NCBI RefSeq assembly: GCF_001029505.1
Contig: NZ_LEKH01000001.1
Location: 124,001 to 188,000, forward strand
Direction of reading: 5' to 3'
Length of the DNA stretch: 64,000 bases
Origin: Rubrobacter aplysinae
GTDB taxonomy: Bacteria; Actinomycetota; Rubrobacteria; Rubrobacterales; Rubrobacteraceae
A model generated the notes under the pieces. It was not told the origin of the DNA, ran no database searches, and saw only the letters and a program-made list of their open reading frames with translations. Position numbers and translations under genes: made by a program. Of the stretch, positions 1-64,000 are shown one piece after another. Position 1 is the first letter of the stretch. Each line of letters starts with the position of its first letter.

Positions 1-1
1 C

Positions 2-1180
2 GCCGCGCTCGCCCACCCGAACATCGTCTCCATCTACGATCTGGGGCGTTCTGAAGAGGGGGCGTACTACATCGCGATGGAGCACGTCGCCGGGGGCACC
101 CTCAAGGAGCGGCTGGAGCGGGAGGGCCGGCTGCCCGTGGAGGAGGCCGCCTCGCTCGGGACGCAGATCGCCGACGCCCTGGAGGCGGCCCACCGTAACG
201 GGGTCATACACCGCGACATCAAGCCCCAAAATGTCCTCCTGACCGAGGAGGGCGAGGTCCGGGTCGCGGACTTTGGCATCGCCCGCGCCGCCTCGGCGCC
301 CTCCGTCGTCTCCGGCTCCGGGACGGGGCTCGTGCTCGGCACCGCAAGCTACATGTCGCCGGAGCAGGCCGCCGGCGAGACCCTCGGGCCGGAGAGCGAC
401 CTGTACTCTCTGGGTGTCGTGCTGTACGAGATGGTGACGGGTCGGCTGCCGTTCGAGGCCGAGAGCCCAGCGGCCCTGGCGTTCAAGCAGGTCTACGAGG
501 ATCCCGTACCTCCCGCCGAGGTCGAGCCCTCCGTCTCCGGGGGGATGAACGATATAGTGATGAGGCTGCTCGCCAAGAGTCCGGCCCAACGCTACGAGAG
601 CGCCGCAGAGGTCTGTGAGGAGCTCGGGCGTATCCGGGATGGACAGCCTCCCGTGGCCTCGGTTATCCCCGGGGTTCCGGATACCGCGGATACGGCCGCC
701 GGTACCGGCCCCCTGCCGACGGCTGGCGGGGTGCCGCGCCGGAGACAGCGCCTGCCGTTCGTGCTGCTCGGGACGGTGGTTGCGCTGGGTCTCGTCGCGC
801 TGGCGTACTTCCTCCTCCTGGATGAGCGGGCGCCCGGCGGCGGACGGGTGGGGGTGCCGGATCTTATCGGCCTGGAGCTTGCCGAGGCGCGCGGTGCGCT
901 GGAGGAGAGCGGTCTCGCGCTCGGGGAGGTTACGGTCGGGCGCTCTTCGGACGTGCCCGGGGGTGAGATCGTCTCCCAGAGCCCGGGCTCCGGGGCCACG
1001 GTAGACACCGGAGACGCCGTGGACGTGACGATCAGCCCGGGGAACGGGCCGCCGGGCGGCACACCCGGAGGGCTCCCCGGCAACGTAGGTAATGGAGGTA
1101 ACGGCGGAGCAGGCGGGGGAGATCCCGGCGGGGCTCCCGCCGGAGGCTCCGGGGATCAGTACACCGGTTCGGGCGGCTAG
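2..1180 (+). CDS. Ser/Thr protein kinase with one PASTA domain (5' truncated)
   Basis: PknB-type membrane kinase; the reading frame is open to the window edge, so the N-lobe is missing. The visible 392 residues begin with an HPNIV motif, then HRDIKPQN (catalytic loop, about residue 70), DFG (about 90) and SPEQ. A single transmembrane segment lies near nt 750-820. It is followed by one PASTA repeat (about nt 847-1045, PDLIGL to VTISPG) and a Gly-rich tail. PASTA repeats bind peptidoglycan or muropeptides, so an extracytoplasmic wall-sensing domain coupled to a cytoplasmic kinase is inferred. Actinobacterial PknB usually has four PASTA repeats; one is few. It converges on tyrA. Confidence 0.93.
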   Translation, partial: AALAHPNIVSIYDLGRSEEGAYYIAMEHVAGGTLKERLEREGRLPVEEAASLGTQIADALEAAHRNGVIHRDIKPQNVLLTEEGEVRVADFGIARAASAPSVVSGSGTGLVLGTASYMSPEQAAGETLGPESDLYSLGVVLYEMVTGRLPFEAESPAALAFKQVYEDPVPPAEVEPSVSGGMNDIVMRLLAKSPAQRYESAAEVCEELGRIRDGQPPVASVIPGVPDTADTAAGTGPLPTAGGVPRRRQRLPFVLLGTVVALGLVALAYFLLLDERAPGGGRVGVPDLIGLELAEARGALEESGLALGEVTVGRSSDVPGGEIVSQSPGSGATVDTGDAVDVTISPGNGPPGGTPGGLPGNVGNGGNGGAGGGDPGGAPAGGSGDQYTGSGG

Positions 1181-1211
1181 CGGCCGGAGCGGGCGGCCGC
1201 TGCTCCCGGTT

Positions 1212-2285
1212 CTATCCCTGGACCTCGGCGTTGAACCCGGCGCCGTGCAGTAGCTCGCGGGCCTGGGGGGCGGCGTTCGCGTCCAGGGTGAGGACCAGGG
1301 CGGCTCTCTCCGTATTGGAATGCCGCACGTAGAGGTCGAGGATGTTTATATTGTTGGAGCCCATGAGCGTGGTGACGCGAGCAAAGATGCCGGGCTGATT
1401 CTCGACGGGGATGTCGAGGTCCACGTTCTGGCCCGCGTTCTCGACCAGAATGCCGCCGAGGTCGTCGTAGGCCTTGCGGGCGTCCAGAAAGCGGCGCTCG
1501 ATGGAGCCACGGTCCGAGATCTCGGACCCTATCTGCGCCATCGCCCCGGCGAACGCCCCGAGCGCTTCCCCGAGCGCATCCCGGTTCTCGGCCAAAATGT
1601 CGGCCCAGAGCTCCGGGTTCGAGGCTCCGACGCGGGTGAGGTCCCGGAAGGACTGCCCGGCGAAGGAAAGCGCCTCGGGGGAGATGTCCGAGGCCACGCG
1701 CAGCAGGGCGACCGCCATCAGGTGCGGCAGGTGGGATAAGGTCGCCATCAGGAGGTCGTGCTTGTCCGGGTCCACGGCGGTCGGGGTCGCGCCGAGATCC
1801 TGCACGAACGCGGACACCTCGCGGTAGGCCGCGGGGTCGGTGTCGCCGGTCGGGGTGAGGAAGTAGCGGGCCCCGCGAAAGAGGTCGACCCGGGCGTTCG
1901 CGACCCCGGCGAGCTGGCTCCCGGCCATCGGGTGGCCGCCGACGAAGCGCAGGCCGAGGGCGTGGGCCTCCGAGACGACCTCGGACTTCGTGCTGGCCGC
2001 GTCCGTGATCAGGGCGTCCGTCGGGGCGAGCGCGCCGGTGATGTTCCTGACCTCGGAGATCGGGGCCGATAGCATCACGAGGTCCGCCTCCCGCGCCTCC
2101 TTTAGCGTAGAGGCCCGCCCGATGGCGCCGATCTCGACGGCCCGCTCCAGGACCTCCGGCTCGTCCACGCCGACCACCTCCCAGCCGGCCTCCCGCGCGG
2201 CGAGACCGGCCGAGCCGCCTATGAGGCCGACCCCGGCTATGGCGAGGGTGCCGCGGCCTCCTCTGTTCTCCTCGTCCGTGCCCAA
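1212..2285 (-). CDS. tyrA: Prephenate dehydrogenase with C-terminal ACT domain
   Basis: Oxidatively decarboxylates prephenate to 4-hydroxyphenylpyruvate in tyrosine synthesis. The N-terminus carries the NAD-binding motif GVGLIGGS (about residues 18-25). GGHPMAGS and the HLPH stretch are typical of the family. The last 80 residues resemble an ACT regulatory domain, suggesting feedback control by tyrosine or another amino acid. A longer open frame extends upstream inside hisC, but the homologous part starts just before the Rossmann motif. The TTG at 2285 sits 2 nt past the hisC stop, giving 357 residues and likely translational coupling to hisC. Confidence 0.93.
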   Translation of the reverse strand: MGTDEENRGGRGTLAIAGVGLIGGSAGLAAREAGWEVVGVDEPEVLERAVEIGAIGRASTLKEAREADLVMLSAPISEVRNITGALAPTDALITDAASTKSEVVSEAHALGLRFVGGHPMAGSQLAGVANARVDLFRGARYFLTPTGDTDPAAYREVSAFVQDLGATPTAVDPDKHDLLMATLSHLPHLMAVALLRVASDISPEALSFAGQSFRDLTRVGASNPELWADILAENRDALGEALGAFAGAMAQIGSEISDRGSIERRFLDARKAYDDLGGILVENAGQNVDLDIPVENQPGIFARVTTLMGSNNINILDLYVRHSNTERAALVLTLDANAAPQARELLHGAGFNAEVQG

Positions 2286-2287
2286 CG

Positions 2288-3400
2288 CTATCCTGCGGCC
2301 TCTATGGACTCCAGGGCCTCTATAACGCGGTCGTTCTCCGAGGAGTCGCCGATGGTTACCCGGCTCCAGCCCGCGGGGAAGCCGAGCGCCTCGCCCTCGC
2401 GCACCAGGACGCCGTTGCGCTCGAAGGTCTGTGGTCCGGTCCCGACCATCACGTAGTTGCCCTGGGACGGGATGTAGGGGAGACCGGCCCCGGCGAATGC
2501 CTGCTGTACGCGGCCGCGCTCCCGGATGATGAACTCGGCGCGGCCCCGGATCTGCTCCCGCTCGCGCATCGAGGCAGCTGCTGCGGCCTGGGCGGCGGCG
2601 TTTACCGAGAACGGGAACCTGACGCGCTCCACGTAGTCCGCGACCCGCGCCGGGGCGAGCCCGTAGCCGACCCGCAGCCCGGCCAGCCCGTGCGCCTTGG
2701 CGAAGGTGCGCACCGTGACCACGTCCTCCCGCTGTTGTGTGAGATCCTCCGCGCCCCGGTAGGCCGGGTCCTCGACGAACTCGAAATACGCCTCGTCCAG
2801 GATCAGCATCGTCTCCGCCGGTAGTGAGTCGGCCAGGGACCGCACCTCGTCCAGGGTTAGATACGTGCCGGTCGGGTTGTTGGGGTTGCACAGGATCACG
2901 GCCCGCGTATCGTTGTCCGTCGCAGCGGCGAGCGCGTCCGGGTCCACGGCGTAGTCTTCCGTAAGCGAGACTGGCCGGGTCTCGAGGCCGAGTATGGTGC
3001 AGATGGCACGGTACAGCCCGAAGGAGGGCCAGGGGAAGACCACGTTGCCCGGCCGCTCGGCGAGCTGTAAGAGGTTCAGCAGCACCTCGCTGGAGCCGTT
3101 GCCGACGAGCACGTTATCCGGCTCTATCCCCGGATTAGCGGCGGAGATCTCGGCCCGCAGGTCTCCCACGTTGCGGTCCGGGTAGCGGTTGGCCCGGGGC
3201 AGGACCTGTGAGAGGGCGGCTTCGGCCTCCGGCAGTGGCCCGAAAGACAGCTCGTTGGAGGTGAGCTTGACGTAGCCCGAGTCGGCTCCACCTCCGGGAG
3301 GCGGACCGCCAGGATCGGAGCCGCGCTCCGCGACGGCCTCCTCGGTCATGCGAGGCGGCTTGTACGGGCTAAGGGAGTCTAGCTCGGATCTGAACTGCAA
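2288..3400 (-). CDS. hisC: Histidinol-phosphate / aromatic aminotransferase (class I/II, PLP)
   Basis: PLP fold type I aminotransferase of the HisC family, 370 residues. Visible landmarks are LTSNELSFGP near residue 48, NGSSEVL, CNPNNPTG, DEAYFEF, and the probable PLP lysine in RTFAKAHGLAGLRVGYG. HisC-like enzymes act on histidinol phosphate and often on aromatic 2-oxo acids. Its direct linkage to tyrA, and the chorismate mutase and DAHP synthase genes next door, favour a role in the last step of tyrosine/phenylalanine synthesis, possibly alongside histidine. The start is a TTG preceded by GGAG. Only the family is certain; the substrate is inferred from context. Confidence 0.88.
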   Translation of the reverse strand: MQFRSELDSLSPYKPPRMTEEAVAERGSDPGGPPPGGGADSGYVKLTSNELSFGPLPEAEAALSQVLPRANRYPDRNVGDLRAEISAANPGIEPDNVLVGNGSSEVLLNLLQLAERPGNVVFPWPSFGLYRAICTILGLETRPVSLTEDYAVDPDALAAATDNDTRAVILCNPNNPTGTYLTLDEVRSLADSLPAETMLILDEAYFEFVEDPAYRGAEDLTQQREDVVTVRTFAKAHGLAGLRVGYGLAPARVADYVERVRFPFSVNAAAQAAAAASMREREQIRGRAEFIIRERGRVQQAFAGAGLPYIPSQGNYVMVGTGPQTFERNGVLVREGEALGFPAGWSRVTIGDSSENDRVIEALESIEAAG

Positions 3401-3603
3401 AAGTGCGCTCCGTCTTGTAGCGGTTTTCTAGTGGCCGGACGTAGACGGTGGGCCGACAGCGTGCTGTCGTCAACCGCCCCGCTTAGATTATTCTTATTCT
3501 GCGCGCCTTTCAACGAAAAGAGGCGCGGCCGTGGTCTACAGGGGTTGCTGCAGGATTACCGGTACGAATGACCGGTACGAATGAGTGGTTCGGAGGGTCG
3601 TGG

Positions 3604-4122
3604 ATGGGTGGAGAGCCTGAGGCGTGTTACGGGTGTGGCGCGCTGGTGCCCCGCAGTGAGAAGGGGACGACGCACGAGTATATCGGGGCCTCGCCGGGGT
3701 GCTGGTCCGTATACGGAAAGGTGCTGGAGCGCGAGTACGCCGATTACGAACGCTACTTCGACATCCACAGGCTCACCGTGGACGCTTACGCCGCCCAGCA
3801 TCCGGGCGAGCCCTCGCGCAGGGCCACGCAGTCTGTGGCGGTGCACCTGATCCGGCTCCACCTCATGCTCGAGCTTGGGCTGCCGCCCGAGCGGGCAAAT
3901 GCCGGGATGCAGCGAGTCTCCTCGAAAGGGGGTTTCGTGTGGCTGGAGCCGCCGGAATCTCCCGGCTGGATCACCGTGCTCCACGTACGAGAGGCGCGGG
4001 ATCCGGCGGAACACGAGGCGCGGGTGAGGGAGTGGGCCGGGTCGGTGTGGGAGGCGTGGTCGGGGCATCACGAGGCCATACGCCGGTGGGCGGCTGTTGC
4101 CTTCCGTGCATGGGGCATATAG
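3604..4122 (+). CDS. DUF5946-like protein
   Basis: Protein of 172 residues with an N-terminal CYGCGALVPR motif (a possible half zinc site), a second GCW cysteine, and a tryptophan-rich helical C-terminus. It resembles the uncharacterised DUF5946 group; function unknown. I chose ATG 3604 because GGAGGG lies 7 nt upstream and the protein then starts right before the conserved Cys motif. Two earlier ATGs lie within a perfect 13-bp tandem duplication (3558-3570 and 3571-3583): the one at 3568 is in frame, the one at 3581 is not. Thirteen nt separate it from the chorismate mutase gene, so cotranscription is likely. Confidence 0.75.
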   Translation: MGGEPEACYGCGALVPRSEKGTTHEYIGASPGCWSVYGKVLEREYADYERYFDIHRLTVDAYAAQHPGEPSRRATQSVAVHLIRLHLMLELGLPPERANAGMQRVSSKGGFVWLEPPESPGWITVLHVREARDPAEHEARVREWAGSVWEAWSGHHEAIRRWAAVAFRAWGI

Positions 4123-4134
4123 AATCGCGGGATT

Positions 4135-4434
4135 ATGGATGATCCGGGAGTGCGAGACACGGTGAAGACGTTCAGAGAACGGGTCGACGAGGTCGACCAC
4201 GAGCTAGTCAGGCTGCTCAACGAGCGGGCGCAGCTCGTGCAGGAGATGGGATCCTACAAGCAGGAGGCCGGGATACCGCTCTTCGACCCCAGACGGGAGG
4301 AGGAGATCCTCTCCAAGGTGGCCGAAGAGAACCCGGGGCCGATCTTCGACTCTTCCATGCGGGACATCTTCGAGCTGATCATGCACCGCATCCGGGACAT
4401 AGAGATCCAGCGCAGCGAGTTTTCCGACCAGTAA
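4135..4434 (+). CDS. aroQ: Chorismate mutase, AroQ class
   Basis: Converts chorismate to prephenate. This 99-residue all-helical AroQ-type domain shows the expected order: R-x-VDEVDHELVRLLNERAQL in helix 1, GSYKQEAGIPLFDPRREEEIL in the middle and a third helix with RIRDIEIQRS. The conserved arginines, the lysine of YKQ and the glutamate of REEE are in place. It stands alone (no fused prephenate dehydratase or DAHP synthase) and is followed after 55 nt by aroF. Stand-alone actinobacterial mutases are often stimulated by complex formation with DAHP synthase, which fits this neighbour. Together with tyrA/hisC it covers chorismate to tyrosine. Confidence 0.93.
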   Translation: MDDPGVRDTVKTFRERVDEVDHELVRLLNERAQLVQEMGSYKQEAGIPLFDPRREEEILSKVAEENPGPIFDSSMRDIFELIMHRIRDIEIQRSEFSDQ

Positions 4435-4489
4435 CGACCAGTAAGATAGTTTGCAAGTAAGTTTCCGAGTGATCGAGGTACTTTAAGCA

Positions 4490-5320
4490 ATGGACATTTC
4501 GGCGAGCACCACCTCCTCGAGCGGCGTCAAGACCGAGGTAAAGACGAACAACGGCATGATCCAGCCAAACTCCTTCCGGGTCGTGGCCGGGCCGTGTACG
4601 GTCGAGAGCTACGAGCAGTTCGAGGCGTCGGCCAAGGCGGTAAAGGAGGCGGGCTTCTCCTACATCCGGGGCGGAGCCTTCAAGCCGCGGACCTCGCCGT
4701 ACTCTTTCCAGGGTCTCGGGGAAGAGGGCCTCGGGATACTTTCGGAGGTCGCCTCCGAGTACGGCCTGGAGGTCGTCACGGAGGTGATGGACCCGAAAGA
4801 CATAGAGAAGGTCATGGAGCACGCCAAGGTCATCCAGATCGGGGCGCGCAACATGCAGAACTTCGCGCTTTTAAAGCACATCGGCGAGGCCATCGCCGGC
4901 ACCGACCACGGCGCGGTCCTAAAGCGCGGCCTCTCGGCCACCGTCGAGGAGTGGCTGCAGGCGGCGGAGTACATCACCAGCGAGGGCGGCGACAACGTGG
5001 TGCTGTGCGAGAGGGGCATCCGCACCTTCGAGAACGCCACCCGCTTCACGCTGGACCTCTCGGCGGTCATCGTCGCCAAGCGCCTGACGGACCTGCCCGT
5101 GATCGTGGACCCCTCCCACGCCGCCGGACGCCGCGACCTCGTCGTGCCGCTCTCCAAGGCCAGCGTCGCCGCCGAGGCCGACGGCCTCATAATAGAGAGT
5201 CACCACGAGCCGGAGAACGCCCTCTGCGACGGCGAGCAGGCTCTACCGGCGGAGGCTCTGCACGGGCTGAAGGGCATCCTGGAGCCCTTCGCTACGGCGA
5301 TGGGCCGCGGGGTTATATAG
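4490..5320 (+). CDS. aroF: 3-deoxy-7-phosphoheptulonate (DAHP) synthase, type I beta
   Basis: Condenses phosphoenolpyruvate and erythrose-4-phosphate, the first shikimate-pathway step. Family landmarks are VAGPCTVES (about residue 31), [30 protein letters not shown] and [10 protein letters not shown]; the Cys of AGPC and the His/Glu metal ligands are present. The length of 276 residues matches the short AroF I-beta class without the N-terminal regulatory domain. The first 20 residues (Ser/Thr-rich) are poorly conserved, so the true start could be the internal ATG about 22 codons in. It lies downstream of the chorismate mutase gene, consistent with an interacting enzyme pair. Confidence 0.94.
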
Positions 5321-5368
5321 TCCTCTGCCGGTCTGACATCCACCGGTCCTAGTGCGGGCCAGCCTGGC

Positions 5369-7009
5369 GTGAGCGAGTCTGACGGAGGTACCCAGGGGCG
5401 CTTCGGGGGGCGCTTCGTGCTTTCCCGAGAGCTCGGCTCCGGTGGCATGGCGACCGTGTACCTCGGGCGGGACGAGGTGCTGGATCGCGCCGTTGCGATA
5501 AAGGTCCTCAAGCAGGGCTTCGACGATGACATTGCCGGGAGGTTCCAGCGCGAGGGGCGCACCGCGGCGAGGCTCTCGCACCCGAACATCGTGCAGGTCT
5601 TCGACGCCGGAGAGGCCGAGATCGAGGGTAGGACCGCGCCGTACATCGTCATGGAGCACGTGCCGGGCGGGGACCTCAAGAGCACCATAGACCTCGAAGG
5701 TCCGCTGTCTTCGGAGAGGGTCGCGCGGCTCGGGGCCGGGGTCTCGGCCGGTCTCGGACACGCCCACGATCGGGGCGTCGTCCACCGGGACATAAAGCCT
5801 CACAACATCCTGCTAGACGAGGCGGATTCCCCGAAGCTGACGGACTTCGGCATCGCCCGCGCGCTGGACGCGACCGCGATGACGGTCTCCGGCGTGTATC
5901 TGGGCACCGCGCTCTACTCCGCCCCCGAGCAGCTCAAGGGCGAGGAGATCACCCCCAAGAGCGACGTCTACGCCCTGGGGGCGGCGTTGTATCAGGCGGC
6001 GACCGGTGAGGCCCCGTTCTCGGGCTCTCCACTGGAGGTCGCCAACCAGCACGCCGTCCGGGAGCCCGACGCCCCCGGCTCCAGAAGCTCCTCCGGCGCA
6101 GCGGACCCCGAACTGGACGGCCTGATCCTGGCCTGTCTCGCCAAGGACCCCGCGGACCGGCCCACCGCCGCCGAGGTCCGGGACCGGCTCTACTCGCTGC
6201 CGTGGGTCGCCTCGGACGCCGGTGAAATCGCGGCCACCGGCTCCCCCGGCCTCACCCGTGAGACGCAAGACGTGCAGAACAAGCAGAACAAGCAGGACGA
6301 GCGGAGCAGGCCGCATAACAAGCCGAATAACAAGACCAGGAGGCGCAGGAAGCCCGTGCTCAGGACGTTCGCGGGCGCGCTGGCCCTGGTCTTGATCCTG
6401 ATCGCCGGGGCCGCCTTTGCCATGATGGGCGACGGGGGCTTGCCGGTCCCGGCCGTAGAGGAGAATCGGCCCGCTCCGGATGCGGGCTCCCCGGGCGCGA
6501 GCCCGGACGGCGCGGCGCAGGAAGAGGCAGAACCGGCCGCCGACGCGCAAGACTCCGGCTCACCGGTCCCCGACGCGTCGGACTCCTCGGAAACTGCCGG
6601 AGCTTCTGGAGCCCCTGGCTCCTCTGGTACTTCTGAGAGCGGCGATGCCGGAGCGCCCGGATCAGGCAGCAGCCCCGCGACACGGGAGCAGGCGGCGGCC
6701 CGGACGGTGCGTGACGTATACGAGCTGGCGGCCGCGGAGGACTACGACGCTTCGTACGGGCTGTTGTCGAGCGGCTTCCAGCAGAGGGAGGCCGGTTCCC
6801 GACAGAACTGGGCCGGGACCTTTAGCACCCTGGAAAGCATCTCGTTTATCCAGGGACCGAACGCGAGCATCTCCGGCGACACGGCGCGGGTGACCGGATC
6901 CACCAGAGCCGTTCACACCGACCGCACGGAGTTCAACCGTGGTACCTGGAGCCTCGTCCGGGAAGGCGGAGAGTGGCGGATAGACGACCTCAGCGTGCAA
7001 AAGCTATGA
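5369..7009 (+). CDS. Ser/Thr protein kinase with extracytoplasmic NTF2/DUF4878-like domain
   Basis: Complete 546-residue membrane kinase. Cytoplasmic kinase domain residues 15-275: Gly loop GSGGMATV (about 23-30), Lys45 in AVAIKVLK, HRDIKPHN (about 139-146), DFG (159-161), APEQ. A Lys/Asn/Arg-rich juxtamembrane stretch precedes one transmembrane helix (about 328-350). Outside is a long Pro/Ser/Asp/Ala-rich stalk, then a compact C-terminal domain (about 435-546) resembling NTF2/DUF4878-type folds. There is no PASTA repeat, so its signal differs from that of the kinase at the window start. GTG start. It follows aroF by 48 nt and precedes an HtrA protease, suggesting an envelope-stress pair. Confidence 0.9.
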   Translation: MSESDGGTQGRFGGRFVLSRELGSGGMATVYLGRDEVLDRAVAIKVLKQGFDDDIAGRFQREGRTAARLSHPNIVQVFDAGEAEIEGRTAPYIVMEHVPGGDLKSTIDLEGPLSSERVARLGAGVSAGLGHAHDRGVVHRDIKPHNILLDEADSPKLTDFGIARALDATAMTVSGVYLGTALYSAPEQLKGEEITPKSDVYALGAALYQAATGEAPFSGSPLEVANQHAVREPDAPGSRSSSGAADPELDGLILACLAKDPADRPTAAEVRDRLYSLPWVASDAGEIAATGSPGLTRETQDVQNKQNKQDERSRPHNKPNNKTRRRRKPVLRTFAGALALVLILIAGAAFAMMGDGGLPVPAVEENRPAPDAGSPGASPDGAAQEEAEPAADAQDSGSPVPDASDSSETAGASGAPGSSGTSESGDAGAPGSGSSPATREQAAARTVRDVYELAAAEDYDASYGLLSSGFQQREAGSRQNWAGTFSTLESISFIQGPNASISGDTARVTGSTRAVHTDRTEFNRGTWSLVREGGEWRIDDLSVQKL

Positions 7010-7082
7010 CCCTGACCGTGGCGGGGTCGCCGACGCGGCGAGCGGCGAAAGGAGCATCCTGAAGACCGCGATCACAGCCCTG

Positions 7083-8237
7083 GTGTCGGCCGTGATCGGG
7101 GGCCTCCTTGCCACCATCTTCGTGTTCGTCGGGATGTCGCTGCTCGGCGAGGATTACGGGGACGTGAACATCCGGCAGGCCCCGGCCCCGGTCGAGGGCT
7201 CCCAGGGCTCGCTGGACGGCGGAGCGGCCAGTGGGGCAGATGGCGGCTCGGTCGAGGAGGTCTACGATAAAGACGGGCCGGGCGTGGTGAGCGTGGACGT
7301 CTCCTCCGGGGAGGGGGCCGGCAGCGGCTCCGGCTTCGTGCTGGACAACAACGGTCACATCGTGACCAATCAGCACGTGGTGGACGGAGCGGACGGGGTC
7401 TCTGTGGTGTTCTCGGGAGACGAAAGGGTGGAGGCGGAGGTCGTCGGCGAGGACGCCTCCACGGACGTCGCGGTGCTGAAGGTGGACGCGCCGGAGGGGC
7501 TGCTCACCCCGCTGACCCTCGGCGACTCCGGGGAGGTGGATGTCGGGGAGCCCGTGATCGCCATCGGCAACCCCCTCGACGTGGGCACGAGCGCCACGAC
7601 CGGCATCGTGAGCGGCACCGGACGCCCGATAAAAGCCCCAAACGACTACACCATAGACAACGCCATCCAGACCGACGCCGCCATAAACCCCGGCAGCTCC
7701 GGCGGGCCACTGCTCGACGCCCGGGGCACGGTAATAGGCGTGAACTCCCAGATACAGTCAACCACCGGCAGCTTCCAGGGCGTGGGCTTTGCGGTCCCGA
7801 TAAACACGGTCAAGGGCGTGGTCGAGCAGCTCATAACCACCGGGGAGGTCGAGCACGGCTACCTCGGCGTGCAGATGTTCGACATCGGCGTCAGGGAGCT
7901 CGCATCTTACGCCGGGAGCTCCTCCGAGGAGTTCTCTAACGAGTACGAGATCCCCGGCCACGGTGCGATAGTGGTCGAGGCGAGTGGGGGAGGCCCGGCG
8001 GCCGAGTCCGGCATAAGCGGCGGCAAGGAACAGAAGATAGCGGGGCTCCCCGTTCCACTCGGCGATGTGATAACCCGTATCGAGGGCACAGAGGTGCAGG
8101 GGCCGGAGGATGTGATCTCGGCGGTCAACTCCCGCAAGCCGGGCGACTCTCTGGAGATGACCGTCGTGAGTCCCGGCGGGGAGCCCCGGCAGGTCCAGGC
8201 GCGCCTAGGCTCCCGGCCAGACCAACCGGAAGGGTAG
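7083..8237 (+). CDS. HtrA/DegP-type membrane-anchored serine protease with PDZ domain
   Basis: Trypsin-like S1C protease for envelope protein quality control. An N-terminal membrane anchor (residues 1-22) is followed by a Gly/Ser-rich linker. The catalytic domain has the triad His98 (TNQHVV), Asp128 (STDVAVLK) and Ser206 (PGSSGGPL). One PDZ domain spans about 255-375 (YLGVQM, GDVITRIEG). The GTG at 7083 has no clear ribosome site. An in-frame CTG at 7059 lies just after AAAGGAG (7048-7054) and would give a better basic signal anchor starting L-K-T-A-I. The true start may therefore be upstream at a rare codon. Located 73 nt after the kinase. Confidence 0.92.
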   Translation: MSAVIGGLLATIFVFVGMSLLGEDYGDVNIRQAPAPVEGSQGSLDGGAASGADGGSVEEVYDKDGPGVVSVDVSSGEGAGSGSGFVLDNNGHIVTNQHVVDGADGVSVVFSGDERVEAEVVGEDASTDVAVLKVDAPEGLLTPLTLGDSGEVDVGEPVIAIGNPLDVGTSATTGIVSGTGRPIKAPNDYTIDNAIQTDAAINPGSSGGPLLDARGTVIGVNSQIQSTTGSFQGVGFAVPINTVKGVVEQLITTGEVEHGYLGVQMFDIGVRELASYAGSSSEEFSNEYEIPGHGAIVVEASGGGPAAESGISGGKEQKIAGLPVPLGDVITRIEGTEVQGPEDVISAVNSRKPGDSLEMTVVSPGGEPRQVQARLGSRPDQPEG

Positions 8238-8370
8238 CGAGAGCCAGAGGATAACGAGCCCGGGGAGCCGGAGGCCCTACGGCAGCCTCGAGAGACCATC
8301 GCGGGGCCCCCGGTCCGCTAACTACCGCTGCTAGCCGCGTCTACCCGTCTCTACCTGCTTCTAGCTGCCG

Positions 8371-8637
8371 CTAGCTGCGGGTCGCACCAAACCCGGCCCG
8401 GGAGGAGGATCTTGCGCTGCGGTCCTCTTCGAGCACGAGCTTGAAGATAGACTCGAACTCCACGTACACGGTCGCCTTGTCGTCCTCCATCTTGACCTTC
8501 AGGTAGTCGTCGCCGAGCTCGACGTTCGCCACGTCCTTGCTCTCCAGGGTAAAGGTGTCCCGGCGGTCGGAGATGACGAGCTTGGATTCCTGCGAGCGCG
8601 CCTCGTCCACTACTTTCTCTACCAGTTCCCGGTTCAT
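8371..8637 (-). CDS. Small acidic hypothetical protein
   Basis: Eighty-eight residues, mostly short alternating charged and hydrophobic strands (KLVISDRRDTFTLE, DYLKVKMEDDKATVYVEF) and a basic Ser/Arg tail. I do not recognise the family. The start at 8637 is supported by GAGGAGAG immediately upstream on the minus strand; a longer open frame lacks such a site. It converges with htrA across about 130 nt that contain repeated CTA/CTG-rich motifs but no gene. It is divergent from egtB. No signal peptide or membrane segment is visible. Confidence 0.6.
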   Translation of the reverse strand: MNRELVEKVVDEARSQESKLVISDRRDTFTLESKDVANVELGDDYLKVKMEDDKATVYVEFESIFKLVLEEDRSARSSSRAGFGATRS

Positions 8638-8886
8638 GTCTCTCCTCTCGTGTGCCATGGGCCCGAACACGGGGCTTACGGGTACTAGGGGGTTTACAGG
8701 TCTGGAGGCGGCGCTTTGCCGCACGCTCTACCGCACCTCTACCTACCCTGACCACAGCCGTGTTTTCCGGGCACATTCTACTCCAGATACTCCAGAACAC
8801 CCGCGCCAGCGCCCTCTCACGGTATCTCGGGGTGTAACCCGCGGCCGCCACGTTTCGGAAGCCGCCGCGGGAGGAAAGATGCCGCA

Positions 8887-10260
8887 ATGGACATCAAGAG
8901 GATGCACGAGGAAGGACTCAGGCAGAGGATGGCGGCGGAGCTCGAGGAGGCCCGCCAGAGGACCCGGTATCTGCTCTCCGGCGTCTCGGAGGAGGATCTC
9001 GGGGCCCAGCACGACCCCATAATGAGCCCGCTCATCTGGGACTACGGCCACATCGGCTACTACGAGGATCTGTGGCTACTCCAGAGCCTCCTCGGCCGGG
9101 GCCCCAAGAGCGAGGAGATCAACGACATCTACGACGCCTCGCGCCACTCGCGCGGCGAGCGCCCCGACCTCGACCTCCTGGACCGGGACGGGGCGGAACG
9201 GTTCCTCGAAGAGGTCCGCCGCCAGGCCATAGAGGAGCTCGAAAATCTTCCCGACGAGGAGCTTGAGAGCGGGGGAGAGCTTGCCCGCGAGGGGTTCGTG
9301 TACCGCATGGTCCTCCAGCACGAGCACCAGCACAACGAGACCATGCTCCAGACCCTGCAGCTAATGCGGAGCGAGACCGGTTACCGGCCCGAGCCCTCGG
9401 TAGAGTTGCCCGAGGCGCCACGGCCAACGCCGGCGCCGCAGGCATCGGCCGCAGGAGATTCCGGGGCCGGAGATGATATGGTCTTCGTCCCCGGCGGGCG
9501 CTTTACGATGGGCACCGACGAGGCCGCGTTCGCCTTCGACAACGAGCGCCCGGCCCACCCGCGCCACGTTCCGGGCTTCTACCTGGACAGGTCCCCCGTA
9601 ACCAACCGCGCCTTTATCGAGTTCGTCGAGAGCGGCGGCTACGAGCGGGAAGAGCTTTGGGACCCGGAAGGGTGGCGCTGGATCTGGACCGAGAATATCC
9701 GCCGCCCGAAGCACTGGTATCAGAAGGAGCCCCACGACTGGTGGACCGAGAGGTTCGGCTTCGACGAGCCGCTGGCCCCCGGCGCGCCGGTGATGCACGT
9801 CTCCTGGTACGAGGCCGACGCCTACGCCCGCTGGGCCGGCAAGCGTCTGCCGACCGAGGCCGAGTGGGAGAAGGCCGCCTCCTGGGACCCGGCCACCGGT
9901 GAGGCCCACCGCTATCCCTGGGGTGAGGAGCAGCCCCGCTCCGGCGATAACCGGGCCAACCTGGACCAGCTCGCCTTCCGGCCCGCAGACGTCGGGGCAT
10001 ACCCGGCGGGTGCTAGCCCGTGCGGTGCCCTGGGCATGATCGGGGACGTGTGGGAGTGGACCGCCTCCGACTTCGAGGCCTATCCGGGCTTTACGGCCTT
10101 CCCCTACGACGAGTACTCCAAGGTTTTCTTTAACGAAGATTACAAGGTGCTACGCGGCGGCTCGTGGGCGACGCGCCCCGCCTCTATCCGCAACACCTTC
10201 CGCAACTGGGATCATCCCATCCGCCGCCAGCTCTTCGTCGGTCTCCGCTGTGCCAGGTAG
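8887..10260 (+). CDS. egtB: Ergothioneine biosynthesis protein EgtB (hercynine oxygenase-like)
   Basis: Nonheme-iron sulfoxide synthase family joining a thiol donor to hercynine. Residues 1-170 form the DinB-like helical domain with DYGHIGYYEDL near residue 57 and HEHQHNETM near 146, which together supply the three-His iron site. Residues about 195-457 form the FGE-sulfatase domain (FVPGGRFTMGTD, NRPVTN-type segment, RLPTEAEWEKAA, GDVWEWTASDF, LRGGSW, GLRCAR). The length of 457 is typical. egtC follows after 40 nt. The start ATG follows GGAGGAAAG closely. The methyltransferase egtD and ligase egtA are not in this window, so the substrate assignment rests on family and the egtC neighbour. Confidence 0.92.
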   Translation: MDIKRMHEEGLRQRMAAELEEARQRTRYLLSGVSEEDLGAQHDPIMSPLIWDYGHIGYYEDLWLLQSLLGRGPKSEEINDIYDASRHSRGERPDLDLLDRDGAERFLEEVRRQAIEELENLPDEELESGGELAREGFVYRMVLQHEHQHNETMLQTLQLMRSETGYRPEPSVELPEAPRPTPAPQASAAGDSGAGDDMVFVPGGRFTMGTDEAAFAFDNERPAHPRHVPGFYLDRSPVTNRAFIEFVESGGYEREELWDPEGWRWIWTENIRRPKHWYQKEPHDWWTERFGFDEPLAPGAPVMHVSWYEADAYARWAGKRLPTEAEWEKAASWDPATGEAHRYPWGEEQPRSGDNRANLDQLAFRPADVGAYPAGASPCGALGMIGDVWEWTASDFEAYPGFTAFPYDEYSKVFFNEDYKVLRGGSWATRPASIRNTFRNWDHPIRRQLFVGLRCAR

Positions 10261-10300
10261 CCGTGGGCTGCGGGTCCGGTCGCCGGGGGCGGGCCGCTAG

Positions 10301-11161
10301 ATGTGCCGGGTGGCGGCGTATCTCGGCGGCCCGGCCGTCTCGCTGGCCTCGCTCGTCCTCGAACCGGAGCACTCGCTCGTCGAGCAGGCACACTCCCCGA
10401 GAGAGGTGCTCTCCGGCACCGTCAACGCGGACGGCTTCGGGGTCGGCTGGTACGTGCCGGAGGGGGAGGGTCCGGGCGCGGCAGAGGGCACCCCGGACGG
10501 AGAGCCGGCGCTATACCGGTCCACGAGCTCCATCTGGGCGGACCGCAGCTTCGTGAGCCTCGCCGGGAAGCTCGCCAGCCCCGCCGTCTTCGCCGCCGTG
10601 CGCAACGCCACGCCCGGCTTGCCCGTCGAGGGCTCCGGCGTGCCGCCCTTTGGCGCGGGGCCGTACCTCTGCATGCACAACGGCGCGATAGAGGGCTTCC
10701 GGCACACCGTCATGCGCGAGCTGCGCGGCTCCCTGAGCGACGAGTCCTACGCGAGCCTGCTCGGGGTCACGGACTCGGAGACCATCTTCGCGGACCTCTG
10801 CGACAGGCTTGCGGTCTCCGGTGGGCCGACCGGTACGCGGCCGCCGGGTGCGGACGGGCTCGCCGGGGCGCTCTCGGAGACGCTCCGGCGGGTCTCCGGC
10901 GTCGCGGAGCAGGCGGGGGTACAGGCCACCCTGAACCTCTCGGTCACTGATGGCTCGGCGATGGTCTTCTCCCGCTACTCCCTGCGGGGGCCGGGCAACT
11001 CCCTGTACTTTGTCGAGGATGGCCGGAGCTTCCCCGGCGGCCTCGCCGTCGCCTCCGAGCGCCTCGACGCCGACCCGGGCTGGCGCGAGGTCCCAGATGA
11101 CCATCTCCTCGTCGCGGACGGCTCCGGGACGAGGACGGAGCGCCTGGCCCGGCACCTCTGA
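10301..11161 (+). CDS. egtC: Class II glutamine amidotransferase EgtC-like
   Basis: N-terminal nucleophile hydrolase that in ergothioneine synthesis removes glutamate from the gamma-glutamyl-hercynylcysteine sulfoxide intermediate. The sequence begins MCRVAAYLG, so Cys2 becomes the catalytic N-terminal cysteine after Met removal. NADGFGVGWY, RNATPG and CMHNGAIEGF are the expected glutaminase-fold motifs. The length of 286 fits EgtC. Its position directly after egtB supports the assignment. If the cell uses the mycobacterial five-gene route, egtA, egtD and egtE should exist elsewhere. Confidence 0.9.
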   Translation: MCRVAAYLGGPAVSLASLVLEPEHSLVEQAHSPREVLSGTVNADGFGVGWYVPEGEGPGAAEGTPDGEPALYRSTSSIWADRSFVSLAGKLASPAVFAAVRNATPGLPVEGSGVPPFGAGPYLCMHNGAIEGFRHTVMRELRGSLSDESYASLLGVTDSETIFADLCDRLAVSGGPTGTRPPGADGLAGALSETLRRVSGVAEQAGVQATLNLSVTDGSAMVFSRYSLRGPGNSLYFVEDGRSFPGGLAVASERLDADPGWREVPDDHLLVADGSGTRTERLARHL

Positions 11162-11264
11162 CGCCTCTGGAGTCTCTGATACGTCTGGATCGTATCCCCC
11201 GGCTTCCGGGAGGCGACGGGATCGTGGTCCGGGCGTGTATCCTGACGTGTAGAATACCTTTTCC

Positions 11265-11840
11265 ATGATGAACCGCGCACGCAGAGACGGGCCCAGGGAC
11301 ACAAAGGTGCGACGGACAGTGCGACGGGCGGCCCGGCGGCTGCACGGGCTGGACGTCAGGGTGTTCCGGGCGGTCTCCAGGCTGAGACGGGGGCCGCTAA
11401 CCCCCATGATGCGCGGTTTTACCCGGGTGGGTACGGCGGGCGCACTGTGGGGTGTGATCGCGGCTGCGGCGTTCGTCTTCGGCGGATTCTACCTGCCCGG
11501 TCTGCTGGTGCCGTGGGCGGCGGTCGCCGGGGCCTGGATACTGGCCGAAGCCTCCAAGCACCTGTTCGACCGCGCCCGACCCCACGACTCGGATATGGGT
11601 ATAGCCCCGCTCGTGAAGACCCCGAGCTCTAGCTCTTTCCCCTCCGGCCACTCCGCGACCGCAGCCGCCGGAGCCATTACCCTCTCGGCCGCCTACCCCG
11701 TCTTCGCCCCACTCTTGCTCGCCGCCGGGCTCCTGGTGATGCTCTCCAGGATCTACCTCGGGGTCCACTATCCCTCGGACGTCTTCGTCGGCGGGGTCAT
11801 CGGGGTGGTCTGCGCCGCGCTACTGGTGCCCCTGGCGTGA
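11265..11840 (+). CDS. PAP2-family membrane phosphatase
   Basis: Type 2 phosphatidic-acid/undecaprenyl-pyrophosphate phosphatase-like integral membrane enzyme of 191 residues. The three family motifs are present in order: KHLFDRARP, SFPSGHSA and SRIYLGVHYPSDV, which contain the catalytic histidines and arginines. Four or five hydrophobic helices surround them, and the N-terminus is strongly basic. Substrate is not predictable; recycling of an undecaprenyl or phosphatidyl phosphate is the family norm. A TAGAAT-like -10 lies just upstream at about 11252. A tiny ORF and a membrane gene follow in the same direction. Confidence 0.9.
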   Translation: MMNRARRDGPRDTKVRRTVRRAARRLHGLDVRVFRAVSRLRRGPLTPMMRGFTRVGTAGALWGVIAAAAFVFGGFYLPGLLVPWAAVAGAWILAEASKHLFDRARPHDSDMGIAPLVKTPSSSSFPSGHSATAAAGAITLSAAYPVFAPLLLAAGLLVMLSRIYLGVHYPSDVFVGGVIGVVCAALLVPLA

Positions 11841-11848
11841 TAGCCGTG

Positions 11849-11956
11849 ATGTCGTGGCTCCGGGAGGCTTTTGAACAGACTTACGAACAGAACCATGAAA
11901 AGTCTCGTGAAGAGGCTTACCGGCGCCGGAAGCCGGGTAAGGTAGAAACCGAGTAG
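11849..11956 (+). CDS. Possible 35-residue charged small protein
   Basis: Short ORF from ATG 11849 (GTG 11846 also in frame) to TAG 11956. It begins 9 nt after the PAP2 stop, and its stop overlaps the GTG of the next gene by one base (TAGTG), the arrangement expected for translational coupling. The peptide starts MSWLREAF and is rich in Glu, Arg, Lys and Gln, with amphipathic helix character. There is no obvious Shine-Dalgarno site. It may be a real small protein or only a coupling ORF. Confidence 0.4.
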   Translation: MSWLREAFEQTYEQNHEKSREEAYRRRKPGKVETE

Positions 11957-12498
11957 TGGGTATCTCAAGACATTACACCATCGGGGCCGTGATCCCGGAC
12001 CTCGACGCTCTCGACGCGCTGGACGGGAGGCTCGGGCGCGTCGGCCCCGAGCTGGATCAACCGCTCGTGCTGACCCGCCGCCGCGACGAGCGGCTGGTGC
12101 AGGTCACGTTGCCGGGCGCGCTCGTGAGGCGGGTAGAAGGCGGGATGTCGCGTCTGCAGTGGTTCGAGTTCGGCAGCATGTTCCTCGCCGTCTCGGCGAC
12201 GGCGCTGCTGATGGGGGCGATACACCTGACGACCGGCATCGTAGTGCAGGCTGTCCTGACCGTGGCCGCCGTTATCGGGATCCTGCTGTATCACCGCCAG
12301 CCGAAGGTCCGGGAGAAGCTGACCGGTATGGCGATGCCCGAAAAGCTCGCCGAGGAGTGGGAGCAGAGCTTCTCGGACGGCCTGGCGCTGGTCCTGATCA
12401 CCGTCCCGGAGGAGAGCTTCGAAGAGGTCGAGGCCGCTTTTCTCGAAGACCCCGGGCTGTGCTCGCCGCTCGCCGTGGACCGGCGCCCGGTACTCTAG
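11956..12498 (+). CDS. Hypothetical protein with two membrane segments
   Basis: Protein of 180 residues. An N-terminal soluble part (about 1-70) begins with ISRHYTIGAVIPDLDALDAL. It is followed by two hydrophobic helices (about 74-112, FLAVSATALLMGAIHL and VVQAVLTVAAVIGILL) and a C-terminal acidic soluble part with LALVLITVPEESFEEVEAAF. Family not recognised. The paired helices and paired alpha/beta segments suggest a small membrane sensor or stress protein, but this is a guess. GTG start, overlapping the stop of the preceding small ORF. The DUF3891 gene follows after 21 nt. Confidence 0.65.
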   Translation: MGISRHYTIGAVIPDLDALDALDGRLGRVGPELDQPLVLTRRRDERLVQVTLPGALVRRVEGGMSRLQWFEFGSMFLAVSATALLMGAIHLTTGIVVQAVLTVAAVIGILLYHRQPKVREKLTGMAMPEKLAEEWEQSFSDGLALVLITVPEESFEEVEAAFLEDPGLCSPLAVDRRPVL

Positions 12499-12519
12499 TG
12501 GCGGGGAGGTAGGTAGAAA

Positions 12520-13215
12520 ATGCTCGTCCGATCCCGCGAAGCCGGTTACGCGCTCGTCGAGCAGCACGAGCACGGCCTGATCTCGGGCGAGCTCGCCCGG
12601 CACTGGGGGTGGGCTCCAATCCCCTCCTCCTCCGCGCTCTACGCCATCGCCGAGCACGACCTGGCGTGGAAAGAGCTGGACGCCGAGCTCCGCTGGAACC
12701 CGGAGACCGGCGAGCCGTACAACTTCTTCGAGTACCCGGTACAGCCCAGGCTCGCCGCCTACCGGCGGGGCGTGGACGCCGTCGAGTCCCAGGACCAGTA
12801 CGCCGGCCTCCTGTGCAGCCTGCACTACGAGTCCTTCGTCCGTAACGCAACCGGCGTCGTGGAGGCCAGCTTCCGCGCCGCCGAGCGCGAGCGCCAGACC
12901 CGGCTTCTGTTCGCCATCACCGACGAGGAGCGGGAACGGGTGGACGACGAGCTCTCGCTGCTCAGGATCTGTGACGACCTCTCGCTCTTTCTGTGCCTGA
13001 ACGAGCCCGGCGAGAACGTCTACCCGTGGTTCAGGGACGGCTTCGACTACGGGGGCACCAGGATCATGCCCGTCTGGCAGGGAGGTGAGGTACTGCGGCT
13101 CGACCCGAGCCCTTTCACCGAGGACTTCGGGGTGCGGATACCGTACCGCGTGATAGACGCGGCCGGGCGAAACCTCGGCGGCGGAGCAACGGAAGTCCGG
13201 GTCTCCTCCGGATAG
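12520..13215 (+). CDS. DUF3891-family protein
   Basis: 231-residue soluble protein matching the DUF3891 pattern: QHEHGLISGELARHWG near the start, AIAEHDLAWKELD, Y-N-F-F-E-Y-P, LCSLHYESFV and a C-terminal DDLSLFLCLNEPG segment. The conserved His/Asp pairs (HEH, EHD, LHYESF) resemble an HD-like metal site, although no activity is established for this family as far as I know. GGGGAGGTAG lies upstream of ATG 12520. It is likely cotranscribed with the preceding membrane protein. The 209 nt before the M42 peptidase contain a TATACT box near 13373 and a 14-bp palindrome at 13299-13312. Confidence 0.8.
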   Translation: MLVRSREAGYALVEQHEHGLISGELARHWGWAPIPSSSALYAIAEHDLAWKELDAELRWNPETGEPYNFFEYPVQPRLAAYRRGVDAVESQDQYAGLLCSLHYESFVRNATGVVEASFRAAERERQTRLLFAITDEERERVDDELSLLRICDDLSLFLCLNEPGENVYPWFRDGFDYGGTRIMPVWQGGEVLRLDPSPFTEDFGVRIPYRVIDAAGRNLGGGATEVRVSSG

Positions 13216-13424
13216 GCTCCCGCTCGTAGTTGGGACGCAAATCGCGCTTAGCCCGGAACTCGTGATACCCGTAAATATCCACGCTTATCTTTCCGGTACC
13301 CGGAGCTCCGGGAGCAGAGTCCGGGGGGAGAACCAGAACACTGAACTAGAATACTAGAGTCTTTTCGAGAGCTATACTCGATGGGACGGTTCATTTACTA
13401 CAGAGTTCTGAGAGGAGCATCTCG

Positions 13425-14483
13425 ATGAGAGACGAATCGCTGCGATTTTTGAAGGGCCTGCTATCCGCGCCGGGCACGAGCGGCCACGAGGTCGCGCCCG
13501 CGGGGGTGTGGCGGGATCAGGCCTCCAGCTTCGCCGCGGTGCGCGGCGACAGCATGGGCAACTCCTTCGCCACGCTGAACGAGGGCGGCAGCCCGAGGGT
13601 GATGCTCAGCGGTCACGTGGACGAGATCGGGGTCGTCGTCACCCACGTGGACGACCAGGGCCTCGTCCACTTCAAGGGCGTGGGCGGCTGGGACCCGCAG
13701 GTGCTCGTCGGCCAGCGCATCCGGCTCCAGACCCGCTCGGGTGAGGTGCGCGGTGTTATCGGCAAGAAGGCCATCCACCTCATGGAGGCCGAGGATCGCA
13801 AGAAGGTCTCCGACATAAAGACGCTGTGGATAGACGTGGGTGCAAAGGACGCCGACGAGGCGCGCGAGATGGTCCGCGTCGGGGATGTCGGGGTCATAGA
13901 CCAGGAGATCCTGGACCTCCCGAACGACCGCCTCGCCGCCCGGTCGCTGGATAACCGTACCGGCGCGTTCGTCGTGCTGGAGGCGCTGCGGCTGCTCTCG
14001 GAGAAGAGCGGCGCCTCCGCAGAGGTCACGGCGGTCGCCAGCGTGCAGGAGGAGATCGGGGCCAACGGGGCCCGGAGCTCGGCCTTCGGGCTCGACCCGG
14101 ACGCCGCCATAGCCGTGGACGTCACACACGCCACAGACGTGCCCGGGGCCTCGAAGAACGAGAACGGCGACCACTCCCTCGGGAGCGGCCCGGTGATCAC
14201 TCGGGCCTCGACCCTCAGCCCCATAATATCGGACGGACTGATGGACGCCGCAGACCGCGGCGAGATCTCCTACTCCATAGAGGCCGACGCCGGGCGCACC
14301 GGCACCGACGCCGACGCCATACACTTCTCCCGCGCCGGGGTCGCCTCGGGGCTCGTCTCCGTCCCGAACCGCTACATGCACTCCCCGAACGAGGTCGTAC
14401 AGCTCGACGACCTGGAGAATGCGGCCCGGCTGATAGCCGACTACATCGGCAGCCTGGACGCGGACACGGACTTCGTGCGCTAG
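13425..14483 (+). CDS. M42-family aminopeptidase (glutamyl aminopeptidase/cellulase M type)
   Basis: Dinuclear-metal TET-type aminopeptidase. Landmarks: LSGHVDEIGVVV (metal His-x-Asp, about residue 65), RSLDNRTGAFV, SVQEEIGANGA (catalytic Glu pair and metal Glu), VDVTHATD, and near the C-terminus GTDADAIHFSRAGVASGLVSVPNRYMHSPNEVV with the last metal His. The 352 residues match the family. It probably trims peptides in the cytoplasm as a large oligomer. GAGAGGAG precedes the ATG. It is followed by a strong bidirectional hairpin shared with the convergent small gene. Confidence 0.93.
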   Translation: MRDESLRFLKGLLSAPGTSGHEVAPAGVWRDQASSFAAVRGDSMGNSFATLNEGGSPRVMLSGHVDEIGVVVTHVDDQGLVHFKGVGGWDPQVLVGQRIRLQTRSGEVRGVIGKKAIHLMEAEDRKKVSDIKTLWIDVGAKDADEAREMVRVGDVGVIDQEILDLPNDRLAARSLDNRTGAFVVLEALRLLSEKSGASAEVTAVASVQEEIGANGARSSAFGLDPDAAIAVDVTHATDVPGASKNENGDHSLGSGPVITRASTLSPIISDGLMDAADRGEISYSIEADAGRTGTDADAIHFSRAGVASGLVSVPNRYMHSPNEVVQLDDLENAARLIADYIGSLDADTDFVR

Positions 14484-14528
14484 AGCGCCTCTAGCTAGAG
14501 ACGCTCTACAGAGACACCGTAAAGACTA

Positions 14529-14575
14529 GCGGGGCCGCGCCGGACCAAAACGCCCGTCTAACGGCGCGGCCCCGC
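14529..14575. terminator. Bidirectional intrinsic terminator
   Basis: Perfect 14-bp GC stem (arms 14529-14542 and 14562-14575) with a 19-nt loop, placed between convergent genes ending at 14483 (plus) and 14591 (minus). Confidence 0.8.
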
Positions 14576-14590
14576 CACTACTGTCGGGTA

Positions 14591-14797
14591 TTACCGGGTA
14601 AAGTCCCGGATGATTATCGAGGCTATGGAGGCCATGATCACGGTAAAGGTGGCCTTGAGCACCGCCTCTTTTATGTCGTCCTTGATGCCGGGCTGCTCCG
14701 GGACGGTTATGATCTTGTCGGCCAGTAGGCTGGAGAGCCCGATGGTGCCCACCCGAGAGATCAGGGTCATCGCGGTTTTCTTGTTTTTCTCTTTCAT
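14591..14797 (-). CDS. Small membrane-associated hypothetical protein
   Basis: Sixty-eight residues with a basic Lys-rich start (KEKNKKTAM), a first amphipathic helix (LISRVGTIGLSSLLADKII), a hinge containing VPEQPGIKDDI and a C-terminal hydrophobic helix (FTVIMASIASIIIRDF). The family is not recognised. The start is well supported by GAGAGGAGG about 8 nt upstream on the minus strand, and the gene has its own terminator, so it is probably real despite its size. Lower GC at third codon positions than its neighbours. Confidence 0.65.
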   Translation of the reverse strand: MKEKNKKTAMTLISRVGTIGLSSLLADKIITVPEQPGIKDDIKEAVLKATFTVIMASIASIIIRDFTR

Positions 14798-14952
14798 AAC
14801 TTCCGAACCTCCTCTCTGTAGCCGTGCATGATCTCATTTTTGCTCCGAATACACGACTTTTAATCAGGCTCCGGCGCTGTTTTGACCCTGTTCGGCCCTG
14901 CTCCGTTCTGGAACTTGTTGAAGCGGACCGAAAAGACAGCTAGTCTGGCGCG

Positions 14953-15297
14953 ATGGCTGACAGGACACTTTTCCAGAAGATAATGGACGGCGAGCTAGAG
15001 GGCGACATCGTGTACGAGGATGGTAGCTGCGCCGTGCTGCGGGACATAAACCCGCAGGCTCCGACCCACCTGCTCGTGGTGCCGCGAAAGCCCATACCCT
15101 CGCTCGACGCGCTAACCGAGGAGGACGAGCCGCTGGTGGGCCACCTCTTCGTCGTGGCCCGGAAGATCGCGGCGGAGGCCGGCCTCACGGGTGGTTACCG
15201 TACCGTCTTCAACAACGGCGAGGACGCGAACCAGACGGTGGATCACATCCACCTCCACGTCCTCGGGGGCCGTGCCCTGGGCTGGCCTCCGGGCTAG
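14953..15297 (+). CDS. HIT-family (histidine triad) nucleotide hydrolase
   Basis: Hint-type protein of 114 residues with the histidine triad HIHLHVLGGR near the C-terminus, preceded by the typical opening FQKIMDGELEGDIVYED, NPQAPTHLLVVPRKP and NNGEDANQTVDH. Such proteins hydrolyse purine nucleoside phosphoramidates or adenylylated conjugates. A CysO-MoeZ adenylation system lies nearby, but no functional link is implied. Single gene, converging on a minus-strand START-like gene after 20 nt. Confidence 0.95.
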   Translation: MADRTLFQKIMDGELEGDIVYEDGSCAVLRDINPQAPTHLLVVPRKPIPSLDALTEEDEPLVGHLFVVARKIAAEAGLTGGYRTVFNNGEDANQTVDHIHLHVLGGRALGWPPG

Positions 15298-15317
15298 ACA
15301 GGCGCTACCGGCTGCTC

Positions 15318-15785
15318 CTACCCTTCCGGTGAAGGCTGGGGCTGCTTGCCGGCGCCTTCCTCCAGCTGGCTCTGGATGGAGTCCAGCGTCGCGCTGACGC
15401 CCTCTTCGAGCGGGTCGCGGTCCCCGCTGGACTCCTCCTGGATCTCACCCTCTACCGTGCGGGGCCCGAACCAGAGCTGGACTTCCACGTTGCTGCCGCC
15501 GTCTGAGGTCTCGTGGACCTCCAGACGCCCCGAGTAGTCCCGCGACACCTCCGCTCCCCACTCCAGGGTCCTCGTGCCCTCGTCGGTGCGTATATAGCCT
15601 TCGTTCTCGAACTCGCCCCGGTCGGGTATCTCGCCCTTGAGCCACAGGCGATCCCCGTTCGCGCCCTCGCGGCTGGCTTCCTTTATCGGGGGCAGATACT
15701 TGGGCAGGTTGTTCACGTTCTCCAGCCAGCCGAACACCTCCTCCGGGGGGCGGTCTATGTGCCGCTCTTGCCGAAACTCTTTCAC
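15318..15785 (-). CDS. SRPBCC (polyketide cyclase/START-like) family protein
   Basis: 155-residue helix-grip-fold protein. It opens with the family-typical KEFRQERHIDRPPEEVFGWLENVNNLPKY, followed by alternating beta strands (RLWLKGEI, RTLEWGAEVSRDYSGRLEVHE, NVEVQLWFGPRT). Such proteins bind hydrophobic ligands or act as cyclases; the ligand is unknown. The C-terminal tail is acidic and Pro/Gln-rich. CAAGGAGAACC lies upstream of the ATG on the minus strand. It sits downstream of the M19 peptidase on the same strand with 60 nt between. Confidence 0.85.
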   Translation of the reverse strand: MKEFRQERHIDRPPEEVFGWLENVNNLPKYLPPIKEASREGANGDRLWLKGEIPDRGEFENEGYIRTDEGTRTLEWGAEVSRDYSGRLEVHETSDGGSNVEVQLWFGPRTVEGEIQEESSGDRDPLEEGVSATLDSIQSQLEEGAGKQPQPSPEG

Positions 15786-15845
15786 TCCCGGTTCTCCTTG
15801 CGCTCGCCGTGTGTACGCGGCCTATTTTCCCCGCGGCCGGAAGTT

Positions 15846-16907
15846 CTATTCGCCCCAGGTCTTTCGCAGCACCCGCAGCCAGTTGCCGCTCGCGAGCTTG
15901 CGCAGCTCCTCCGGGCCATAGCCGCGCTCTCTTAGCCTATCCAGCAGCCGGGGCAGGCCGGAAACGTCGCCCAGCTCGCGCGGTACCGTCGCGCCGTCGA
16001 AATCAGATCCGAGGCCGACGTGGTCCACGCCCATCCGCTCCACCATGTGGTCCACGTGGCGCACTATCTCCGTAATAGGGGTGTCGGGCTCTTGGCGGCC
16101 GTCGCTCCTGAGAAAGGCCACGGCGAAGTTGACGCCCACCATACCGCCGGAATCCCGGATCGCGTCCAGCTGGCGGTCCGTGAGGTTGCGGGGCGTGTCG
16201 CAGAGCGCGTGGGCGTTGGAGTGCGTCGCAACGAGCGGTCTGTCCGTTATCCCGGCGACGTCCCAGAAGCCGCGCTCGTTCAGGTGCGAGAGGTCTACCA
16301 TCACCCCGAGCCTGCCGCACTCCCGGATGAGCTTTCGTCCGGTCTCCGTAAGCCCGGGACCGGTGTCGGGCGAGCCGGGGAAGCGGAATGGCACGCCGTG
16401 GCCGAAGATGTTGGAGCGGCTCCAGACCGGCCCGAGCGAGCGCAGCCCCGCCCGGTACAACACCTCTAGCTCGTCCAGCTCCTCGCCTATAGCCTCCGCG
16501 CCCTCTACGTGGGGCACGGCGGCGATGACGCCGCGCTCCAGGCACTCCTCAATCTCCGAGGCGCTGCGAACCACCTTTAGCTTGCCCTCCGACTCGGTCT
16601 CTATGCGGAACAGCCTTGCGGCGGCCGCCAGAGTCGAGCGCACGGCCCTGCCGGTATCCAGCCGCGGGGCGGGGGAGATATCGTACCCCTGCTCGGTGTA
16701 GGAGATCGCAGCCTCCTCCGACCACTCCTTGCGCGGGTTCGGCGCGTAACAGGCAAAGAAGCCGCCGCCGAACCCGCCCTCCAGTGCGCGCGGCAGGTCC
16801 AGGTGCCCCCGGGTGCCGCGCTCGAAGAAGCTCCTCCCCTGCAGCGGGAGCCTGAGGAGCACGTCGTTGTGGCCGTCGAAGACGGGAGGATTGGCCGGCT
16901 CGGTCAT
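15846..16907 (-). CDS. Membrane dipeptidase (peptidase M19, renal dipeptidase-like)
   Basis: Zinc dipeptidase of the amidohydrolase superfamily, 353 residues. Metal and active-site motifs: FDGHNDVLLR (about residues 10-18), the metal Glu in VPHVEGAEAI, VDLSHLNERGFWDV, ATHSNAHAL, and HVGLGSDFDG near residue 300. No signal peptide is visible, so the bacterial enzyme is probably cytoplasmic and cleaves dipeptides, perhaps with D-residues. Sixty nt lie between it and the upstream MFS gene, so a three-gene minus-strand transcript (MFS, M19, SRPBCC) is plausible. Confidence 0.93.
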   Translation of the reverse strand: MTEPANPPVFDGHNDVLLRLPLQGRSFFERGTRGHLDLPRALEGGFGGGFFACYAPNPRKEWSEEAAISYTEQGYDISPAPRLDTGRAVRSTLAAAARLFRIETESEGKLKVVRSASEIEECLERGVIAAVPHVEGAEAIGEELDELEVLYRAGLRSLGPVWSRSNIFGHGVPFRFPGSPDTGPGLTETGRKLIRECGRLGVMVDLSHLNERGFWDVAGITDRPLVATHSNAHALCDTPRNLTDRQLDAIRDSGGMVGVNFAVAFLRSDGRQEPDTPITEIVRHVDHMVERMGVDHVGLGSDFDGATVPRELGDVSGLPRLLDRLRERGYGPEELRKLASGNWLRVLRKTWGE

Positions 16908-16967
16908 GCGGGGTACACTACCAGCGCCGTCCGGACGTTTCCGCCACTCTTGCGGATAGCCTTCACC

Positions 16968-18146
16968 CTACGGCCGTTCCACATCGACGCCGGGCGTCAT
17001 CCGGAGGACGCCGAGCAGTTGCAGGATAGAGATCGCGGCCAGCGCGGCGAAAGGCCCGGTGAAGCCGCCCGTGGCGTCGCGCAACGCCCCGATGGCGGCC
17101 GGTCCGGCGGCGGCCAGAGCGTAGCCGAAGAGGAAGGCCATGGCGGTCAGCCTGCCCGCCATCTCCGGCGAGGCCGTGTTGTCCAGCGGCAGGTTTAACG
17201 ACAGGGGAAAGAGCCCGCCCTGACCGAGGCCGAGCACCACGACCCAGAGGTACGGGGCCCCCGCGAACGCCCTCGGCGCGAAAGCGACCAGCAACAGGCC
17301 AACGGTGGTGGCGCAGATCACGAGCGCCAGCCATGGCCTGCGATCCGTGAAACGCACGGCTACGGCGGGGACCGCCAGAGCGCCGACGATCTGGCACCCG
17401 GTCGTGACCGAGAGCAGTATGCCGGATCTCGCGCTGGAGATACCGGCCCCCTGAAACAGCGGGGCGAGCCACGTGAGCACCGAGAAGTACCCGAGCGCCG
17501 TTACGGAGAACACCCCGACCACGAGCCACGCCCGCGGGCTGCGTAGCGGGAATCCCACAACGTCTCCGCCTCCGCGGGGACCGTTTCTCAGGGCCGGCGT
17601 CAGCCACGCCGCCACCGCGAGCATCGCGGGCAGCCCCCAGAGGGCGAGCGCGCCCCGCCAGGAGCCCCCCGAGCTCTCCAGGGCGCCTGTTAGCGGCACG
17701 GTAGCGCTCGCGGCCAGGGTCGCGCCCAGGTTGACCCCGACGGTGTAGAGGCCGGTTATCAGGGCGGCGCGGCTGGCGAAGTTCTCTTTTATTATCCCCG
17801 GCAGAACCGTCTGTGCCACCGCTATGCCCAGGCCCACGAAAAGTGCCGTTCCGAACAGCGCCGCCGCCGAGTCCAGGAACCTAAAGCCGGTGGAGACGCC
17901 GATCAGTACCAGCGCGCCGAGTATCATCCTCTCGCGTCCGAGCCTCGACTCGATCAGGGTCGAGAGCGGCGCGAAGAGGGCCATGCAGAGCACCGGGATG
18001 GTGACCAGCAGCCCGGCGACGGCCCTCCCGAGCCCGAGGCCGGACTGTATCTGTCCCAGCACCGGAGACACGGAAGATAGGGCGGGCCTCAGGTTCAGGG
18101 CCGCGAGAAAGATGGCCGCGAGCAGCAGCCAGTGCCGGCTTTTCAT
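16968..18146 (-). CDS. MFS transporter, CynX/NimT-like
   Basis: Twelve-helix major facilitator of 392 residues. The first helix (HWLLLAAIFLAALNLRPALSSVSPVL) and the GRAVAGLLVTIPVLCMALFAPLSTLIESRLGRERMI loop match the CynX/NimT (cyanate/2-nitroimidazole) branch, whose members often export or import small anionic or aromatic compounds. The RLGRE motif is the loop 2-3 signature. Substrate unknown. The following M19 dipeptidase on the same strand might process a transported compound; this is inference from adjacency only. Confidence 0.88.
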   Translation of the reverse strand: MKSRHWLLLAAIFLAALNLRPALSSVSPVLGQIQSGLGLGRAVAGLLVTIPVLCMALFAPLSTLIESRLGRERMILGALVLIGVSTGFRFLDSAAALFGTALFVGLGIAVAQTVLPGIIKENFASRAALITGLYTVGVNLGATLAASATVPLTGALESSGGSWRGALALWGLPAMLAVAAWLTPALRNGPRGGGDVVGFPLRSPRAWLVVGVFSVTALGYFSVLTWLAPLFQGAGISSARSGILLSVTTGCQIVGALAVPAVAVRFTDRRPWLALVICATTVGLLLVAFAPRAFAGAPYLWVVVLGLGQGGLFPLSLNLPLDNTASPEMAGRLTAMAFLFGYALAAAGPAAIGALRDATGGFTGPFAALAAISILQLLGVLRMTPGVDVERP

Positions 18147-18288
18147 CCGGCCTTTACGCGGCGGGAGATGCGGTACACGGTTATAGACTCCTTTGGGAAT
18201 CTTTGGGAACTTCGGAAGTTTTAGGGACAGGGTAGGAGAGCGGAGCGAGCCGGTGCATAGTTAGCCGGGAGGGCGCCGCAAACAGAAA

Positions 18289-18318
18289 CGGGACGGGGCC
18301 CGTAGAGACCCCGTCCCG
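18289..18318 (-). terminator. Intrinsic terminator after the cysteine locus
   Basis: Perfect 10-bp stem (arms 18289-18298 and 18309-18318) with a 10-nt loop. On the minus strand it is followed by a T-rich stretch, 26 nt beyond the stop of the CysO-MoeZ fusion gene. Confidence 0.8.
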
Positions 18319-18343
18319 CCGTCGCTGTAGCCCGGTCTGGTCC

Positions 18344-19801
18344 CTAGTACTTGGGGACGCTCGGGTCTATCTCCTCGGACCAGGCGGTGATGCCGCCCGT
18401 AACGTTGTAGACGTTCTCGAAGCCCGCCTCCTGCAGGAGCTGCACGGCCCGGGCGCTGCGGGCGCCGGTCTTGCAGTGGACGGCGAAGTTCTCGTTCTTG
18501 TCCAGCTCGTCTATGTGGTTCGGGAGCTCGCCGACCGGGATCAGGCGTGTCACGCTCTCGCCCAGGTTCGCGACCTCGTACTCGTGGCTCTCGCGCACGT
18601 CGAGCACGTTGATGTTCTCGCCGTTATCCAGCTTGTCCTTGAGCTCGGTGACCGAGATCTCGGGTATGCTCTTCGCGGCCTCCTCTTCGGCTGCCGTGGC
18701 CTGCGGGATGCCGCAGAAGTCCTCGTAGTCTATGAGCTCGGTCACGGTCGGGTTCTCGCCGCACACGGGGCAATCCGGGTCCTTGCGGAGCTTCATCTCG
18801 CGGAAGCTCATCCCCAGGGCGTCGTAGAGCATGAGCCGCCCGATGAGCGGATTGCCTTCGCCGAGTATGAGCTTGACCGTCTCCGTCGCCTGGACCATGC
18901 CGATCATGCCCGGCAGGATTCCGAGCACGCCGCCTTCGGCGCAGCTCGGCACGAGGCCGGGGGGCGGCGGCTCGGGGTAGAGGCAACGGTAGCAGGGGCC
19001 TTCCTCGGCGTAGAACACGCTGGCCTGACCCTCGAAGCGGAAGATCGAGCCGTACACGTTCGGCTTGCCCGACAGAACGCAGGCGTCGTTCACCAGGTAG
19101 CGGGTCGGGAAGTTGTCCGTCCCGTCCACGATGATGTCGTAGTCCTCGAAGATGCGCAGGGCGTTATCTGAGGTGAGCGCCTCCTCGAAGGTCTCGACGT
19201 TCACGTTCGGGTTTATGTTCTCGATGCTCTGCCGGGCGCTCTCGAGCTTGGAGACGCCGACGTCGGATGTGCCGTGGATGATCTGGCGCTGCAGATTCGA
19301 CTCGTCGACCACATCGGCGTCCACGATCCCGATGGTCCCCACACCCGCCGCGGCAAGATACATAGCCAGTGGCGCGCCGAGCCCGCCGGCGCCGATGGTC
19401 AGCACGCGGGCAGACTTCAGCTTCTTCTGCCCTTCGAGGGCGACCTCGGGCATGATGAGGTGGCGGCTGTAACGCTGTATCTCCTCGTTGGAGAGCTCGA
19501 CCTCCTCGGCGCCCTTGATCGGGCTCTGCACGCCGCCTGCGATTGACGGGATGATAGAGAGCTCGTCGTTATCCGCGACCTCGGTCTCCTGGCCGTCCAA
19601 AAAGCGGATGTCCTCGTCGCCCTTGTACACGTTCACGAACGAACGGAGCTTGCCGTCGCCGGTGTACAGGTGATTCTGCAGATCGGGGTGCTCGCTGGCG
19701 AGGTTCCCAAGCGCCTCCCCGGCGGTGCCGCCGCCGACCTGCACCTCGGAGTTGTTATTCGTGTATTGCCGCAGCGGCGTCGGAATCTTGATGTTCGGCA
19801 T
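18344..19801 (-). CDS. moeZ: CysO-MoeZ-rhodanese fusion: carrier, E1-like adenylyltransferase and sulfurtransferase
   Basis: Three domains in 485 residues. Residues 1-90 are a ubiquitin-like CysO/MoaD/ThiS carrier ending SIIPSIAGG; IKIPTPLRQYT and FVNVYKGDEDIRF closely resemble mycobacterial CysO as I remember it. Residues 105-360 are a MoeB/ThiF E1 domain with GAGGLG (137-142), RQIIHG, DGTDNFPTRYL and zinc cysteines 270, 273, 344 and 347. Residues 382-485 are a rhodanese with Cys443 (VHCKTGARSA). Free CysO is thiocarboxylated on its C-terminal Gly, but here Gly90 is joined to Val91, so cleavage or an atypical mechanism is needed. AGAAGGAG precedes the ATG. Lies 55 nt after mec in the cysM-mec-moeZ unit. 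Confidence 0.95.
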   Translation of the reverse strand: MPNIKIPTPLRQYTNNNSEVQVGGGTAGEALGNLASEHPDLQNHLYTGDGKLRSFVNVYKGDEDIRFLDGQETEVADNDELSIIPSIAGGVQSPIKGAEEVELSNEEIQRYSRHLIMPEVALEGQKKLKSARVLTIGAGGLGAPLAMYLAAAGVGTIGIVDADVVDESNLQRQIIHGTSDVGVSKLESARQSIENINPNVNVETFEEALTSDNALRIFEDYDIIVDGTDNFPTRYLVNDACVLSGKPNVYGSIFRFEGQASVFYAEEGPCYRCLYPEPPPPGLVPSCAEGGVLGILPGMIGMVQATETVKLILGEGNPLIGRLMLYDALGMSFREMKLRKDPDCPVCGENPTVTELIDYEDFCGIPQATAAEEEAAKSIPEISVTELKDKLDNGENINVLDVRESHEYEVANLGESVTRLIPVGELPNHIDELDKNENFAVHCKTGARSARAVQLLQEAGFENVYNVTGGITAWSEEIDPSVPKY

Positions 19802-19856
19802 CTGAAATGCTCCTTCTGTAAATACTAGGTTGCCAGTTTCCAGAGGTTTGCAGAGG

Positions 19857-20276
19857 CTATTCTACGACCTGCTCCAAATCGTAGCCGGATCGGTCGTCGC
19901 GCAAGAGCCACGAGTTCGTGTCCTTTATCTCATCTCCCGAGACCGAGGTGATTATGTATGAGTAGTAGGGCCACGCGTGATCCCGGTCATACTCCGAGGG
20001 CTCGGCCGGATGGTCCGGGTGTGAGTGATAGAAGCCCAGGATGTCCAGGTCTCGTCCGCGGGCTGCTTCCTCGAGCTCCTTGATCTTCAAGGGCTCTATG
20101 AGAAACCGCCGCTCCCGCTCGCCCTCGTGGGTGTTGTCGGCGCGCCACGCCTCCACGACGACCTTCTTCCCACCGTCGTCCGTGCCGACGAGCACCCCGG
20201 CGCACTCCTCAGGGTACGCCTCTCTGGCGTGTTCGTGGATATGATCCATGTCGGCCGCGCCGATCTTGAGCGCCAA
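19857..20276 (-). CDS. mec: JAMM/MPN metallopeptidase, CysO-cysteine peptidase Mec
   Basis: Zinc isopeptidase that releases cysteine from CysO-Cys. The 139 residues carry a complete JAMM site: Glu23/24 in YPEECAG, HSHP (84-87) and the Ser94-x-x-Asp97 pair. I chose the TTG at 20276: it follows GGAGGA on the minus strand, lies just past the cysM stop (TAG 20278-20280), and gives the usual family opening LALKIGAADMDHIHEHA. It sits between cysM and the CysO-MoeZ fusion, so the three form the carrier-based cysteine route. This enzyme is also the obvious candidate to cut after Gly-Gly in the fused CysO (inference). Confidence 0.93.
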   Translation of the reverse strand: MALKIGAADMDHIHEHAREAYPEECAGVLVGTDDGGKKVVVEAWRADNTHEGERERRFLIEPLKIKELEEAARGRDLDILGFYHSHPDHPAEPSEYDRDHAWPYYSYIITSVSGDEIKDTNSWLLRDDRSGYDLEQVVE

Positions 20277-20277
20277 G

Positions 20278-21204
20278 CTAGTCCTCCTCCCAGAAGCTCT
20301 CGGAGAGGTACTTGTCGGCCCCGTCGCACAGGACGGTGACGACCGTGCCCTCTTGTATCTCCTTCGCAACCTGTAGCGCGGTGTGGACGGCGGCCCCGGC
20401 GGAGATGCCGACCAATATGCCCTCCTCGCGCGCCAGCCGCTTTACCATCGCGTAGGCGTCCTCGGTCGCCGTACCCCGGTTCTCGTCGGCCACCGTTGGG
20501 TCGTAGATGCTGGGCACGATGGCGCTGCCCATGTGCTTCATACCCTCCAGCCCGTGGAACGGCGAGTCCGGCTCGAAGGAGATGACTTTTATCTCCGGGT
20601 TGTACTCCTTTAGCCGACGCGAGGTGCCCATGAAGGTGCCGCTCGTCCCGAGTCCCGCGACGAAGTGGGTGACCTCCCCGGCGGTGTCGTCCCAGATCTC
20701 CGGCCCGGTGGACTCGTAGTGGGCGCGGGCGTTTGCCTCGTTGGAGTACTGATCCGGGTAGAAGTAGCGGTCGGGCTCCTCGGCGTAGAGGCGCTGGGCC
20801 TCCCGGATCGCGCCGTCAGAGCCCTCGCCGGGATCGGTGAGCACCGTCTCCACACCGTAGGCGCGCAGGATCTTCTTGCGCTCCTCGCTGGCGTTCGACG
20901 GCATGCACAGCCTTACGTCGTATCCCAGGGCGGCCCCGATCCAGGCATAGGCTATCCCGGTGTTGCCGCTGGTGGCGTCCAGTATCGTCTTGTCCGGTGT
21001 CAGGGCGCCGGTCTGCTCGCCGTCCCGGATCATCCACAGGGCGGGACGATCCTTCACGGAACCTCCCGGGTTGTACATCTCGGCCTTGGCCAGGATGTTT
21101 ACCCCGGTGGTCTCCCGGCTGATGCCGGAGAGCTCCAGAAGCGGCGTGTTGCCGACCAGATCGGTCGGCCGGACGGCGGCCCCGTTTTTAATCCGAGTAA
21201 TCAT
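20278..21204 (-). CDS. cysM: Cysteine synthase CysM (CysO-thiocarboxylate dependent type)
   Basis: PLP fold type II beta-replacing enzyme, 308 residues. PLP lysine in NPGGSVKDRPA (about residue 51), SGNTG phosphate/substrate loop, GTSGTFMGTSR cofactor phosphate loop and SAGAAVH. The mycobacterial relative uses O-phosphoserine and CysO-thiocarboxylate. By eye, its substrate-specific Arg in ALRNM aligns with a Lys in GMKHM here, so positive charge is kept but the residue differs. First gene of the cysM-mec-moeZ unit. A TATAAT box ends 11 nt upstream of the ATG and no Shine-Dalgarno is visible, suggesting a nearly leaderless mRNA. Confidence 0.93.
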   Translation of the reverse strand: MITRIKNGAAVRPTDLVGNTPLLELSGISRETTGVNILAKAEMYNPGGSVKDRPALWMIRDGEQTGALTPDKTILDATSGNTGIAYAWIGAALGYDVRLCMPSNASEERKKILRAYGVETVLTDPGEGSDGAIREAQRLYAEEPDRYFYPDQYSNEANARAHYESTGPEIWDDTAGEVTHFVAGLGTSGTFMGTSRRLKEYNPEIKVISFEPDSPFHGLEGMKHMGSAIVPSIYDPTVADENRGTATEDAYAMVKRLAREEGILVGISAGAAVHTALQVAKEIQEGTVVTVLCDGADKYLSESFWEED

Positions 21205-21214
21205 GTCGGGATTG

Positions 21215-21242
21215 ATTATACAGCCCCGCCGGGCAACGTCCA
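21215..21242 (-). promoter_or_regulatory. Promoter of cysM-mec-moeZ
   Basis: On the minus strand a perfect TATAAT (21220-21215) lies 16 nt from TGGACG (21242-21237). Predicted transcription starts about 4 nt before the cysM ATG at 21204, implying leaderless or near-leaderless translation. Confidence 0.6.
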
Positions 21243-21292
21243 GGGTAGGTGGATACTACACGGGAGTAGGCGGGAGGCCAGAGAAAAGAATG

Positions 21293-21321
21293 GGCCGGAG
21301 GGCTTGTTTGACCCTCCGGCC
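21293..21321 (-). terminator. Intrinsic terminator after hemQ
   Basis: Perfect 10-bp GC stem (21293-21302 with 21312-21321) and 9-nt loop. On the minus strand it is followed by CATTCTTTTCTC. It separates hemQ from the cysM promoter. Confidence 0.82.
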
Positions 21322-21450
21322 TAGGTCGGTGCGATGTGAAAGATTATACTGGCTCGTCTCCGGTGACGCTATGGTGAAAGAGAAAAGATTTCGTGAGCCA
21401 ACGAAATTCTTCTTCCGCCGTTCATTTGTAAGCTCTCTACGGCTACGGTC

Positions 21451-22191
21451 TCAGCCCAGAGAGTCGAGGACCTCATCGAGCGTGCGCCGGCGGCAGGTAA
21501 ATATAGGGGTGTCGAGCTCGGTGTAGGCGCTGGCCTTGGACTCGCGCAGCTCCATCATCAGATCCTGGAACTTCTCGGGCGACTCCGCCTCGAAGGATAG
21601 GATGAACTCGTAGTCGTCTATGCCGAAGGAGTAGGCGGTGTTGTTCTTTACCGGGTAGTGCTTGCGGCCTATGTGCATGTGCTCGTTCATCATGCGCTGG
21701 CGCTCGTCCACGGGTAGCTGGTACCACGAGCGGGTCTTGACGAATGGGTAGACGAAAAGATAGTCGCCCTCGCCGGGGATGATGTAGCGTTTGTTCTCCC
21801 AGCCCGGGGTATGCTCGCCGACGTAGATGGAGCGCCGCGAGAGGCCAAAGTAGGAGTAGGCGGGCGTGAGGTGCTTGCCGAGGCCGGTCTTCATCAGGGC
21901 GGTCGTCAGCCGCTCGAAGGCGTCGAGGTCGTAGCCGATGCGCCACAGCATGAAGTCGGCGTCCGCCCGCAGGCCCATCAGGGAGTAGGAGCGGAGCAGC
22001 AGGCCGCCGCTGTGGCTCTCGGCTACCTCGAGGAACTCCTGCTTGCCGAGCTCGCGCTCCTCCTCGGGTAGCTTGTGCCACTCGGGGTCGAGCTTGAAGA
22101 AAACGTAGTTTATGTACTGCGCCGGGAGCGGCTGCTCCTCCTCGGTCTGGCCCTGGGCCTGGGTGTGCGTGTCTCCGGTCGTGGTGGTCAT
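21451..22191 (-). CDS. hemQ: Coproheme decarboxylase HemQ (chlorite dismutase family)
   Basis: Catalyses the last step of the coproporphyrin-dependent haem route of monoderms: oxidative decarboxylation of coproheme to haem b. The 246 residues show the family segments INYVFFKLDPEWHKLP, SYSLMGLRADADFMLWRIG, YLFVYPFVKTRSWYQLP (active-site region), MNEHMHIGRKHYP (proximal His region) and NTAYSFGIDDYEFILSFE. There is no chlorite-dismutase-specific extension; the Arg of true chlorite dismutases is not evident. An N-terminal Thr/Gln/Glu-rich leader of about 20 residues looks unstructured. It is downstream of an aldo/keto reductase with a 6-nt gap, so cotranscribed. Confidence 0.95.
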   Translation of the reverse strand: MTTTTGDTHTQAQGQTEEEQPLPAQYINYVFFKLDPEWHKLPEEERELGKQEFLEVAESHSGGLLLRSYSLMGLRADADFMLWRIGYDLDAFERLTTALMKTGLGKHLTPAYSYFGLSRRSIYVGEHTPGWENKRYIIPGEGDYLFVYPFVKTRSWYQLPVDERQRMMNEHMHIGRKHYPVKNNTAYSFGIDDYEFILSFEAESPEKFQDLMMELRESKASAYTELDTPIFTCRRRTLDEVLDSLG

Positions 22192-22197
22192 GTTCGA

Positions 22198-23196
22198 TTA
22201 CCTCCTCAGCGTGGGCTCGACGCCGAAGTTGCTCTCGTATAGCTCTGCGACGCGTGAGGCCTCATCCTCGGTGAGGTCCGGCGTGTCGGGGGCGGCGGCG
22301 AACTCCTCGATCTGCTCCTCGCCGTAGATGTTCGGCAAGGTGGAGGATATCTCCGGGGCGTCGAGGCAGAACTTGAGCGCGGCCTGGCCGATGGTGCGGT
22401 CTCCGTTCTCGGTCAGAAACGAGAGCGCGTCCACCTTCTTGAGGCCGTCTATGAGCCACTCCTTCGGGCGGTGGCGGCGATGGTCGTTCTCGCCGAAGGT
22501 GGTTTCCTCGTCGTAGTTGCCTTCGAGGAGGCCGCTGGAGTGGGGGACGCGCGCGACGAGCCCGGTATCCGTCTCGCGGGCGGCTTCTATGAGGTCGCGG
22601 CCCGGGTCCTGCTCGATGGCGTTGTAGATCATCTGCACGCCGTCTACGTTACGCTCCCGCATTGCCCTGACGCCCTCGTCGCGCCAGCCGATCTTCGGCC
22701 CGATGGCGACGCCGTAGGCCCGGACCTTGCCCTCATCCTTGAACTTTTCCATAAGCTCGAACAGGGCGTCATTGTCTATGGCGTCCATCTTGGTGTTGTG
22801 CAGCTGGAGGAAGTCCACGTAGTCGGTCTCGAGGCGCTTCAGGCTCTCGCCGAGGGCGAAGCGCAGAAACTCCTCGGTCCACACCTGGGGGCGCTCCTGC
22901 TGGCCGCGACGGCCGGTGTGATTGTAGAAGTCGTAGCCGATCTTGGTCGAGATCGTGACCCTGTCGCGCATCGAGCCCTTCGTCAGCCCGGCGTCGGCGA
23001 GCAGCGTCTCGCCCTTGCCCGAGCCGTAGGTGTCGGCGGTGTCGAAGTAGTTGATGCCCTTCTCGAAGGCCGACTCCAACAGGCGGATGGAGTTCTCGTC
23101 CACGACCTCGCCCCACCATCCGGTGGAGATGGTCCAGACGCCGAACCCGACCTCCGAAATCTGTATATCCGTGCTACCGAGCTTCCGGTATCTCAT
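22198..23196 (-). CDS. Aldo/keto reductase
   Basis: NADPH-dependent (beta/alpha)8-barrel oxidoreductase of 332 residues, in the YghZ/general stress-type subgroup. Landmarks: RKLGSTDIQISEVGFGVW at the start, INYFDTADTYGSGKGETLL (catalytic Asp/Tyr), STKIGYDF (catalytic Lys), DYVDFLQLHNTK (catalytic His), and the cofactor-binding stretch near the C-terminus (FCLDAPEISSTLPN). Substrate unknown. Tight linkage to hemQ (6 nt) may mean redox detoxification expressed with haem synthesis, but the functional link is unproven. A minus-strand TATAAT lies at 23347-23342. Confidence 0.93.
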   Translation of the reverse strand: MRYRKLGSTDIQISEVGFGVWTISTGWWGEVVDENSIRLLESAFEKGINYFDTADTYGSGKGETLLADAGLTKGSMRDRVTISTKIGYDFYNHTGRRGQQERPQVWTEEFLRFALGESLKRLETDYVDFLQLHNTKMDAIDNDALFELMEKFKDEGKVRAYGVAIGPKIGWRDEGVRAMRERNVDGVQMIYNAIEQDPGRDLIEAARETDTGLVARVPHSSGLLEGNYDEETTFGENDHRRHRPKEWLIDGLKKVDALSFLTENGDRTIGQAALKFCLDAPEISSTLPNIYGEEQIEEFAAAPDTPDLTEDEASRVAELYESNFGVEPTLRR

Positions 23197-23596
23197 ATCC
23201 CGCCTCTCCTGCTATTCTTGCTATCCCGAAAAATTACTCGCCCGTTGCACGGCCGCGGGCCCAGGGCGGCACCTCGGGTACCTCGCCGGACCCTGTCAGA
23301 CGCTCGATCTGGACGATTTTTCCTTACCATCTTACTACTACATTATACTGGCCGACTCTGTGCAAATCCTCTCAGAGTCTCCTCTGAATCTCCCCGAAAC
23401 GTTTCCGAAATCTCTCCGCGGCGATACTCGCTAACCACTACCGGTAGTGGTTCTGTTAGAAATGTTATGAGATGTCGGGCTAACTTCTTGACTCGCATGA
23501 TGCCGTTGTTACCCTTCATGGCATTCTGAAGCCGGGTGGGCTCTGGAGGCCCCGGTGGCTTAAAAGTGCATAGAGTGCACAGAGGAGGGGGAACTC
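23197..23596. other. 400-nt divergent intergenic region
   Basis: Lies between the aldo/keto reductase/hemQ unit (minus) and the LPDTG-anchored RlpA-like gene (plus). I see a minus-strand TATAAT at 23347-23342, a perfect 20-bp palindrome at 23433-23452 and a purine-rich ribosome site at 23582-23590. The region is AT-richer than the genes. No ORF in it looks coding. Confidence 0.6.
23433..23452. promoter_or_regulatory. 20-bp perfect palindrome, candidate operator
   Basis: AACCACTACCGGTAGTGGTT reads identically on both strands. Placed 145 nt before the RlpA-like start and about 90 nt upstream of the divergent TATAAT box, it could be bound by a dimeric regulator of one or both genes. There is no T-tract, so it is not a typical terminator. 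Confidence 0.55.
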
Positions 23597-25036
23597 TTGA
23601 ATGTCGTCATAGGGATGCTTGCCCGGCGGTTGTCAGTATTAGTCCTCTTGGTGGTGGCCCTGTTCTTGGTGCTCGCCTCACTCGCCGGTCCGAGCCGGGC
23701 CGAGCAGCTCGTGGCCTCCTGGTACGGGTTGGGGGATGGCTTCGCCGGCAGGACCACGGCCAACGGGGAGACCTTCGACCCCTACGCTTACACGGCGGCC
23801 CACAAGACGCTGCCGTTCGACACCAAGCTAGAGGTCACCTACGGCGGAGAGTCCGTGGTGGTCAGGATCAACGACCGCGGTCCGTACATACAGGGCCGGG
23901 ACATAGATCTATCCTACATAGCCGCCAGGGATATAGGGCTTACCGCGGCCGGCTCTGCTCCGGTCGAGGTGGGGTACGTCGACCCGGGCACCCCGGTAGG
24001 CCCCGTCCAGGCTGCCTCGGGATCACCCGCTAGGAGCTCCGCCCCGGAGTCGAAACCAGATACGGAGACGACTTCGGAGCCGGCGCCGGAACCGGAATCA
24101 GAACCGGAATCAGAGCCGGAATCAGAGCCGGAATCAGAGCCAGCTCCAGGAGCAGCTCAAGAGCCGGCGCTGGAATCAGTGGCCGAACCGGCCCCAGAGC
24201 CAGAGCGGGCCTCTGCGCCGGAGGCCAGGGTACAGGAGTCCCCGAAGCCTGTGTCCGAGGAGGGCAGCGGGCTGGTCCAGTACTCCGTTGCGGAGCAGGC
24301 CACGGAGGTTGCGGATGACACGGAGGCTACGGAAGTTACGGAAGAGCAGTACGTGGACGCGGATCAGTACGGTCAGTACGGTGCAATCCAGGGCGTGGCG
24401 GAGGATCAGTACGAGCCTCCGGTCTCCGAAGCCTCTGCGCCGGAGCCGTCCGGGGATACTCCGGGGCCCGAGCAGGAGATCTCCCCTGAGCAGGACCGTC
24501 AAGCCGGGCCCGAGAAAGCTTCGCCGGCGACCGTCGCCCCGCCACCCGCGGAGCTGCAAGAGCCGCCCACGGAGCTCGTGGAGCCAGGCTCCACGGTCGA
24601 GCACAGGATCGAGCTGAACGTCGCCGCCAAGCCCGGAACCGCGACCGACGCCCCCGACACGCCCGAGCCCGCGCCCGTGCCGGAGGATCTCTTCGTTTCG
24701 GGAGCCCCGGAGAATCCGGAGAATTCGGGAGCTTCGATACAAAAGCCCGGCAAACAGAAGACGCCGGTAGCCGCCGGGGAGGCCTCCGAAGCCGAGGAAG
24801 CCCCGGCTAGGGAAGTTCCGAATAAGGAAGGCCAGGCTACTGAAGGACCGGATACGGAAGCCCCGGATACGAAACAGCTCTCCGAAGGCGGAGGCGGGAC
24901 GCAGGAGGTGGGGATCGAGAGGCTGCCGGATACGGGCGGCCCGGTGACGTTTCCCGGGGTCTCCGTGACGGACCTTGTTGCGTTCCTGTTCGTCGCCGGC
25001 GTCCTACACCTCGGCTTCAGGAGGCTGAAGGCGTAG
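23597..25036 (+). CDS. LPDTG-anchored RlpA-like double-psi beta-barrel surface protein
   Basis: 479 residues. Signal peptide (about 1-36, cleavage near SRA-EQL), then an RlpA-type double-psi beta-barrel (about 37-130: ASWYGLGDGF, GRTTANGETFDP, AAHKTLPFDTKLEV, VVVRINDRGPY, GRDIDLSYIAA). A long Pro/Glu/Ser/Ala-rich stalk includes a 12-bp tandem repeat near nt 24085-24150 encoding EPES units. The C-terminus is a sortase signal: RLPDTGG, a hydrophobic helix and a RRLKA tail. RlpA proteins act on or bind peptidoglycan; covalent wall anchoring of such a domain is unusual. TTG start after GAGGAGGGG. No sortase gene is visible in the window. Confidence 0.9.
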   Translation: MNVVIGMLARRLSVLVLLVVALFLVLASLAGPSRAEQLVASWYGLGDGFAGRTTANGETFDPYAYTAAHKTLPFDTKLEVTYGGESVVVRINDRGPYIQGRDIDLSYIAARDIGLTAAGSAPVEVGYVDPGTPVGPVQAASGSPARSSAPESKPDTETTSEPAPEPESEPESEPESEPESEPAPGAAQEPALESVAEPAPEPERASAPEARVQESPKPVSEEGSGLVQYSVAEQATEVADDTEATEVTEEQYVDADQYGQYGAIQGVAEDQYEPPVSEASAPEPSGDTPGPEQEISPEQDRQAGPEKASPATVAPPPAELQEPPTELVEPGSTVEHRIELNVAAKPGTATDAPDTPEPAPVPEDLFVSGAPENPENSGASIQKPGKQKTPVAAGEASEAEEAPAREVPNKEGQATEGPDTEAPDTKQLSEGGGGTQEVGIERLPDTGGPVTFPGVSVTDLVAFLFVAGVLHLGFRRLKA

Positions 25037-25243
25037 CCCTCGGAGGAGGCTAGAAGTCCTGACGGGCGAGTCCGAGCGGGGCGGCCAGAGGGTCGTCCCG
25101 CTTTTGTGTCCTCTTTAATATCCTCACCCCTATGTCCTCACCCGCGATTCCGCGCCAGGCGCGTGCCCTCTGGAAGGCTTGTGCGGGCCCGAGGCCCCGA
25201 TGCTCCGTATAATCTCTTTCGTGTTTACGGGGGGAGAGTGGCC

Positions 25244-25960
25244 ATGATCTCACGCTACGCCGGGGGTGAGCGCGGGGCCCGGAGCGCGGCTCGCGCGGGC
25301 AGCGTTCTCGTGGCGGTCGACGCGTTCCGGGCGAGCACCACCGTGGCGTTGCTGGTGTCGCGGGGAGTGCGTGTGATCCCGGTCTCCTCCATCCGGGAGG
25401 CCGCCGCCGTCCGGGCCGACCTCCGTATTGGTGAACGGGCTAGCGAGAAGGTCGCCGGCTTCGATTTTGGCAACTCGCCGACGGAGATCTCGGCCGCCCA
25501 CCTTCCGGCGGGGGGCACCGCTGCCATGAGCACCACCAACGGTACCCGGATAATAGAGGCCGGACTGGGCGCCGCCGCCATCTACACCGGGGCCTTCGTA
25601 AACGCCGGATGCCTGGCATCCGAGATCCACACCCGCTTCCCCGACTCCGAGATCGTCGTGGTGGGCTGTGGCTGGGAGGGCCGCCGCGCCTCCGAAGACG
25701 AGTCCGCCGCCGGGGCCCTGATCCACCGCCTCGGTCTCCTGGGAGCCGAGCTCGACCCCCGCGCCCGCCGGATGGAGGAGAGCTACCTGCGCCGCCCCTT
25801 CTCGAACCTCTGGAAGAACAGCGCCGCCCGGAGGCTGCTGCGCCTGGGGCACGAGGACGACATCGAGCTCTGTCTCAGGCAAGACTCCATACCCGCCGCG
25901 CCCCGACTCCTCGGCGGGAAATTCACGCAACACAAAGATGAGCCCCCGGAACCCGCATAA
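25244..25960 (+). CDS. comB: 2-phosphosulfolactate phosphatase family protein (ComB-like)
   Basis: 238-residue Mg-dependent phosphatase family member; the archetype removes phosphate from 2-phospho-3-sulfolactate in coenzyme M synthesis. Recognised by VLVAVDAFRASTTVALLVSRG near residue 20, GFDFGNSPTEI, MSTTNGTRII, VVGCGWEGRRASEDESAAGALI and the C-terminal HEDDIELCLRQD. The ATG 25244 follows GGGGGAGAG; an in-frame GTG two codons earlier and a longer open frame exist but lack support. An organism of this type may have no coenzyme M, so the real substrate may be another phospho-acid. Confidence 0.87.
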   Translation: MISRYAGGERGARSAARAGSVLVAVDAFRASTTVALLVSRGVRVIPVSSIREAAAVRADLRIGERASEKVAGFDFGNSPTEISAAHLPAGGTAAMSTTNGTRIIEAGLGAAAIYTGAFVNAGCLASEIHTRFPDSEIVVVGCGWEGRRASEDESAAGALIHRLGLLGAELDPRARRMEESYLRRPFSNLWKNSAARRLLRLGHEDDIELCLRQDSIPAAPRLLGGKFTQHKDEPPEPA

Positions 25961-26065
25961 AGGGAAAAAGCAAAAGCTACCAGATGATAAAGGGCATCAA
26001 AGAGCGGTAAACGAACCTCGGACAAACCCCCGGAAAAACACCATGCAAACGGTGAACGAAATTTC

Positions 26066-26094
26066 TTGACAACGTGGTGGGCGGCTCGTATTCT
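26066..26094 (+). promoter_or_regulatory. Near-consensus housekeeping promoter
   Basis: TTGACA (26066-26071), exactly 17 nt, then TATTCT (26089-26094). A 10-bp palindrome AACAATTGTT at 26111-26120 lies in the predicted 5' leader. It drives the 65-aa gene at 26174 and possibly the RNA element downstream. Confidence 0.75.
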
Positions 26095-26173
26095 GAGTCT
26101 CAAGAGGGCGAACAATTGTTACAAAGTAGCAAGCTCGCCCCCAAACCAATAGGAGAGGAGGTGAGTTACACAG

Positions 26174-26371
26174 ATGACTACCATCAGCCACGAGAGGGTC
26201 AAGGAGTACACCCGGGAGGATGTGGACAAGGCCATCGACGTCATCGAGCGTCACCTGGAGAAGGAGGCCCGTACCCGCAACCTGCTGGATGAGCAGGCGA
26301 TAATGCGTCCGAAGGACCTGTGCAAGCAGCAGGGCCTGGACATGGTCGCCGAGCTCCGCGGCATGGCTTAG
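26174..26371 (+). CDS. Small soluble hypothetical protein, 65 residues
   Basis: Highly charged helical protein (opening MTTISHERVKEYTREDVDKA, later DVIERHLEKEARTRN, a single Cys in KDLCKQQG, ending AELRGMA). No family recognised, no membrane segment. Expression signals are unusually strong for such a small gene: near-consensus promoter 80 nt upstream, AGGAGAGGAGG ribosome site, and a transcript that ends at a perfect hairpin at 26510-26533 after a structured RNA. High-level expression is inferred. It may be an abundant housekeeping or nucleoid-type small protein. Confidence 0.75.
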   Translation: MTTISHERVKEYTREDVDKAIDVIERHLEKEARTRNLLDEQAIMRPKDLCKQQGLDMVAELRGMA

Positions 26372-26411
26372 TCCCCCGTTTGGCGGTCTAGTGGGCCGTC
26401 TGTCGAAGAGA

Positions 26412-26505
26412 AGCCTATGAAGGGGGATGCACAGTAGCGTCGCCAGCCCCAAGCGAATAGCGCGAGGGAGGCAGTAAGAGCTGTCCATCCCCCTTCAGAT
26501 AGGCT
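26412..26505 (+). ncRNA. Candidate structured small RNA or 3' RNA element
   Basis: The ends pair in a long stem: 26412-26418 with 26499-26505 (7 bp), then, past a 2-nt bulge, 26419-26429 with 26486-26496 (11 bp, all Watson-Crick). ACAG (26431-26434) can also pair with CTGT (26481-26484). The interior of about 46 nt is GC-rich with no clear ORF. A terminator begins 5 nt after the outer stem. It matches no RNA family I can recall (not tmRNA, RNase P, 6S or a standard riboswitch). It may be processed from the 26174 transcript or have its own promoter. Confidence 0.55.
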
Positions 26506-26509
26506 GAGA

Positions 26510-26533
26510 GAGGGCCGGGTTAACCCGGCCCTC
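26510..26533 (+). terminator. Intrinsic terminator, perfect palindrome
   Basis: A 24-bp perfect inverted repeat centred on GTTAAC, followed by TTCTT. It ends the transcript carrying the 65-aa gene and the structured RNA. Confidence 0.8.
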
Positions 26534-26621
26534 TTCTTGCGTTGGTAGGGTTATACGGGCGGTCCCGGAGGTACGAGGCGTGGTATGCAGACCGGTATTA
26601 CGTCTGTAGTCAGAGGGTAAG

Positions 26622-26709
26622 CGGAGGAGGAGGGATTCGAACCCTCGATACCCGATAAGGGTATAACACCTTAGCAGGGTGCCGCCTTAGGCCACTCGGC
26701 CACTCCTCC
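26622..26709 (-). tRNA. tRNA-Ser (anticodon GCU)
   Basis: Class II tRNA of 88 nt on the minus strand. Acceptor arms GGAGGAG and CTCCTCC pair over 7 bp. The anticodon stem CACC/GGTG encloses CTGCTAA, giving GCU. There is a long variable arm and a TTCGAAT T-loop. No CCA is encoded directly after the discriminator G. Reads AGC/AGU codons. Confidence 0.95.
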
Positions 26710-26840
26710 GCAGCCGAGTATATCAGAACCTCCCGGGCTGCTAAACTCCCCTATCCCGAGCTCGTTGGCCCGGTAAGCTCCGGTAAGCGGGGGCGTGGGG
26801 ATCACCCGGAGATAAAGCAGGGATCAGGAGGCGGAGAGGT

Positions 26841-27698
26841 TTGGCCGAGGGCAAGAATAACGTGGGCGTCCCCGGGCTTCTGGAGATGAAACGCCGGGGT
26901 GAGAAGATAGGGATGCTCACGGCCTACGATTATCCCACGGCGCGCATACTCGACCGTGCCGGGGCGGATGTTCTGCTCGTTGGGGACTCTCTTGGCATGG
27001 TCGTGCTCGGCTACGACTCCACGGTGTACGTGACGCTGGAGGATGTTATCCACCACACCCGGGCCGTGGCTCGAGGCGCGGACAGGGCGCTCGTGATCTC
27101 CGATCTCCCGTTCGGCTCTTACGAGGCGGGGCCCGAGAGGGCCCTGAACTCGGCGGTGCGGCTGATAAAAGAGGGCGGCGCTACGGCGGTCAAGCTCGAA
27201 GGGGGCGTGGAGGTGGCTTCTTCCGTGCGGGCGATCGCCGGGGCGGGGATTCCCGTGGTCGGGCACGTGGGCCTCACGCCGCAGAGCTCCGCGGGCTCGG
27301 GCGGGTTCAAGGTCCGGGCGAGGACCGCGGCGGAGGCCCGAGAGATCCTGCGAAACGCCCGGGCTCTGGAGGAGGCCGGGGCTTTCATGGTCGTCGCCGA
27401 GGCCGTCCCGGCGCCGGTCGGGGAGATGTTGAGCCGGTCTCTGGAGGTCCCGGTCGTGGGGATCGGAGCCGGGTCAGGTTGCGACGGACAGGTGCTCGTC
27501 TCCACGGACATGCTCGGCATCCAGGAGGAGATGACGCCGCGCTACCTGAAGCGCTACGCCGCCCTCGCCGGGGAGATGGATCGGGCCGTCAGGGATTATC
27601 TCTCCGAGGTCAAAGGAGGGGAATTTCCGGGGGAAGAGCACGCGTACGGCATGGAGAACGGCGAGCGGGAGAAGCTCTGGGGACCGGAAGAGGATTGA
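26841..27698 (+). CDS. panB: 3-methyl-2-oxobutanoate hydroxymethyltransferase
   Basis: First enzyme of pantothenate synthesis: transfers a hydroxymethyl group from methylene-tetrahydrofolate to 2-oxoisovalerate giving ketopantoate. A 285-residue TIM-barrel with LTAYDYPTARILDRAGADVLLVGDSLGMV, HHTRAVARGA, DLPFGSYEA, VKLEGG, PVVGHVGLTPQ and VVAEAVPAPVG plus GIGAGSGCDGQVLVSTDMLG, all diagnostic. TTG start with GGAGGCGGAGAGG upstream. The stop overlaps the TTG start of the HAD hydrolase gene by two bases, so the two are coupled. panC and panD are not in the window. Confidence 0.96.
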   Translation: MAEGKNNVGVPGLLEMKRRGEKIGMLTAYDYPTARILDRAGADVLLVGDSLGMVVLGYDSTVYVTLEDVIHHTRAVARGADRALVISDLPFGSYEAGPERALNSAVRLIKEGGATAVKLEGGVEVASSVRAIAGAGIPVVGHVGLTPQSSAGSGGFKVRARTAAEAREILRNARALEEAGAFMVVAEAVPAPVGEMLSRSLEVPVVGIGAGSGCDGQVLVSTDMLGIQEEMTPRYLKRYAALAGEMDRAVRDYLSEVKGGEFPGEEHAYGMENGEREKLWGPEED

Positions 27699-28441
27699 GC
27701 CCGGCGAGAGGCTACCCCCGGGCGGTGCTTTTCGACCTCGACGACACCCTCTTCGACCACGGGCACTCCTCCCGGACTGCCCTGTGGAGCGTCAGGGGGG
27801 AGCACCCCGAGCTGTCGCGAGTACCGTGGCCCGAGCTGCGCGAGACCTACGCCCGGCTGCTGGAGGAGGTCCACGTGCGGTTGCTGAGCGGCGAGCTCAC
27901 GCTCGAACAGTCACGCCACGAGCGTTTCAGGCGGCTGTTCTCTGAGCTCTCGGAGCCTGGTCAGTCGCCGGATGCCGCCGTGCGGGAGGCTGCGGAGGTA
28001 TATGGGCGGGCGTACCGAGAGTCCTGGCAACAGGTTTCCGGGGCCGGGCGGCTTCTGGAGCGGGTTGGGCGCCGCGCCAGGGTCGCGGTCGTGACCAACA
28101 ACCTGCTCGACGAGCAGCGGGCCAAGCTGGGGGCCCTGGATCTCACGCAGTACGTGGACGAGCTGGTCGCGTCTGAGGAGGTCGGCGTAGCCAAGCCGGA
28201 CCCCTACATATTCCGCGTGGCGCTGGAGCGCGTGGGGTGCTCCGCCGGAGAGGCGCTCGTGGTCGGGGACTCCTGGGAGAGCGACGTGGTCGGCGCCCGG
28301 GCCGCAGGAATCCGGGCCGTGTGGCTGAACCGGTACGGGCTGGCGGCGCCCGACCCAGGGGCCGCAGAAGAGATAAAAGACCTGGGCTCGCTTGAAGGCA
28401 TGCTCGTCCCGGCGCACGACGGAGGAGAGGCTCAGGAGTAG
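27695..28441 (+). CDS. HAD-superfamily hydrolase
   Basis: Haloacid dehalogenase-like phosphatase of 248 residues. Motif I FDLDDTLFDHG (about residues 14-24), a helical cap, motif II VVTNN, motif III Lys in GVAKPDPYIF and motif IV GDSWESDVVGARAAG. Similar to YjjG/FMN-phosphatase-like subfamily I members. The open frame continues upstream through panB, but homology begins at the TTG 27695, which overlaps the panB TGA. Coupling to panB suggests, but does not prove, a ketopantoate- or CoA-related phosphatase role. Confidence 0.9.
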   Translation: MSPARGYPRAVLFDLDDTLFDHGHSSRTALWSVRGEHPELSRVPWPELRETYARLLEEVHVRLLSGELTLEQSRHERFRRLFSELSEPGQSPDAAVREAAEVYGRAYRESWQQVSGAGRLLERVGRRARVAVVTNNLLDEQRAKLGALDLTQYVDELVASEEVGVAKPDPYIFRVALERVGCSAGEALVVGDSWESDVVGARAAGIRAVWLNRYGLAAPDPGAAEEIKDLGSLEGMLVPAHDGGEAQE

Positions 28442-28631
28442 CCCCGGGCGGGAACTCCGGGGATCTTCGGTCTCGTCCCTTTGCACCATATACCGGTGGG
28501 AGACGAGTGTGTATCAATTTGCAGGATGCTTTGTAGGGCAAACGTCTTGCGGCGGGCCCTGGGCGCTTCTGCGGCGGTCCGAGGATGGGCGACCGCTGGG
28601 AGGCTACTCCACATCCCCTATACTCCCCGCG

Positions 28632-30809
28632 ATGGGTGAGACGAGGCTCATAGTCGCCGAGAAGCCGTCCGTCGGGCGGGACATAGCGAGTGCCCTGGGC
28701 CGGCACCGCAAGGGCGAGGGCCGTCTCGACGGCGAGGGCTGGACCGTGACGTGGGCGCTCGGGCACCTCGTGGAGCTGGCTCCGCCCGACGCTTACGGGG
28801 AGGAGTACAAACGCTGGAGCCTCGACCGGCTGCCGATCCTGCCAGAGAGCTTCAAGGTCCGCGTCACCCCGAAGACCCGCAAGCAGTTCGAGCTCGTGAA
28901 ATCTCTTATGCGGGATCCCGGGACGAGTGAGGTCGTGAACGCCTGCGACGCCGGGAGGGAGGGGGAGCTCATCTTCGCCTACCTCTACGGTCTCTCCGGC
29001 TGCAAGAAGCCCGTGAAGCGGCTCTGGATCTCCTCTCTAACCCACGAGGCGATCCGTGAGGGCTTCGCCTCCCTGCGTGACGGGCGTCAGATGAGACCCC
29101 TGGAAGACGCGGCCCGCAGCCGCTCCGAGGCGGACTGGGTGGTCGGCATGAACGCGACCCGGGCGTACTCCGCCAAGTTCGGCTGTCCCGGAAACGTCCT
29201 CTCCGTCGGCCGCGTCCAGACCCCGACGCTGAAGGTGCTCGTGGACCGCGAGCGCGAGATACAGAGCTTCGTGCCCGAGAAGTTCTGGACCGTCCACGCC
29301 CGGTTCTCGAAGGAAGGTGAGACCTACGACGGGCTGTGGTTCAAGGACGAGAAGGATGAGAAGGGGCAGAACCAGAGCCGGCTCTCCACCAGAGAGGCGG
29401 CAGACGAGATCGCCGCGAAGGTGCGCGGCGGTGCGGGCGCGGTGCGCAAGGTGCAGAGAAAGACCGCAGCCGAGAAGCCGCCGCTACTGCACGACCTCAC
29501 CGAGCTGCAGCGAAACGCCAACGCCTGGTACGGGTTCTCCGCGGATCGTACCCTGAAGGCGGCGCAGTCGCTGTACGAAGGGCGCAAGCTCATCACCTAT
29601 CCCCGCACCTCCAGCCGCTACCTCTCCGGCGACATGGTCGAGGGGCTCAAGAAGCGCGTCGAGGCCGCCGGCGGGCTGCCGGAGCTCTCTCCGTTCGCCG
29701 AAGAGCTCCTGACGCTGGAGAAGCTGCCGGTAACGAGGTCCACGAAGCGCGTCGTGGACGACTCCAGGGTTACCGACCACCACGCCATCGTGCCGACGAA
29801 CAGGAAGCCATCCGGCGGGCTTCCCCCGGACGAGGCGAAGGTCTACGATCTCGTCGCCCGGCGCTTTCTCTCCGTCTTCTTCCCACAGGCCCGGTTCGAG
29901 AACACCACCGTGATCACCGCGGTCGAGGGTGAGACGTTCGTGTCCAAGGGGCGCGTCGTGCTGGAGAGGGGATGGCGCAGGCTGTACCCGGAGGGGACCG
30001 GCGGCAAGAAGGATAAGGAGCCGCCTGTGCTGCCGGAGATAGGGGAAGGAGAGAGCTGGCCGGTGGTGAAGACCGGGGTCAAGGAGGGCGAGACCAAGCC
30101 GCCGCCCCGGTACTCGGAGTCGGCGCTGCTCGGGGCGATGGAGACCGCCGGCAAGCTCGTGGAGGATGAGGAGCTCCGCCAGCAGATGAAGGACTCCGGG
30201 CTCGGCACCCCGGCCACCCGGGCGGCGACGATAGAGCGGCTCTTAAAGGTCGGCTACGCGGAGCGTGAGAAGAAGACCCTGGTGCCGACCGAGAAGGGGC
30301 GGGCCCTGATCTCCCTCCTCGCGGACGACTCGCTCGCCTCGCCAGAGCTGACCGCCCGCTGGGAGGAGCGCCTCGCGAAGATGGAGCGCGGCCAGGAGGA
30401 TCGCGCAGCGTTCATGCGGGGGATCGAGGAGTTCGCGGCCTCGGTCGTGGACTCGGTACGCGGCATGAAGGGTGAGAAGGTCGCCGCGCCTGCCGGAGTC
30501 TCCCGAAACAACGGAGGCAGCAAGAAACCGTCCGCTCCCGTGGGAGAGTGCCCGAAGTGCGGCGCGCCGGTGGTGGAGACGAAGAAATCCTACGGCTGCT
30601 CGGCGTGGAAGGATAAGGGCTGCAAGTTCGCCATCTGGAAGACCGTGGCCGGAAAGCGGATCAGCGAGTCTCAGGCCCGTCAGCTCCTCAAGCAGGGCAA
30701 GACCGCCGAGCTAAAGGGCTTCAAGAGCAAGGCCGGAAAGCCATTCTCCGCCGCGCTAAAGCTGGACGAGGAGTATCGGGTGAAGCTGGAATTCGGCGAG
30801 AAGAAGTAA
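28632..30809 (+). CDS. topB: DNA topoisomerase III (type IA)
   Basis: Type IA topoisomerase of 725 residues that relaxes or decatenates DNA through a 5'-phosphotyrosine. TOPRIM domain at the start (RLIVAEKPSVGRDIA; acidic motif CDAGREGELIFAYLY), VGRVQTPTLKVLVDRE, active tyrosine in LITYPRTSSRYLSGD (about residue 324), and GLGTPATRAATIERL. The C-terminus has a zinc-ribbon-like CPKCGAPVVE and GCSAWKDKGCKFAIW, plus a Topo_C-like repeat. The ATG 28632 is immediately followed by the conserved N-terminus; the longer open frame has no support. 190 nt separate it from the HAD gene. Confidence 0.94.
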   Translation: MGETRLIVAEKPSVGRDIASALGRHRKGEGRLDGEGWTVTWALGHLVELAPPDAYGEEYKRWSLDRLPILPESFKVRVTPKTRKQFELVKSLMRDPGTSEVVNACDAGREGELIFAYLYGLSGCKKPVKRLWISSLTHEAIREGFASLRDGRQMRPLEDAARSRSEADWVVGMNATRAYSAKFGCPGNVLSVGRVQTPTLKVLVDREREIQSFVPEKFWTVHARFSKEGETYDGLWFKDEKDEKGQNQSRLSTREAADEIAAKVRGGAGAVRKVQRKTAAEKPPLLHDLTELQRNANAWYGFSADRTLKAAQSLYEGRKLITYPRTSSRYLSGDMVEGLKKRVEAAGGLPELSPFAEELLTLEKLPVTRSTKRVVDDSRVTDHHAIVPTNRKPSGGLPPDEAKVYDLVARRFLSVFFPQARFENTTVITAVEGETFVSKGRVVLERGWRRLYPEGTGGKKDKEPPVLPEIGEGESWPVVKTGVKEGETKPPPRYSESALLGAMETAGKLVEDEELRQQMKDSGLGTPATRAATIERLLKVGYAEREKKTLVPTEKGRALISLLADDSLASPELTARWEERLAKMERGQEDRAAFMRGIEEFAASVVDSVRGMKGEKVAAPAGVSRNNGGSKKPSAPVGECPKCGAPVVETKKSYGCSAWKDKGCKFAIWKTVAGKRISESQARQLLKQGKTAELKGFKSKAGKPFSAALKLDEEYRVKLEFGEKK

Positions 30810-31266
30810 GGTCCGAGGCTCGGTTGGCGACCTTTCTGGTCCGTAAAAGAGAACGTCAGTGGCGGGGGCTGGACATGGATTCCGGCCTCTAGTAGCTGCC
30901 GGAGCCGGACGGGCCCGGTCTACGCCGAAGCAGCGCTGTACATGTACCGGCGACTTTTCCGAGTTACCCCTCTCCACGAACTCAGGGGGCGCAGTCATTT
31001 GTCGCCCGCCTCGGATGGCTCTATATACTCCATGTCGTAGAAGCCGCCGCGGACGAGGGTTGGGGCCCGCCCATGTGAGCTAGCCCGGTATGTTCCTCGC
31101 CCCCCGTTTGCGGCTACCTGGAGGCTCGTTGATCGGGCTCACCTGGTAAGACTCCCCGCGCATTGAACCCGGCCGCCGGTCATGGAGAAGCCTGGTGGTA
31201 GGTTCGGGGAACCGAGGGTACACTCTCCTGCGGATATGATGCGGACATGAATGCGGTACATCCATT
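30810..31266. other. 457-nt intergenic region without a recognisable gene
   Basis: Between topB and the flavin oxidase gene. Short ORFs on both strands lack ribosome sites and coding character. I see no strong hairpin with a T-tract and no near-consensus promoter; a TATATACT-like box lies near 31022. Possibly decayed sequence. Confidence 0.5.
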
Positions 31267-32547
31267 ATGAAGGTGATAGTCGTCGGGGCCGGTCTCGCCG
31301 GTCTCACCTGCGCCAAGGTTATCTCCGAGAACGGAGCCGACGTCGAGGTCTTCGAGGCTTCCGACGGCGTCGGTGGCCGCGTGCGCACCGACGAGCGCGA
31401 CGGCTTCCTGCTGGACCGGGGATTTCAGGTGTACTTTACCGCCTACCCGGCGTCGAGCCGGCATCTGGATCACGGCGCGCTGGACCTCCGGGCCTTCGAC
31501 CCGGGTGCGGTAGTGTGCCGGGGAGGGGGACGGGACGTGCTCGCCGACCCTCTGCGGGACCCGAAAGCTCTGCTGCCCTCCCTGTTCTCGGACGTGGCCG
31601 GTCTTAAGGACAAGCTCCTGACCCTGCGGCTGGCCGCCAGTGCGGCGCCGGGCGGCGTCGAGGCCGCCGGTGAGTGGGGCGGAGGCTCCGGCCCGGAGCC
31701 GGACGAGTCGAGCGAGGCGTATCTGAGGCGGGCCGGTTTCTCGGAGCGGTTCATAGACGGCTTCTTCAGGCCGTTCTACGGCGGTATACTCCTGGACCGG
31801 AGCCTCTCTACCTCGGCCAAGGTGCTGCGGTTTACCTTCAGGATGCTCGCCACCGGCAAGACCGCCGTCCCCGCCCGCGGGATGGGTGCCATACCCCGGC
31901 AGCTCCTCTCCCGGCTGCCGGAGGGCGCGGTCCGGCTGAACGAGCCGGTCAGGGAGTTGCTGCGGGACGGTGACGGCGTTACCGGGATACGCACGGCGCA
32001 GGGCGAGCACGAGGCGGACGCCGTCGTGGTCGCCGCCGAGGGGCCGGAGGCGGCGAGGCTCTCCGGCGCTGACGCGCCCCGGCGAGGACTGGCGCAGACC
32101 TGCGTGTACTACTCCTGCGCGCCGGGGAGCCTCGGCGGAAAGAAGATAATGCTCAACGCGGAAGACGAGGGATTCTTGAACAACGTCGTGGAGGTAAGCC
32201 AGGTCGCGCCCGGCTACGCGCCAGAGGGACGCGGGCTGGTAAGCGCGGTCGCGCTGGGCGAGGATAGTATGAAGCTCACCGACGAGGAGACGTACCGGCG
32301 CGGCATGCAAGATATAACCCGGTGGGCGCCGGAGGCCGACCTCTCGCCGCTCGCCGTGTACCGGATACCGTTCGCCCAGTTCGACCAGCCGCCGGGGATA
32401 CACGCGACGCTAGCCGGAAACGAGCCCCGGACGCCGGGCCTGTATCTGGCCGGGGAGTATACCCAGGACTCCTCCATAAACGGCTCCATGCTCTCCGGTG
32501 AGCGGGCCGCCGGCGCGGTGCTCGCCGCGACGAGGGAGGCCGCGTGA
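31267..32547 (+). CDS. FAD-dependent oxidoreductase, phytoene desaturase/amine oxidase-like
   Basis: 426-residue flavoprotein of the NAD(P)/FAD-dependent amine oxidase/phytoene desaturase superfamily. N-terminal dinucleotide motif VVGAGLAGLTCAKVISENGADVEVFE followed by GGRVRTDE; C-terminal FAD motif with GLYLAGEYTQDSSINGSMLSGERAAG. FFRPFYGGILLDRSLSTS is typical of the protoporphyrinogen-oxidase-like group. Substrate unknown; carotenoid or other isoprenoid desaturation is possible in these pigmented bacteria. The stop overlaps the GTG start of the ABC ATPase gene by 4 nt, so it belongs to the exporter operon. Confidence 0.87.
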   Translation: MKVIVVGAGLAGLTCAKVISENGADVEVFEASDGVGGRVRTDERDGFLLDRGFQVYFTAYPASSRHLDHGALDLRAFDPGAVVCRGGGRDVLADPLRDPKALLPSLFSDVAGLKDKLLTLRLAASAAPGGVEAAGEWGGGSGPEPDESSEAYLRRAGFSERFIDGFFRPFYGGILLDRSLSTSAKVLRFTFRMLATGKTAVPARGMGAIPRQLLSRLPEGAVRLNEPVRELLRDGDGVTGIRTAQGEHEADAVVVAAEGPEAARLSGADAPRRGLAQTCVYYSCAPGSLGGKKIMLNAEDEGFLNNVVEVSQVAPGYAPEGRGLVSAVALGEDSMKLTDEETYRRGMQDITRWAPEADLSPLAVYRIPFAQFDQPPGIHATLAGNEPRTPGLYLAGEYTQDSSINGSMLSGERAAGAVLAATREAA

Positions 32548-33371
32548 GCGAGAACGGCAACAGCGGTATCAACGGTATCAACGGTATCAATGGCAACAAC
32601 GGCATCAACGGCAGTGGGAGATCCGGTAATAACAGCGAACCACCCGCCCTCATGGTGGATAGCCTGACCAAGACCTACAAGGGCGGTCTGGTAGCGCTGG
32701 ATAACATGTCGCTCGACATACCGCGCGGCAGGTTCTTCGGGCTGCTCGGACCGAACGGGGCGGGCAAGACCACGCTCATAAACAGCATCGTAAGCCTGGC
32801 GCGGCCCGACTCCGGGACGGTGGAAGTGTTCGGCAAGGACGCCTACCGGCAGTTCAAGGAGGCGCGGCGCATGATCGGGGTCTCCCCGCAGGAGGTGAAC
32901 CTCGACAAGTTCCTGACGGTCGAGGAGACCATGATCTACCACGCCGGGTACTACGGCGTCCCGAAGAAGAAGGCCCAGGAGCGGTCAAAGGAGCTTCTCG
33001 ACCGCTTTGAGCTTACCGGAAAGCGTCACACCCGCACCAACACCCTCTCTGGCGGCATGAAGCGCCGCGTAATGTTTGCCCGCGCCCTGATGCACAACCC
33101 GGATCTGTTGTTCCTGGACGAGCCGACCGCCGGGGTGGACGTGGAGCTCAGGTACAAGCTCTGGGACTTCGTGCGCGAGCTAAACCACGATGGCATGACG
33201 ATCCTGCTCACGACGCACTACCTGGAAGAGGCCGAGGAGCTGTGCGATGAGATCGCGCTCATCTCCGGCGGGGAGATAGCCGCCCAGGACACGGCGGCCG
33301 GCCTGAAGCAGAGCTACAGCGCCCACAACGTCGAGGAGGTCTACCTGAAGGTGATGGGCCATGTTGCGTAA
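32544..33371 (+). CDS. ABC exporter ATP-binding protein with Asn/Gly/Ile repeat N-terminus
   Basis: ABC-2-type exporter ATPase, 275 residues. Walker A GPNGAGKTT (about residues 72-80), Q-loop SPQEVNLD, signature LSGGMKRR, Walker B LLFLDEPTAGVD and switch His in TTHYLEEAEEL. The first 30 residues are a low-complexity tract encoded by a 9-bp repeat (about nt 32565-32612), reading N-G-I repeatedly. It is not part of the domain and is probably disordered. GTG start overlaps the oxidase stop; the 3' end overlaps the permease start by 11 nt. Substrate unknown. Confidence 0.93.
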   Translation: MSENGNSGINGINGINGNNGINGSGRSGNNSEPPALMVDSLTKTYKGGLVALDNMSLDIPRGRFFGLLGPNGAGKTTLINSIVSLARPDSGTVEVFGKDAYRQFKEARRMIGVSPQEVNLDKFLTVEETMIYHAGYYGVPKKKAQERSKELLDRFELTGKRHTRTNTLSGGMKRRVMFARALMHNPDLLFLDEPTAGVDVELRYKLWDFVRELNHDGMTILLTTHYLEEAEELCDEIALISGGEIAAQDTAAGLKQSYSAHNVEEVYLKVMGHVA

Positions 33372-34161
33372 CCTGTCTTCGCTATCCTTGCAGGGCACGC
33401 TGGCGGACAAGCCGTTCCTGACGCTGCTCTCGCGCGAGATAAGGCGTTTCATGCGCGTCTGGACACAGACCATAGTGCCGCCGCTTCTGACCTCGCTGTT
33501 GTACATCGTAGTCTTCGGCGTGGCGCTGGGCTCGCGCATCGACGAGCTGCAGGGTGTGCCGTACCTGACCTACATCCTGCCCGGCATCGCGTTTATGAGC
33601 CTCATAACCGGCGCGAACTCCAACTCCTCTAGCTCCGTGTTCGACGCCAAGCGCGAACGGTACATAGACGAGGTGCTCGTGAGCCCGATGAGCGACCTGC
33701 AGATAGCGCTCGCCTACGTGCTAGGTGGCACGCTGCGCGGCGTGATAGTGGGTACCGGAATATTTATCGTCACGATACCCTTCGTGGACATCACCATACA
33801 GCACCCGTTGCTGTTGTTCGTTATAGGCATCCTATCGGCGTTTATCTTCTCCTCGGTGGGGACGATGGTAGGGGTGCTCGCGACCAGGGTGGATCACATC
33901 TCGTTTCTGACCAACGTGGTCGTGCAGCCGCTGACCTTCCTCGGCGGGGTCTTCTACTCGGTGAACATGCTGCCGGACGCCCTGCGTATAGTCACGCTGT
34001 TCAACCCGATCTTCTACATAGTGGACGCCGCCCGCTACGCCGCGCTCGAAGCCTCCGACCTCAACCCCTACCCGACGCTCGTGATGGTCGTGGTGTTCTG
34101 CGTCCTGAGCATCACCGGGGCGTGGTGGTCCATCCATCGCGGTCCGACCCTCCGCTACTAG
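33361..34161 (+). CDS. ABC-2 type transport permease
   Basis: 266-residue integral membrane permease with six predicted helices. The N-terminal amphipathic FLTLLSREIRRFMRVWTQTIVPPLL is followed by IVVFGVALG, then the ABC-2 signature region YIDEVLVSPMSDLQIALAYVLGGTLRG, and PLTFLGGVFYSVNMLPDALRIVTLFNPIFYIVDAARYA near the C-terminus. It forms the membrane part of the exporter with the overlapping upstream ATPase. Polysaccharide, lipid or drug export are all possible; the flavin oxidase at the head of the operon hints at a modified lipid or isoprenoid (inference). Confidence 0.92.
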   Translation: MLRNLSSLSLQGTLADKPFLTLLSREIRRFMRVWTQTIVPPLLTSLLYIVVFGVALGSRIDELQGVPYLTYILPGIAFMSLITGANSNSSSSVFDAKRERYIDEVLVSPMSDLQIALAYVLGGTLRGVIVGTGIFIVTIPFVDITIQHPLLLFVIGILSAFIFSSVGTMVGVLATRVDHISFLTNVVVQPLTFLGGVFYSVNMLPDALRIVTLFNPIFYIVDAARYAALEASDLNPYPTLVMVVVFCVLSITGAWWSIHRGPTLRY

Positions 34162-34191
34162 GGCCACCGGAAGGCTGAAGACGTCGGGCCC

Positions 34192-35379
34192 GTGAAGCGA
34201 CCGTCTGGATCCCTCGGGGCCTTACCCTTCGTCCTTGCCGTCTTCGCGGCGAGCCGCCTGCTCTTCATGGGAGCGGGGGCGCTCGCCGCCGCTTTTATCG
34301 CAGATGCGGAGCCCGCCGGGGACCCGCTCGGGCCCGGGGGCGTCTTCGGGTACTGGGCGCGCTGGGACGGGGCCTGGTACTCCGAGATCGCCACCGGCGG
34401 CTACGACGCCCGCTACCCGGCCTCGACGGCGTTTTTCCCGCTGTACCCGCTGCTGATCCGGCTCGGCACGCTCGTCGGCGGCGGGCCGGCCTTATGGGGC
34501 GTGGCGATCTCGCTCGCCGCCACCTTCTTTGCGCTGTACTTCGTCTACCGTATCGCCGAGCGCCTGTACGACACGCGGGCGGCCCGGGCGGCCGCCCTGG
34601 TAACGGCCTTCTTCCCGACGGCTTTTTTCCTGAACGCGGTGTATACCGAGGCGCTTTTTCTGGCGCTCTCCGCCGGCTGCATCTGGGCCGCGATGGTGCG
34701 ACGGGAGCTGCTGCTCGCCGGGGCTCTCGGTGCCCTGGCGGCCGCCACGCGCAGCCTCGGCGTGCTCCTGGTGATCCCCCTGGCCGTGGAGTGGCTGCGT
34801 TACCGGCGCGAGATCGGCGCGCCGGGGCTCTTATCCGCCGCCCTGGCCCCGGCGGGGACGGCGGCGTACCTGGCCTTTTTGTGGGTCCGGTTCGGGGAGC
34901 CCCTGGTCTCCTTGGGCCAGCAGGAGGACTACTGGGGCCGGGAGCCCGCGAGCCCGGTGGCCACGCTCTCCGCGGCCTGGTCCGCGGCGGGCGACGGGGC
35001 CTCTTACCTGGCGCGGCCCCTGGAGCTCCTGGCTAGCTCTACCGCGGGTCCCACGCTGTCCGCCTCGAACACCTTGAACCTGATATTTCTCGGGCTGTTT
35101 CTGGTGGCGATGGGGGCGGGGGTAATGCTCCTGCCGCCGGGGCTCTCCCTGTACGCGCTCGCCCTGGTGCTCGCGGGGATGCTCGCCCCGAACCCGGACC
35201 TCCCACTGATGAGCCTGCCCCGGTTCCTGCTGGGGGCGTTCCCGATGTTCCTGGTGATCGGGCTCGCGCTATCCCGCCTCCCTCTGGGCCGGCTCGCACT
35301 GGGGGCCTGGGTGCTCGTTAGCGGGGCCGCGGGCGTCTGGATGGCCGCGCTCTTCGTTACCTGGCACTGGGTGGCCTGA
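34192..35379 (+). CDS. PIG-V-like mannosyltransferase / membrane glycosyltransferase
   Basis: 395-residue polytopic protein with about 10 helices and GT-C fold features. The first extracytoplasmic loop holds WARWDGAWYSEIATGGY, with the acidic Asp expected for GT-C catalysis, followed by STAFFPLYPLLIR, AFFPTAFFLNAVYTEALFLAL and NPDLPLMSLPRFLLGAFPMFL, all typical of the PIG-V/mannosyltransferase family. It would transfer a sugar from a polyprenyl-phosphate donor outside the membrane. GTG start, 30 nt after the ABC permease, so it may share that operon. Confidence 0.87.
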   Translation: MKRPSGSLGALPFVLAVFAASRLLFMGAGALAAAFIADAEPAGDPLGPGGVFGYWARWDGAWYSEIATGGYDARYPASTAFFPLYPLLIRLGTLVGGGPALWGVAISLAATFFALYFVYRIAERLYDTRAARAAALVTAFFPTAFFLNAVYTEALFLALSAGCIWAAMVRRELLLAGALGALAAATRSLGVLLVIPLAVEWLRYRREIGAPGLLSAALAPAGTAAYLAFLWVRFGEPLVSLGQQEDYWGREPASPVATLSAAWSAAGDGASYLARPLELLASSTAGPTLSASNTLNLIFLGLFLVAMGAGVMLLPPGLSLYALALVLAGMLAPNPDLPLMSLPRFLLGAFPMFLVIGLALSRLPLGRLALGAWVLVSGAAGVWMAALFVTWHWVA

Positions 35380-35480
35380 GCCAGAGGGGCGTCCGGAGAG
35401 GGCCAGGGGCTCCTGCCGATCTCCGCCACAATGTTACACAAATGTCTGTAAAAAGTAGCCATATTGTAACTTCAGTCTTT

Positions 35481-35486
35481 TATAAT
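35481..35486 (+). promoter_or_regulatory. -10 box for the LPDTG protein gene
   Basis: A perfect TATAAT 54 nt before the ATG at 35540, in an AT-rich island (35430-35490). GTTACA (35433-35438) and TGTAAC (35465-35470) form an inverted repeat upstream. No good -35 is seen, which suggests activator dependence. Confidence 0.5.
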
Positions 35487-35539
35487 GCGCCAAGCTAAGA
35501 GTTGCTAAAGGTTGCGGGATTTTCCGGGAGGTATGGCGA

Positions 35540-36142
35540 ATGTTTGGTGGGGAAGCTCGGAGTCGGCGGGGTTTGAGAGTGGGGTCGGGTCGTGCATCTG
35601 ATCGTCTCTCTTTCGTGGCAGCTTTGTTCGCGATGGCCGTCGTGTGTGCGGGGCTGGTGGTCTTCTCGGCCGGGGTTGCTGAGGCGCAAGAGGGGAGTGT
35701 GGAGGCTACGGGCGAGCTGATCAAGCCCCAGGCCACCTCGTACATGTACGGGACGCACGCCATCGAGGACGAGGCCACGGGCACCATGTACGCCCTGCAG
35801 AGCGAGGCGGTGGACCTCGACCGGTACGTCGGAGAGCGCGTGACCGTAAACGGTACGGTGGTCCCCGGCTACGAGGCGGGCGCGATCGAGGGTGGGCCGG
35901 CGCTGATACAGGTGTCCGATCTGGAGGCTGCGGATCAAGGCTCCAGCGGAGACCAGTACGCCGACGAAGACCAGGGAGCTAGCGGAGATCAGTACTCAGA
36001 TGACCAGGCGGGACAGCCGGGCTCCGGGGGAGGCTCCGGGCTCCCCGAGAGGCTTCCGGACACCGGCGGCCTGGGCATAGGGGCCGCGCTGCTCGCCGCG
36101 GCGGGTCTCCTGACCGGCGCCTTTCTCCTGAGACGCCGTTAG
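35540..36142 (+). CDS. LPDTG-anchored surface protein with OB-fold-like domain
   Basis: 200 residues. A basic N-terminus and hydrophobic signal peptide are cleaved near VAEA-QEG (about residue 49). The domain at about 52-130 resembles an OB fold (TGELIKPQATSYMYGTHAI, RYVGERVTVNGTVVPGYE, LIQVSDLE). A Gln/Asp/Ser-rich stalk with two copies of SGDQY follows, then RLPDTGG, a hydrophobic helix and LLRRR. This is the second protein in the window with the same LPDTGG sortase signal as the RlpA-like protein, so both are probably attached by the same sortase, not seen here. GGGAGG precedes the ATG. Confidence 0.85.
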   Translation: MFGGEARSRRGLRVGSGRASDRLSFVAALFAMAVVCAGLVVFSAGVAEAQEGSVEATGELIKPQATSYMYGTHAIEDEATGTMYALQSEAVDLDRYVGERVTVNGTVVPGYEAGAIEGGPALIQVSDLEAADQGSSGDQYADEDQGASGDQYSDDQAGQPGSGGGSGLPERLPDTGGLGIGAALLAAAGLLTGAFLLRRR

Positions 36143-36200
36143 GTCCGTTAGAGGGTAACGCCGAGAACGTAGCCGAATAGTAGGATAGGGTCGTCCCGGG

Positions 36201-36234
36201 CGGCTCACGGAAGGTTCCGGCCTTTCGTGAGCCG
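36201..36234 (+). terminator. Intrinsic terminator after the LPDTG protein gene
   Basis: 9-bp outer stem (36201-36209 with 36226-36234) extended by an inner GAAGG/CCTTTC pairing and followed by TCCTTCT. Located 58 nt after the stop. Confidence 0.7.
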
Positions 36235-36361
36235 TCCTTCTGGTGCCCGGTATCGAACCGGTCGTCTAGCCGTCTCCGGCGTTGCGGTGCGGAGAGGTTT
36301 TGTATCAGTGTGCCCGTGTGTGTCGGTGGCGCGCGGGGTTCCGCTGGTCCAGAATGGCCGG

Positions 36362-36946
36362 ATGTTCACCATCTCCCAACCTTCGGAGTCTGGAGTGGAG
36401 CGTGTGCTGGCCCACCAGCGAGAGCTTCCGCTCTCCTACCCGGAGGTCGGGGCGACGCTCGGTGAGCCGCCTGCCGGATACACCGTGGACCGGACCAGGA
36501 TCAGGCTCGGAGAAGGCCCCGGGACGTTCGGGCTCGCGGCCAGCGCCCTGTCCGAATGGCGGCACTTCGAGACCAGCTGGACCCGGCTCCTGCCGGCGGG
36601 TGCTCCGGTGCGCGAGGGGGCGGAGGTGTGTGTCGTGGCTCGGCACCTCGGGTTCTACTCGATGAACCCCGCCCGGATAGTCCGGGTGCTGGACGAGCGG
36701 GGCCGGTACCCCGGTTACCGCCGGTACGGCTACGTGTACGGGACCCTGCCGGCGCACTCCGAGCTCGGCGAGGAGAGGTTCTCCGTGGAGCTGCTGCCGG
36801 ACGGCTCGGTCTGGTACGACCTCTGCTCCTTCGCCCGGGGCGGCAGCGCGCTCGTCCGGCTCGGCTATCCCGTGCGGCGCGTCCTGCAGAGACGGTTCGC
36901 CCGCGACTCGGGGCGGGCCATGATCCGCGCCGTCTCCGGAAGGTAG
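36362..36946 (+). CDS. DUF1990-family protein
   Basis: 194-residue protein of the DUF1990 family: LSYPEVGATLGEPPAGYTVDRTRIRLG, LSEWRHFETSWTRL, VVARHLGFYSMNPARIVRVLDE, RYGYVYGTLPAHSELGEERFSVELLPDGSVWYDLCSFAR. The pattern is that of a helix-grip (SRPBCC-like) fold with no known activity; plants and actinobacteria have members. The start at ATG 36362 is chosen because homology begins there; the longer open frame (from 36227) overlaps the upstream terminator. Confidence 0.82.
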   Translation: MFTISQPSESGVERVLAHQRELPLSYPEVGATLGEPPAGYTVDRTRIRLGEGPGTFGLAASALSEWRHFETSWTRLLPAGAPVREGAEVCVVARHLGFYSMNPARIVRVLDERGRYPGYRRYGYVYGTLPAHSELGEERFSVELLPDGSVWYDLCSFARGGSALVRLGYPVRRVLQRRFARDSGRAMIRAVSGR

Positions 36947-36966
36947 CCCGGACGAAAACGCCGCCG

Positions 36967-36990
36967 CAATCCATTAAGCAATCCATTAAG
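36967..36990. repeat. Two perfect 12-bp tandem copies
   Basis: CAATCCATTAAG occurs at 36967-36978 and again at 36979-36990, in the gap before the 10-bp repeat array. Confidence 0.85.
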
Positions 36991-37020
36991 ATGTATAGAT
37001 AAGTCATCCACGGGATCAAC

Positions 37021-37088
37021 AAGAACCAACAAGAACCAACAAGAACCAACAAGAACCAGCGAGAACCAACGAGAGCCAGTAAGAGCTG
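37021..37088. repeat. 10-bp tandem array upstream of the PHP phosphatase
   Basis: About seven copies of AAGAACCAAC. The first three are perfect (37021-37050), then they decay progressively (37051-37088) toward the start codon at 37099. Period is about one helical turn. There is no spacer structure, so it is not a CRISPR. Confidence 0.9.
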
Positions 37089-37098
37089 GGGGAGCGCC

Positions 37099-37857
37099 AT
37101 GATCGACTATCATCTGCACGTCGTCGCCCACGCCGACCGTCCCATGACGGCCGGGAACATACTCGAATACTGCAAGGTCGCCCGGAGCCGGGGCATCCAG
37201 GAGATGGGCATTACCGAGCACGACCGCTACCTGGAGGACGTAGACCTCGACGCGTTTAGGGAGGCGGGGGAGTCGTCGGAGGATGTGAAGCTCAGGCTTG
37301 GGATAGAGGTGGATTTCGTGCCGGGCAATGAGGCGGAGATGGACCGCGTTGCGGAGGCGCTGCCCTACGATTACGTGATCGGCAGCGTCCACCGGGTCGG
37401 CGGTGAGGAGGTGGACAACCCCCGCGATAAGGACGTGTACGAGAAGTGGGACACCTACGAGCTTTATGAAGCGTACTACGAGAACGTGCGGGCGGCGGCG
37501 CTCTCGGGACGGTTCGAGGTGATCGGCCACCCGGATCTCATAAAGATATTCCGCACCTACCCGGACCGCGACATCACCCCGATGCTCGAAGAGACCGCCG
37601 ACGCGGTTGCGGAGGCCGGGGTCGCGGTGGACGTAAACTCGGCGGGCTTGCGCAAGCCGGTCGGTGAGATCTACCCGGCCCGGAACCTGTTAGAGATGTT
37701 CCACCGGCGGGGCGTCCCCATCATCCTCTCATCCGACGCCCACGCCGCCGCGGAGGTCGGTGCGGGTTACGATAAGAGCGTGAAGCTGGTAAAGGAAGTG
37801 GGCTACACCGAGGTCGCGACCTTCGAGAACCGTGAGAGGAGGGCGCTCGCGCTGTGA
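37099..37857 (+). CDS. hisK: Histidinol-phosphatase, PHP family
   Basis: PHP-fold metal phosphatase of 252 residues with a full metal-ligand set: DYHLHVVAHAD at the start, TEHDRYLED, GIEVDFVPG, GSVHRVGG, GHPDLIK and SSDAHAAAEVG. This pattern fits the HisK/HisJ group that dephosphorylates L-histidinol phosphate, the second-last histidine step; a polymerase-type PHP or other phosphoesterase role cannot be excluded. CTGGGGGAG precedes the ATG, next to the decaying 10-bp repeat. The stop overlaps the GTG start of the AlaX gene by 4 nt. Confidence 0.87.
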   Translation: MIDYHLHVVAHADRPMTAGNILEYCKVARSRGIQEMGITEHDRYLEDVDLDAFREAGESSEDVKLRLGIEVDFVPGNEAEMDRVAEALPYDYVIGSVHRVGGEEVDNPRDKDVYEKWDTYELYEAYYENVRAAALSGRFEVIGHPDLIKIFRTYPDRDITPMLEETADAVAEAGVAVDVNSAGLRKPVGEIYPARNLLEMFHRRGVPIILSSDAHAAAEVGAGYDKSVKLVKEVGYTEVATFENRERRALAL

Positions 37858-38621
37858 GGGGGGAGAAGGAGGAGGCCGGGACCAGAGAGCTGTTCCTCGA
37901 AGACGCCTATCTCCGGGAGTTCGACGCCCGGGTACTGAGGATAGCCGGGCGTGAGGTGTGGCTGGAACGTACCGCCTTCTGTCCGGGAGGCGCGGGCCAG
38001 CCTCACGACAAGGGGAGCCTCGGGGTCGGGCCTATCGAGGCTCGGGTGGTGGACGTGCAGCGCCGCGACGGTGAGATCGTCCACGTCACCGACAACCCCA
38101 TCCCGGAGACGGTTGGCCGTCTTGTGGGGGTCCTCGACTGGGAACGGCGCTACTCCCACATGCGTTACCACACCGCTCTGCACGTCCTCTGTGCCGTGCT
38201 GGGGCGGGATTTCGGCGTGGAGGTTACCGGAGGAAAGATATACGCCGACCGGGCCCGCGTGGACTTCTCACCGCCGGAGGACCGGGGCGAATGGACGCCG
38301 GAGATCGCCGACGAGATAGAGCGGGCCGCCAACCGCGAGCTCGCGAAAGAGAGCCCGGTAAGCGTGCACGAGCCTCCGCCGGATACGGAAGAGCCTGCCC
38401 ACGAGAGCTTTGCGTCAGACCGGCCGGACCCCGTGCGCGTCGTCGAGATACCGGGCACGGATGCCCGCCTCGATGCCGGGCTCCACGTCGCGAACACGGA
38501 AGAGGTGGGCCGTATACGGATCACACACCATAAAAATCGCAATAACCGCAAGAGCTTCGGGAGCAAGGTCCGCGCCACGGGCACCGGCGAGCGCGTGGAG
38601 TTCGTCCTGGAGGATCTATGA
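37854..38621 (+). CDS. Alanyl-tRNA editing protein AlaX-like
   Basis: Stand-alone editing-domain homologue, 255 residues, that in its family hydrolyses Ser-tRNA(Ala) or Gly-tRNA(Ala). N-terminal beta domain with FCPGGAGQPHDKGSL; catalytic zinc motif HTALH near residue 103; GGKIYADRARVDF; and a C-terminal IPGTDARLDAGLHVANTEEVGRIRI where AlaX proteins normally have a Cys-x-x-x-His (as in CGGTH). Here the Cys is replaced (DAGLH), so one zinc ligand may be lost. GTG start overlapping the PHP stop; stop overlaps the next ATG (ATGA). Confidence 0.88.
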   Translation: MRGEKEEAGTRELFLEDAYLREFDARVLRIAGREVWLERTAFCPGGAGQPHDKGSLGVGPIEARVVDVQRRDGEIVHVTDNPIPETVGRLVGVLDWERRYSHMRYHTALHVLCAVLGRDFGVEVTGGKIYADRARVDFSPPEDRGEWTPEIADEIERAANRELAKESPVSVHEPPPDTEEPAHESFASDRPDPVRVVEIPGTDARLDAGLHVANTEEVGRIRITHHKNRNNRKSFGSKVRATGTGERVEFVLEDL

Positions 38622-39229
38622 CGAGGATGACGAGGCTGCGCCCGTTGAGAAAACTGCTGCTCTCGGCCCTGCTACTCGTACTACTTTCAGCCCTTGTGGC
38701 GGGATGCGGCCAGGGGGAGACGGACGTCGGAGAGACGGCCTCCGGCTCGGACGGAGCCGGGAGCGCGCCCCTGACGAGGACGGTAGGCGCCGAGGAAGCC
38801 GACCTGCCCGACAGCATATCCACGGGTGAGATCCCGCAGCCCCCCCTACAGAACCGCCCGGTCGTTATCCGGAGCTCCGGGGGAGAGGTGCGGGTCCGGG
38901 CCGAGATCGCCGACGACGACCCGGAGCGCACCCGGGGCCTTATGGCCCGCGAGGAGCTCGGAGAGAACGAGGGCATGCTCTTCGTCTTCGACTCGGAGCG
39001 GTCCCTGAACTTCATTATGGAAAACACCCTGCTCCCGCTCTCCATCGCTTACATAGACTCTAGGGGCAGCATCGTGGACATCCGGCGGATGCAGCCGCTC
39101 TCCGAAGACACCTACCCCTCCGCCGAGCCCGCGATGTACGCCCTGGAGGTGAACCAGGGCTTCTTCTCCGAGCGCGGCGTCGAGGTGGGCGACGAGGTGG
39201 ATCTCCCGTCCACTGTGGTGGAAGGGTAG
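38618..39229 (+). CDS. DUF192-family lipoprotein
   Basis: 203 residues. A basic start and hydrophobic signal end in a lipobox (LVAGC, Cys about residue 29), then a disordered Gly/Ser/Glu linker and a DUF192 domain (about 85-195: VRVRAEIADDDPERTRGLMAREELGENEGMLFVFDSE, FIMENTLLPLSIAYIDSRGSIVDIRRMQP, ALEVNQGFFSERGVEVGDEV). DUF192 domains are small beta-barrels of unknown role found as secreted or lipid-anchored proteins. Third gene of a tightly overlapping operon with the PHP phosphatase and AlaX. Confidence 0.88.
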   Translation: MTRMTRLRPLRKLLLSALLLVLLSALVAGCGQGETDVGETASGSDGAGSAPLTRTVGAEEADLPDSISTGEIPQPPLQNRPVVIRSSGGEVRVRAEIADDDPERTRGLMAREELGENEGMLFVFDSERSLNFIMENTLLPLSIAYIDSRGSIVDIRRMQPLSEDTYPSAEPAMYALEVNQGFFSERGVEVGDEVDLPSTVVEG

Positions 39230-39310
39230 ACTACTCTCGTTAAAGATAGTACAATCGGTCCATAGAACCTGGCGGGGCGCTACGGCGCCTGAGTAGGAGG
39301 GAAGGGTCCG

Positions 39311-39322
39311 ATGGACCACTAG
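39311..39322 (+). CDS. Possible minimal leader ORF (Met-Asp-His)
   Basis: ATG GAC CAC TAG, 8 nt after AGGAGGG (39296-39302), a near-ideal ribosome site. A ribosome at the stop would reach the base of hairpin A of the leader. A second tiny ORF with GGGAGGG upstream (39474-39488, Met-Gln-Ser-Met) lies nearer the stress protein gene. Either could be chance. Confidence 0.3.
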   Translation: MDH

Positions 39323-39362
39323 GCGGAAAACCTTACGGCCGCGCCGCCGGGCGCGGCCCGTA

Positions 39363-39418
39363 CCGGGCCGGAGATCGCCCGCCCTAACCGGGTGGCTTCT
39401 CCGGCCCGGATATTTTTG
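39363..39418 (+). terminator. Strong intrinsic terminator
   Basis: Perfect 12-bp stem (39363-39374 with 39398-39409), 23-nt loop, then ATATTTTTG. It lies 134 nt after the DUF192 stop and 97 nt before the universal stress protein ATG. Confidence 0.85.
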
Positions 39419-39514
39419 TCCGTTTTCGCCCGGGGCTCCGCCGGAGGAGAACCTAGCCGCCGGGAGGGTTATCATGCAATCGATGTAGCCCAGGTATCCA
39501 CCGGGGGTGAAGCG

Positions 39515-39967
39515 ATGGGTTATCTACCGGAGAAGATACTGCTGGCTTCCGACGGCTCCGAGGACGGCATTCGGGCTTGCCGGACGGCGGCGGAGATGTC
39601 GGAGAGCTTCGGGGCGGAGCTGCACGTCGTCCACGTGGGTTTGCAGTGGTACCTCGTGGTGCGAGATTACATGAGTCCCGAGCAGTACGAGAGGCTCAAG
39701 GAGGAGCGCCAGGAGGTGCTCGACGCGCAGGTTTCGGAGATAGAGGGTCACGGCGGCCGGGTGACCGAGGCCCACCTGAGGATGGGCCGCAGGGTCGACG
39801 AGGAGGTCATAGACCTTGCCCGTGAGATCGGGGCCGGCCTCATAGTCGTCGGCAGCCGGGGCGCGGGGAGCCTGAGCCGGGCCCTGCTCGGCAGCGACTC
39901 CAACAACATCGTGCATCACGCGTACTGCCCGGTGCTCGTGGTGCGCGGCGGAGAGGCCGAGGGCTAG
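39515..39967 (+). CDS. Universal stress protein (UspA family)
   Basis: 150-residue ATP-binding USP domain. It opens with EKILLASDGSEDGIRACRTA and ends with the nucleotide motif GSRGAGSLSRALLGSDSNNIVHHAYCPVLVV, i.e. G-x2-G-x9-G-S, so ATP binding is expected. The 39515 start matches the family N-terminus; upstream in-frame codons overlap the leader terminator. Its stop overlaps the stop of the convergent GalT-like gene by 4 nt. The leader with a terminator and tiny ORFs suggests transcription attenuation. Confidence 0.93.
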   Translation: MGYLPEKILLASDGSEDGIRACRTAAEMSESFGAELHVVHVGLQWYLVVRDYMSPEQYERLKEERQEVLDAQVSEIEGHGGRVTEAHLRMGRRVDEEVIDLAREIGAGLIVVGSRGAGSLSRALLGSDSNNIVHHAYCPVLVVRGGEAEG

Positions 39968-41064
39968 CCGGATAAGTTAGATAAGGCTCGCGCCACGCCG
40001 AACGGATCCGAGGCGACTACGGAGGCCGCGTAGAGCTCCATCGCGCCGATGTCCGAGGTGCGGTTGGAGGGCTCGCCGCGATCCACCAGGTAGACGAGCG
40101 TAGGGAAATTTTCCCACCCCGATTCGGGCTCCGCGGGCGGCATGTAGAAGGCGACGTTGAACGAGCGTACTCCGAGGTTCCGGACGTAGGAGGTCAGCAG
40201 CTCTCCCGCCGCCCGGTGCAGGCCCTCGTCCTCCGGGCTGTGACCGATCAGCACGAGCTCCTTCTCCTTTACCGGGGTGAGGCTGGCGAACGCCCGCACT
40301 TCATCCGCGCCGCCGGGAAGGGGTATAGAGAGCCCCAGGGCCTCGTGTAGCCGGAGGAGGTCGCCGAAGTAGTCGCGGCCGTGTTCGGCTGCGTATCCGG
40401 CGGCGTCGCGCCGGAGGCGTTCGACCTTGGGGTAGTGGGAGCCCCGGGTGGCGGTGACCTGGGCGTGGCCGTGGATTATGGAGCCCCCGGCGCGCCACAG
40501 GCAGTTCCACATCATGAACGGGTAGCGGGCCCCGGGGTCCGCGTGGCGCGCCTCTCGTAGCCACCGAAGACCGGTGGAGACGTAGTCGGAGACCTTCTCC
40601 GGCGTGAGGCTCAACGGGTCGTGGTCGTCGAAGACGATGACGCCGTGGAAGCCGTCGTACTTGGCGACGTTGGAGGCGGTGGTGGCGTACTCGCCGCGCA
40701 CCCGGCCGAAGACGTCCGCCGGGGTGCCGGACTCCGGCGAGCAGAAGGGGTCTCCCTTTGTGGCCGAGATCTCGGCCCCGAGGTCCGCGTCCGTGCCGGT
40801 GTCCAGGGGGCGGGAGGATCGGAGGCCGTTGAAAAGCGTGCCTTCGAGGGTGACGAGGTTGGTGACCCGCACGATGCGCTGCTCCCGCACCTCCTCCACG
40901 GAGCCGAAGGTGCGCTCGATCCAGGGCCGCATCGCCTCCGGCTCCTCCAGATAACCCGTGGTAGCCGTTACCTCTAGCAGCCGGTCCGCGATCTCGCGCT
41001 CCGCGGCGGGCAAGGCGTGTATGAGATCCGGCAGATCCGTTATGGCGGGTGCCGTGGAGGACAT
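39964..41064 (-). CDS. Galactose-1-phosphate uridylyltransferase-like (HIT superfamily) protein
   Basis: 366 residues. The motif GGSIIHGHAQV near residue 207 corresponds to the His-x-His-x-Gln nucleotidyl-transfer site of GalT-type enzymes (HPHxQ in GalT). MMWNCLWRAGGS, NVAKYDGFHGVIVFDDHDPLSLTPEKV and a C-terminal SFNVAFYMPP fit a GalT-like or related nucleotidyltransferase/phosphorylase. No other galactose gene lies nearby, so the substrate is uncertain. It converges with the universal stress gene with overlapping stops. Confidence 0.75.
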   Translation of the reverse strand: MSSTAPAITDLPDLIHALPAAEREIADRLLEVTATTGYLEEPEAMRPWIERTFGSVEEVREQRIVRVTNLVTLEGTLFNGLRSSRPLDTGTDADLGAEISATKGDPFCSPESGTPADVFGRVRGEYATTASNVAKYDGFHGVIVFDDHDPLSLTPEKVSDYVSTGLRWLREARHADPGARYPFMMWNCLWRAGGSIIHGHAQVTATRGSHYPKVERLRRDAAGYAAEHGRDYFGDLLRLHEALGLSIPLPGGADEVRAFASLTPVKEKELVLIGHSPEDEGLHRAAGELLTSYVRNLGVRSFNVAFYMPPAEPESGWENFPTLVYLVDRGEPSNRTSDIGAMELYAASVVASDPFGVARALSNLSG

Positions 41065-41205
41065 GCTACGAACGCTCCGTCATCTGTGTGCCCCTTCTCC
41101 GGCCGGCGTGTAATCCGTCCTGGCTATCTTATACTCGGGGGGCCTGGAAATCCGGGCGTTGGTTGCCTCTATTATTCGGTAAGCTGATGCCCGGTCCGGC
41201 GGTCT

Positions 41206-41703
41206 CTATCCGGGATTCCGGGATGGGATGCCTCGATGGTGGAGGGCCTTGCGCACCTGGCCCAGGAGCCGGATCAGCTCTTCGCGGTCTGCTTCGGGGA
41301 GTGGCTCGAAGACCTCCGCCACCGCCGCGCGATGCTCCTCGAAGAGTCTGCCGGCGCTCTCTTCGCCTCTGTCCGTGAGCTCGATCAGGGTCGCCCGCCG
41401 GTCGGTGGGGTGGCTCTTGCGCCGCACGTGCCCCTCTTCTTCCAGGGCGTCCACCAGCGCGGTCACGTTACGCCGGGTAACCCCGAGCTCCTCGCTGATC
41501 TCACTCATTATCCGGGGGCCCCCGACGCGCAGGGCCCCCAGAAGCCTCATCCGGGCGTGGCTCACCTCAGAATCCCTTAGCTGGTACCGGATCCAACGCG
41601 TATAAGCCGGACCAAAAGCGGCGAACTCGTCCGCCAGCCGCAGCGACATCTCGCTTACCCCGCTCTCGTAACCCTCAGAACCTCCGGAGCCTATAGCTCC
41701 CAT
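41206..41703 (-). CDS. MarR-family transcriptional regulator
   Basis: 165-residue winged-helix regulator. SHARMRLLGALRVGGPRIMSEISEELGVTRRNVTALVDALEEEGHVRRKSHPTDRRATLIELTDRG is the classical MarR recognition helix and wing, with the Asp-x-Arg wing tip. It is divergent from the DrrAB-like exporter operon across 269 nt. That gap holds a 12-bp inverted repeat (41787-41833), the likely operator, so repression of the exporter and itself with relief by a drug-like ligand is inferred. Confidence 0.92.
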   Translation of the reverse strand: MGAIGSGGSEGYESGVSEMSLRLADEFAAFGPAYTRWIRYQLRDSEVSHARMRLLGALRVGGPRIMSEISEELGVTRRNVTALVDALEEEGHVRRKSHPTDRRATLIELTDRGEESAGRLFEEHRAAVAEVFEPLPEADREELIRLLGQVRKALHHRGIPSRNPG

Positions 41704-41786
41704 ATTTCCGCCCCTGTTACGCAGATGAAACTCCCGATCCTCCAGCTCCTCCCGAGACTTCCTATCTCTTACCAGTTTCGTAGTTG

Positions 41787-41833
41787 TAGTTCACTATGAC
41801 CAATGTTAATTTATACTAGCACATAGTGAACTA
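41787..41833. promoter_or_regulatory. Divergent operator: 12-bp perfect inverted repeat
   Basis: TAGTTCACTATG (41787-41798) and its exact complement CATAGTGAACTA (41822-41833) are separated by 23 AT-rich nt containing TATACT (41812-41817). Between marR and the exporter operon, it is the best candidate for two MarR dimer sites or one looped site. Confidence 0.75.
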
Positions 41834-41919
41834 CTGCATTATTCAGATGAGAGGTGACGGGGCCGGATCGCATGAGTCTACGGCGTCCCGGCTCCGTTGT
41901 TAGAGAAGGAGATTACCCG

Positions 41920-41976
41920 ATGAGTAGTCCGAGGAGTTTTCAGAGCTTTCGAGGCGCGACAGAGGAGAGGGCGTGA
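41920..41976 (+). CDS. 18-residue leader peptide coupled to the exporter ATPase
   Basis: ATG 41920 follows AAGGAG by 9 nt, a better ribosome site than that of the exporter gene itself. The 18 codons (MSSPRSFQSFRGATEERA) end in a TGA overlapping the GTG of the ABC ATPase at 41973 (GTGA). The layout suggests translational coupling or ribosome-stalling control by a drug; not proven. Confidence 0.55.
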   Translation: MSSPRSFQSFRGATEERA

Positions 41977-43004
41977 CGGCGGGCGAGAGGCGCGGTATAG
42001 AGGTCGAGGGGCTGGTCCGGGAGTTCAAGGGCGGCATCCGGGCGGTGGACGGCATCCACTTTCACGTGGAGCCGGGTGAGATTTATGGTTTCCTCGGCCC
42101 TAACGGGGCGGGAAAGTCCACGACCATTCTGATGCTGACCACGCTCCTGCCGCCGACCGGCGGCACCGCCAGGGTCGCGGGCTACGACGTGGTCAAGGAG
42201 GGCGCGCAGGTCCGGGCTTCCATAGGCGCGGCGCTCCAGGAGGCCGCCCTGGACCAGTTCCTGACCGGCCGCGAGCACCTGAACCTGCAGGCCTCCATGC
42301 ACGGCCTCGGGCGCAAGGAGCGCAAGCGGCGCGGCGACGAGCTGCTACGGCGGGTAGGGCTGGAAGAGGCCGCCGACCGCCGGGTGGGAGGCTACTCCGG
42401 CGGGATGAGGCGGAGGTTGGATCTCGCGCTCGCCCTGGTGCACGAGCCCGAGATAATCTTCCTCGACGAGCCGACCACCGGGCTAGATCCCCAGAGCCGT
42501 TCGGCGCTGTGGGACGAGGTCAGCCGACTCGCCAAGATAGAGAACACCACTGTGCTCCTGACCACCCAGTATCTCGAAGAGGCCGACGCTTTGGCCGACC
42601 GGGTCGGGATCATAGACCACGGCCAGATCGTAGCCGAGAACACCCCGGAGGCCCTCAAGGCCGAGATCGGCCGCTCCAGCATAGAGGCCGCACCCTCCGA
42701 CCCCGCGGACCTCGAAGCTCTAGGCCGCCTGCTGGAGGACTTTGGGGAGCCGATGCTCGCCGACTCGGGCTCCGCCGCGGTGCGCCTCGAGGACGGCACT
42801 AGCGGGCTCACCGAGATAGTCCGGGCGCTCGACAAGGAGGGCCTGAGCATCTCCAGCATCGAGCTCAACGAACCGACCCTCGACGACGTGTACCTTGAGA
42901 AGACCGGACGCTCCCTCGAAGGTCAGGGCGACTCGGAGAGCTCGGACGGCGCGGGAGCCTCGGACGCTTCGGGGGACACCGCGAAAGCCGAGGAACGGGC
43001 GTGA
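41973..43004 (+). CDS. Multidrug ABC exporter ATPase, DrrA-like
   Basis: 343-residue ATPase of the daunorubicin-resistance (DrrA) family. Walker A GPNGAGKSTT (about residues 44-53), signature YSGGMRRRLDLALA, Walker B IIFLDEPTTGLDP and switch TTQYLEEADALADRVGIIDHG, with Gln in place of the common His, as often in DrrA. The C-terminal 80 residues form the DrrA-type domain (SSIELNEPTLDDVYLEKTGR), followed by an acidic Ser/Asp/Ala tail. GTG start coupled to the 18-aa leader. Overlaps the next GTG by 4 nt. Probably drug-inducible through the divergent MarR. Confidence 0.94.
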   Translation: MTAGERRGIEVEGLVREFKGGIRAVDGIHFHVEPGEIYGFLGPNGAGKSTTILMLTTLLPPTGGTARVAGYDVVKEGAQVRASIGAALQEAALDQFLTGREHLNLQASMHGLGRKERKRRGDELLRRVGLEEAADRRVGGYSGGMRRRLDLALALVHEPEIIFLDEPTTGLDPQSRSALWDEVSRLAKIENTTVLLTTQYLEEADALADRVGIIDHGQIVAENTPEALKAEIGRSSIEAAPSDPADLEALGRLLEDFGEPMLADSGSAAVRLEDGTSGLTEIVRALDKEGLSISSIELNEPTLDDVYLEKTGRSLEGQGDSESSDGAGASDASGDTAKAEERA

Positions 43005-43780
43005 ACTCCAGGCTCCTGACCCAGACCGTATATCTCGCCCGCCGGTCGGTGCTGCGGACCGCGCGGCAGCCGGCGGTGCTGATCCCCGCCTTTCTGTTTC
43101 CGATGCTGCTCTTCATCCTGCAGGGGGCGAACCTGGACCGCGCCGCGGACCTACCCGGGTTCCCGGCGGACTCCTACTTCGCCTTCCTGCTCACGTTCCC
43201 CCTGATCCAGGGCGTGCTTTTCTCCGCCGTCTCCGCCGGCACGGACATCGCCGACGACATCGAGAGCGGCTTTATGAACCGGCTTTCGATGACCCCGATG
43301 AACTCGGCGGCCCTGCTAGTGGGCCAGCTCTTCGGGGTCGTGGTGCTAGGGATCGCCCAGGCCGCGTTTTACCTCGCGGTCGGCGCGGTGCTCGGAGTCG
43401 ACATAAAGGCCGGCATCCCGGGCATACTCCTGGTCCTGCTTTACGGGGCGGTAACTGCCCTCGGTTTCGGGGGCATAGGCGCGATACTCGCGCTAAGGAC
43501 GGGTTCCGGAGAGGCCGTCCAGGGCCTGTTCCCGTTGCTTTTCGTGGTCGTGTTCCTGTCGAACATACTGTTGCCGCTGGATCTCATCGGAGCCGGGTGG
43601 TTTCAGACCGTGGCAACGTACAATCCCATAAGCTATCTGGTACAGGGCATACGGAGCCTGATCATCACGGGCTGGGAGCCTCAGAAAGTGCTGATCGGCT
43701 TCGTGGTCTCGGGGGCTATCCTGATAGTTGGGATCACCGGGGCCGCGTTCTCGCTCAAGGAAAGGTTGGCCCGCACATGA
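43001..43780 (+). CDS. ABC-2 multidrug permease (first)
   Basis: 259 residues, six helices, DrrB-like. Amphipathic start with TVYLARRSVLRTARQPAVLIPAFLFPMLLFIL, central signature DIADDIESGFMNRLSMTPMNSAALLVGQL, and YNPISYLVQGIRSLIITGWEP near the C-terminus. GTG start overlapping the ATPase stop (GTGA), and its own stop overlapping the ATG of the second permease (ATGA). One ATPase with two different permeases suggests a heterodimeric membrane domain. Confidence 0.93.
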   Translation: MNSRLLTQTVYLARRSVLRTARQPAVLIPAFLFPMLLFILQGANLDRAADLPGFPADSYFAFLLTFPLIQGVLFSAVSAGTDIADDIESGFMNRLSMTPMNSAALLVGQLFGVVVLGIAQAAFYLAVGAVLGVDIKAGIPGILLVLLYGAVTALGFGGIGAILALRTGSGEAVQGLFPLLFVVVFLSNILLPLDLIGAGWFQTVATYNPISYLVQGIRSLIITGWEPQKVLIGFVVSGAILIVGITGAAFSLKERLART

Positions 43781-44616
43781 GCAACACGAGCAGCATGAGC
43801 AGTACGAGTAGCGCGAGTGGACAGAGCAGAGAGAAAGGCGGGATCGGCCAGTTCTTCTCGATAGCCGGGGCGGTCGGCTGGCGGGGAACCCGCACCTACC
43901 TTACGCGGCCCTCGCTCCTCATACCGTCCCTGATCTTCCCCATCTTCCTGTTCGCCGCGTTTACCGGGGCGCTGTCCAAGATTTCCGAGGTCCCCGCATT
44001 CGACTTCGCGGCGGGCTACACGGCGTTTATCTACGTGTGGCTCTTGTTACAGTCGGTCGCCCTCGGCGGTGCCTTTACCGGCTTTTCCATAGCCCGCGAC
44101 TTCGAGAGCGGCTTCGCACAGCGCCTGATGCTCGCCGCCCCCCGGCACGGCGGAATACTACTGGGCTACATGCTGTACGCGGTGGTGCGCGCGGTCATAA
44201 CCGCCACGGTGGTCACCATCGTGGCCCTGCTCGGCGGCATGCAGGTACTCGGCGCGGCCGGGGATCTTATCGGACTCTACACCCTGGCCCTGATCGTGAA
44301 CGCCGGGGCGACGCTGTTCGCCGCCGGGATGGCTTTCCGGCTGCGCTCCAGCCAGGGGGGCTTCCTGATACAGACCCCGATCTTCGTCCTGCTTTTCCTG
44401 GCGCCGGTGTTCGTGCCCCAGAACCTGCTCGAAGGCGCGGTCGGCTTTCTCTCCACATACAACCCAATAACCTACGTCGTGGAGGCCGGGCGCGGTCTCA
44501 TCTCGGCAGACCCGACCGGGGTCCCGGCTGCCTTTATCGCCGCCGCCATACTTGTGGTCCTGTTCCTGCCGTGGGCGATCACCGGCCTGCGCCGCGCCGC
44601 GAAGGCTGGGGGCTGA
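43777..44616 (+). CDS. ABC-2 multidrug permease (second)
   Basis: 279 residues. An N-terminal low-complexity Ser/Thr/Asn/Met tag (MSNTSSMSSTSSASGQSRE) precedes six helices similar in layout to the first permease: TRPSLLIPSLIFPIFLFAAF, SIARDFESGFAQRLMLAAPRHGGILLGYML, YNPITYVVEAGRGLISADPTG. The frame stays open far upstream inside the first permease, but homology begins near the ATG at 43777, which overlaps the preceding stop. Forms the exporter with the DrrA-like ATPase. Confidence 0.93.
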   Translation: MSNTSSMSSTSSASGQSREKGGIGQFFSIAGAVGWRGTRTYLTRPSLLIPSLIFPIFLFAAFTGALSKISEVPAFDFAAGYTAFIYVWLLLQSVALGGAFTGFSIARDFESGFAQRLMLAAPRHGGILLGYMLYAVVRAVITATVVTIVALLGGMQVLGAAGDLIGLYTLALIVNAGATLFAAGMAFRLRSSQGGFLIQTPIFVLLFLAPVFVPQNLLEGAVGFLSTYNPITYVVEAGRGLISADPTGVPAAFIAAAILVVLFLPWAITGLRRAAKAGG

Positions 44617-44623
44617 TCCCGCC

Positions 44624-45079
44624 GTGTCCGCCGGACGTGGCCGCCCCTATCCGCGAGCCCTCGCCAGAGCCCAGCGGGCGCTCGCGGGTCTCCACGCCCG
44701 GATGTACCGGCTCTCCGGCGGCAGGCTGGTCGGGCGTATAGCGGGCAGCCCCATCCTGGTGCTCGTGACCACCGGCCGCAAGACGGGGACCGAACGCCAC
44801 ACCCCGCTCCTCTACCTGCCGGATGGTGAGGACCTCGTGATCGTGGCCTCGAACGGCGGCACCGCCTCACACCCGGCGTGGTATCTGAACCTCCGTTCCG
44901 AGCCCCGCGCCGGAGTAACCCTCGGCGGCCAGACGATGCCCGTCGTGGCCTCTGAAGCCACGGGCGACGACAAACAAGGGCTCTGGGAACGGCTGGTACG
45001 GATGTATCCTGGCTACGCGGGCTACCAGCGCAAGACGGATCGGGAGATACCCGTGATCCGGCTCCACCCCGACCGCTAA
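44624..45079 (+). CDS. Nitroreductase-family deazaflavin (F420)-dependent oxidoreductase, Ddn-like
   Basis: 151-residue split-barrel protein of the Ddn/deazaflavin-dependent nitroreductase family: GSPILVLVTTGRKTGTERHTPLLYLPDGEDLVIVASNGGTASHPAWYLNL is the diagnostic core. Family members use F420H2 to reduce quinones or nitroaromatics, and some bind fatty acids. GTG 44624 lies 7 nt after the permease stop, so it is probably the last gene of the MarR-regulated exporter operon, pairing chemical modification with export of a toxic compound (inference). The longer open frame reads back into the permease and is unlikely. Confidence 0.9.
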   Translation: MSAGRGRPYPRALARAQRALAGLHARMYRLSGGRLVGRIAGSPILVLVTTGRKTGTERHTPLLYLPDGEDLVIVASNGGTASHPAWYLNLRSEPRAGVTLGGQTMPVVASEATGDDKQGLWERLVRMYPGYAGYQRKTDREIPVIRLHPDR

Positions 45080-45113
45080 TCTGCCTGCCAAAAGCATCTC
45101 GTAACAAATTCGG

Positions 45114-45173
45114 AACGAATCGTTGCTAAATCTTTTCTCAAACCATTGACCTATCAACTAAAGGTCGTAGACT
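45114..45173 (+). promoter_or_regulatory. Promoter with overlapping inverted repeat before the MarR/MFS pair
   Basis: TTGACC (45146-45151), 16 nt, TAGACT (45168-45173). GACCT (45148-45152) and AGGTC (45162-45166) form an inverted repeat over the spacer, and a second palindrome AACGAATCGTT lies at 45114-45124. Autoregulation by the following MarR protein is likely. Confidence 0.55.
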
Positions 45174-45242
45174 CTCCTCTGGAATCTGGCTGGTGTGGTC
45201 GCGGGCTCGCGGCCAATACAGATAAATCGGGAGGTAGTAGCA

Positions 45243-45710
45243 GTGGAGCGGGAGGATGGCAGTTTCGTGCTCGCGCCGCTCAACGGGGCTTTCAAGGCGT
45301 TGCTTGCGGCTTTCGAGCGGGACGTGGGCGTGAGCGGGCCGAGGTATTTCCTGCTCAGGGTGCTCGTCGTGGACGGCGGCGAGGACGGGCTCGGGCAGGG
45401 AGAGGTCTGCCGGAGGTTCCGGGTGGACCCTTCGCGGGTGACGAGAATCGCGAAGGCCGCCGAGGCCGAGGGTTTGATCCGGCGTGTGCGCGACCCCGCG
45501 GACAACCGCGTGCTGCGACTGTACCCGACCGACGAGGGGCGGAGAGTCTACGAAGAAGCCGCCCTTAACGAGGAGCGTTTCCGGAGCCGGGTCGGGGAGG
45601 CCGTGAGCCAGCAGGATCTGGAAGAGCTAAGGCAAACGTTAGAGAAGCTAGAGCGGGCCGCAACGGGGGAGAAGCCGGAGAGCGCGCGGGAGGTACAGAT
45701 TGAGCTATAG
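45243..45710 (+). CDS. MarR-family transcriptional regulator controlling an MFS pump
   Basis: 155-residue winged-helix protein: GPRYFLLRVLVVDGGEDGLGQGEVCRRFRVDPSRVTRIAKAAEAEGLIRRVRDPADNRVLRLYPTDEG is the MarR DNA-binding core. I chose GTG 45243 because GGGAGGT lies 7 nt upstream; a GTG 16 codons earlier lacks a site. Its 3' end overlaps the MFS start by 11 nt, so regulator and pump are made together, which is a common layout for self-regulated drug-efflux units. Confidence 0.9.
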   Translation: MEREDGSFVLAPLNGAFKALLAAFERDVGVSGPRYFLLRVLVVDGGEDGLGQGEVCRRFRVDPSRVTRIAKAAEAEGLIRRVRDPADNRVLRLYPTDEGRRVYEEAALNEERFRSRVGEAVSQQDLEELRQTLEKLERAATGEKPESAREVQIEL

Positions 45711-47640
45711 TCAGTCCGCGCAACCAGCGCAACCAGCGCAATCGGCGCAGTCTTCCCAATCACCAGGCGTGCGCAAGAACGTGATATTCATCGGGCTCGT
45801 GCTCGGGATGCTCGTCGCGGCCGGCAGCCAGACCATCGTCTCGCCCGCCATGCCGGTTATCGTGGCGGATCTCGGGGGCCTGGATCACTACAGCTGGATC
45901 GCGACCGCGGCCCTGCTCGTCTCGGCGGTTACCGTGCCCGTGATCGGCAAGGTCTCGGACATGTATGGCCGCAGGCCCTTCTACATCGCAGGGCTCGTGA
46001 TCTTCATGGCCGGCTCGGCGCTTGCCGGGGCGGCGACCGGCTTCTGGTGGCTCGTCGCGGCGCGCGCCGTACAGGGGCTCGGGATGGGCTTTATCATCCC
46101 GCTCGCCCAGACCATTATCGGCGACATCGTGAGCGCCCGCGAGAGGGGTAAGTATCAGGGATACATCGGCGCGGTCTTCGGGCTGGCTTCGGTCGGCGGC
46201 CCGCTTCTGGGGGGTTGGATCACGGACAACTTCTCCTGGCGGTGGCTGTTTTACGTCAACCTGCCGGTAGGCATCGCCGCGCTCGTGTTCATCGTCCTGT
46301 ACCTGCATCTCCCGCACACCCCGCGCAAACATTCCGTGGACTCCGTGGGATTCGTTACTCTGGGCCTCGGCATAGCGGCGACGATGCTCGCAACATCGTG
46401 GGGCGGCACGGAGTATGACTGGGGCTCGTGGCAGATAATCGGGCTCTACGCCGCCGGCGCGCTGCTCCTGGTCGGGTTCGTGGTCAACGAGAACTACGCC
46501 GAGGAGCCGGTGATACCGCTCGGGTTGTGGAAGGACTCCGTGTTTACCCTCTCGGTTATCGCCAACGCGGCGATCTCGATGTGCATGTTCGGGGCCATCT
46601 TCTACATGCCGGTCTATGCGCAGGGCGTGCTCGGGGTCAGCGTCACGAACTCCGGGACCATCCTCATACCCCTAACGGCCGCGATGATCCTGACCAGCAT
46701 CGTCACTGGGCGCCTGATCACGCGCACCGGACGCTACAAGCCGTTCATCATAGCCGGTCCGGTAGTAATGGGTCTCGGCTACTATCTGCTGACCAGGCTC
46801 GGGGCGGACTCGGCGGTAAACGATTTGCGGCTGGCGATGATCGTGGTCGGCCTCGGACTCGGGCAGGTTATGCAGACCTTTACCCTGATCGTGCAGAACG
46901 CCGTGGGTCAGGAGAACCTCGGCGTGGCGACCGCCACGGCCCAGTTCTCCCGCTCCGGCGGGGCGACCATCGGCACCACGATCTTCGGCGCAATAATGAC
47001 CGGCGGCCTCCAGACCGAGGTCCCGAAACACCTGCCTCAAGGCGCGGCAAGCAGTGGCGCGGCCCAGGAGTTCTCCGGCGGCGGAGGCGGCCTCGGAGCC
47101 GTGCTGGATCCCTCCAGACTGAGCCAGCTTCCGGGCCCGATCGTGGACGGTATCCGGGAGGGCTTCGCAGCCTCCCTGCACCCGGTGTTCGTCACCGGGC
47201 TGCCGATCCTCGGCGTCGCGCTCGTGGCGGCGCTGTTCGTGAAGGAGCTGCCGCTAAAGACCGTGGCGAACGTGGACGCCGACAAGGGCGACCTCGCGGA
47301 GGATACCGCCGCGGCTTCCGCCGCCGATGCCTCGGAGAACGAGGGTTCTCGCGGTTACCGGAGCGCCGACAAGACCGACCGCCTGATAGCCGGAGCCGCC
47401 CTGGCTGGCCTCTCCCGGCGCGTGGAGACGGCGAACGGTGATTCGCCGGAGCTCCTGAAAGCGGCCGCCGGGATCGTCGAGAACGACGACGGAGCCTCCG
47501 AGCGTGAGCGGGCCGGACGGGCGAATCGGGAGGTCATAAAGCCGCTATACTCGGCCCTGCTCTCGGACTACCTGCTGAACGCGGGACCGTCTCAGAGCGG
47601 AGTGCGCGGCAAGGATCCCGTAGAGGGGGAGAGCCGGTAA
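45700..47640 (+). CDS. MFS drug efflux transporter, DHA2-like (14 helices)
   Basis: 646-residue multidrug proton antiporter. A Gln/Pro/Ser/Ala-rich N-terminal tag (AQPAQPAQSAQSSQS, encoded by a 9-bp repeat near 45719-45745) precedes the first helix. MFS motifs: GKVSDMYGRRPFYIAG (loop 2-3), ARAVQGLGMGFIIPLAQTIIGDI and GAVFGLASVGGPLLGGWITDNFSWRWLFYVNLPVG (motif C, antiporter). A cytoplasmic C-terminal extension of about 130 residues (Ala/Glu/Asp/Arg-rich) is longer than usual. TTG start after GGGAGGT, overlapping the MarR gene. Confidence 0.93.
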   Translation: MSYSQSAQPAQPAQSAQSSQSPGVRKNVIFIGLVLGMLVAAGSQTIVSPAMPVIVADLGGLDHYSWIATAALLVSAVTVPVIGKVSDMYGRRPFYIAGLVIFMAGSALAGAATGFWWLVAARAVQGLGMGFIIPLAQTIIGDIVSARERGKYQGYIGAVFGLASVGGPLLGGWITDNFSWRWLFYVNLPVGIAALVFIVLYLHLPHTPRKHSVDSVGFVTLGLGIAATMLATSWGGTEYDWGSWQIIGLYAAGALLLVGFVVNENYAEEPVIPLGLWKDSVFTLSVIANAAISMCMFGAIFYMPVYAQGVLGVSVTNSGTILIPLTAAMILTSIVTGRLITRTGRYKPFIIAGPVVMGLGYYLLTRLGADSAVNDLRLAMIVVGLGLGQVMQTFTLIVQNAVGQENLGVATATAQFSRSGGATIGTTIFGAIMTGGLQTEVPKHLPQGAASSGAAQEFSGGGGGLGAVLDPSRLSQLPGPIVDGIREGFAASLHPVFVTGLPILGVALVAALFVKELPLKTVANVDADKGDLAEDTAAASAADASENEGSRGYRSADKTDRLIAGAALAGLSRRVETANGDSPELLKAAAGIVENDDGASERERAGRANREVIKPLYSALLSDYLLNAGPSQSGVRGKDPVEGESR

Positions 47641-47778
47641 CCACAGAGGAGAGTGTCTTCGGCTCACCACCTCTGGCCTTTCCGGTAGACTACTACCCGA
47701 TGAGCCGGTAGCGGTAGACAAGACCGCTTCGGTCGTGCCGCGTGTCCGGGAGGAGTGGATCGCAACGGAGCCGAACGC

Positions 47779-48339
47779 ATGATACAGCGGGTGCCGATCT
47801 CGGGGGCAAACCTCGTCCGGGCGGCGGGTTTGTTCGCGTCTTTGGGCGGAGTTCTATGGACGGTGAACGTGATCTTCGGCCAGGGTATCGGCGCGGGGAG
47901 CGTGATCTCACTCCTGCTGGCCACCATGCCCGTGATGTTTGCCGCGGGTCTCGCGGGCTTCTACCTGCGCTACGACATCGGGTCAAGCCCCGGCAAGGCC
48001 GGCCTCGCCCAGAGCATCGCCGGCCTCGCACTGCTCGCCGGGGGCTTCGTCACCGACGCCCTGGGATTCGGGGTCGCCGAGCCGGTTCTCTCCTTCGGCC
48101 TCATCATCTTCGCCTTCGGGCTCGTGCTCCTGGGCTTCTCCTACCTCAAGGACGAGCCCATGCCGTACCTCAACTCCCTGCCGCTCGGCGTCGGGCTCCT
48201 GGTCCCCGTGAGCCTGGTCCTCGCCCCGGTCGAGCCGCTCGGTCTCGTCGCCTCCGGCTTCTTCGGCGCGGGCTGGGTGCTGCTCGGAGCCCTGCTGTTC
48301 GCCGACGCCGCGGGCACGGAGCCCCGCGAGAAAGCCTGA
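47779..48339 (+). CDS. Hypothetical membrane protein
   Basis: 186 residues with five or six hydrophobic helices (GLFASLGGVLWTVNVIFG, ISLLLATMPVMFAAGLAGFYL, AQSIAGLALLAGGFVTDALGF, LSFGLIIFAFGLVLLGFSYL, LPLGVGLLVPVSLVLAPV, GFFGAGWVLLGALLF). No family recognised. ATG 47779 follows AACGGAG by about 9 nt; a GTG at 47755 is in frame but lies directly against GGGAGGA. Stands alone before tRNA-Ser. Confidence 0.75.
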   Translation: MIQRVPISGANLVRAAGLFASLGGVLWTVNVIFGQGIGAGSVISLLLATMPVMFAAGLAGFYLRYDIGSSPGKAGLAQSIAGLALLAGGFVTDALGFGVAEPVLSFGLIIFAFGLVLLGFSYLKDEPMPYLNSLPLGVGLLVPVSLVLAPVEPLGLVASGFFGAGWVLLGALLFADAAGTEPREKA

Positions 48340-48384
48340 CAACCCGGGCCCGTTTGATACAATACCGCCCGCGCTAGAAGTTCT

Positions 48385-48474
48385 GGAGAGGTGTCCGAGC
48401 TGGCCGAAGGAGCGCGATTGGAAATCGCGTAGGCGGTGGAAGCCGTCTCGAGGGTTCGAATCCCTCCCTCTCCG
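48385..48474 (+). tRNA. tRNA-Ser (anticodon GGA)
   Basis: Class II tRNA of 90 nt. Acceptor GGAGAGG pairs CCTCTCC. The anticodon loop TTGGAAA gives GGA. It has a long variable arm and a TTCGAAT T-loop. CCA not encoded. Reads UCC/UCU. Confidence 0.95.
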
Positions 48475-48510
48475 CTCTCCTCGCTAACTCCATACCGGTT
48501 AGCTGAATGA

Positions 48511-48516
48511 TACAAT
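48511..48516 (+). promoter_or_regulatory. -10 box of the SRP RNA
   Basis: TACAAT ends 4-6 nt before the predicted 5' end of the SRP RNA. The same TACAAT hexamer heads the leader at 39250. No clear -35. Confidence 0.5.
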
Positions 48517-48519
48517 CCG

Positions 48520-48812
48520 CCGTGCCGCGCTAAGCGGGGAAATAGCGATGCCCTGTACCTGCGATTCGCTCTAGCAGGGCCTAACCCCCCGCCCGAGGCG
48601 ACCCGTGTTCGGTAGAAACCGGAGACGCCGACGAGGATGGTCGGGTCCCGGGCAATGAGGCCCCATGAACCGTGTCAGGACCGGAAGGTAGCAGCACTAA
48701 GTGGGTAACCGCATGTGTCTGAGGACAGCTCGACCGGAGTCGGCGCCCGGGAATTTCGCCGGGTTCGGGCGGCTCATTGCGAGCCTCACGTCGACGGCGG
48801 GGTGCGCGGCAT
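48520..48812 (+). ncRNA. ffs: Signal recognition particle RNA, large bacterial type with Alu domain
   Basis: The S-domain core GTCAGGACCGGAAGGTAGCA (from about 48675) is diagnostic of SRP RNA. The 5' part (GCTAAGCGGGG, then ATGCCCTGTACCTGCGAT, then CTCTAGCAGGGCC) strongly resembles the Alu domain of the Bacillus scRNA as I remember it. The ends pair (TGCCGCGC 48523-48530 with GCGCGGCA 48804-48811). Internal arms include GCCGAC 48627-48632 with GTCGGC 48739-48744. TTTATTTTC follows the 3' end as a terminator tract. The length of about 290 nt fits the large class with Ffh and an HU-like Alu binder. Lies between tRNA-Ser and dnaX. Confidence 0.9.
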
Positions 48813-48886
48813 TTATTTTCATCGTGAGCGCCGGGGCTCTCCGTTATACTCTGCCTCGTGCAGCTTTCCAGGGTAGAAGTTACCAG

Positions 48887-50941
48887 TTGAGACACGTCTC
48901 TCTGTACCGCAAGTGGCGGCCGAGGAGTATGGCCCAGATCGTGGGCCAGGAGCCGGTCGTGCGTACGCTGGGCCGCGCCATAGACACCGGCCGCGTCTCC
49001 CACGCCTACCTGTTTAGCGGTCCGCGAGGCACCGGGAAGACCTCGACGGCCAAGGTGCTCGCGATGGGGCTCAACTGCCGTAACTCCGACGGTCCTACCT
49101 CCGAGCCTTGTGGGGAGTGCGAGAGCTGCCGGGCTATAGCGGGCAACTCCTCGCTCGACGTGCTGGAGATGGACGCGGCGTCGAACCGGGGGATAGACGA
49201 GATCCGGGAGCTGCGCGACAAGGTGAACCTCGCCCCTTCCTCCGGGCGGTACAAGGTGTACATAATAGACGAGGTCCACATGCTCACGACGGAGGCGTTC
49301 AACGCCCTCCTGAAGATGCTCGAAGAGCCGCCCGAGCACGTGATCTTCGTCCTCGCCACCACGGAGAAGCACCGGGTGCTGCCCACGATCATCAGCCGCT
49401 GCCAGTCCTTCGACTTTCGGCGGCCCGGCGTGCAGGTACTCGCGGATAAGCTCTCGGAGATAGCCGCCGCCGAGGAGATAGAGGCCGAGTCAGAAGCGCT
49501 GACCATTATCGCGCGCGCCGGCGGCGGCTCGTTCCGGGACGCCGAGGGGCTACTGGACCAGCTCGCCTCGTTCGCCGACGGGCCGATCACGGCCACGATG
49601 GTCCGGGACCTGCTCGGCAGCGCGGGCACCGGGGTGCTCGCCGAGACGGTGGACGCCCTGCACGAGCGCCGCACCGCCGACGCCCTGCGCCTACTAGACC
49701 GGATCTCCAACGAGGGCCGCGATCTCGGCCAGTTCACCGGCGAACTGCTGGAGCACCTGCGGCGCGTCATGCTCTTCCCGCACGCCCCAGAGGTCGCGTT
49801 GGCCGAGGTGGGAGAGGCCGGAGAGGAGCGCGACCGCTTGCAGACCCAGGCCGGGACCATCCCTACCGCCGAGGTCGTTCGCTTCGTGGATACGCTAGGC
49901 GCGTCCCTGGGCCGCGCCAAGCGCGGCGGCGACCCCAAGCTGGAGCTCGAGCTCACCTTTCTCCGGCTCACCCGCGACTATGCCGAGCCCTCCGTGGAGG
50001 CGCTGATGGCCCGCATCGAGGCCCTGGAAGGCGCGCTCGCAAACGGAGATAAGGCCGCGGCGGAGGCCCCGCAGTCTGCCGCCACGCCGGAGCCGGATGC
50101 GACTGAGCCTCCTCGTGAAAAGCCCGTACCTCCCGGAGAACGGGAGGGGGCGTCTGCGGAGACGGACCCCGCCGAGACGGACCCCGCCGAGACGGACCCC
50201 GCCGAGGCGCCACCGGCGGCTCCCAACGAGCCCGTCGCCAAGCCTTTGGCTTCGGAGCCGGAGGATTCGAAAGAGCCGAAAGAGCCGAAAGAGCCGAAAG
50301 AGCCGAAAGAGCCTGATCCACCGGCAGAGGCACCGGGAGGAGACGGCGCGCAGCGCGTCGCGGCGCAGTGGCCGGCGGTGATCCAAGAGCTCAAGCGCAA
50401 CCGGCAGGCACTGACCGCGGCGGTGTACGAGGAGGCCCGCGTCCGGGAGTTCGACGGCTCCGTCCTCAAGCTCGTCTTCCCCGAGGAGCAGAGCTTCTAC
50501 GTCGGCATGGCCAACGACCGCAAGCACGCCGACGAGCTGGGCAAGGTGCTGGAGGGACGCCTCGGGGAGCGGCCCCGGCTGGAGATCTCGGCGTACGACG
50601 GCGACGCGCCTCCCGCCTCCGCTCCTACCCGGGCCCCGGCCGATAATCCCGAGCCCGTCCCGGAAGAGCCGCCACTAGAGACCCCCGAGCCGCCCGGTAC
50701 CCCGGAAACCGGGGAAGGGCCGAGCATGGTGGACCGGGGCCACGTGGCGGAGCCCGGTAACCCCCACGTGGGAGACGAGGCGGGGCCCGGAGGCCCCTCG
50801 GGGGCGACGGACGCCGCGGAGAGCACAGGGCCCGATGATATAATCCGGGACCCGCGGGAGGTGGTCGAGATGGCCCGCCAGAGGTTCGGAAACTCTAGCG
50901 GTTCCGGCCGGGACACGACTCAGAGAGGTGGAGGTAGCTAG
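48887..50941 (+). CDS. dnaX: DNA polymerase III subunit gamma/tau
   Basis: Clamp-loader ATPase of 684 residues. The TTG at 48887 begins the conserved LYRKWRPRSMAQIVGQEPVV. Walker A GPRGTGKTSTAK (about residue 45), four zinc-binding cysteines (CRNSDG...CGECESC), Walker B DEVHML and the sensor SRC region of the AAA+ domain follow. The linker (about residues 405-490) contains two intragenic tandem repeats: a 15-bp unit (50159-50206) encoding PAETD and a 9-bp unit (50270-50314) encoding EPK. The C-terminal DNA/alpha-binding region ends in a Pro/Glu/Gly-rich tail. No A-AAA-AAG slippery site is seen. Linked to ybaB and recR. Confidence 0.95.
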   Translation: MRHVSLYRKWRPRSMAQIVGQEPVVRTLGRAIDTGRVSHAYLFSGPRGTGKTSTAKVLAMGLNCRNSDGPTSEPCGECESCRAIAGNSSLDVLEMDAASNRGIDEIRELRDKVNLAPSSGRYKVYIIDEVHMLTTEAFNALLKMLEEPPEHVIFVLATTEKHRVLPTIISRCQSFDFRRPGVQVLADKLSEIAAAEEIEAESEALTIIARAGGGSFRDAEGLLDQLASFADGPITATMVRDLLGSAGTGVLAETVDALHERRTADALRLLDRISNEGRDLGQFTGELLEHLRRVMLFPHAPEVALAEVGEAGEERDRLQTQAGTIPTAEVVRFVDTLGASLGRAKRGGDPKLELELTFLRLTRDYAEPSVEALMARIEALEGALANGDKAAAEAPQSAATPEPDATEPPREKPVPPGEREGASAETDPAETDPAETDPAEAPPAAPNEPVAKPLASEPEDSKEPKEPKEPKEPKEPDPPAEAPGGDGAQRVAAQWPAVIQELKRNRQALTAAVYEEARVREFDGSVLKLVFPEEQSFYVGMANDRKHADELGKVLEGRLGERPRLEISAYDGDAPPASAPTRAPADNPEPVPEEPPLETPEPPGTPETGEGPSMVDRGHVAEPGNPHVGDEAGPGGPSGATDAAESTGPDDIIRDPREVVEMARQRFGNSSGSGRDTTQRGGGS

Positions 50942-50942
50942 C

Positions 50943-51269
50943 ATGGGTGGCAAGAAGGACATGAACAAGATGATGCAGCAGGTCCAGCAGATGCAGCAGC
51001 AGATGCAGGAGGCCCAGGAGGAGCTCGCCAAGGAGACCGTTACCGGCTCCGCGGGCGGCGGCGCGGTTAAGGCCACCGTGACCGGCGCGCTGGAGCTTAC
51101 CTCCGTCGAGATAGACCCGGGCGTCATGGACCCTGAGGACCCGGAGATGCTACAGGACATGGTGCAGGCCGCCGTCAGCGAGGCCCTAAACGGCGCCCAG
51201 GAGATGTCCTCCCAGAAGATGGGCGGTATCACGGGCGGCCTCGGCGACATGGGCATCCCCGGGCTCTAG
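50943..51269 (+). CDS. YbaB/EbfC family nucleoid-associated protein
   Basis: 108-residue DNA-binding protein. The Gln/Met-rich coiled coil (MNKMMQQVQQMQQQMQEAQEEL) followed by TVTGSAGGGAVKATVTGALELTSVEIDP and DMVQAAVSEALNGAQEM is diagnostic. It sits in the conserved dnaX-ybaB-recR order, one base after the dnaX stop and 17 nt before recR. Thought to coat DNA and aid repair with RecR. ATG 50943 has GGTGGAGGTAG upstream. Confidence 0.95.
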   Translation: MGGKKDMNKMMQQVQQMQQQMQEAQEELAKETVTGSAGGGAVKATVTGALELTSVEIDPGVMDPEDPEMLQDMVQAAVSEALNGAQEMSSQKMGGITGGLGDMGIPGL

Positions 51270-51286
51270 GGGGCTCGGGACCACCT

Positions 51287-51886
51287 TTGGCGACCTACGC
51301 GAGGCCCGTCGAGCGCCTCATTACCGAGCTCTCAAAGCTACCTTCCATCGGGCCCAAGAGCGCCCAGCGTATCGCCTTCCACATCGTGCGCGGCCCCGGC
51401 GAGGACGCCTACGGGCTGGCTGAAGCTCTACGTGAGGTGAAGGATAGGATTCGGCCGTGTAAGCGGTGCTTCAACCTCACCGAGGAGGAAGAATGCGACA
51501 TCTGCCGCGACGCGCGTAGGGACGCCGCCGTGATCTGCGCGGTCGAGGACCCGTACGACATCGGGTCCATCGAGAAGACCGGCGAGTACCGAGGGCTGTA
51601 CCACGTGCTGGGGGGCTCGCTCTCGCCGCTGGACGGTATAGAGCCCGAGGACCTGCGTATCGCCGAGCTCGTGGACCGGGTAAAGCAGGAGGGGACCGGG
51701 GAGATAGTGGTCGCGACCAACCCCAATACCACCGGAGAGGCGACGGCCCTGTACATCGCCGAGGAGGTCAAGGATCTCGGCGTGCGGGTCACCGCTCTCG
51801 CCAGTGGCCTGCCCGTCGGCGGCGACCTGGAGTACGCCGACGAGGTGACGCTCGGGCGCGCCTTCGCCGGACGACGCCAGCTCTAG
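51287..51886 (+). CDS. recR: Recombination mediator RecR
   Basis: 199 residues. Helix-hairpin-helix LSKLPSIGPKSAQRIAFHI, Cys4 zinc finger (CKRCFNLTEEEECDIC, about residues 57-72), TOPRIM domain (ICAVEDPYDIGSIEKTGEYRGLYHVLGG, VVATNPNTTGEATALYI) and C-terminal Walker-B-like ALASGLPVGGDLEYADEVTLGRAF. It loads RecA with RecF/RecO at gaps. TTG start, in the dnaX-ybaB-recR operon. Confidence 0.97.
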   Translation: MATYARPVERLITELSKLPSIGPKSAQRIAFHIVRGPGEDAYGLAEALREVKDRIRPCKRCFNLTEEEECDICRDARRDAAVICAVEDPYDIGSIEKTGEYRGLYHVLGGSLSPLDGIEPEDLRIAELVDRVKQEGTGEIVVATNPNTTGEATALYIAEEVKDLGVRVTALASGLPVGGDLEYADEVTLGRAFAGRRQL

Positions 51887-51906
51887 ATCCCCGAGATGAA
51901 CCCCGG

Positions 51907-54171
51907 ATGAACTCACTCGTCTCCCTCTCGCGCGAGACCGTCGAGAGTATCGGCGAGACGGTGGCGACGTTGCCGCCGGGCGAGGCGAGCATGGTGGAGC
52001 GTCCCGAGCTTCATTCCGACCTCTCCGCCGCGCTGGACCGCATCGGGATAGGCAAGCTGTACTCCCATCAGGTAGAGGCCTACGAGCGCCTCGCCGCCGG
52101 GGAGAACGTGATCGTCTCGACCGCCACGGCGAGTGGGAAGTCGCTGTGCTACAAGATCCCGGCCTTCCAGCGCGTGCTGGAGAGCAGATCCAGCCGGGCG
52201 CTGTTTCTGTACCCGACGAAGGCTCTGGCCCAGGACCAGCTCGGCAAGATAGGGGGATTCGGCCTGAAGCGCGTGCACCCGGCGACCTACGACGGCGACA
52301 CCCCGCGCGAGCTGCGCGCCGACCTCCGCCGCCGCTCGAATGTCCTCCTGACCAACCCGGACATGCTTAACATGGGCATCCTGCCCTCGCACGAGTCCTG
52401 GGCGGACTTCTTCCGGAACCTGGAGGTCATAGCGGTAGACGAGGCGCACGTCCTGCGCGGCGTCTTCGGCTCGCACGTCGCCGCCGTGCTGCGGCGCCTG
52501 CGCCGGGTCGCGAATATACACGGAGCAGACCCGAAGTTCGTACTGACCAGCGCAACCATCGCTAACCCGCAGGAGCTGGCGGAGACCCTTACCGGCCTGC
52601 CGTTCTCTCTCGTAGAGAACGACGGCGCGTCCTCCGGCGAGCGGCGGGTAGTGTTTCGGAATCCGCCGCTTCTGGACGAGGAGAAGGGCGAGCGGAGGAG
52701 CCTGCTCGTAGAGGGGGCCGGCGTGTTTTCGGAGCTAGTGGGGCGCGGGGTGAGGACCATCGCCTTCGCAAACACGAGGAAGGCGGCGGAGCTGATCTAC
52801 CGCTACGCCGCCGACCGGCTCGGCAAAGGCGCGGCGGACAAGATCACACCCTACCGCGCCGGATACACGCCCCGGGAGCGGCGCGAGATCGAGGGCAAGC
52901 TGTTCCGGGGAGAGCTTCTCGGCGTGGTCTCCACCAACGCGCTGGAGCTCGGCGTGGACGTGGGCGCTCTGGACGCCGTGGTCTGCTGCGGCTACCCGGG
53001 CTCCGTAGCCTCCATCTGGCAGCAGTGGGGGAGGGCCGGGCGCGGCGAGGGCCCGGCGCTCGCGGTGTACATCGCCGGGCGGGACGCCCTGGACCAGTAC
53101 CTCTTCGAGAACCCCGAGCGGGTGATGGGGCGCCGCGTCGAGGCGGCCCGCGTCACGCTGGAGAACCCCTACATTCTCGGCCCGCATCTGGCGGCGGCCG
53201 CCCACGAGGCGCCGCTGGACGCCGACGACGAGGAGTTCTTCGGTCCCCGTTACCGTGAGGTTGCCAAGGGCCTGATGGACGAGCGCAAGCTGGCCGGGAG
53301 CGGCGGGCGGCTCGTGTACGCCCGCGGGGACCGTCCGGCGGCGGGCATCTCGCTGCGCTCGGCTTCCTCGGCTGCGGTCATGATCGCCGACGAGGAGGGG
53401 GAGGTGATCGGTAACGCCGAGGCCTCCCGCGCGCCCTCCGAGCTGCACCCGGGCGCTACCTACCTGCACCGGGGCCGCTCCTACGAGGTAGACGACCTGG
53501 ACCTCGAGAAAGGCCGCGCCCTCGCAAAGCCCGCCACGGGCCGCTACTACACCAAGCCCCGCATCGACACCGACGTGGAGATAGTCGAGGAAGAGGAGCG
53601 GCGGGAGCTCTCGGGCGGCGCCGTGCTGTGCCGGGGCGCCGTCCGCACCACCGACGCCGTCACCCACTACAAGAAGGTGCAGGTCGCCGACGAGAAGGAG
53701 GTCGGGGTGTATCCGCTGGACCTGCCCGAGGTCACGCTGGATACGCAGGCGCTCTGGCTCACGCTCCCCCCGATACCCCGGGGCGAGAGCGTGAGCTTCG
53801 AGAGCTTCGGTGGAGCCCTGCACGCCGCCGAGCACGGCACTATCGGACTGCTGCCGCTCTTCGCCATGTGCGACCGCTCGGATATAGGCGGCCTCTCTAC
53901 CCCGACACACCGCCAGACGCTGCTGCCCACGGTCTTCGTCTACGACGGATATCCGGGCGGCGTGGGCATCTCGCAGCGCGGCTACGAGGAGTTCGAGGCG
54001 CTTGCCCGCGACACGCTGGGCGTCATCACCCGCTGCCCGTGCGAATCTGGCTGCCCGGGCTGCATACAGTCGCCCAAGTGCGGCAACTGGAACGAGCCGC
54101 TATCCAAGGACGGCGCGGTACAGGTGTTGCGCTACGCCCTCGGCCAGGTGGACCGCTACCCGACGCTATAG
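51907..54171 (+). CDS. DEAH-box helicase with DUF1998/zinc domain, MrfA-like
   Basis: Superfamily 2 helicase of 754 residues. Q-region LYSHQVEAYERL, motif I TATASGKSLCYKIP (about 74-87), motif Ia YPTKALAQDQL, motif II VDEAHVL (DEAH), motif III TSATIANP, motif V VSTNALELGVDVG and motif VI QQWGRAGRG. The C-terminal DUF1998/MZB domain has four clustered cysteines (CPCESGCPGCIQSPKCGNW). Family members such as MrfA act in mitomycin-type crosslink repair, and the gene is adjacent to recR. ATG 51907 overlaps no other gene; 20 nt gap after recR. Confidence 0.93.
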   Translation: MNSLVSLSRETVESIGETVATLPPGEASMVERPELHSDLSAALDRIGIGKLYSHQVEAYERLAAGENVIVSTATASGKSLCYKIPAFQRVLESRSSRALFLYPTKALAQDQLGKIGGFGLKRVHPATYDGDTPRELRADLRRRSNVLLTNPDMLNMGILPSHESWADFFRNLEVIAVDEAHVLRGVFGSHVAAVLRRLRRVANIHGADPKFVLTSATIANPQELAETLTGLPFSLVENDGASSGERRVVFRNPPLLDEEKGERRSLLVEGAGVFSELVGRGVRTIAFANTRKAAELIYRYAADRLGKGAADKITPYRAGYTPRERREIEGKLFRGELLGVVSTNALELGVDVGALDAVVCCGYPGSVASIWQQWGRAGRGEGPALAVYIAGRDALDQYLFENPERVMGRRVEAARVTLENPYILGPHLAAAAHEAPLDADDEEFFGPRYREVAKGLMDERKLAGSGGRLVYARGDRPAAGISLRSASSAAVMIADEEGEVIGNAEASRAPSELHPGATYLHRGRSYEVDDLDLEKGRALAKPATGRYYTKPRIDTDVEIVEEEERRELSGGAVLCRGAVRTTDAVTHYKKVQVADEKEVGVYPLDLPEVTLDTQALWLTLPPIPRGESVSFESFGGALHAAEHGTIGLLPLFAMCDRSDIGGLSTPTHRQTLLPTVFVYDGYPGGVGISQRGYEEFEALARDTLGVITRCPCESGCPGCIQSPKCGNWNEPLSKDGAVQVLRYALGQVDRYPTL

Positions 54172-54246
54172 GGGGCTCCGGGCCGTGGGGGCGACGGTTG
54201 TGTACCATTCGGGCCGGCGGCAGGGCTAAGAAAAGGGGAGAACAAG

Positions 54247-54966
54247 ATGACCGAATCTGGAGACCTCACAGGCAGGGTGGCGCTCGTTAGCGGCGCGAAC
54301 CGGGGGATAGGGTTGGAGATCTCCCGGCGTCTCGCGGCAGAGGGTGTCACCGTCCTCGTCGGGGCGCGCGACGAGGAGAAGGCCGGCAGGGCCGTGGACG
54401 AGATCTCCGCCCCGAACCACGACCTCCGCCCGCGTGTGCTCGACGTGACCGACGAGGAGAGCATCGAGCACCTTATACAGAGCGTTGAGAGGGAGTTCGG
54501 GCGGCTGGACATCCTGGTAAACAACGCGGGCGTCGCCCTGGACAAGGGCGTGAGCGGGGAGAATATAGACCTCGGCGTGGTGCGTGAGACGCTGGAGATC
54601 AACCTGCTGGGAGCCTGGGGTCTCTCGCAGGCCGCGATCCCGCTGATGCGCCGGAACGGCTACGGGCGCATCGTGAACGTGTCGAGCGGCCTCGGCGCGC
54701 TGGAGGATATGGGCGGCGGCGCGCCCGCATACCGGATCTCCAAGACCTCCCTGAACGCCCTTACCCGCATCCTCTCCTCCGAGCTGCGCGGCACCGGAAT
54801 ACTCGTAAACTCGGTCTGCCCCGGCTGGGTCCAGACCGGGATGGGAGGCTCGAACGCCTCCCGGCCCGTGGAGGAGGGCGCGGAGACGCCGGTGTGGGCC
54901 GCCACCTTACCGGCGAACGGCCCGACCGGCGGCTTCTTCCGGGACCGGCGTCAGATCCCCTGGTAG
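54247..54966 (+). CDS. Short-chain dehydrogenase/reductase
   Basis: Classical SDR of 239 residues. Cofactor motif VSGANRGIGLEI (Gly-x3-Gly-x-Gly), VLDVTDEES, NNAGVALD, catalytic Ser in VNVSSGLGAL, Tyr-x3-Lys in YRISKTSLNAL, and PGWVQTGMGG. Similar to carbonyl reductase-like SDRs that use NADPH (Arg in GARDEEK). Substrate unknown. AAAAGGGGAG precedes the ATG. It ends at a hairpin shared with the convergent amidase gene. Confidence 0.94.
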   Translation: MTESGDLTGRVALVSGANRGIGLEISRRLAAEGVTVLVGARDEEKAGRAVDEISAPNHDLRPRVLDVTDEESIEHLIQSVEREFGRLDILVNNAGVALDKGVSGENIDLGVVRETLEINLLGAWGLSQAAIPLMRRNGYGRIVNVSSGLGALEDMGGGAPAYRISKTSLNALTRILSSELRGTGILVNSVCPGWVQTGMGGSNASRPVEEGAETPVWAATLPANGPTGGFFRDRRQIPW

Positions 54967-54978
54967 GCCTCCGGGAAA

Positions 54979-55014
54979 GAGAGGGAGGACTGTCCTGGAC
55001 CGGCCCTCCCTCTC
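54979..55014. terminator. Bidirectional intrinsic terminator
   Basis: 10-bp perfect stem GAGAGGGAGG (54979-54988) with CCTCCCTCTC (55005-55014), between convergent SDR and amidase genes. Confidence 0.75.
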
Positions 55015-55021
55015 GTGCTAC

Positions 55022-55933
55022 TCAGGCGGATACAATCCTCACGGAGTCCGCCACCACGTATCCCTTGCCGCCGGTCCAGCGCGAGACGCGGACGTTCTCG
55101 CGGTCCCCGGCGGCCATCTCGAATGTCCCCAGGGTTACCCACTCGCCGCCGTTCCTACGCTGGTCCACCCGGACCCACTCCAGCCCGGAGGTGGTGTTTA
55201 TCCCGACGGGGGTCGAGGCGTTGTAGCCCGAGGTCGAGGGCCACCAGGCCTGCACCTCGTATCTCCCCGTGGAGGGCACCTTGAACCTGTAGCGTGCCGT
55301 ATCGTTCCTGGCGGCGGGCTTGGTGTAGCGGTAGTTCTTGCCATACCTCTCGCCGCTCCAGCTACTCGCCTTCCAGCCCCTGGACGCGGAGAAGCGTCCT
55401 GAGGCGTTGTCCACTATCTGCTCGTAGCCGCCGGAGGCCGAGCCCGAGAAATCCCGGACGTACCCCAGGTATTTGTTCCAGTCCCAGTAGCGGCCCGGGT
55501 CGGTGTGGGACGCGCCGGACACCTCGTTGTGGCCGAAGATGTGATCGCGGTCCGCCGGTATGTTGAACCGGTCGCAGAGGTACGCGGTTAGCCGGGCGGA
55601 GGAGCGGTACATCGCGCCCGTAAACCAGCTAGGGTCCGAGACGTATCCCTCGTGCTCTATGCCCACGCTCCTCCGGTTTACCGTCCAGTTGCCCGCGTGG
55701 TAGCCGATGTTTAGCTCACTCAACGACTGCCCGAGCTTCCCGTCCGAGGACCGTACGGTGTAGTGGGCGGACACGCCGGCGCTCGGGTTCTGGAACCAGT
55801 TCAGGGCGCTGGACCACGAGCCCTGGGTAACGTGGATGACCACCCAGTCTATCGGGTCGGAGGCCGGGCGATTAGCGGAGGTAAAGTTGTTCGGGTGTGC
55901 CGGATACCATACTGTGGAGGGTTCTTTAGCCAT
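55022..55933 (-). CDS. N-acetylmuramoyl-L-alanine amidase (Amidase_2/PGRP fold) with C-terminal golvesin-like domain
   Basis: Cleaves the lactyl-amide bond between MurNAc and the stem peptide. Residues about 25-160 form the T7-lysozyme/PGRP-like domain with zinc ligands in VVIHVTQGS, AHYTV, YHAGNW, GIEHEGY, GHNEVSGASHTDPG. Residues about 165-303 form a beta-rich domain (YEQIVDNASGRFSAS, RYRFKVPSTGRYEVQAWW, WVTLGTFEMAAGDRENVRVSRWTGGKGYVVADSVRIV) like golvesin C-terminal/xanthan-lyase-type modules, probably for carbohydrate binding. No signal peptide is visible, which is odd for a wall hydrolase. Downstream of a Tat-exported protein on the same strand. Confidence 0.9.
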   Translation of the reverse strand: MAKEPSTVWYPAHPNNFTSANRPASDPIDWVVIHVTQGSWSSALNWFQNPSAGVSAHYTVRSSDGKLGQSLSELNIGYHAGNWTVNRRSVGIEHEGYVSDPSWFTGAMYRSSARLTAYLCDRFNIPADRDHIFGHNEVSGASHTDPGRYWDWNKYLGYVRDFSGSASGGYEQIVDNASGRFSASRGWKASSWSGERYGKNYRYTKPAARNDTARYRFKVPSTGRYEVQAWWPSTSGYNASTPVGINTTSGLEWVRVDQRRNGGEWVTLGTFEMAAGDRENVRVSRWTGGKGYVVADSVRIVSA

Positions 55934-55974
55934 TAGTCTCCTACCTTCCTGGACCTGATGAGCCTACGGGTTTC

Positions 55975-56610
55975 CTAGCCTACGGGAGCCAGCGTAACCC
56001 GCTCGCCGGTGCTGATCGCCTTTGAGGCGCCGCTTTGCAGGGTCTGTATTACCTGCTCCACGTAGAGCTCTCCAGCCCCCACGCCGGCCACCGCGCTCCC
56101 GTTCAGGCCTCTCCTTACGGCGGCGAGGTCCTCGGTAAGTCCGTCTAGCGATTCGGGCACCGGCTCCGAGGCCTCCGCCAGGAGAGCGGCCCCGCCGAGG
56201 ATGTTCGCGGCGCGGTCCGTCTTTAGCGTCCCTTCCGGGAGCCCCGTCAAGCTGGCGGCGTCGCCCAGGGTATCCGTGGTCGGGTTCTTTACCAGGGCCA
56301 TGATCCCGTAAGTCCCCCGGCCCTCGCTCTCTCCGGGGTCGTAGGCGTTGGTCCGGGGCGGGGGCATCTCCCAGCGGGTATTTACGTAGCCCATGGCTAT
56401 GAGCACCTTGACCGACACGTTGTACTCTGTGGCCGCCTTCTCGAACTCCCGGCGGAGCGAGCCGCCTCCCGAGTCCTGCGCCAGCGCGCGGCCGGCTCCG
56501 GCGAAGCCGCCCCCAATAACGGCCGCCCCCGCGAGGCCGGCGCCGCCTAGCTTGAGAAATTCCCTACGCTCCATCTCCCCGGAGCCTGCTCCGGGATACT
56601 CGTCCTTCAT
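55975..56610 (-). CDS. Tat-exported lytic-transglycosylase-like protein
   Basis: 211 residues. Twin-arginine signal MERREFLKLGGAGLAGAAVIGGGF (RR at about residues 15-16) with cleavage near RALA-QDS. The mature part (LRREFEKAATEYNVSVKVLIAMGYVNTRWEM, GTYGIMALVKNP, LTGLPEGTLKTDRAANILGGAALLAEAS) resembles the lysozyme-like fold of Slt/GH23 proteins, with a possible acid in the NTRWE segment. Enzyme activity is uncertain. It precedes the amidase by 41 nt, so the pair may act together on peptidoglycan. The start at 56610 has AAGGAGG just upstream; an ATG 12 codons later begins the Tat motif. Confidence 0.72.
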   Translation of the reverse strand: MKDEYPGAGSGEMERREFLKLGGAGLAGAAVIGGGFAGAGRALAQDSGGGSLRREFEKAATEYNVSVKVLIAMGYVNTRWEMPPPRTNAYDPGESEGRGTYGIMALVKNPTTDTLGDAASLTGLPEGTLKTDRAANILGGAALLAEASEPVPESLDGLTEDLAAVRRGLNGSAVAGVGAGELYVEQVIQTLQSGASKAISTGERVTLAPVG

Positions 56611-56925
56611 CCCCCTCCTTCTGTGGCTCTTTCTGTGGCTCTCTGCATACTGCGCGTAAGGCCGGAGCTCCCTCTTGCGCCCCGCCTCTCTCGCGCATTA
56701 CCCGCACATTACTTCAGGTACCTCTTCGTCACATACAATGTATATTTTAAGCCATACCGACCGCCCCGCCGCAACAGGCACGACATGTCGTACATAAACC
56801 TTGCAAGAGCACCATTTCAGGCGGTGTCGTGCCGAAGCGCCGCATCCTGTGGGTAAGGGGAGCGTCTCCCGCACAATCCCGCATAATGTCGAGTCCGAGA
56901 TCCAGGCGACGAGATAGGAGGCGAG
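56611..56925. other. 315-nt divergent intergenic region
   Basis: Between the Tat protein gene (minus) and birA (plus). It contains an AT-rich island with an 11-bp palindrome ATACAATGTAT at 56733-56743, the probable promoter area, and AGGAGG before the birA TTG. No coding ORF seen. Confidence 0.5.
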
Positions 56926-57807
56926 TTGGGCGAGGCGCACGACGAGACCTTTCCGGGGAGCGGCCTCGACCAGGGCAGCATAGAGCGGCTCGGGAGCCCG
57001 CTGGCGCGCCAGGTAGAGGTACACGAGGCGCTGGGCTCGACGCAGAGCCGGGCCCGGGAGCTCGCCCACGCGGGACCGGAGGACGCGCCGCACGGCACGC
57101 TGGTCGTCTGCGGCGTCCAGACCGGGGGCCGGGGGCGGCAAGGCCGGGTGTGGGGGTCTCCCGCCGGCGGGCTGTGGATGTCCGTGGTGCTACGCCCGGA
57201 TCTCACCGCCGGAGAGGCGTACAGGGTTACCCAGGCCGCCGCCGTCGGGGTGGCGAAAGCCCTCTGGGAGCTCGGGGTCGAGGCGCGCATCAAGTGGCCC
57301 AACGACCTGCTCGTGGACCCGGATGGAGAGGAGGGGGGACGCAAGATCTGCGGCATCCTCGCCGAGTCGAGCGTCGGGGAGGCTTCCGGCCGCTCCGGGC
57401 GGGCCGTCGCCCAGGACCCCGGCGGCCGTCCGGTGGACCACGTCGTGCTCGGTGTCGGCCTGAACGCTAACCTAGATCCCGTGGATCTCGGCGTGGAGCC
57501 CGGCGAGGCGGCGACGGTCAGCTCGGAGCTCGGCGGGGAGGTGCATCTCCTGGCGCTGCTCGCCAAGATCCTCTCCCGCCTCGACCACGAGCTCTCGCGC
57601 GTCACCGGGAACTTCGCGGCCATACTCGACGACTGGAAGGCCCTCGACTGCACCATCGGCGAGCGCGTCCGCGTGCAGAGCTTCGGAAATGAGATACAGG
57701 GGAGGGCGGTGGACCTCACCCCCGGGGGTGCCCTGATAATCCAGGGCCCGCGAGGCAAGGTGGAGGTCTTCGAGGGCGATGTTCAGCGTCTCAGACGGGA
57801 AATATGA
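56926..57807 (+). CDS. birA: Biotin-[acetyl-CoA-carboxylase] ligase
   Basis: Activates biotin to biotinyl-AMP and transfers it to the carrier lysine. 293 residues: STQSRARELAH, GGRGRQGRVWGSPAGGLWMSVVL (biotinyl-AMP loop), IKWPNDLLV (catalytic Lys), GRKICGILAES, GVGLNAN and the C-terminal SH3-like cap (IQGRAVDLTPGGALIIQGPRGKVEVFEGDV). There is no N-terminal helix-turn-helix, so it is a non-repressor BirA. An insertion after LAES (Gly/Ser/Arg-rich, about 148-168) is longer than usual. TTG start with AGGAGG upstream. Confidence 0.94.
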   Translation: MGEAHDETFPGSGLDQGSIERLGSPLARQVEVHEALGSTQSRARELAHAGPEDAPHGTLVVCGVQTGGRGRQGRVWGSPAGGLWMSVVLRPDLTAGEAYRVTQAAAVGVAKALWELGVEARIKWPNDLLVDPDGEEGGRKICGILAESSVGEASGRSGRAVAQDPGGRPVDHVVLGVGLNANLDPVDLGVEPGEAATVSSELGGEVHLLALLAKILSRLDHELSRVTGNFAAILDDWKALDCTIGERVRVQSFGNEIQGRAVDLTPGGALIIQGPRGKVEVFEGDVQRLRREI

Positions 57808-57816
57808 TCCGGGGGG

Positions 57817-57889
<73 letters not shown>

Positions 57890-57942
57890 TTGAACTTGAT
57901 TAGTCTATCTTAGAGTAGGGCGACCTTCCAGCCAGAGTGAGA

Positions 57943-57955
57943 TGAGCTACAGGCG
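57943..57955. repeat. Second copy of a 13-bp tRNA-Arg 5' segment
   Basis: TGAGCTACAGGCG occurs inside the tRNA (57876-57888) and again at 57943-57955, where it forms the last Leu codon and stop of the minus-strand UbiB-like gene plus flanking bases. Confidence 0.7.
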
Positions 57956-59578
57956 TCCTGAGCGTATGATGCCGACGATCAGGGCGAGGCCGAGCACGGC
58001 TGCGAACACGAAGCCCACGAGGCCGAAGATGTTCACGCCGAGCAGGACGAGGCCGCTCTGGTTGAAGACGCCGAGCAGCGAGGAGCCGACCACGAGCGCC
58101 GCTATGAGGAGGGCGAGCACGAGCCGGTTCGCGAGGATGTCTACCTTCGAGATCAGCTCGTTGATGCCCCGGTGCTGGAAGCGGACCTCGATCTCGCCAT
58201 CCTTGAGCTCGTTCAGCAGCGAGTGAAGCTGGCGCGGGTAGTCGGCGTAAGCGTCCGGCTGGGCCAGGCCCCGCGCGGTACGGGAGGCGACGTACGCCGG
58301 GTCCCGGTAGCGGGAGACCAGATCATCCGCCGCTCCGGCGGCCGCGGTTATCCCGGTCCGTTCTCCGCCGGTTGGTTGGTCGCCGGCCGGAGGGTCGCGC
58401 TGTAGGGCCTCGGCCTGTACCAGTGAGTCCGCCATGAGCGCGACCTCTCCGGAGAGCCGGACGCCGCCGAGGCGGCAGGCTTCGAGCGAGCGGTCCCGCG
58501 TCTCGGCCAGCGTGTTCTCCGCCCACAGCGGCCCGCCGAGCGAGCCCAGGACGCCGCGCAGGCTCCGGCGCAGCTCGCTCGTCTCGCGCGGGACGGACGC
58601 GCCGGTGGCCGGGAGGGACCGGATCACGCCGTCCGCGTCCCCGCGCCGGGCGCTCGCCAGCACCTCCGCCACGCCCCGCATCCTCTCCGGGTCGAGCGTG
58701 AGCATCTCCGTGGGATCGGCCAGCCACAGGACGCCGTCCGCGTCCACGGCGATTCTCTCGGGGACGAGGTCGGCCAGGGAGTAGCCTTCGAGGAGGGCGA
58801 GCCGGATCAGGGCCCGTCCCGCCTCCGGGTACCCTCCGCCGTCCGGCGCGGCCACCCCGGGGCGCTCGAAGGTGATGACGCGTTCGGTCGAGTAGTCCCG
58901 GTAGCTCCGGGGCACCCGGAGCCCGGTACCCTCAAGCTCCCGGAGGCGTCTCGCGTTCTGGGCGGCGGCGTACATGTCGCGGCGGTGGTTCATGTGGGCG
59001 GCGAAGTCCGCTACGATGCCAGTAGGGTCCAGCGGCAGCCGCTCGCCGAGCCTGCGGCGCGCGACGTCCGCGACCGGGCGCATGGCGAGCAGGTCCGGCC
59101 GCAGACCGGGCCGGTCCACGACCACCAGCGCCGGACGGTCCCCTGGCAGCACCGCCCGGTGAGACTGGGTCGCCACCCCCGAACGCACCGGCGTCTCCTC
59201 GAACTCGGGGAAGAGCCGCTCCAGCGGGCCGCCAAGCTCCTCCTCGACCACGCCCCGCACGCTCTCCGGCGTCAGCGGCTCCACCACCGGCCGGGCCCTG
59301 CGCAGCTCGCCGACGACCCCCGGCGGCAGCAGATCCCCCCGCGCTGAGACAAAGCGGCCCAACTCGACGAAGTTCGGGCCAAGCTCCTCAAAGGATAGCC
59401 TGAGACGGCGGCCTATGGCCTCGGGCTCCATCCGGCCACGGCCGCGCAGGGGTAAGCGGCGGCCCACGACGAAGTCGAAGTCGTAGCTCGCCCCGACCCG
59501 GAGGATACGGGCCGCCCTGCGGGCCGCGCCCTCCGGGAGACCCTTCGTTATGCGCTCTCCAGCCATCGGGGTGAGCAT
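57947..59578 (-). CDS. Degenerate ABC1/UbiB (AarF)-family protein with C-terminal membrane helices
   Basis: 543 residues. Domain layout follows AarF/UbiB atypical kinases: FEELGPNFVELGRFVSARGDLLPP (normally K-x-G-Q and TRPDLLP), a degenerate nucleotide loop VATQSHRAVLPGDRPALVVVDRPGL (normally A-rich loop and V-A-V-K), MNHRRDMYAAAQNARRL, and LADLVPERIAVDADGVLWLADPTEM where HADPHPGN and DFG should be. Signature residues for ATP binding and catalysis are absent, so this is probably a pseudokinase. Two C-terminal membrane helices (about 485-540) are typical of the family. ATG 59578 or 59566 could be the start. Confidence 0.82.
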   Translation of the reverse strand: MLTPMAGERITKGLPEGAARRAARILRVGASYDFDFVVGRRLPLRGRGRMEPEAIGRRLRLSFEELGPNFVELGRFVSARGDLLPPGVVGELRRARPVVEPLTPESVRGVVEEELGGPLERLFPEFEETPVRSGVATQSHRAVLPGDRPALVVVDRPGLRPDLLAMRPVADVARRRLGERLPLDPTGIVADFAAHMNHRRDMYAAAQNARRLRELEGTGLRVPRSYRDYSTERVITFERPGVAAPDGGGYPEAGRALIRLALLEGYSLADLVPERIAVDADGVLWLADPTEMLTLDPERMRGVAEVLASARRGDADGVIRSLPATGASVPRETSELRRSLRGVLGSLGGPLWAENTLAETRDRSLEACRLGGVRLSGEVALMADSLVQAEALQRDPPAGDQPTGGERTGITAAAGAADDLVSRYRDPAYVASRTARGLAQPDAYADYPRQLHSLLNELKDGEIEVRFQHRGINELISKVDILANRLVLALLIAALVVGSSLLGVFNQSGLVLLGVNIFGLVGFVFAAVLGLALIVGIIRSGRL

Positions 59579-59684
59579 AGCAAAGTGTCGCCGCCACCCG
59601 GGGTTACGTTCCGGCTCTTGCTAGAATGGCCCCCGCACGTGGAGTTATAGAGAGCCGCCGAGAGGCTCGAAAAGGAGGCCCGTC

Positions 59685-60068
59685 TTGAAGTTCGCGCACA
59701 CCTGTTACCGGGTGCTGGATCTCGACCGCAGCCTGGATTTCTACACGAACAAGATCGGGCTCGAGTACACCCGCAAGGCCCCCATCGGCAACGACGCCAC
59801 CAATGCCTTCCTCTCCGTCCCCGGCGACGACGAGCCCCGCCTGGAGCTAACCCTCAACCACGACCGCGACGAGCCCTACCCGCTCGGCGAGGGCTACAGT
59901 CACATAGCCCTCCTGGTGGAGGACCTCGACGCCACCGCGCAGCGCCTCCAGGAAGCCGGTGGCGTGGACTTCGAGAGCGAGCCCCACGCGATGGGAAACA
60001 GCAGCACCCGCATCTTCTTCGTCCGCGACCCTGACGGCTACCGCATAGAGTTCATAGAGCGCGGCTAG
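59685..60068 (+). CDS. gloA: Lactoylglutathione lyase / glyoxalase I (VOC family)
   Basis: 127-residue vicinal-oxygen-chelate enzyme. Metal ligands are visible: His in FAHTCYRVLDLDRSLDFY (about residue 5), Glu in RLELTLNHD, His in YSHIALLVED and Glu in YRIEFIERG. GKAP-type loop and FFVRDPDGYRIEF are typical of GloA. In bacteria without glutathione, the thiol cofactor would be another low-molecular-weight thiol. TTG start after AAAAGGAGG. Followed by a terminator that lies just before the pilin operon. Confidence 0.92.
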   Translation: MKFAHTCYRVLDLDRSLDFYTNKIGLEYTRKAPIGNDATNAFLSVPGDDEPRLELTLNHDRDEPYPLGEGYSHIALLVEDLDATAQRLQEAGGVDFESEPHAMGNSSTRIFFVRDPDGYRIEFIERG

Positions 60069-60111
60069 CCCGGAAGTACGGGAGGCTTTCCCGGAGCCCC
60101 GGCAGAGCTTT

Positions 60112-60147
60112 ATGGGAGCGGCCGAGGCTAAAGCCCCCATCCTTTTT
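60112..60147 (+). terminator. Intrinsic terminator 17 nt before the pilin operon
   Basis: ATGGGAGC (60112-60119) pairs GCCCCCAT (60133-60140) with one mismatch, followed by CCTTTTT. A competing GCTTTA (60107-60112)/TAAAGC (60129-60134) helix overlaps it. Either ends gloA or controls entry into the pilin genes. Confidence 0.6.
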
Positions 60148-60164
60148 GCCCGATAACTCGGGTA

Positions 60165-60782
60165 ATGAGGTTACGGCTCAGAAACCAGTTTAGGCGGGCC
60201 CGCGGCGAGCGCGGCTTCACGCTGCCCGAGGTCCTCACGACCATCGCCATACTCGGCATCCTGATCGCCATAGCCATGAGCCTGTGGAACAGCGTGATCG
60301 AGAGCCGCCGGGTGGATAGTGCCGCCAACCAGCTAGCCTCCGATCTGCGTCTCGCACACACCAAAGCGACGAACCAGCTCACGGACTGGCGGGTGGTGCT
60401 CGTTAAGGATCGCGAAGGCGAACAACATGGGCCAGATTACTATCTGATAAAGCTGAAGGAGCCGTATAACGAAGATTCCGGTGGCACCCCGCAGCCAGAA
60501 GATTCCGGTAAGTTTATAGCCCGTACCTTCCCGGGGGACGTGAAAGCGGTCCAGACCTACGATGACCAGGGCGACGCTGACTACTCCACTGGGTACGTAG
60601 ACCCCGAACCCAATGGTTCGGCTACCTCCACTTTGAGCTTCGAGTTCAATTCTGACGGCAGCGCGTGGACCTACCCGGGCGTAAGCGGCTCCGCCTGCGT
60701 AACCGTTGATGGAGATCCAGAACTCAAGACCACAGTCCTGTCCGCTACTTCGAGGGTGAAGGTCAAGGATGAGGACTGTTAG
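60165..60782 (+). CDS. Prepilin-like protein, GspH/FimU type
   Basis: 205 residues. Type III (prepilin) signal: a basic leader (RLRLRNQFRRARGERG) then G-FTLPEVL with Glu at +5 and a hydrophobic helix LTTIAILGILIAIAMSLW. The C-terminal globular domain has a Cys near residue 173 and a terminal Cys. First gene of a four-gene minor pilin operon. ATG 60165 has no visible Shine-Dalgarno. A dyad (CCCGA 60149-60153 / TCGGG 60158-60162) lies directly before it. Third-position GC is clearly lower than in upstream genes. Confidence 0.9.
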   Translation: MRLRLRNQFRRARGERGFTLPEVLTTIAILGILIAIAMSLWNSVIESRRVDSAANQLASDLRLAHTKATNQLTDWRVVLVKDREGEQHGPDYYLIKLKEPYNEDSGGTPQPEDSGKFIARTFPGDVKAVQTYDDQGDADYSTGYVDPEPNGSATSTLSFEFNSDGSAWTYPGVSGSACVTVDGDPELKTTVLSATSRVKVKDEDC

Positions 60783-61209
60783 ACAAAAGCTCGGAGAGGA
60801 AACAGGCTACTCGTTGATCGAGGTCGTGGTCGCGATTCTGCTGCTCTCGCTCGCGATAATCCCGATGGTCTCCATGTTCGATGCGGGGCTGCGGTCCGCC
60901 GTTCTGGGCAGCAACTACGACACGGCACGGGCCGCGGCCACGGAGCAGTTAGAGGAAATCAAGGCTCTCCCTTATGAGAGTGTGGTTACGAAGTATTCAC
61001 CAGGAAGCTCGACTAGCTGCGACACGCCCGGCGTGGTCAGCAGTTGCAAGGTCACGACTGAGTATGTCAGCTTTCAGGGCCCCGATAACTCCGAGATCAA
61101 GAAAGTCTCTGGAGCCCACTCCATGATGCAGGTTAAGGTAGAAGTGGAGTGGGATGGGGGCGACAGCTCCTACACCACGACGGGTCTCCTGGCGGATGGT
61201 TCGGTTTGA
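60769..61209 (+). CDS. Minor pilin, PilV-like
   Basis: 146 residues. Prepilin leader (RQKLGEETG) cleaved at G-YSLIEVVVAILLLSLAIIPMVSMF, with Glu at +5. A short globular domain follows with a Cys pair (SCDTPGVVSSC). Overlaps the previous gene by 14 nt and the next by 4 nt. The order GspH/FimU, PilV, PilW, PilX matches known minor-pilin clusters that prime type IV pilus assembly. Confidence 0.88.
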   Translation: MRTVRQKLGEETGYSLIEVVVAILLLSLAIIPMVSMFDAGLRSAVLGSNYDTARAAATEQLEEIKALPYESVVTKYSPGSSTSCDTPGVVSSCKVTTEYVSFQGPDNSEIKKVSGAHSMMQVKVEVEWDGGDSSYTTTGLLADGSV

Positions 61210-61826
61210 GAAGAGGTATCGTCAGAGACGAGAGCGGCTTCACTCTGCCTGAGGTACTGGTAGCGATGGTAATGATGTTGACCGTGATGTTCGCGCTCTA
61301 TTCCATATTCGACATGAGCCTACGGGTGTTTAGTTTCGGTAACGATAAGACGGAAGCCACCGAGAATGCTCGCATCGGGCTTGCCAAGATGGAGCGCGAG
61401 ATTCGGGCCGCCTATCCGTACGACAAGGCCGATCCGGCTTCCCCGGACGAGACGCTGCTAGATACCTGGATGGAGGACGAAATCGTCTTCGGAAACGCTC
61501 TTAACGGAGACAGGACAATCGAGTGCCAGAGTGACGGCAGCGCCGAGTGCGAAACCATAGGCTACGAAGTGTACACGCCTGACGAAAGTGACACTGACGC
61601 CCTAGGCAGGTCTAACTCTCCCGCCATGATTAACCAGGCTGCGGTGGAGTACGTCGAGGACCTGAGCTTTACATACTACGATGAGAACGGAGATACCTTG
61701 ACGCCCGGCAGCGCAGACGAGACTGATGTGGTCGCGGTCGGTATCAGCCTTGAGATCAAAGTGCCTGGAGACCCTCCACGTACGCAAGAATTATCCACCA
61801 GAGTCAGCTTGAGGAACAGAAGCTAA
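61206..61826 (+). CDS. Minor pilin, PilW/GspJ-like
   Basis: 206 residues. Leader RRGIVRDESG then G-FTLPEVLVAMVMMLTVMFALYSIF. TTG at 61206 overlaps the PilV-like stop. A Cys pair (ECQSDGSAECE) near residue 105 may form a disulphide. The globular region (VEYVEDLSFTYYDENGD, VVAVGISLEIKVPGDP) is typical of PilW/GspJ beta domains. A longer open frame begins inside the previous gene, but the TTG gives the proper leader length. Confidence 0.88.
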   Translation: MRRGIVRDESGFTLPEVLVAMVMMLTVMFALYSIFDMSLRVFSFGNDKTEATENARIGLAKMEREIRAAYPYDKADPASPDETLLDTWMEDEIVFGNALNGDRTIECQSDGSAECETIGYEVYTPDESDTDALGRSNSPAMINQAAVEYVEDLSFTYYDENGDTLTPGSADETDVVAVGISLEIKVPGDPPRTQELSTRVSLRNRS

Positions 61827-61828
61827 CA

Positions 61829-63262
61829 GTGGATAAGCGACTGCTCAAAGACGAAGATGGAGTGGCGTTGGGTCTGGCCGTGATCCTGATCGTGATCGTG
61901 GGCGTTATGGGAGCAGGCCTGCTGGTCTTCGTCCGCAACGACCTCCAGGCCGTCGTCGAGGTAAATCAGGGTCAGGAGGCATTCGAGACAACCGAGGCCG
62001 GGGTGGAGGCCGCCAAGCGTCAGCTACTCTCCAACGCCTGTGCCGAGAGCTACGATGACTCTGTAGCAGGAACTTCTAACGAGGATAACGCATGCGCGGA
62101 CGCTGCGGAGTCAGACTGGTCTTATGCGGCCATATCGGGCGAGAATGCCGATGCCGGCAAGACGCTCGACTTCGACGGTAAGAAGGTGGACGTAAGCATC
62201 CGTTGGCTGGAGCCCGCCACCAACGAAAGTGATACGGAAACAGAAGGGTTTACGCCGGTGGAGCAAGGAAATTACCCCGATAGTCGTGAGTATTTCGAGA
62301 TAGAGTCTACCGGCAACTCGGAGAATGGAGATGCGCGGCGGAAGGTGGAGGCAATCTACCATACGACCAACCTCAACGTTCCTAATGCCTACTACACTCC
62401 CGAGAACATAGAGTTTAACGGCAACGTTCAAGTCAGCGGCGTAAGCTTCTTCGCCGGTGGAAACATAGAGGGCAGTCAGAGCGGTAACGTGAGCTTCGAC
62501 CGCAACTCCTCCACTATCTACGGAGACTGGGATACCACCCAGTTCGAGCCGCCCTCCGACTACAACACCGAGCCGCGAGAGAACGCGGCAGGCAACGACA
62601 TGGACGGGGCGGGGCTAGCCGCCGAGGGCGTGATCTGTGACGGTAAAAAGTGTGATCCCAGCGATAGCGTGGCCGGCGGCATCTACGACTACGATTCTAC
62701 GACCGACAGTGTAGGATCGGGCAAGGAGTTTATCCGCAAGGACCCGCCCGACGCTCCACAGACGAACTCTGAGATTTCCTACCCGTTTATACCCAGCGAA
62801 GACATCAATGAGACCTTCGACATCGAGTTTCTTAGGGAAGAGGCCGAGAGACAGGGTAACTACTACCGAAGCTCATCAGCAGACATAGACAACGGAAACT
62901 ATCCGGGCGACTCAGACGACCAGACGGTCTTCTTCTTGGATGCTCAGGGAGATAAGGGAGACCGTGAGTACAAGGTAAATACCGGGGGTGACAAGGCCGA
63001 AGGTATAATAATCGTCAAGGACGGTAACTTCAAGATATCCAACAGCTCTAATGGCTTCAACGGAGTCGTGATAATTACCGGAAACGGTACGGACACCGGA
63101 TTCTATAAAAGTAGGGGTAACACTACCGTCGAGGGGTTCGTCGTCTCTGACGGAGATATGATACTCAGAGGCACCGTTGCTCCTCTGAAAGCGGGTGACT
63201 TTACCAATCGCCCTGGTTTCTACGGCGTCGAGCAGTGGAGCTGGCGCGAACTGTACGAGTAG
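61829..63262 (+). CDS. PilX-like pilus tip/assembly protein
   Basis: 477 residues. N-terminus MDKRLLKDEDG-VALGLAVILIVIVGVMGAGLLVF lacks the usual Glu at +5, as in PilX/GspK types, and would sit at the pilus tip. The large C-terminal part (about 200-477) is rich in Asn, Ser, Gly and Asp with repeated short strands (NIEFNGNVQVSGVSFFAGGNIEGS, GIIIVKDGNFKISNSSNGFNGVVIITGNG, TTVEGFVVSDGDMILRGTV) suggesting a beta-helix, possibly an adhesive or DNA-binding surface. GTG start 2 nt after the PilW-like gene. Lower GC than the window average. Confidence 0.85.
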   Translation: MDKRLLKDEDGVALGLAVILIVIVGVMGAGLLVFVRNDLQAVVEVNQGQEAFETTEAGVEAAKRQLLSNACAESYDDSVAGTSNEDNACADAAESDWSYAAISGENADAGKTLDFDGKKVDVSIRWLEPATNESDTETEGFTPVEQGNYPDSREYFEIESTGNSENGDARRKVEAIYHTTNLNVPNAYYTPENIEFNGNVQVSGVSFFAGGNIEGSQSGNVSFDRNSSTIYGDWDTTQFEPPSDYNTEPRENAAGNDMDGAGLAAEGVICDGKKCDPSDSVAGGIYDYDSTTDSVGSGKEFIRKDPPDAPQTNSEISYPFIPSEDINETFDIEFLREEAERQGNYYRSSSADIDNGNYPGDSDDQTVFFLDAQGDKGDREYKVNTGGDKAEGIIIVKDGNFKISNSSNGFNGVVIITGNGTDTGFYKSRGNTTVEGFVVSDGDMILRGTVAPLKAGDFTNRPGFYGVEQWSWRELYE

Positions 63263-63305
63263 TTGGGCTCCGGGCATTATCTTGCCCGACCGTTAGAATA
63301 GGAGC

Positions 63306-63767
63306 ATGGAAGAAGAGCAACAGGTTTCGGGGCCGCTGCGGGTAGGCATGAGGTGGGGCGGTATCGGAGGGCTGGCCGGCTTTCTGGCTTCTCTGGTGCT
63401 GGCCTCTTTGGGCGGGCTCGTGGCGTCAGTTTTCGTCGGGATCGCGTGTGGGAGACGGGCCGCTGCCGCTGGTGACGAGAAACAGCAGGGGGGCAAGGCC
63501 GGTCTCGTCGGTGGCCTGATGGCCGCGCCGGTGTTCGTGCTCGGCGCGGCGTCCGGGGCGCTCGTGAGCGTGCGGGAGGTTGGGCTCGAGGAGCTGTCGT
63601 CCACCCTGGGTGATTTCTCGGGTATGCAGGTCTCCAGCCAGGAGGCGTGGGTACTAATCCTCGCCGGTCTCGCCTTCGCGGCGGTCGTGCAGGCCGGAGC
63701 CCTGGTACTATCCTCCGTGCTGGCCGCGTCGCGGACGGCGAAGAAGGAGGAGGATAAGGGGGAATAG
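63306..63767 (+). CDS. Hypothetical four-helix membrane protein
   Basis: 153 residues with hydrophobic helices (GIGGLAGFLASLVLASLGGLVASVFVGIACG, AGLVGGLMAAPVFVLGAASGALVSV, WVLILAGLAFAAVVQAGALVLSSVLAAS), a Glu/Gln-rich start and a charged KKEEDKGE tail. No family recognised; Gly-rich helices recall DUF456 or transporter-associated proteins. It follows the pilin operon after a short CGGGCA/TGCCCG hairpin (63271-63288). The ATG follows TAGGAGC. Confidence 0.65.
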   Translation: MEEEQQVSGPLRVGMRWGGIGGLAGFLASLVLASLGGLVASVFVGIACGRRAAAAGDEKQQGGKAGLVGGLMAAPVFVLGAASGALVSVREVGLEELSSTLGDFSGMQVSSQEAWVLILAGLAFAAVVQAGALVLSSVLAASRTAKKEEDKGE

Positions 63768-63913
63768 CGAGAGAAAGAGAGGGGTTTGAAGGGCGTGGAG
63801 AGGGAGGGCCGCGGGGTCTCCCCGGCTGGCGATCAGCGGTCGGCGACCGGCCTCTGCCGTCAACCTAGCGCCAGTCGCCGCGTACCGGGAGGCGGCTGCT
63901 CCGGGCGGTGTAT

Positions 63914-64000
63914 CTAGAACGCGTCGGGTGGACGTCCTTCCGAGCCTTCCTTCGCCTTCTCTCCCGCGCCTTCGCCGAAGATGAGGCCCTCGGTCTGCTC
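63914..64000 (-). CDS. C-terminal fragment of a minus-strand gene (truncated by the window)
   Basis: An open minus-strand frame runs from the window edge (64000) to a TAG at 63914-63916. The last 28 residues read EQTEGLIFGEGAGEKAKEGSE then GRPPDAF. Gly/Glu/Lys composition and codon use look coding. Function cannot be judged. Confidence 0.4.
   Translation of the reverse strand, partial: EQTEGLIFGEGAGEKAKEGSEGRPPDAF

Follow-up and report, generated by a model that had tools for sequence, protein, structure and literature searches.

We found that a short element in the genome of Rubrobacter aplysinae is probably an independent, terminator-ended small-RNA gene that is specific to the Rubrobacteraceae and carries a translated minigene, with ribosome engagement as its most likely mode of action. 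(Coordinates are those of the window, the stretch of 64,000 nucleotides that we analyzed, and all features of the element are on its + strand.) Judged by sequence only, the element has the marks of a stand-alone small RNA gene: its own promoter, its own terminator, and independence from its neighbors. Its anatomy and this independence are well supported by comparisons across genomes. We infer that it is transcribed separately, binds ribosomes, and is translated for a few codons. That the RNA acts by engaging ribosomes, or as a dual-function RNA, is speculative and is suggested by analogy.

Anatomy of the element in the window

The element begins with a sigma-70-like promoter (39227-39255), which has a -35 box (TAGACT, 39227-39232), a 17-nt spacer, and a -10 box (TACAAT, 39250-39255); 0.1 such promoters would be expected in shuffled sequences. 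Because of this promoter, the RNA probably spans from about 39262 to about 39417. (We placed the transcript start 6-7 nt past the -10 box, give or take about 2 nt.) The initial annotation had proposed a short terminated RNA of about 150 nt, and the positions of the -10 box and the terminator agree with this, as they predict a transcript of about 155 nt (39262-39417). The annotated interval was 39250-39418, and its first bases are probably promoter rather than RNA. So although the minimum-energy fold pairs 39257-39263 with 39311-39317, this pairing lies mostly outside the predicted transcript.

Within the transcript, a 5' hairpin with a UACG loop is predicted by folding (39275-39290). It is followed by a Shine-Dalgarno site, AGGAGGG (39295-39301), and by a tiny open reading frame, ATG GAC CAC TAG (Met-Asp-His-stop, 39311-39322). 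The stop codon is 14 nt from hairpin A, whose core arms (39337-39345 and 39350-39358) form 9 perfect pairs and which extends into a longer hairpin, P2 (39334-39362). Hairpin B (39354-39360 with 39364-39370) has 7 pairs. Terminator C (39363-39417) has a stem of 12 perfect pairs (39363-39374 with 39398-39409) and a T-tract, ATATTTTT (39410-39417). Apart from the 5' hairpin and the extension of hairpin A into P2, these features had been described in the initial annotation, and all were confirmed, as was the overlap of the three hairpins. The region folds better than 200 of 200 dinucleotide shuffles (z = -4.4).

The annotation also interpreted the element. It held that hairpins A and B, and likewise B and C, are mutually exclusive and that the position of a ribosome, or a ligand, decides whether the downstream gene for a universal stress protein (usp) is transcribed. 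As explained below, the structured element is real, and its proposed link to usp is not conserved.

Conservation across the Rubrobacteraceae

A DNA search of 40 Rubrobacteraceae genomes gave matches in 23. We built a covariance model (R1) from an alignment of 23 homologues (A1); in the window, R1 matches 39270-39417 with 110 bits. R1 found the element in 32 of the 40 genomes, from 12 of 13 genera. At least two near-complete genomes (G012 and G016) had no copy in the R1 search. Usually there is one close copy per genome, and some genomes have one to seven additional, divergent copies of about 160 nt. (We sorted copies into close and divergent by their bit scores and sequences, and the intermediate copies L113 and L108-L110 fit neither group well.)

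In a phylum-wide draw of 297 genomes with stricter filters, the matches listed were all from Rubrobacteraceae, and none of them came from the roughly 270 sampled genomes outside the family. A pattern scan for the core motif across 84,980 named species returned 25 stretches, and 22 of these were from Rubrobacter (including R. marinus), Rubrobacteraceae, or other actinobacteria. The three non-Rubrobacter matches look like chance, with poor R1 scores, and the two of them that we inspected lack a matching terminator.

No Rfam family scored above its gathering threshold in this region (the best E-value was about 2), in keeping with the earlier remark that the element matches no known riboswitch class. 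(Elsewhere in the window, at 48525-48791, there is a large bacterial signal recognition particle RNA, Rfam RF01854, with 138.8 bits.) A literature search, which lay mostly outside subscription journals, gave no paper on such a small RNA or riboswitch in Rubrobacter. As far as Rfam and the searched literature show, the element appears to be undescribed as well as specific to the Rubrobacteraceae.

Several parts of the element are invariant or nearly so in the 23-sequence alignment: GGAGG (fully invariant), AAG, CC, the TG of the start codon, and the terminator arms CGGGY..CCCG. The promoter is conserved too. A -10-like TAnnnT box, with at least four of six consensus positions, lies upstream of the Shine-Dalgarno site in 28 of 28 close copies and in 24 of the 25 divergent copies scored, against a background of about 5%; these sequences are related, so there are fewer independent observations than the counts imply, and two divergent sequences without a start codon to serve as an anchor are omitted.

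The structure is conserved as well. In P2, the sequence varies while the pairing is kept, with compensatory changes at all six counted pairs. Over the whole structure, 44 cells changed on both sides, versus a mean of 14 in shuffled alignments, and every slid version scored lower. A third helix, P1 (GUUGU/ACAAC), has standard pairing in 78% of cells, with two pairs changed on both sides. In most copies, though not in all, the minigene lies inside P1; the window instead has the UACG hairpin at the site of P1's 5' strand. The Shine-Dalgarno site could be masked by a CCUC/GAGG hairpin, which fits 88% of cells.

In the terminator stem, 95% of cells are paired and four pairs never vary. Its consensus is CCGGGYCGG..CCGGCCCGG, and in both close and divergent copies the stem is kept in sequence as well as in pairing. 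Terminators do not need a conserved stem sequence, so this conservation could mean that the stem has a second role.

The search of related genomes that had been set beforehand as a check on hairpins A and B thus gave a split answer: hairpin A is conserved, and hairpin B is not. Seven pairs of B form in the window only. Among the other 22 aligned sequences, four have six contiguous pairs and 18 have three to five. By this alignment, hairpin B belongs to the window's copy and not to the element family, and the proposed mutually exclusive topology holds only as an overlap within the window. We also considered a different antiterminator, in which GGUCCG in the leader pairs with CGGGYC in the 5' arm of the terminator. 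The two stretches can pair in 21 of the 23 aligned sequences, where both sides are near-invariant. We rejected this candidate: in most divergent copies the leader has GGACCG or GGAACG, which loses the central pair. Overall, we found no alternative pairing of leader and terminator that is kept across both the close and the divergent groups, and so no conserved set of mutually exclusive hairpins of the kind that an attenuator would have.

Neighboring genes and divergent copies

Upstream of the element in the window, on the same strand, are genes with a PHP domain, an alanyl-tRNA-editing-like (AlaX-type) domain, and a DUF192 lipoprotein (37099-39229; Pfam). The -35 box overlaps the stop codon of the DUF192 gene, and C is a strong terminator, so one might ask if the DUF192 operon simply ends here in an ordinary terminator, next to an open reading frame that arose by chance. 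We consider this extremely improbable. The element persists, with its own promoter, behind unrelated upstream genes, which already contradicts such an explanation. In 8 of 28 close copies the upstream gene is even divergent, so the element is more than the tail of a preceding operon.

Downstream in the window is the usp gene (Pfam Usp), on the same strand, with its ATG at 39515, 97 nt past the T-tract. This arrangement is not conserved. Among the 27 close copies with readable DNA, the next gene is on the opposite strand in 24. (These are hand-checked counts; the automatic gene caller made antisense errors, such as at L027, L034, and L037, which we corrected by hand.) A same-strand gene follows in only three close copies, and they encode Usp (in the window), a sulfatase-like protein (L112), and an XRE-type regulator (L027). 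The convergent neighbors vary and include PCP_red, DUF498, dihydroxy-acid dehydratase, and Hsp20-like genes. In some close copies, the convergent reading frame ends just 6-10 nt beyond the T-tract, which leaves no room for a regulated gene.

The usp genes themselves lead to the same conclusion. Of 30 usp loci examined, the model found the element at one, the window's own; the other 29 had no convincing match. The nearest usp orthologue (78% identity) is in genome G011, where the element lies on another contig. As for a promoter of its own, the DNA upstream of usp, aligned with that from G011, showed no clear conserved promoter. Because the association with usp is not kept in relatives, the reading of the element as a cis-acting attenuator is unsupported. 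We rejected the proposal that it is a transcription attenuator of usp in R. aplysinae: a same-strand usp does follow, and the hairpins do overlap, but with the element at only one of the 30 usp loci examined, hairpin B not conserved, and the downstream orientation not conserved, we think this very unlikely. Instead, the element is probably a neighbor of usp and not its switch. A general caution is that, when a terminator and a tiny open reading frame lie beside a gene of interest, they do not necessarily control it.

The divergent copies are harder to interpret, and their role is the main uncertainty about the element family as a whole. About half of them are followed by a same-strand gene for a small protein, and the rest by convergent genes. 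The small proteins form three paralogous families (VADMA..RQA, RSKTD..PC, and HYE..WHP), without Pfam matches. They recur at L096 (after the element at 3461-3622), L102, L090, L104, L105, and L107. One genome, G035, has seven divergent copies (L086, L087, and L088-L091), and two of these lie in the same orientation on a single 4.6-kb contig (L087, 430-592 and 2557-2719), which suggests a local duplication. The divergent copies may be leaders, or they may be hitchhikers in duplicating gene islands.

If they are leaders, then divergent copies would attenuate the paralogous small-protein genes, and close copies, including the window's, would be attenuators or relics. The order of promoter, minigene, hairpin, and terminator is indeed the architecture of an attenuator, and the same-strand small-protein genes fit as well. 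But the close copies are better conserved, the gene that follows them is nearly always convergent, as it is for many of the divergent copies, and no alternative pairing is shared by the two groups. We judge this explanation to be quite unlikely.

The tiny reading frame and similarity to known systems

The tiny open reading frame is very probably under selection, as judged from its conservation. In all 53 of the elements that have a start codon, an in-frame stop follows 2-12 codons later; these elements are related, so the count overstates their independence and should be read as about ten lineages agreeing, each with roughly a 1 in 3 chance, by our estimate at this base composition, of having a stop within 12 codons. 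In the other frames, a stop occurs within 12 codons in 25 of 53 elements for +1 (12 of these are simply ATGA) and in about 15 of 53 for +2. The start codon is ATG, GTG, or CTG, so that its first base varies and TG is kept, and all three stop codons (TAG, TAA, and TGA) are used, at several in-frame distances. Close copies encode MD*, MDH*, MDS*, MDR*, MDC*, or MDY*, or read GTG-GAC-stop, or have 11-12 codons. Divergent copies mostly encode M-[N/S/Q/K/Y]-R-K-x-x-(N)-stop. (In L101, AGG replaces the start codon, and L107 is a degenerate copy.) From the conservation of starts and stops, we infer that the minigene is translated. A caveat is that the second codon (Asp) of the close copies sits in a possible hairpin, GUCC-GAU-GGAC, which could also explain the conservation of that codon.

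This bears on another explanation, that the element is a stand-alone small RNA that acts by base pairing or protein binding, with GGAGG..AAGGGUCCG..GGAC as the pairing or binding site and with incidental start and stop codons. In favor of this, that stretch hardly varies, a small hairpin is possible within it (98% of cells are paired), and the terminator stem likewise keeps its sequence. On the other hand, the variation follows the rules of codons, both at the start and among the stops. Also, the usual partners of base-pairing or protein-binding small RNAs are Hfq and CsrA, and neither was detected in any of the 40 Rubrobacteraceae genomes, although both were detected in control genomes. (For the same reason, we rejected a CsrA sponge or an Hfq-dependent small RNA.) Because of the codon-like variation and because these partner proteins were not detected, we favor ribosome engagement over base pairing, which we consider unlikely.

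If ribosome engagement is correct, then transcription would start at a promoter just past the upstream gene and stop at the element's own terminator, giving a separate RNA of about 150 nt. This RNA would offer ribosomes a strong binding site and a minigene that is 2-12 codons long (Met-Asp-stop or Met-Asp-x-stop, or Met-x-Arg-Lys-x-x-(Asn)-stop in divergent copies), and in many copies the short CCUC/GAGG hairpin could close the ribosome-binding site. Ribosomes would initiate on the minigene, and engaging them would be the RNA's purpose. Engagement might have its effect through free ribosomes or through charged tRNA, as for the bar minigene of phage lambda, or it might instead control the stability or availability of the RNA itself. 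A more specific proposal, which is tentative, is that this is a chromosomal, family-wide small RNA that engages ribosomes on its minigene to tune translation or to sense initiation capacity in trans, as a cellular counterpart of lambda bar. If so, one of the smallest reading frames possible lies at the center of a free-standing RNA gene that is maintained across a whole bacterial family, and what is conserved in the function of a cellular RNA can be the initiation or termination of translation on a few codons instead of a protein product.

The element resembles three kinds of known systems. First, ribosome-mediated attenuators, such as those of the ABC-F resistance genes lmo0919 and vmlR, have the same order of promoter, Shine-Dalgarno site, very short reading frame, hairpin, and intrinsic terminator (candidate upstream reading frames are described in PMC8632094). 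In contrast to the element, they precede a conserved regulated gene; most close copies face a convergent gene instead, and hairpin B is not conserved. Second, dual-function small RNAs such as SR1 from Bacillus and VcdRP from Vibrio are independent small RNA genes that also carry a reading frame. What these genes encode are true small proteins (29 residues for VcdRP; PMC8672173), whereas the element's 2-12 codons are too short for an ordinary protein.

Third, the bar minigenes of phage lambda are known to be toxic when peptidyl-tRNA hydrolase is deficient. The bar minigene, AUG-AUA-UAA, encodes a dipeptide, and nascent chains of less than about seven residues are prone to release as peptidyl-tRNA (PMC8012679). 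By sequence, the element is similar: a short RNA in which a start codon, a few codons, and a stop lie behind a ribosome-binding site. Unlike bar, which is encoded by a phage, the Rubrobacteraceae element is chromosomal and conserved across the family, and the second codon of its close copies is Asp.
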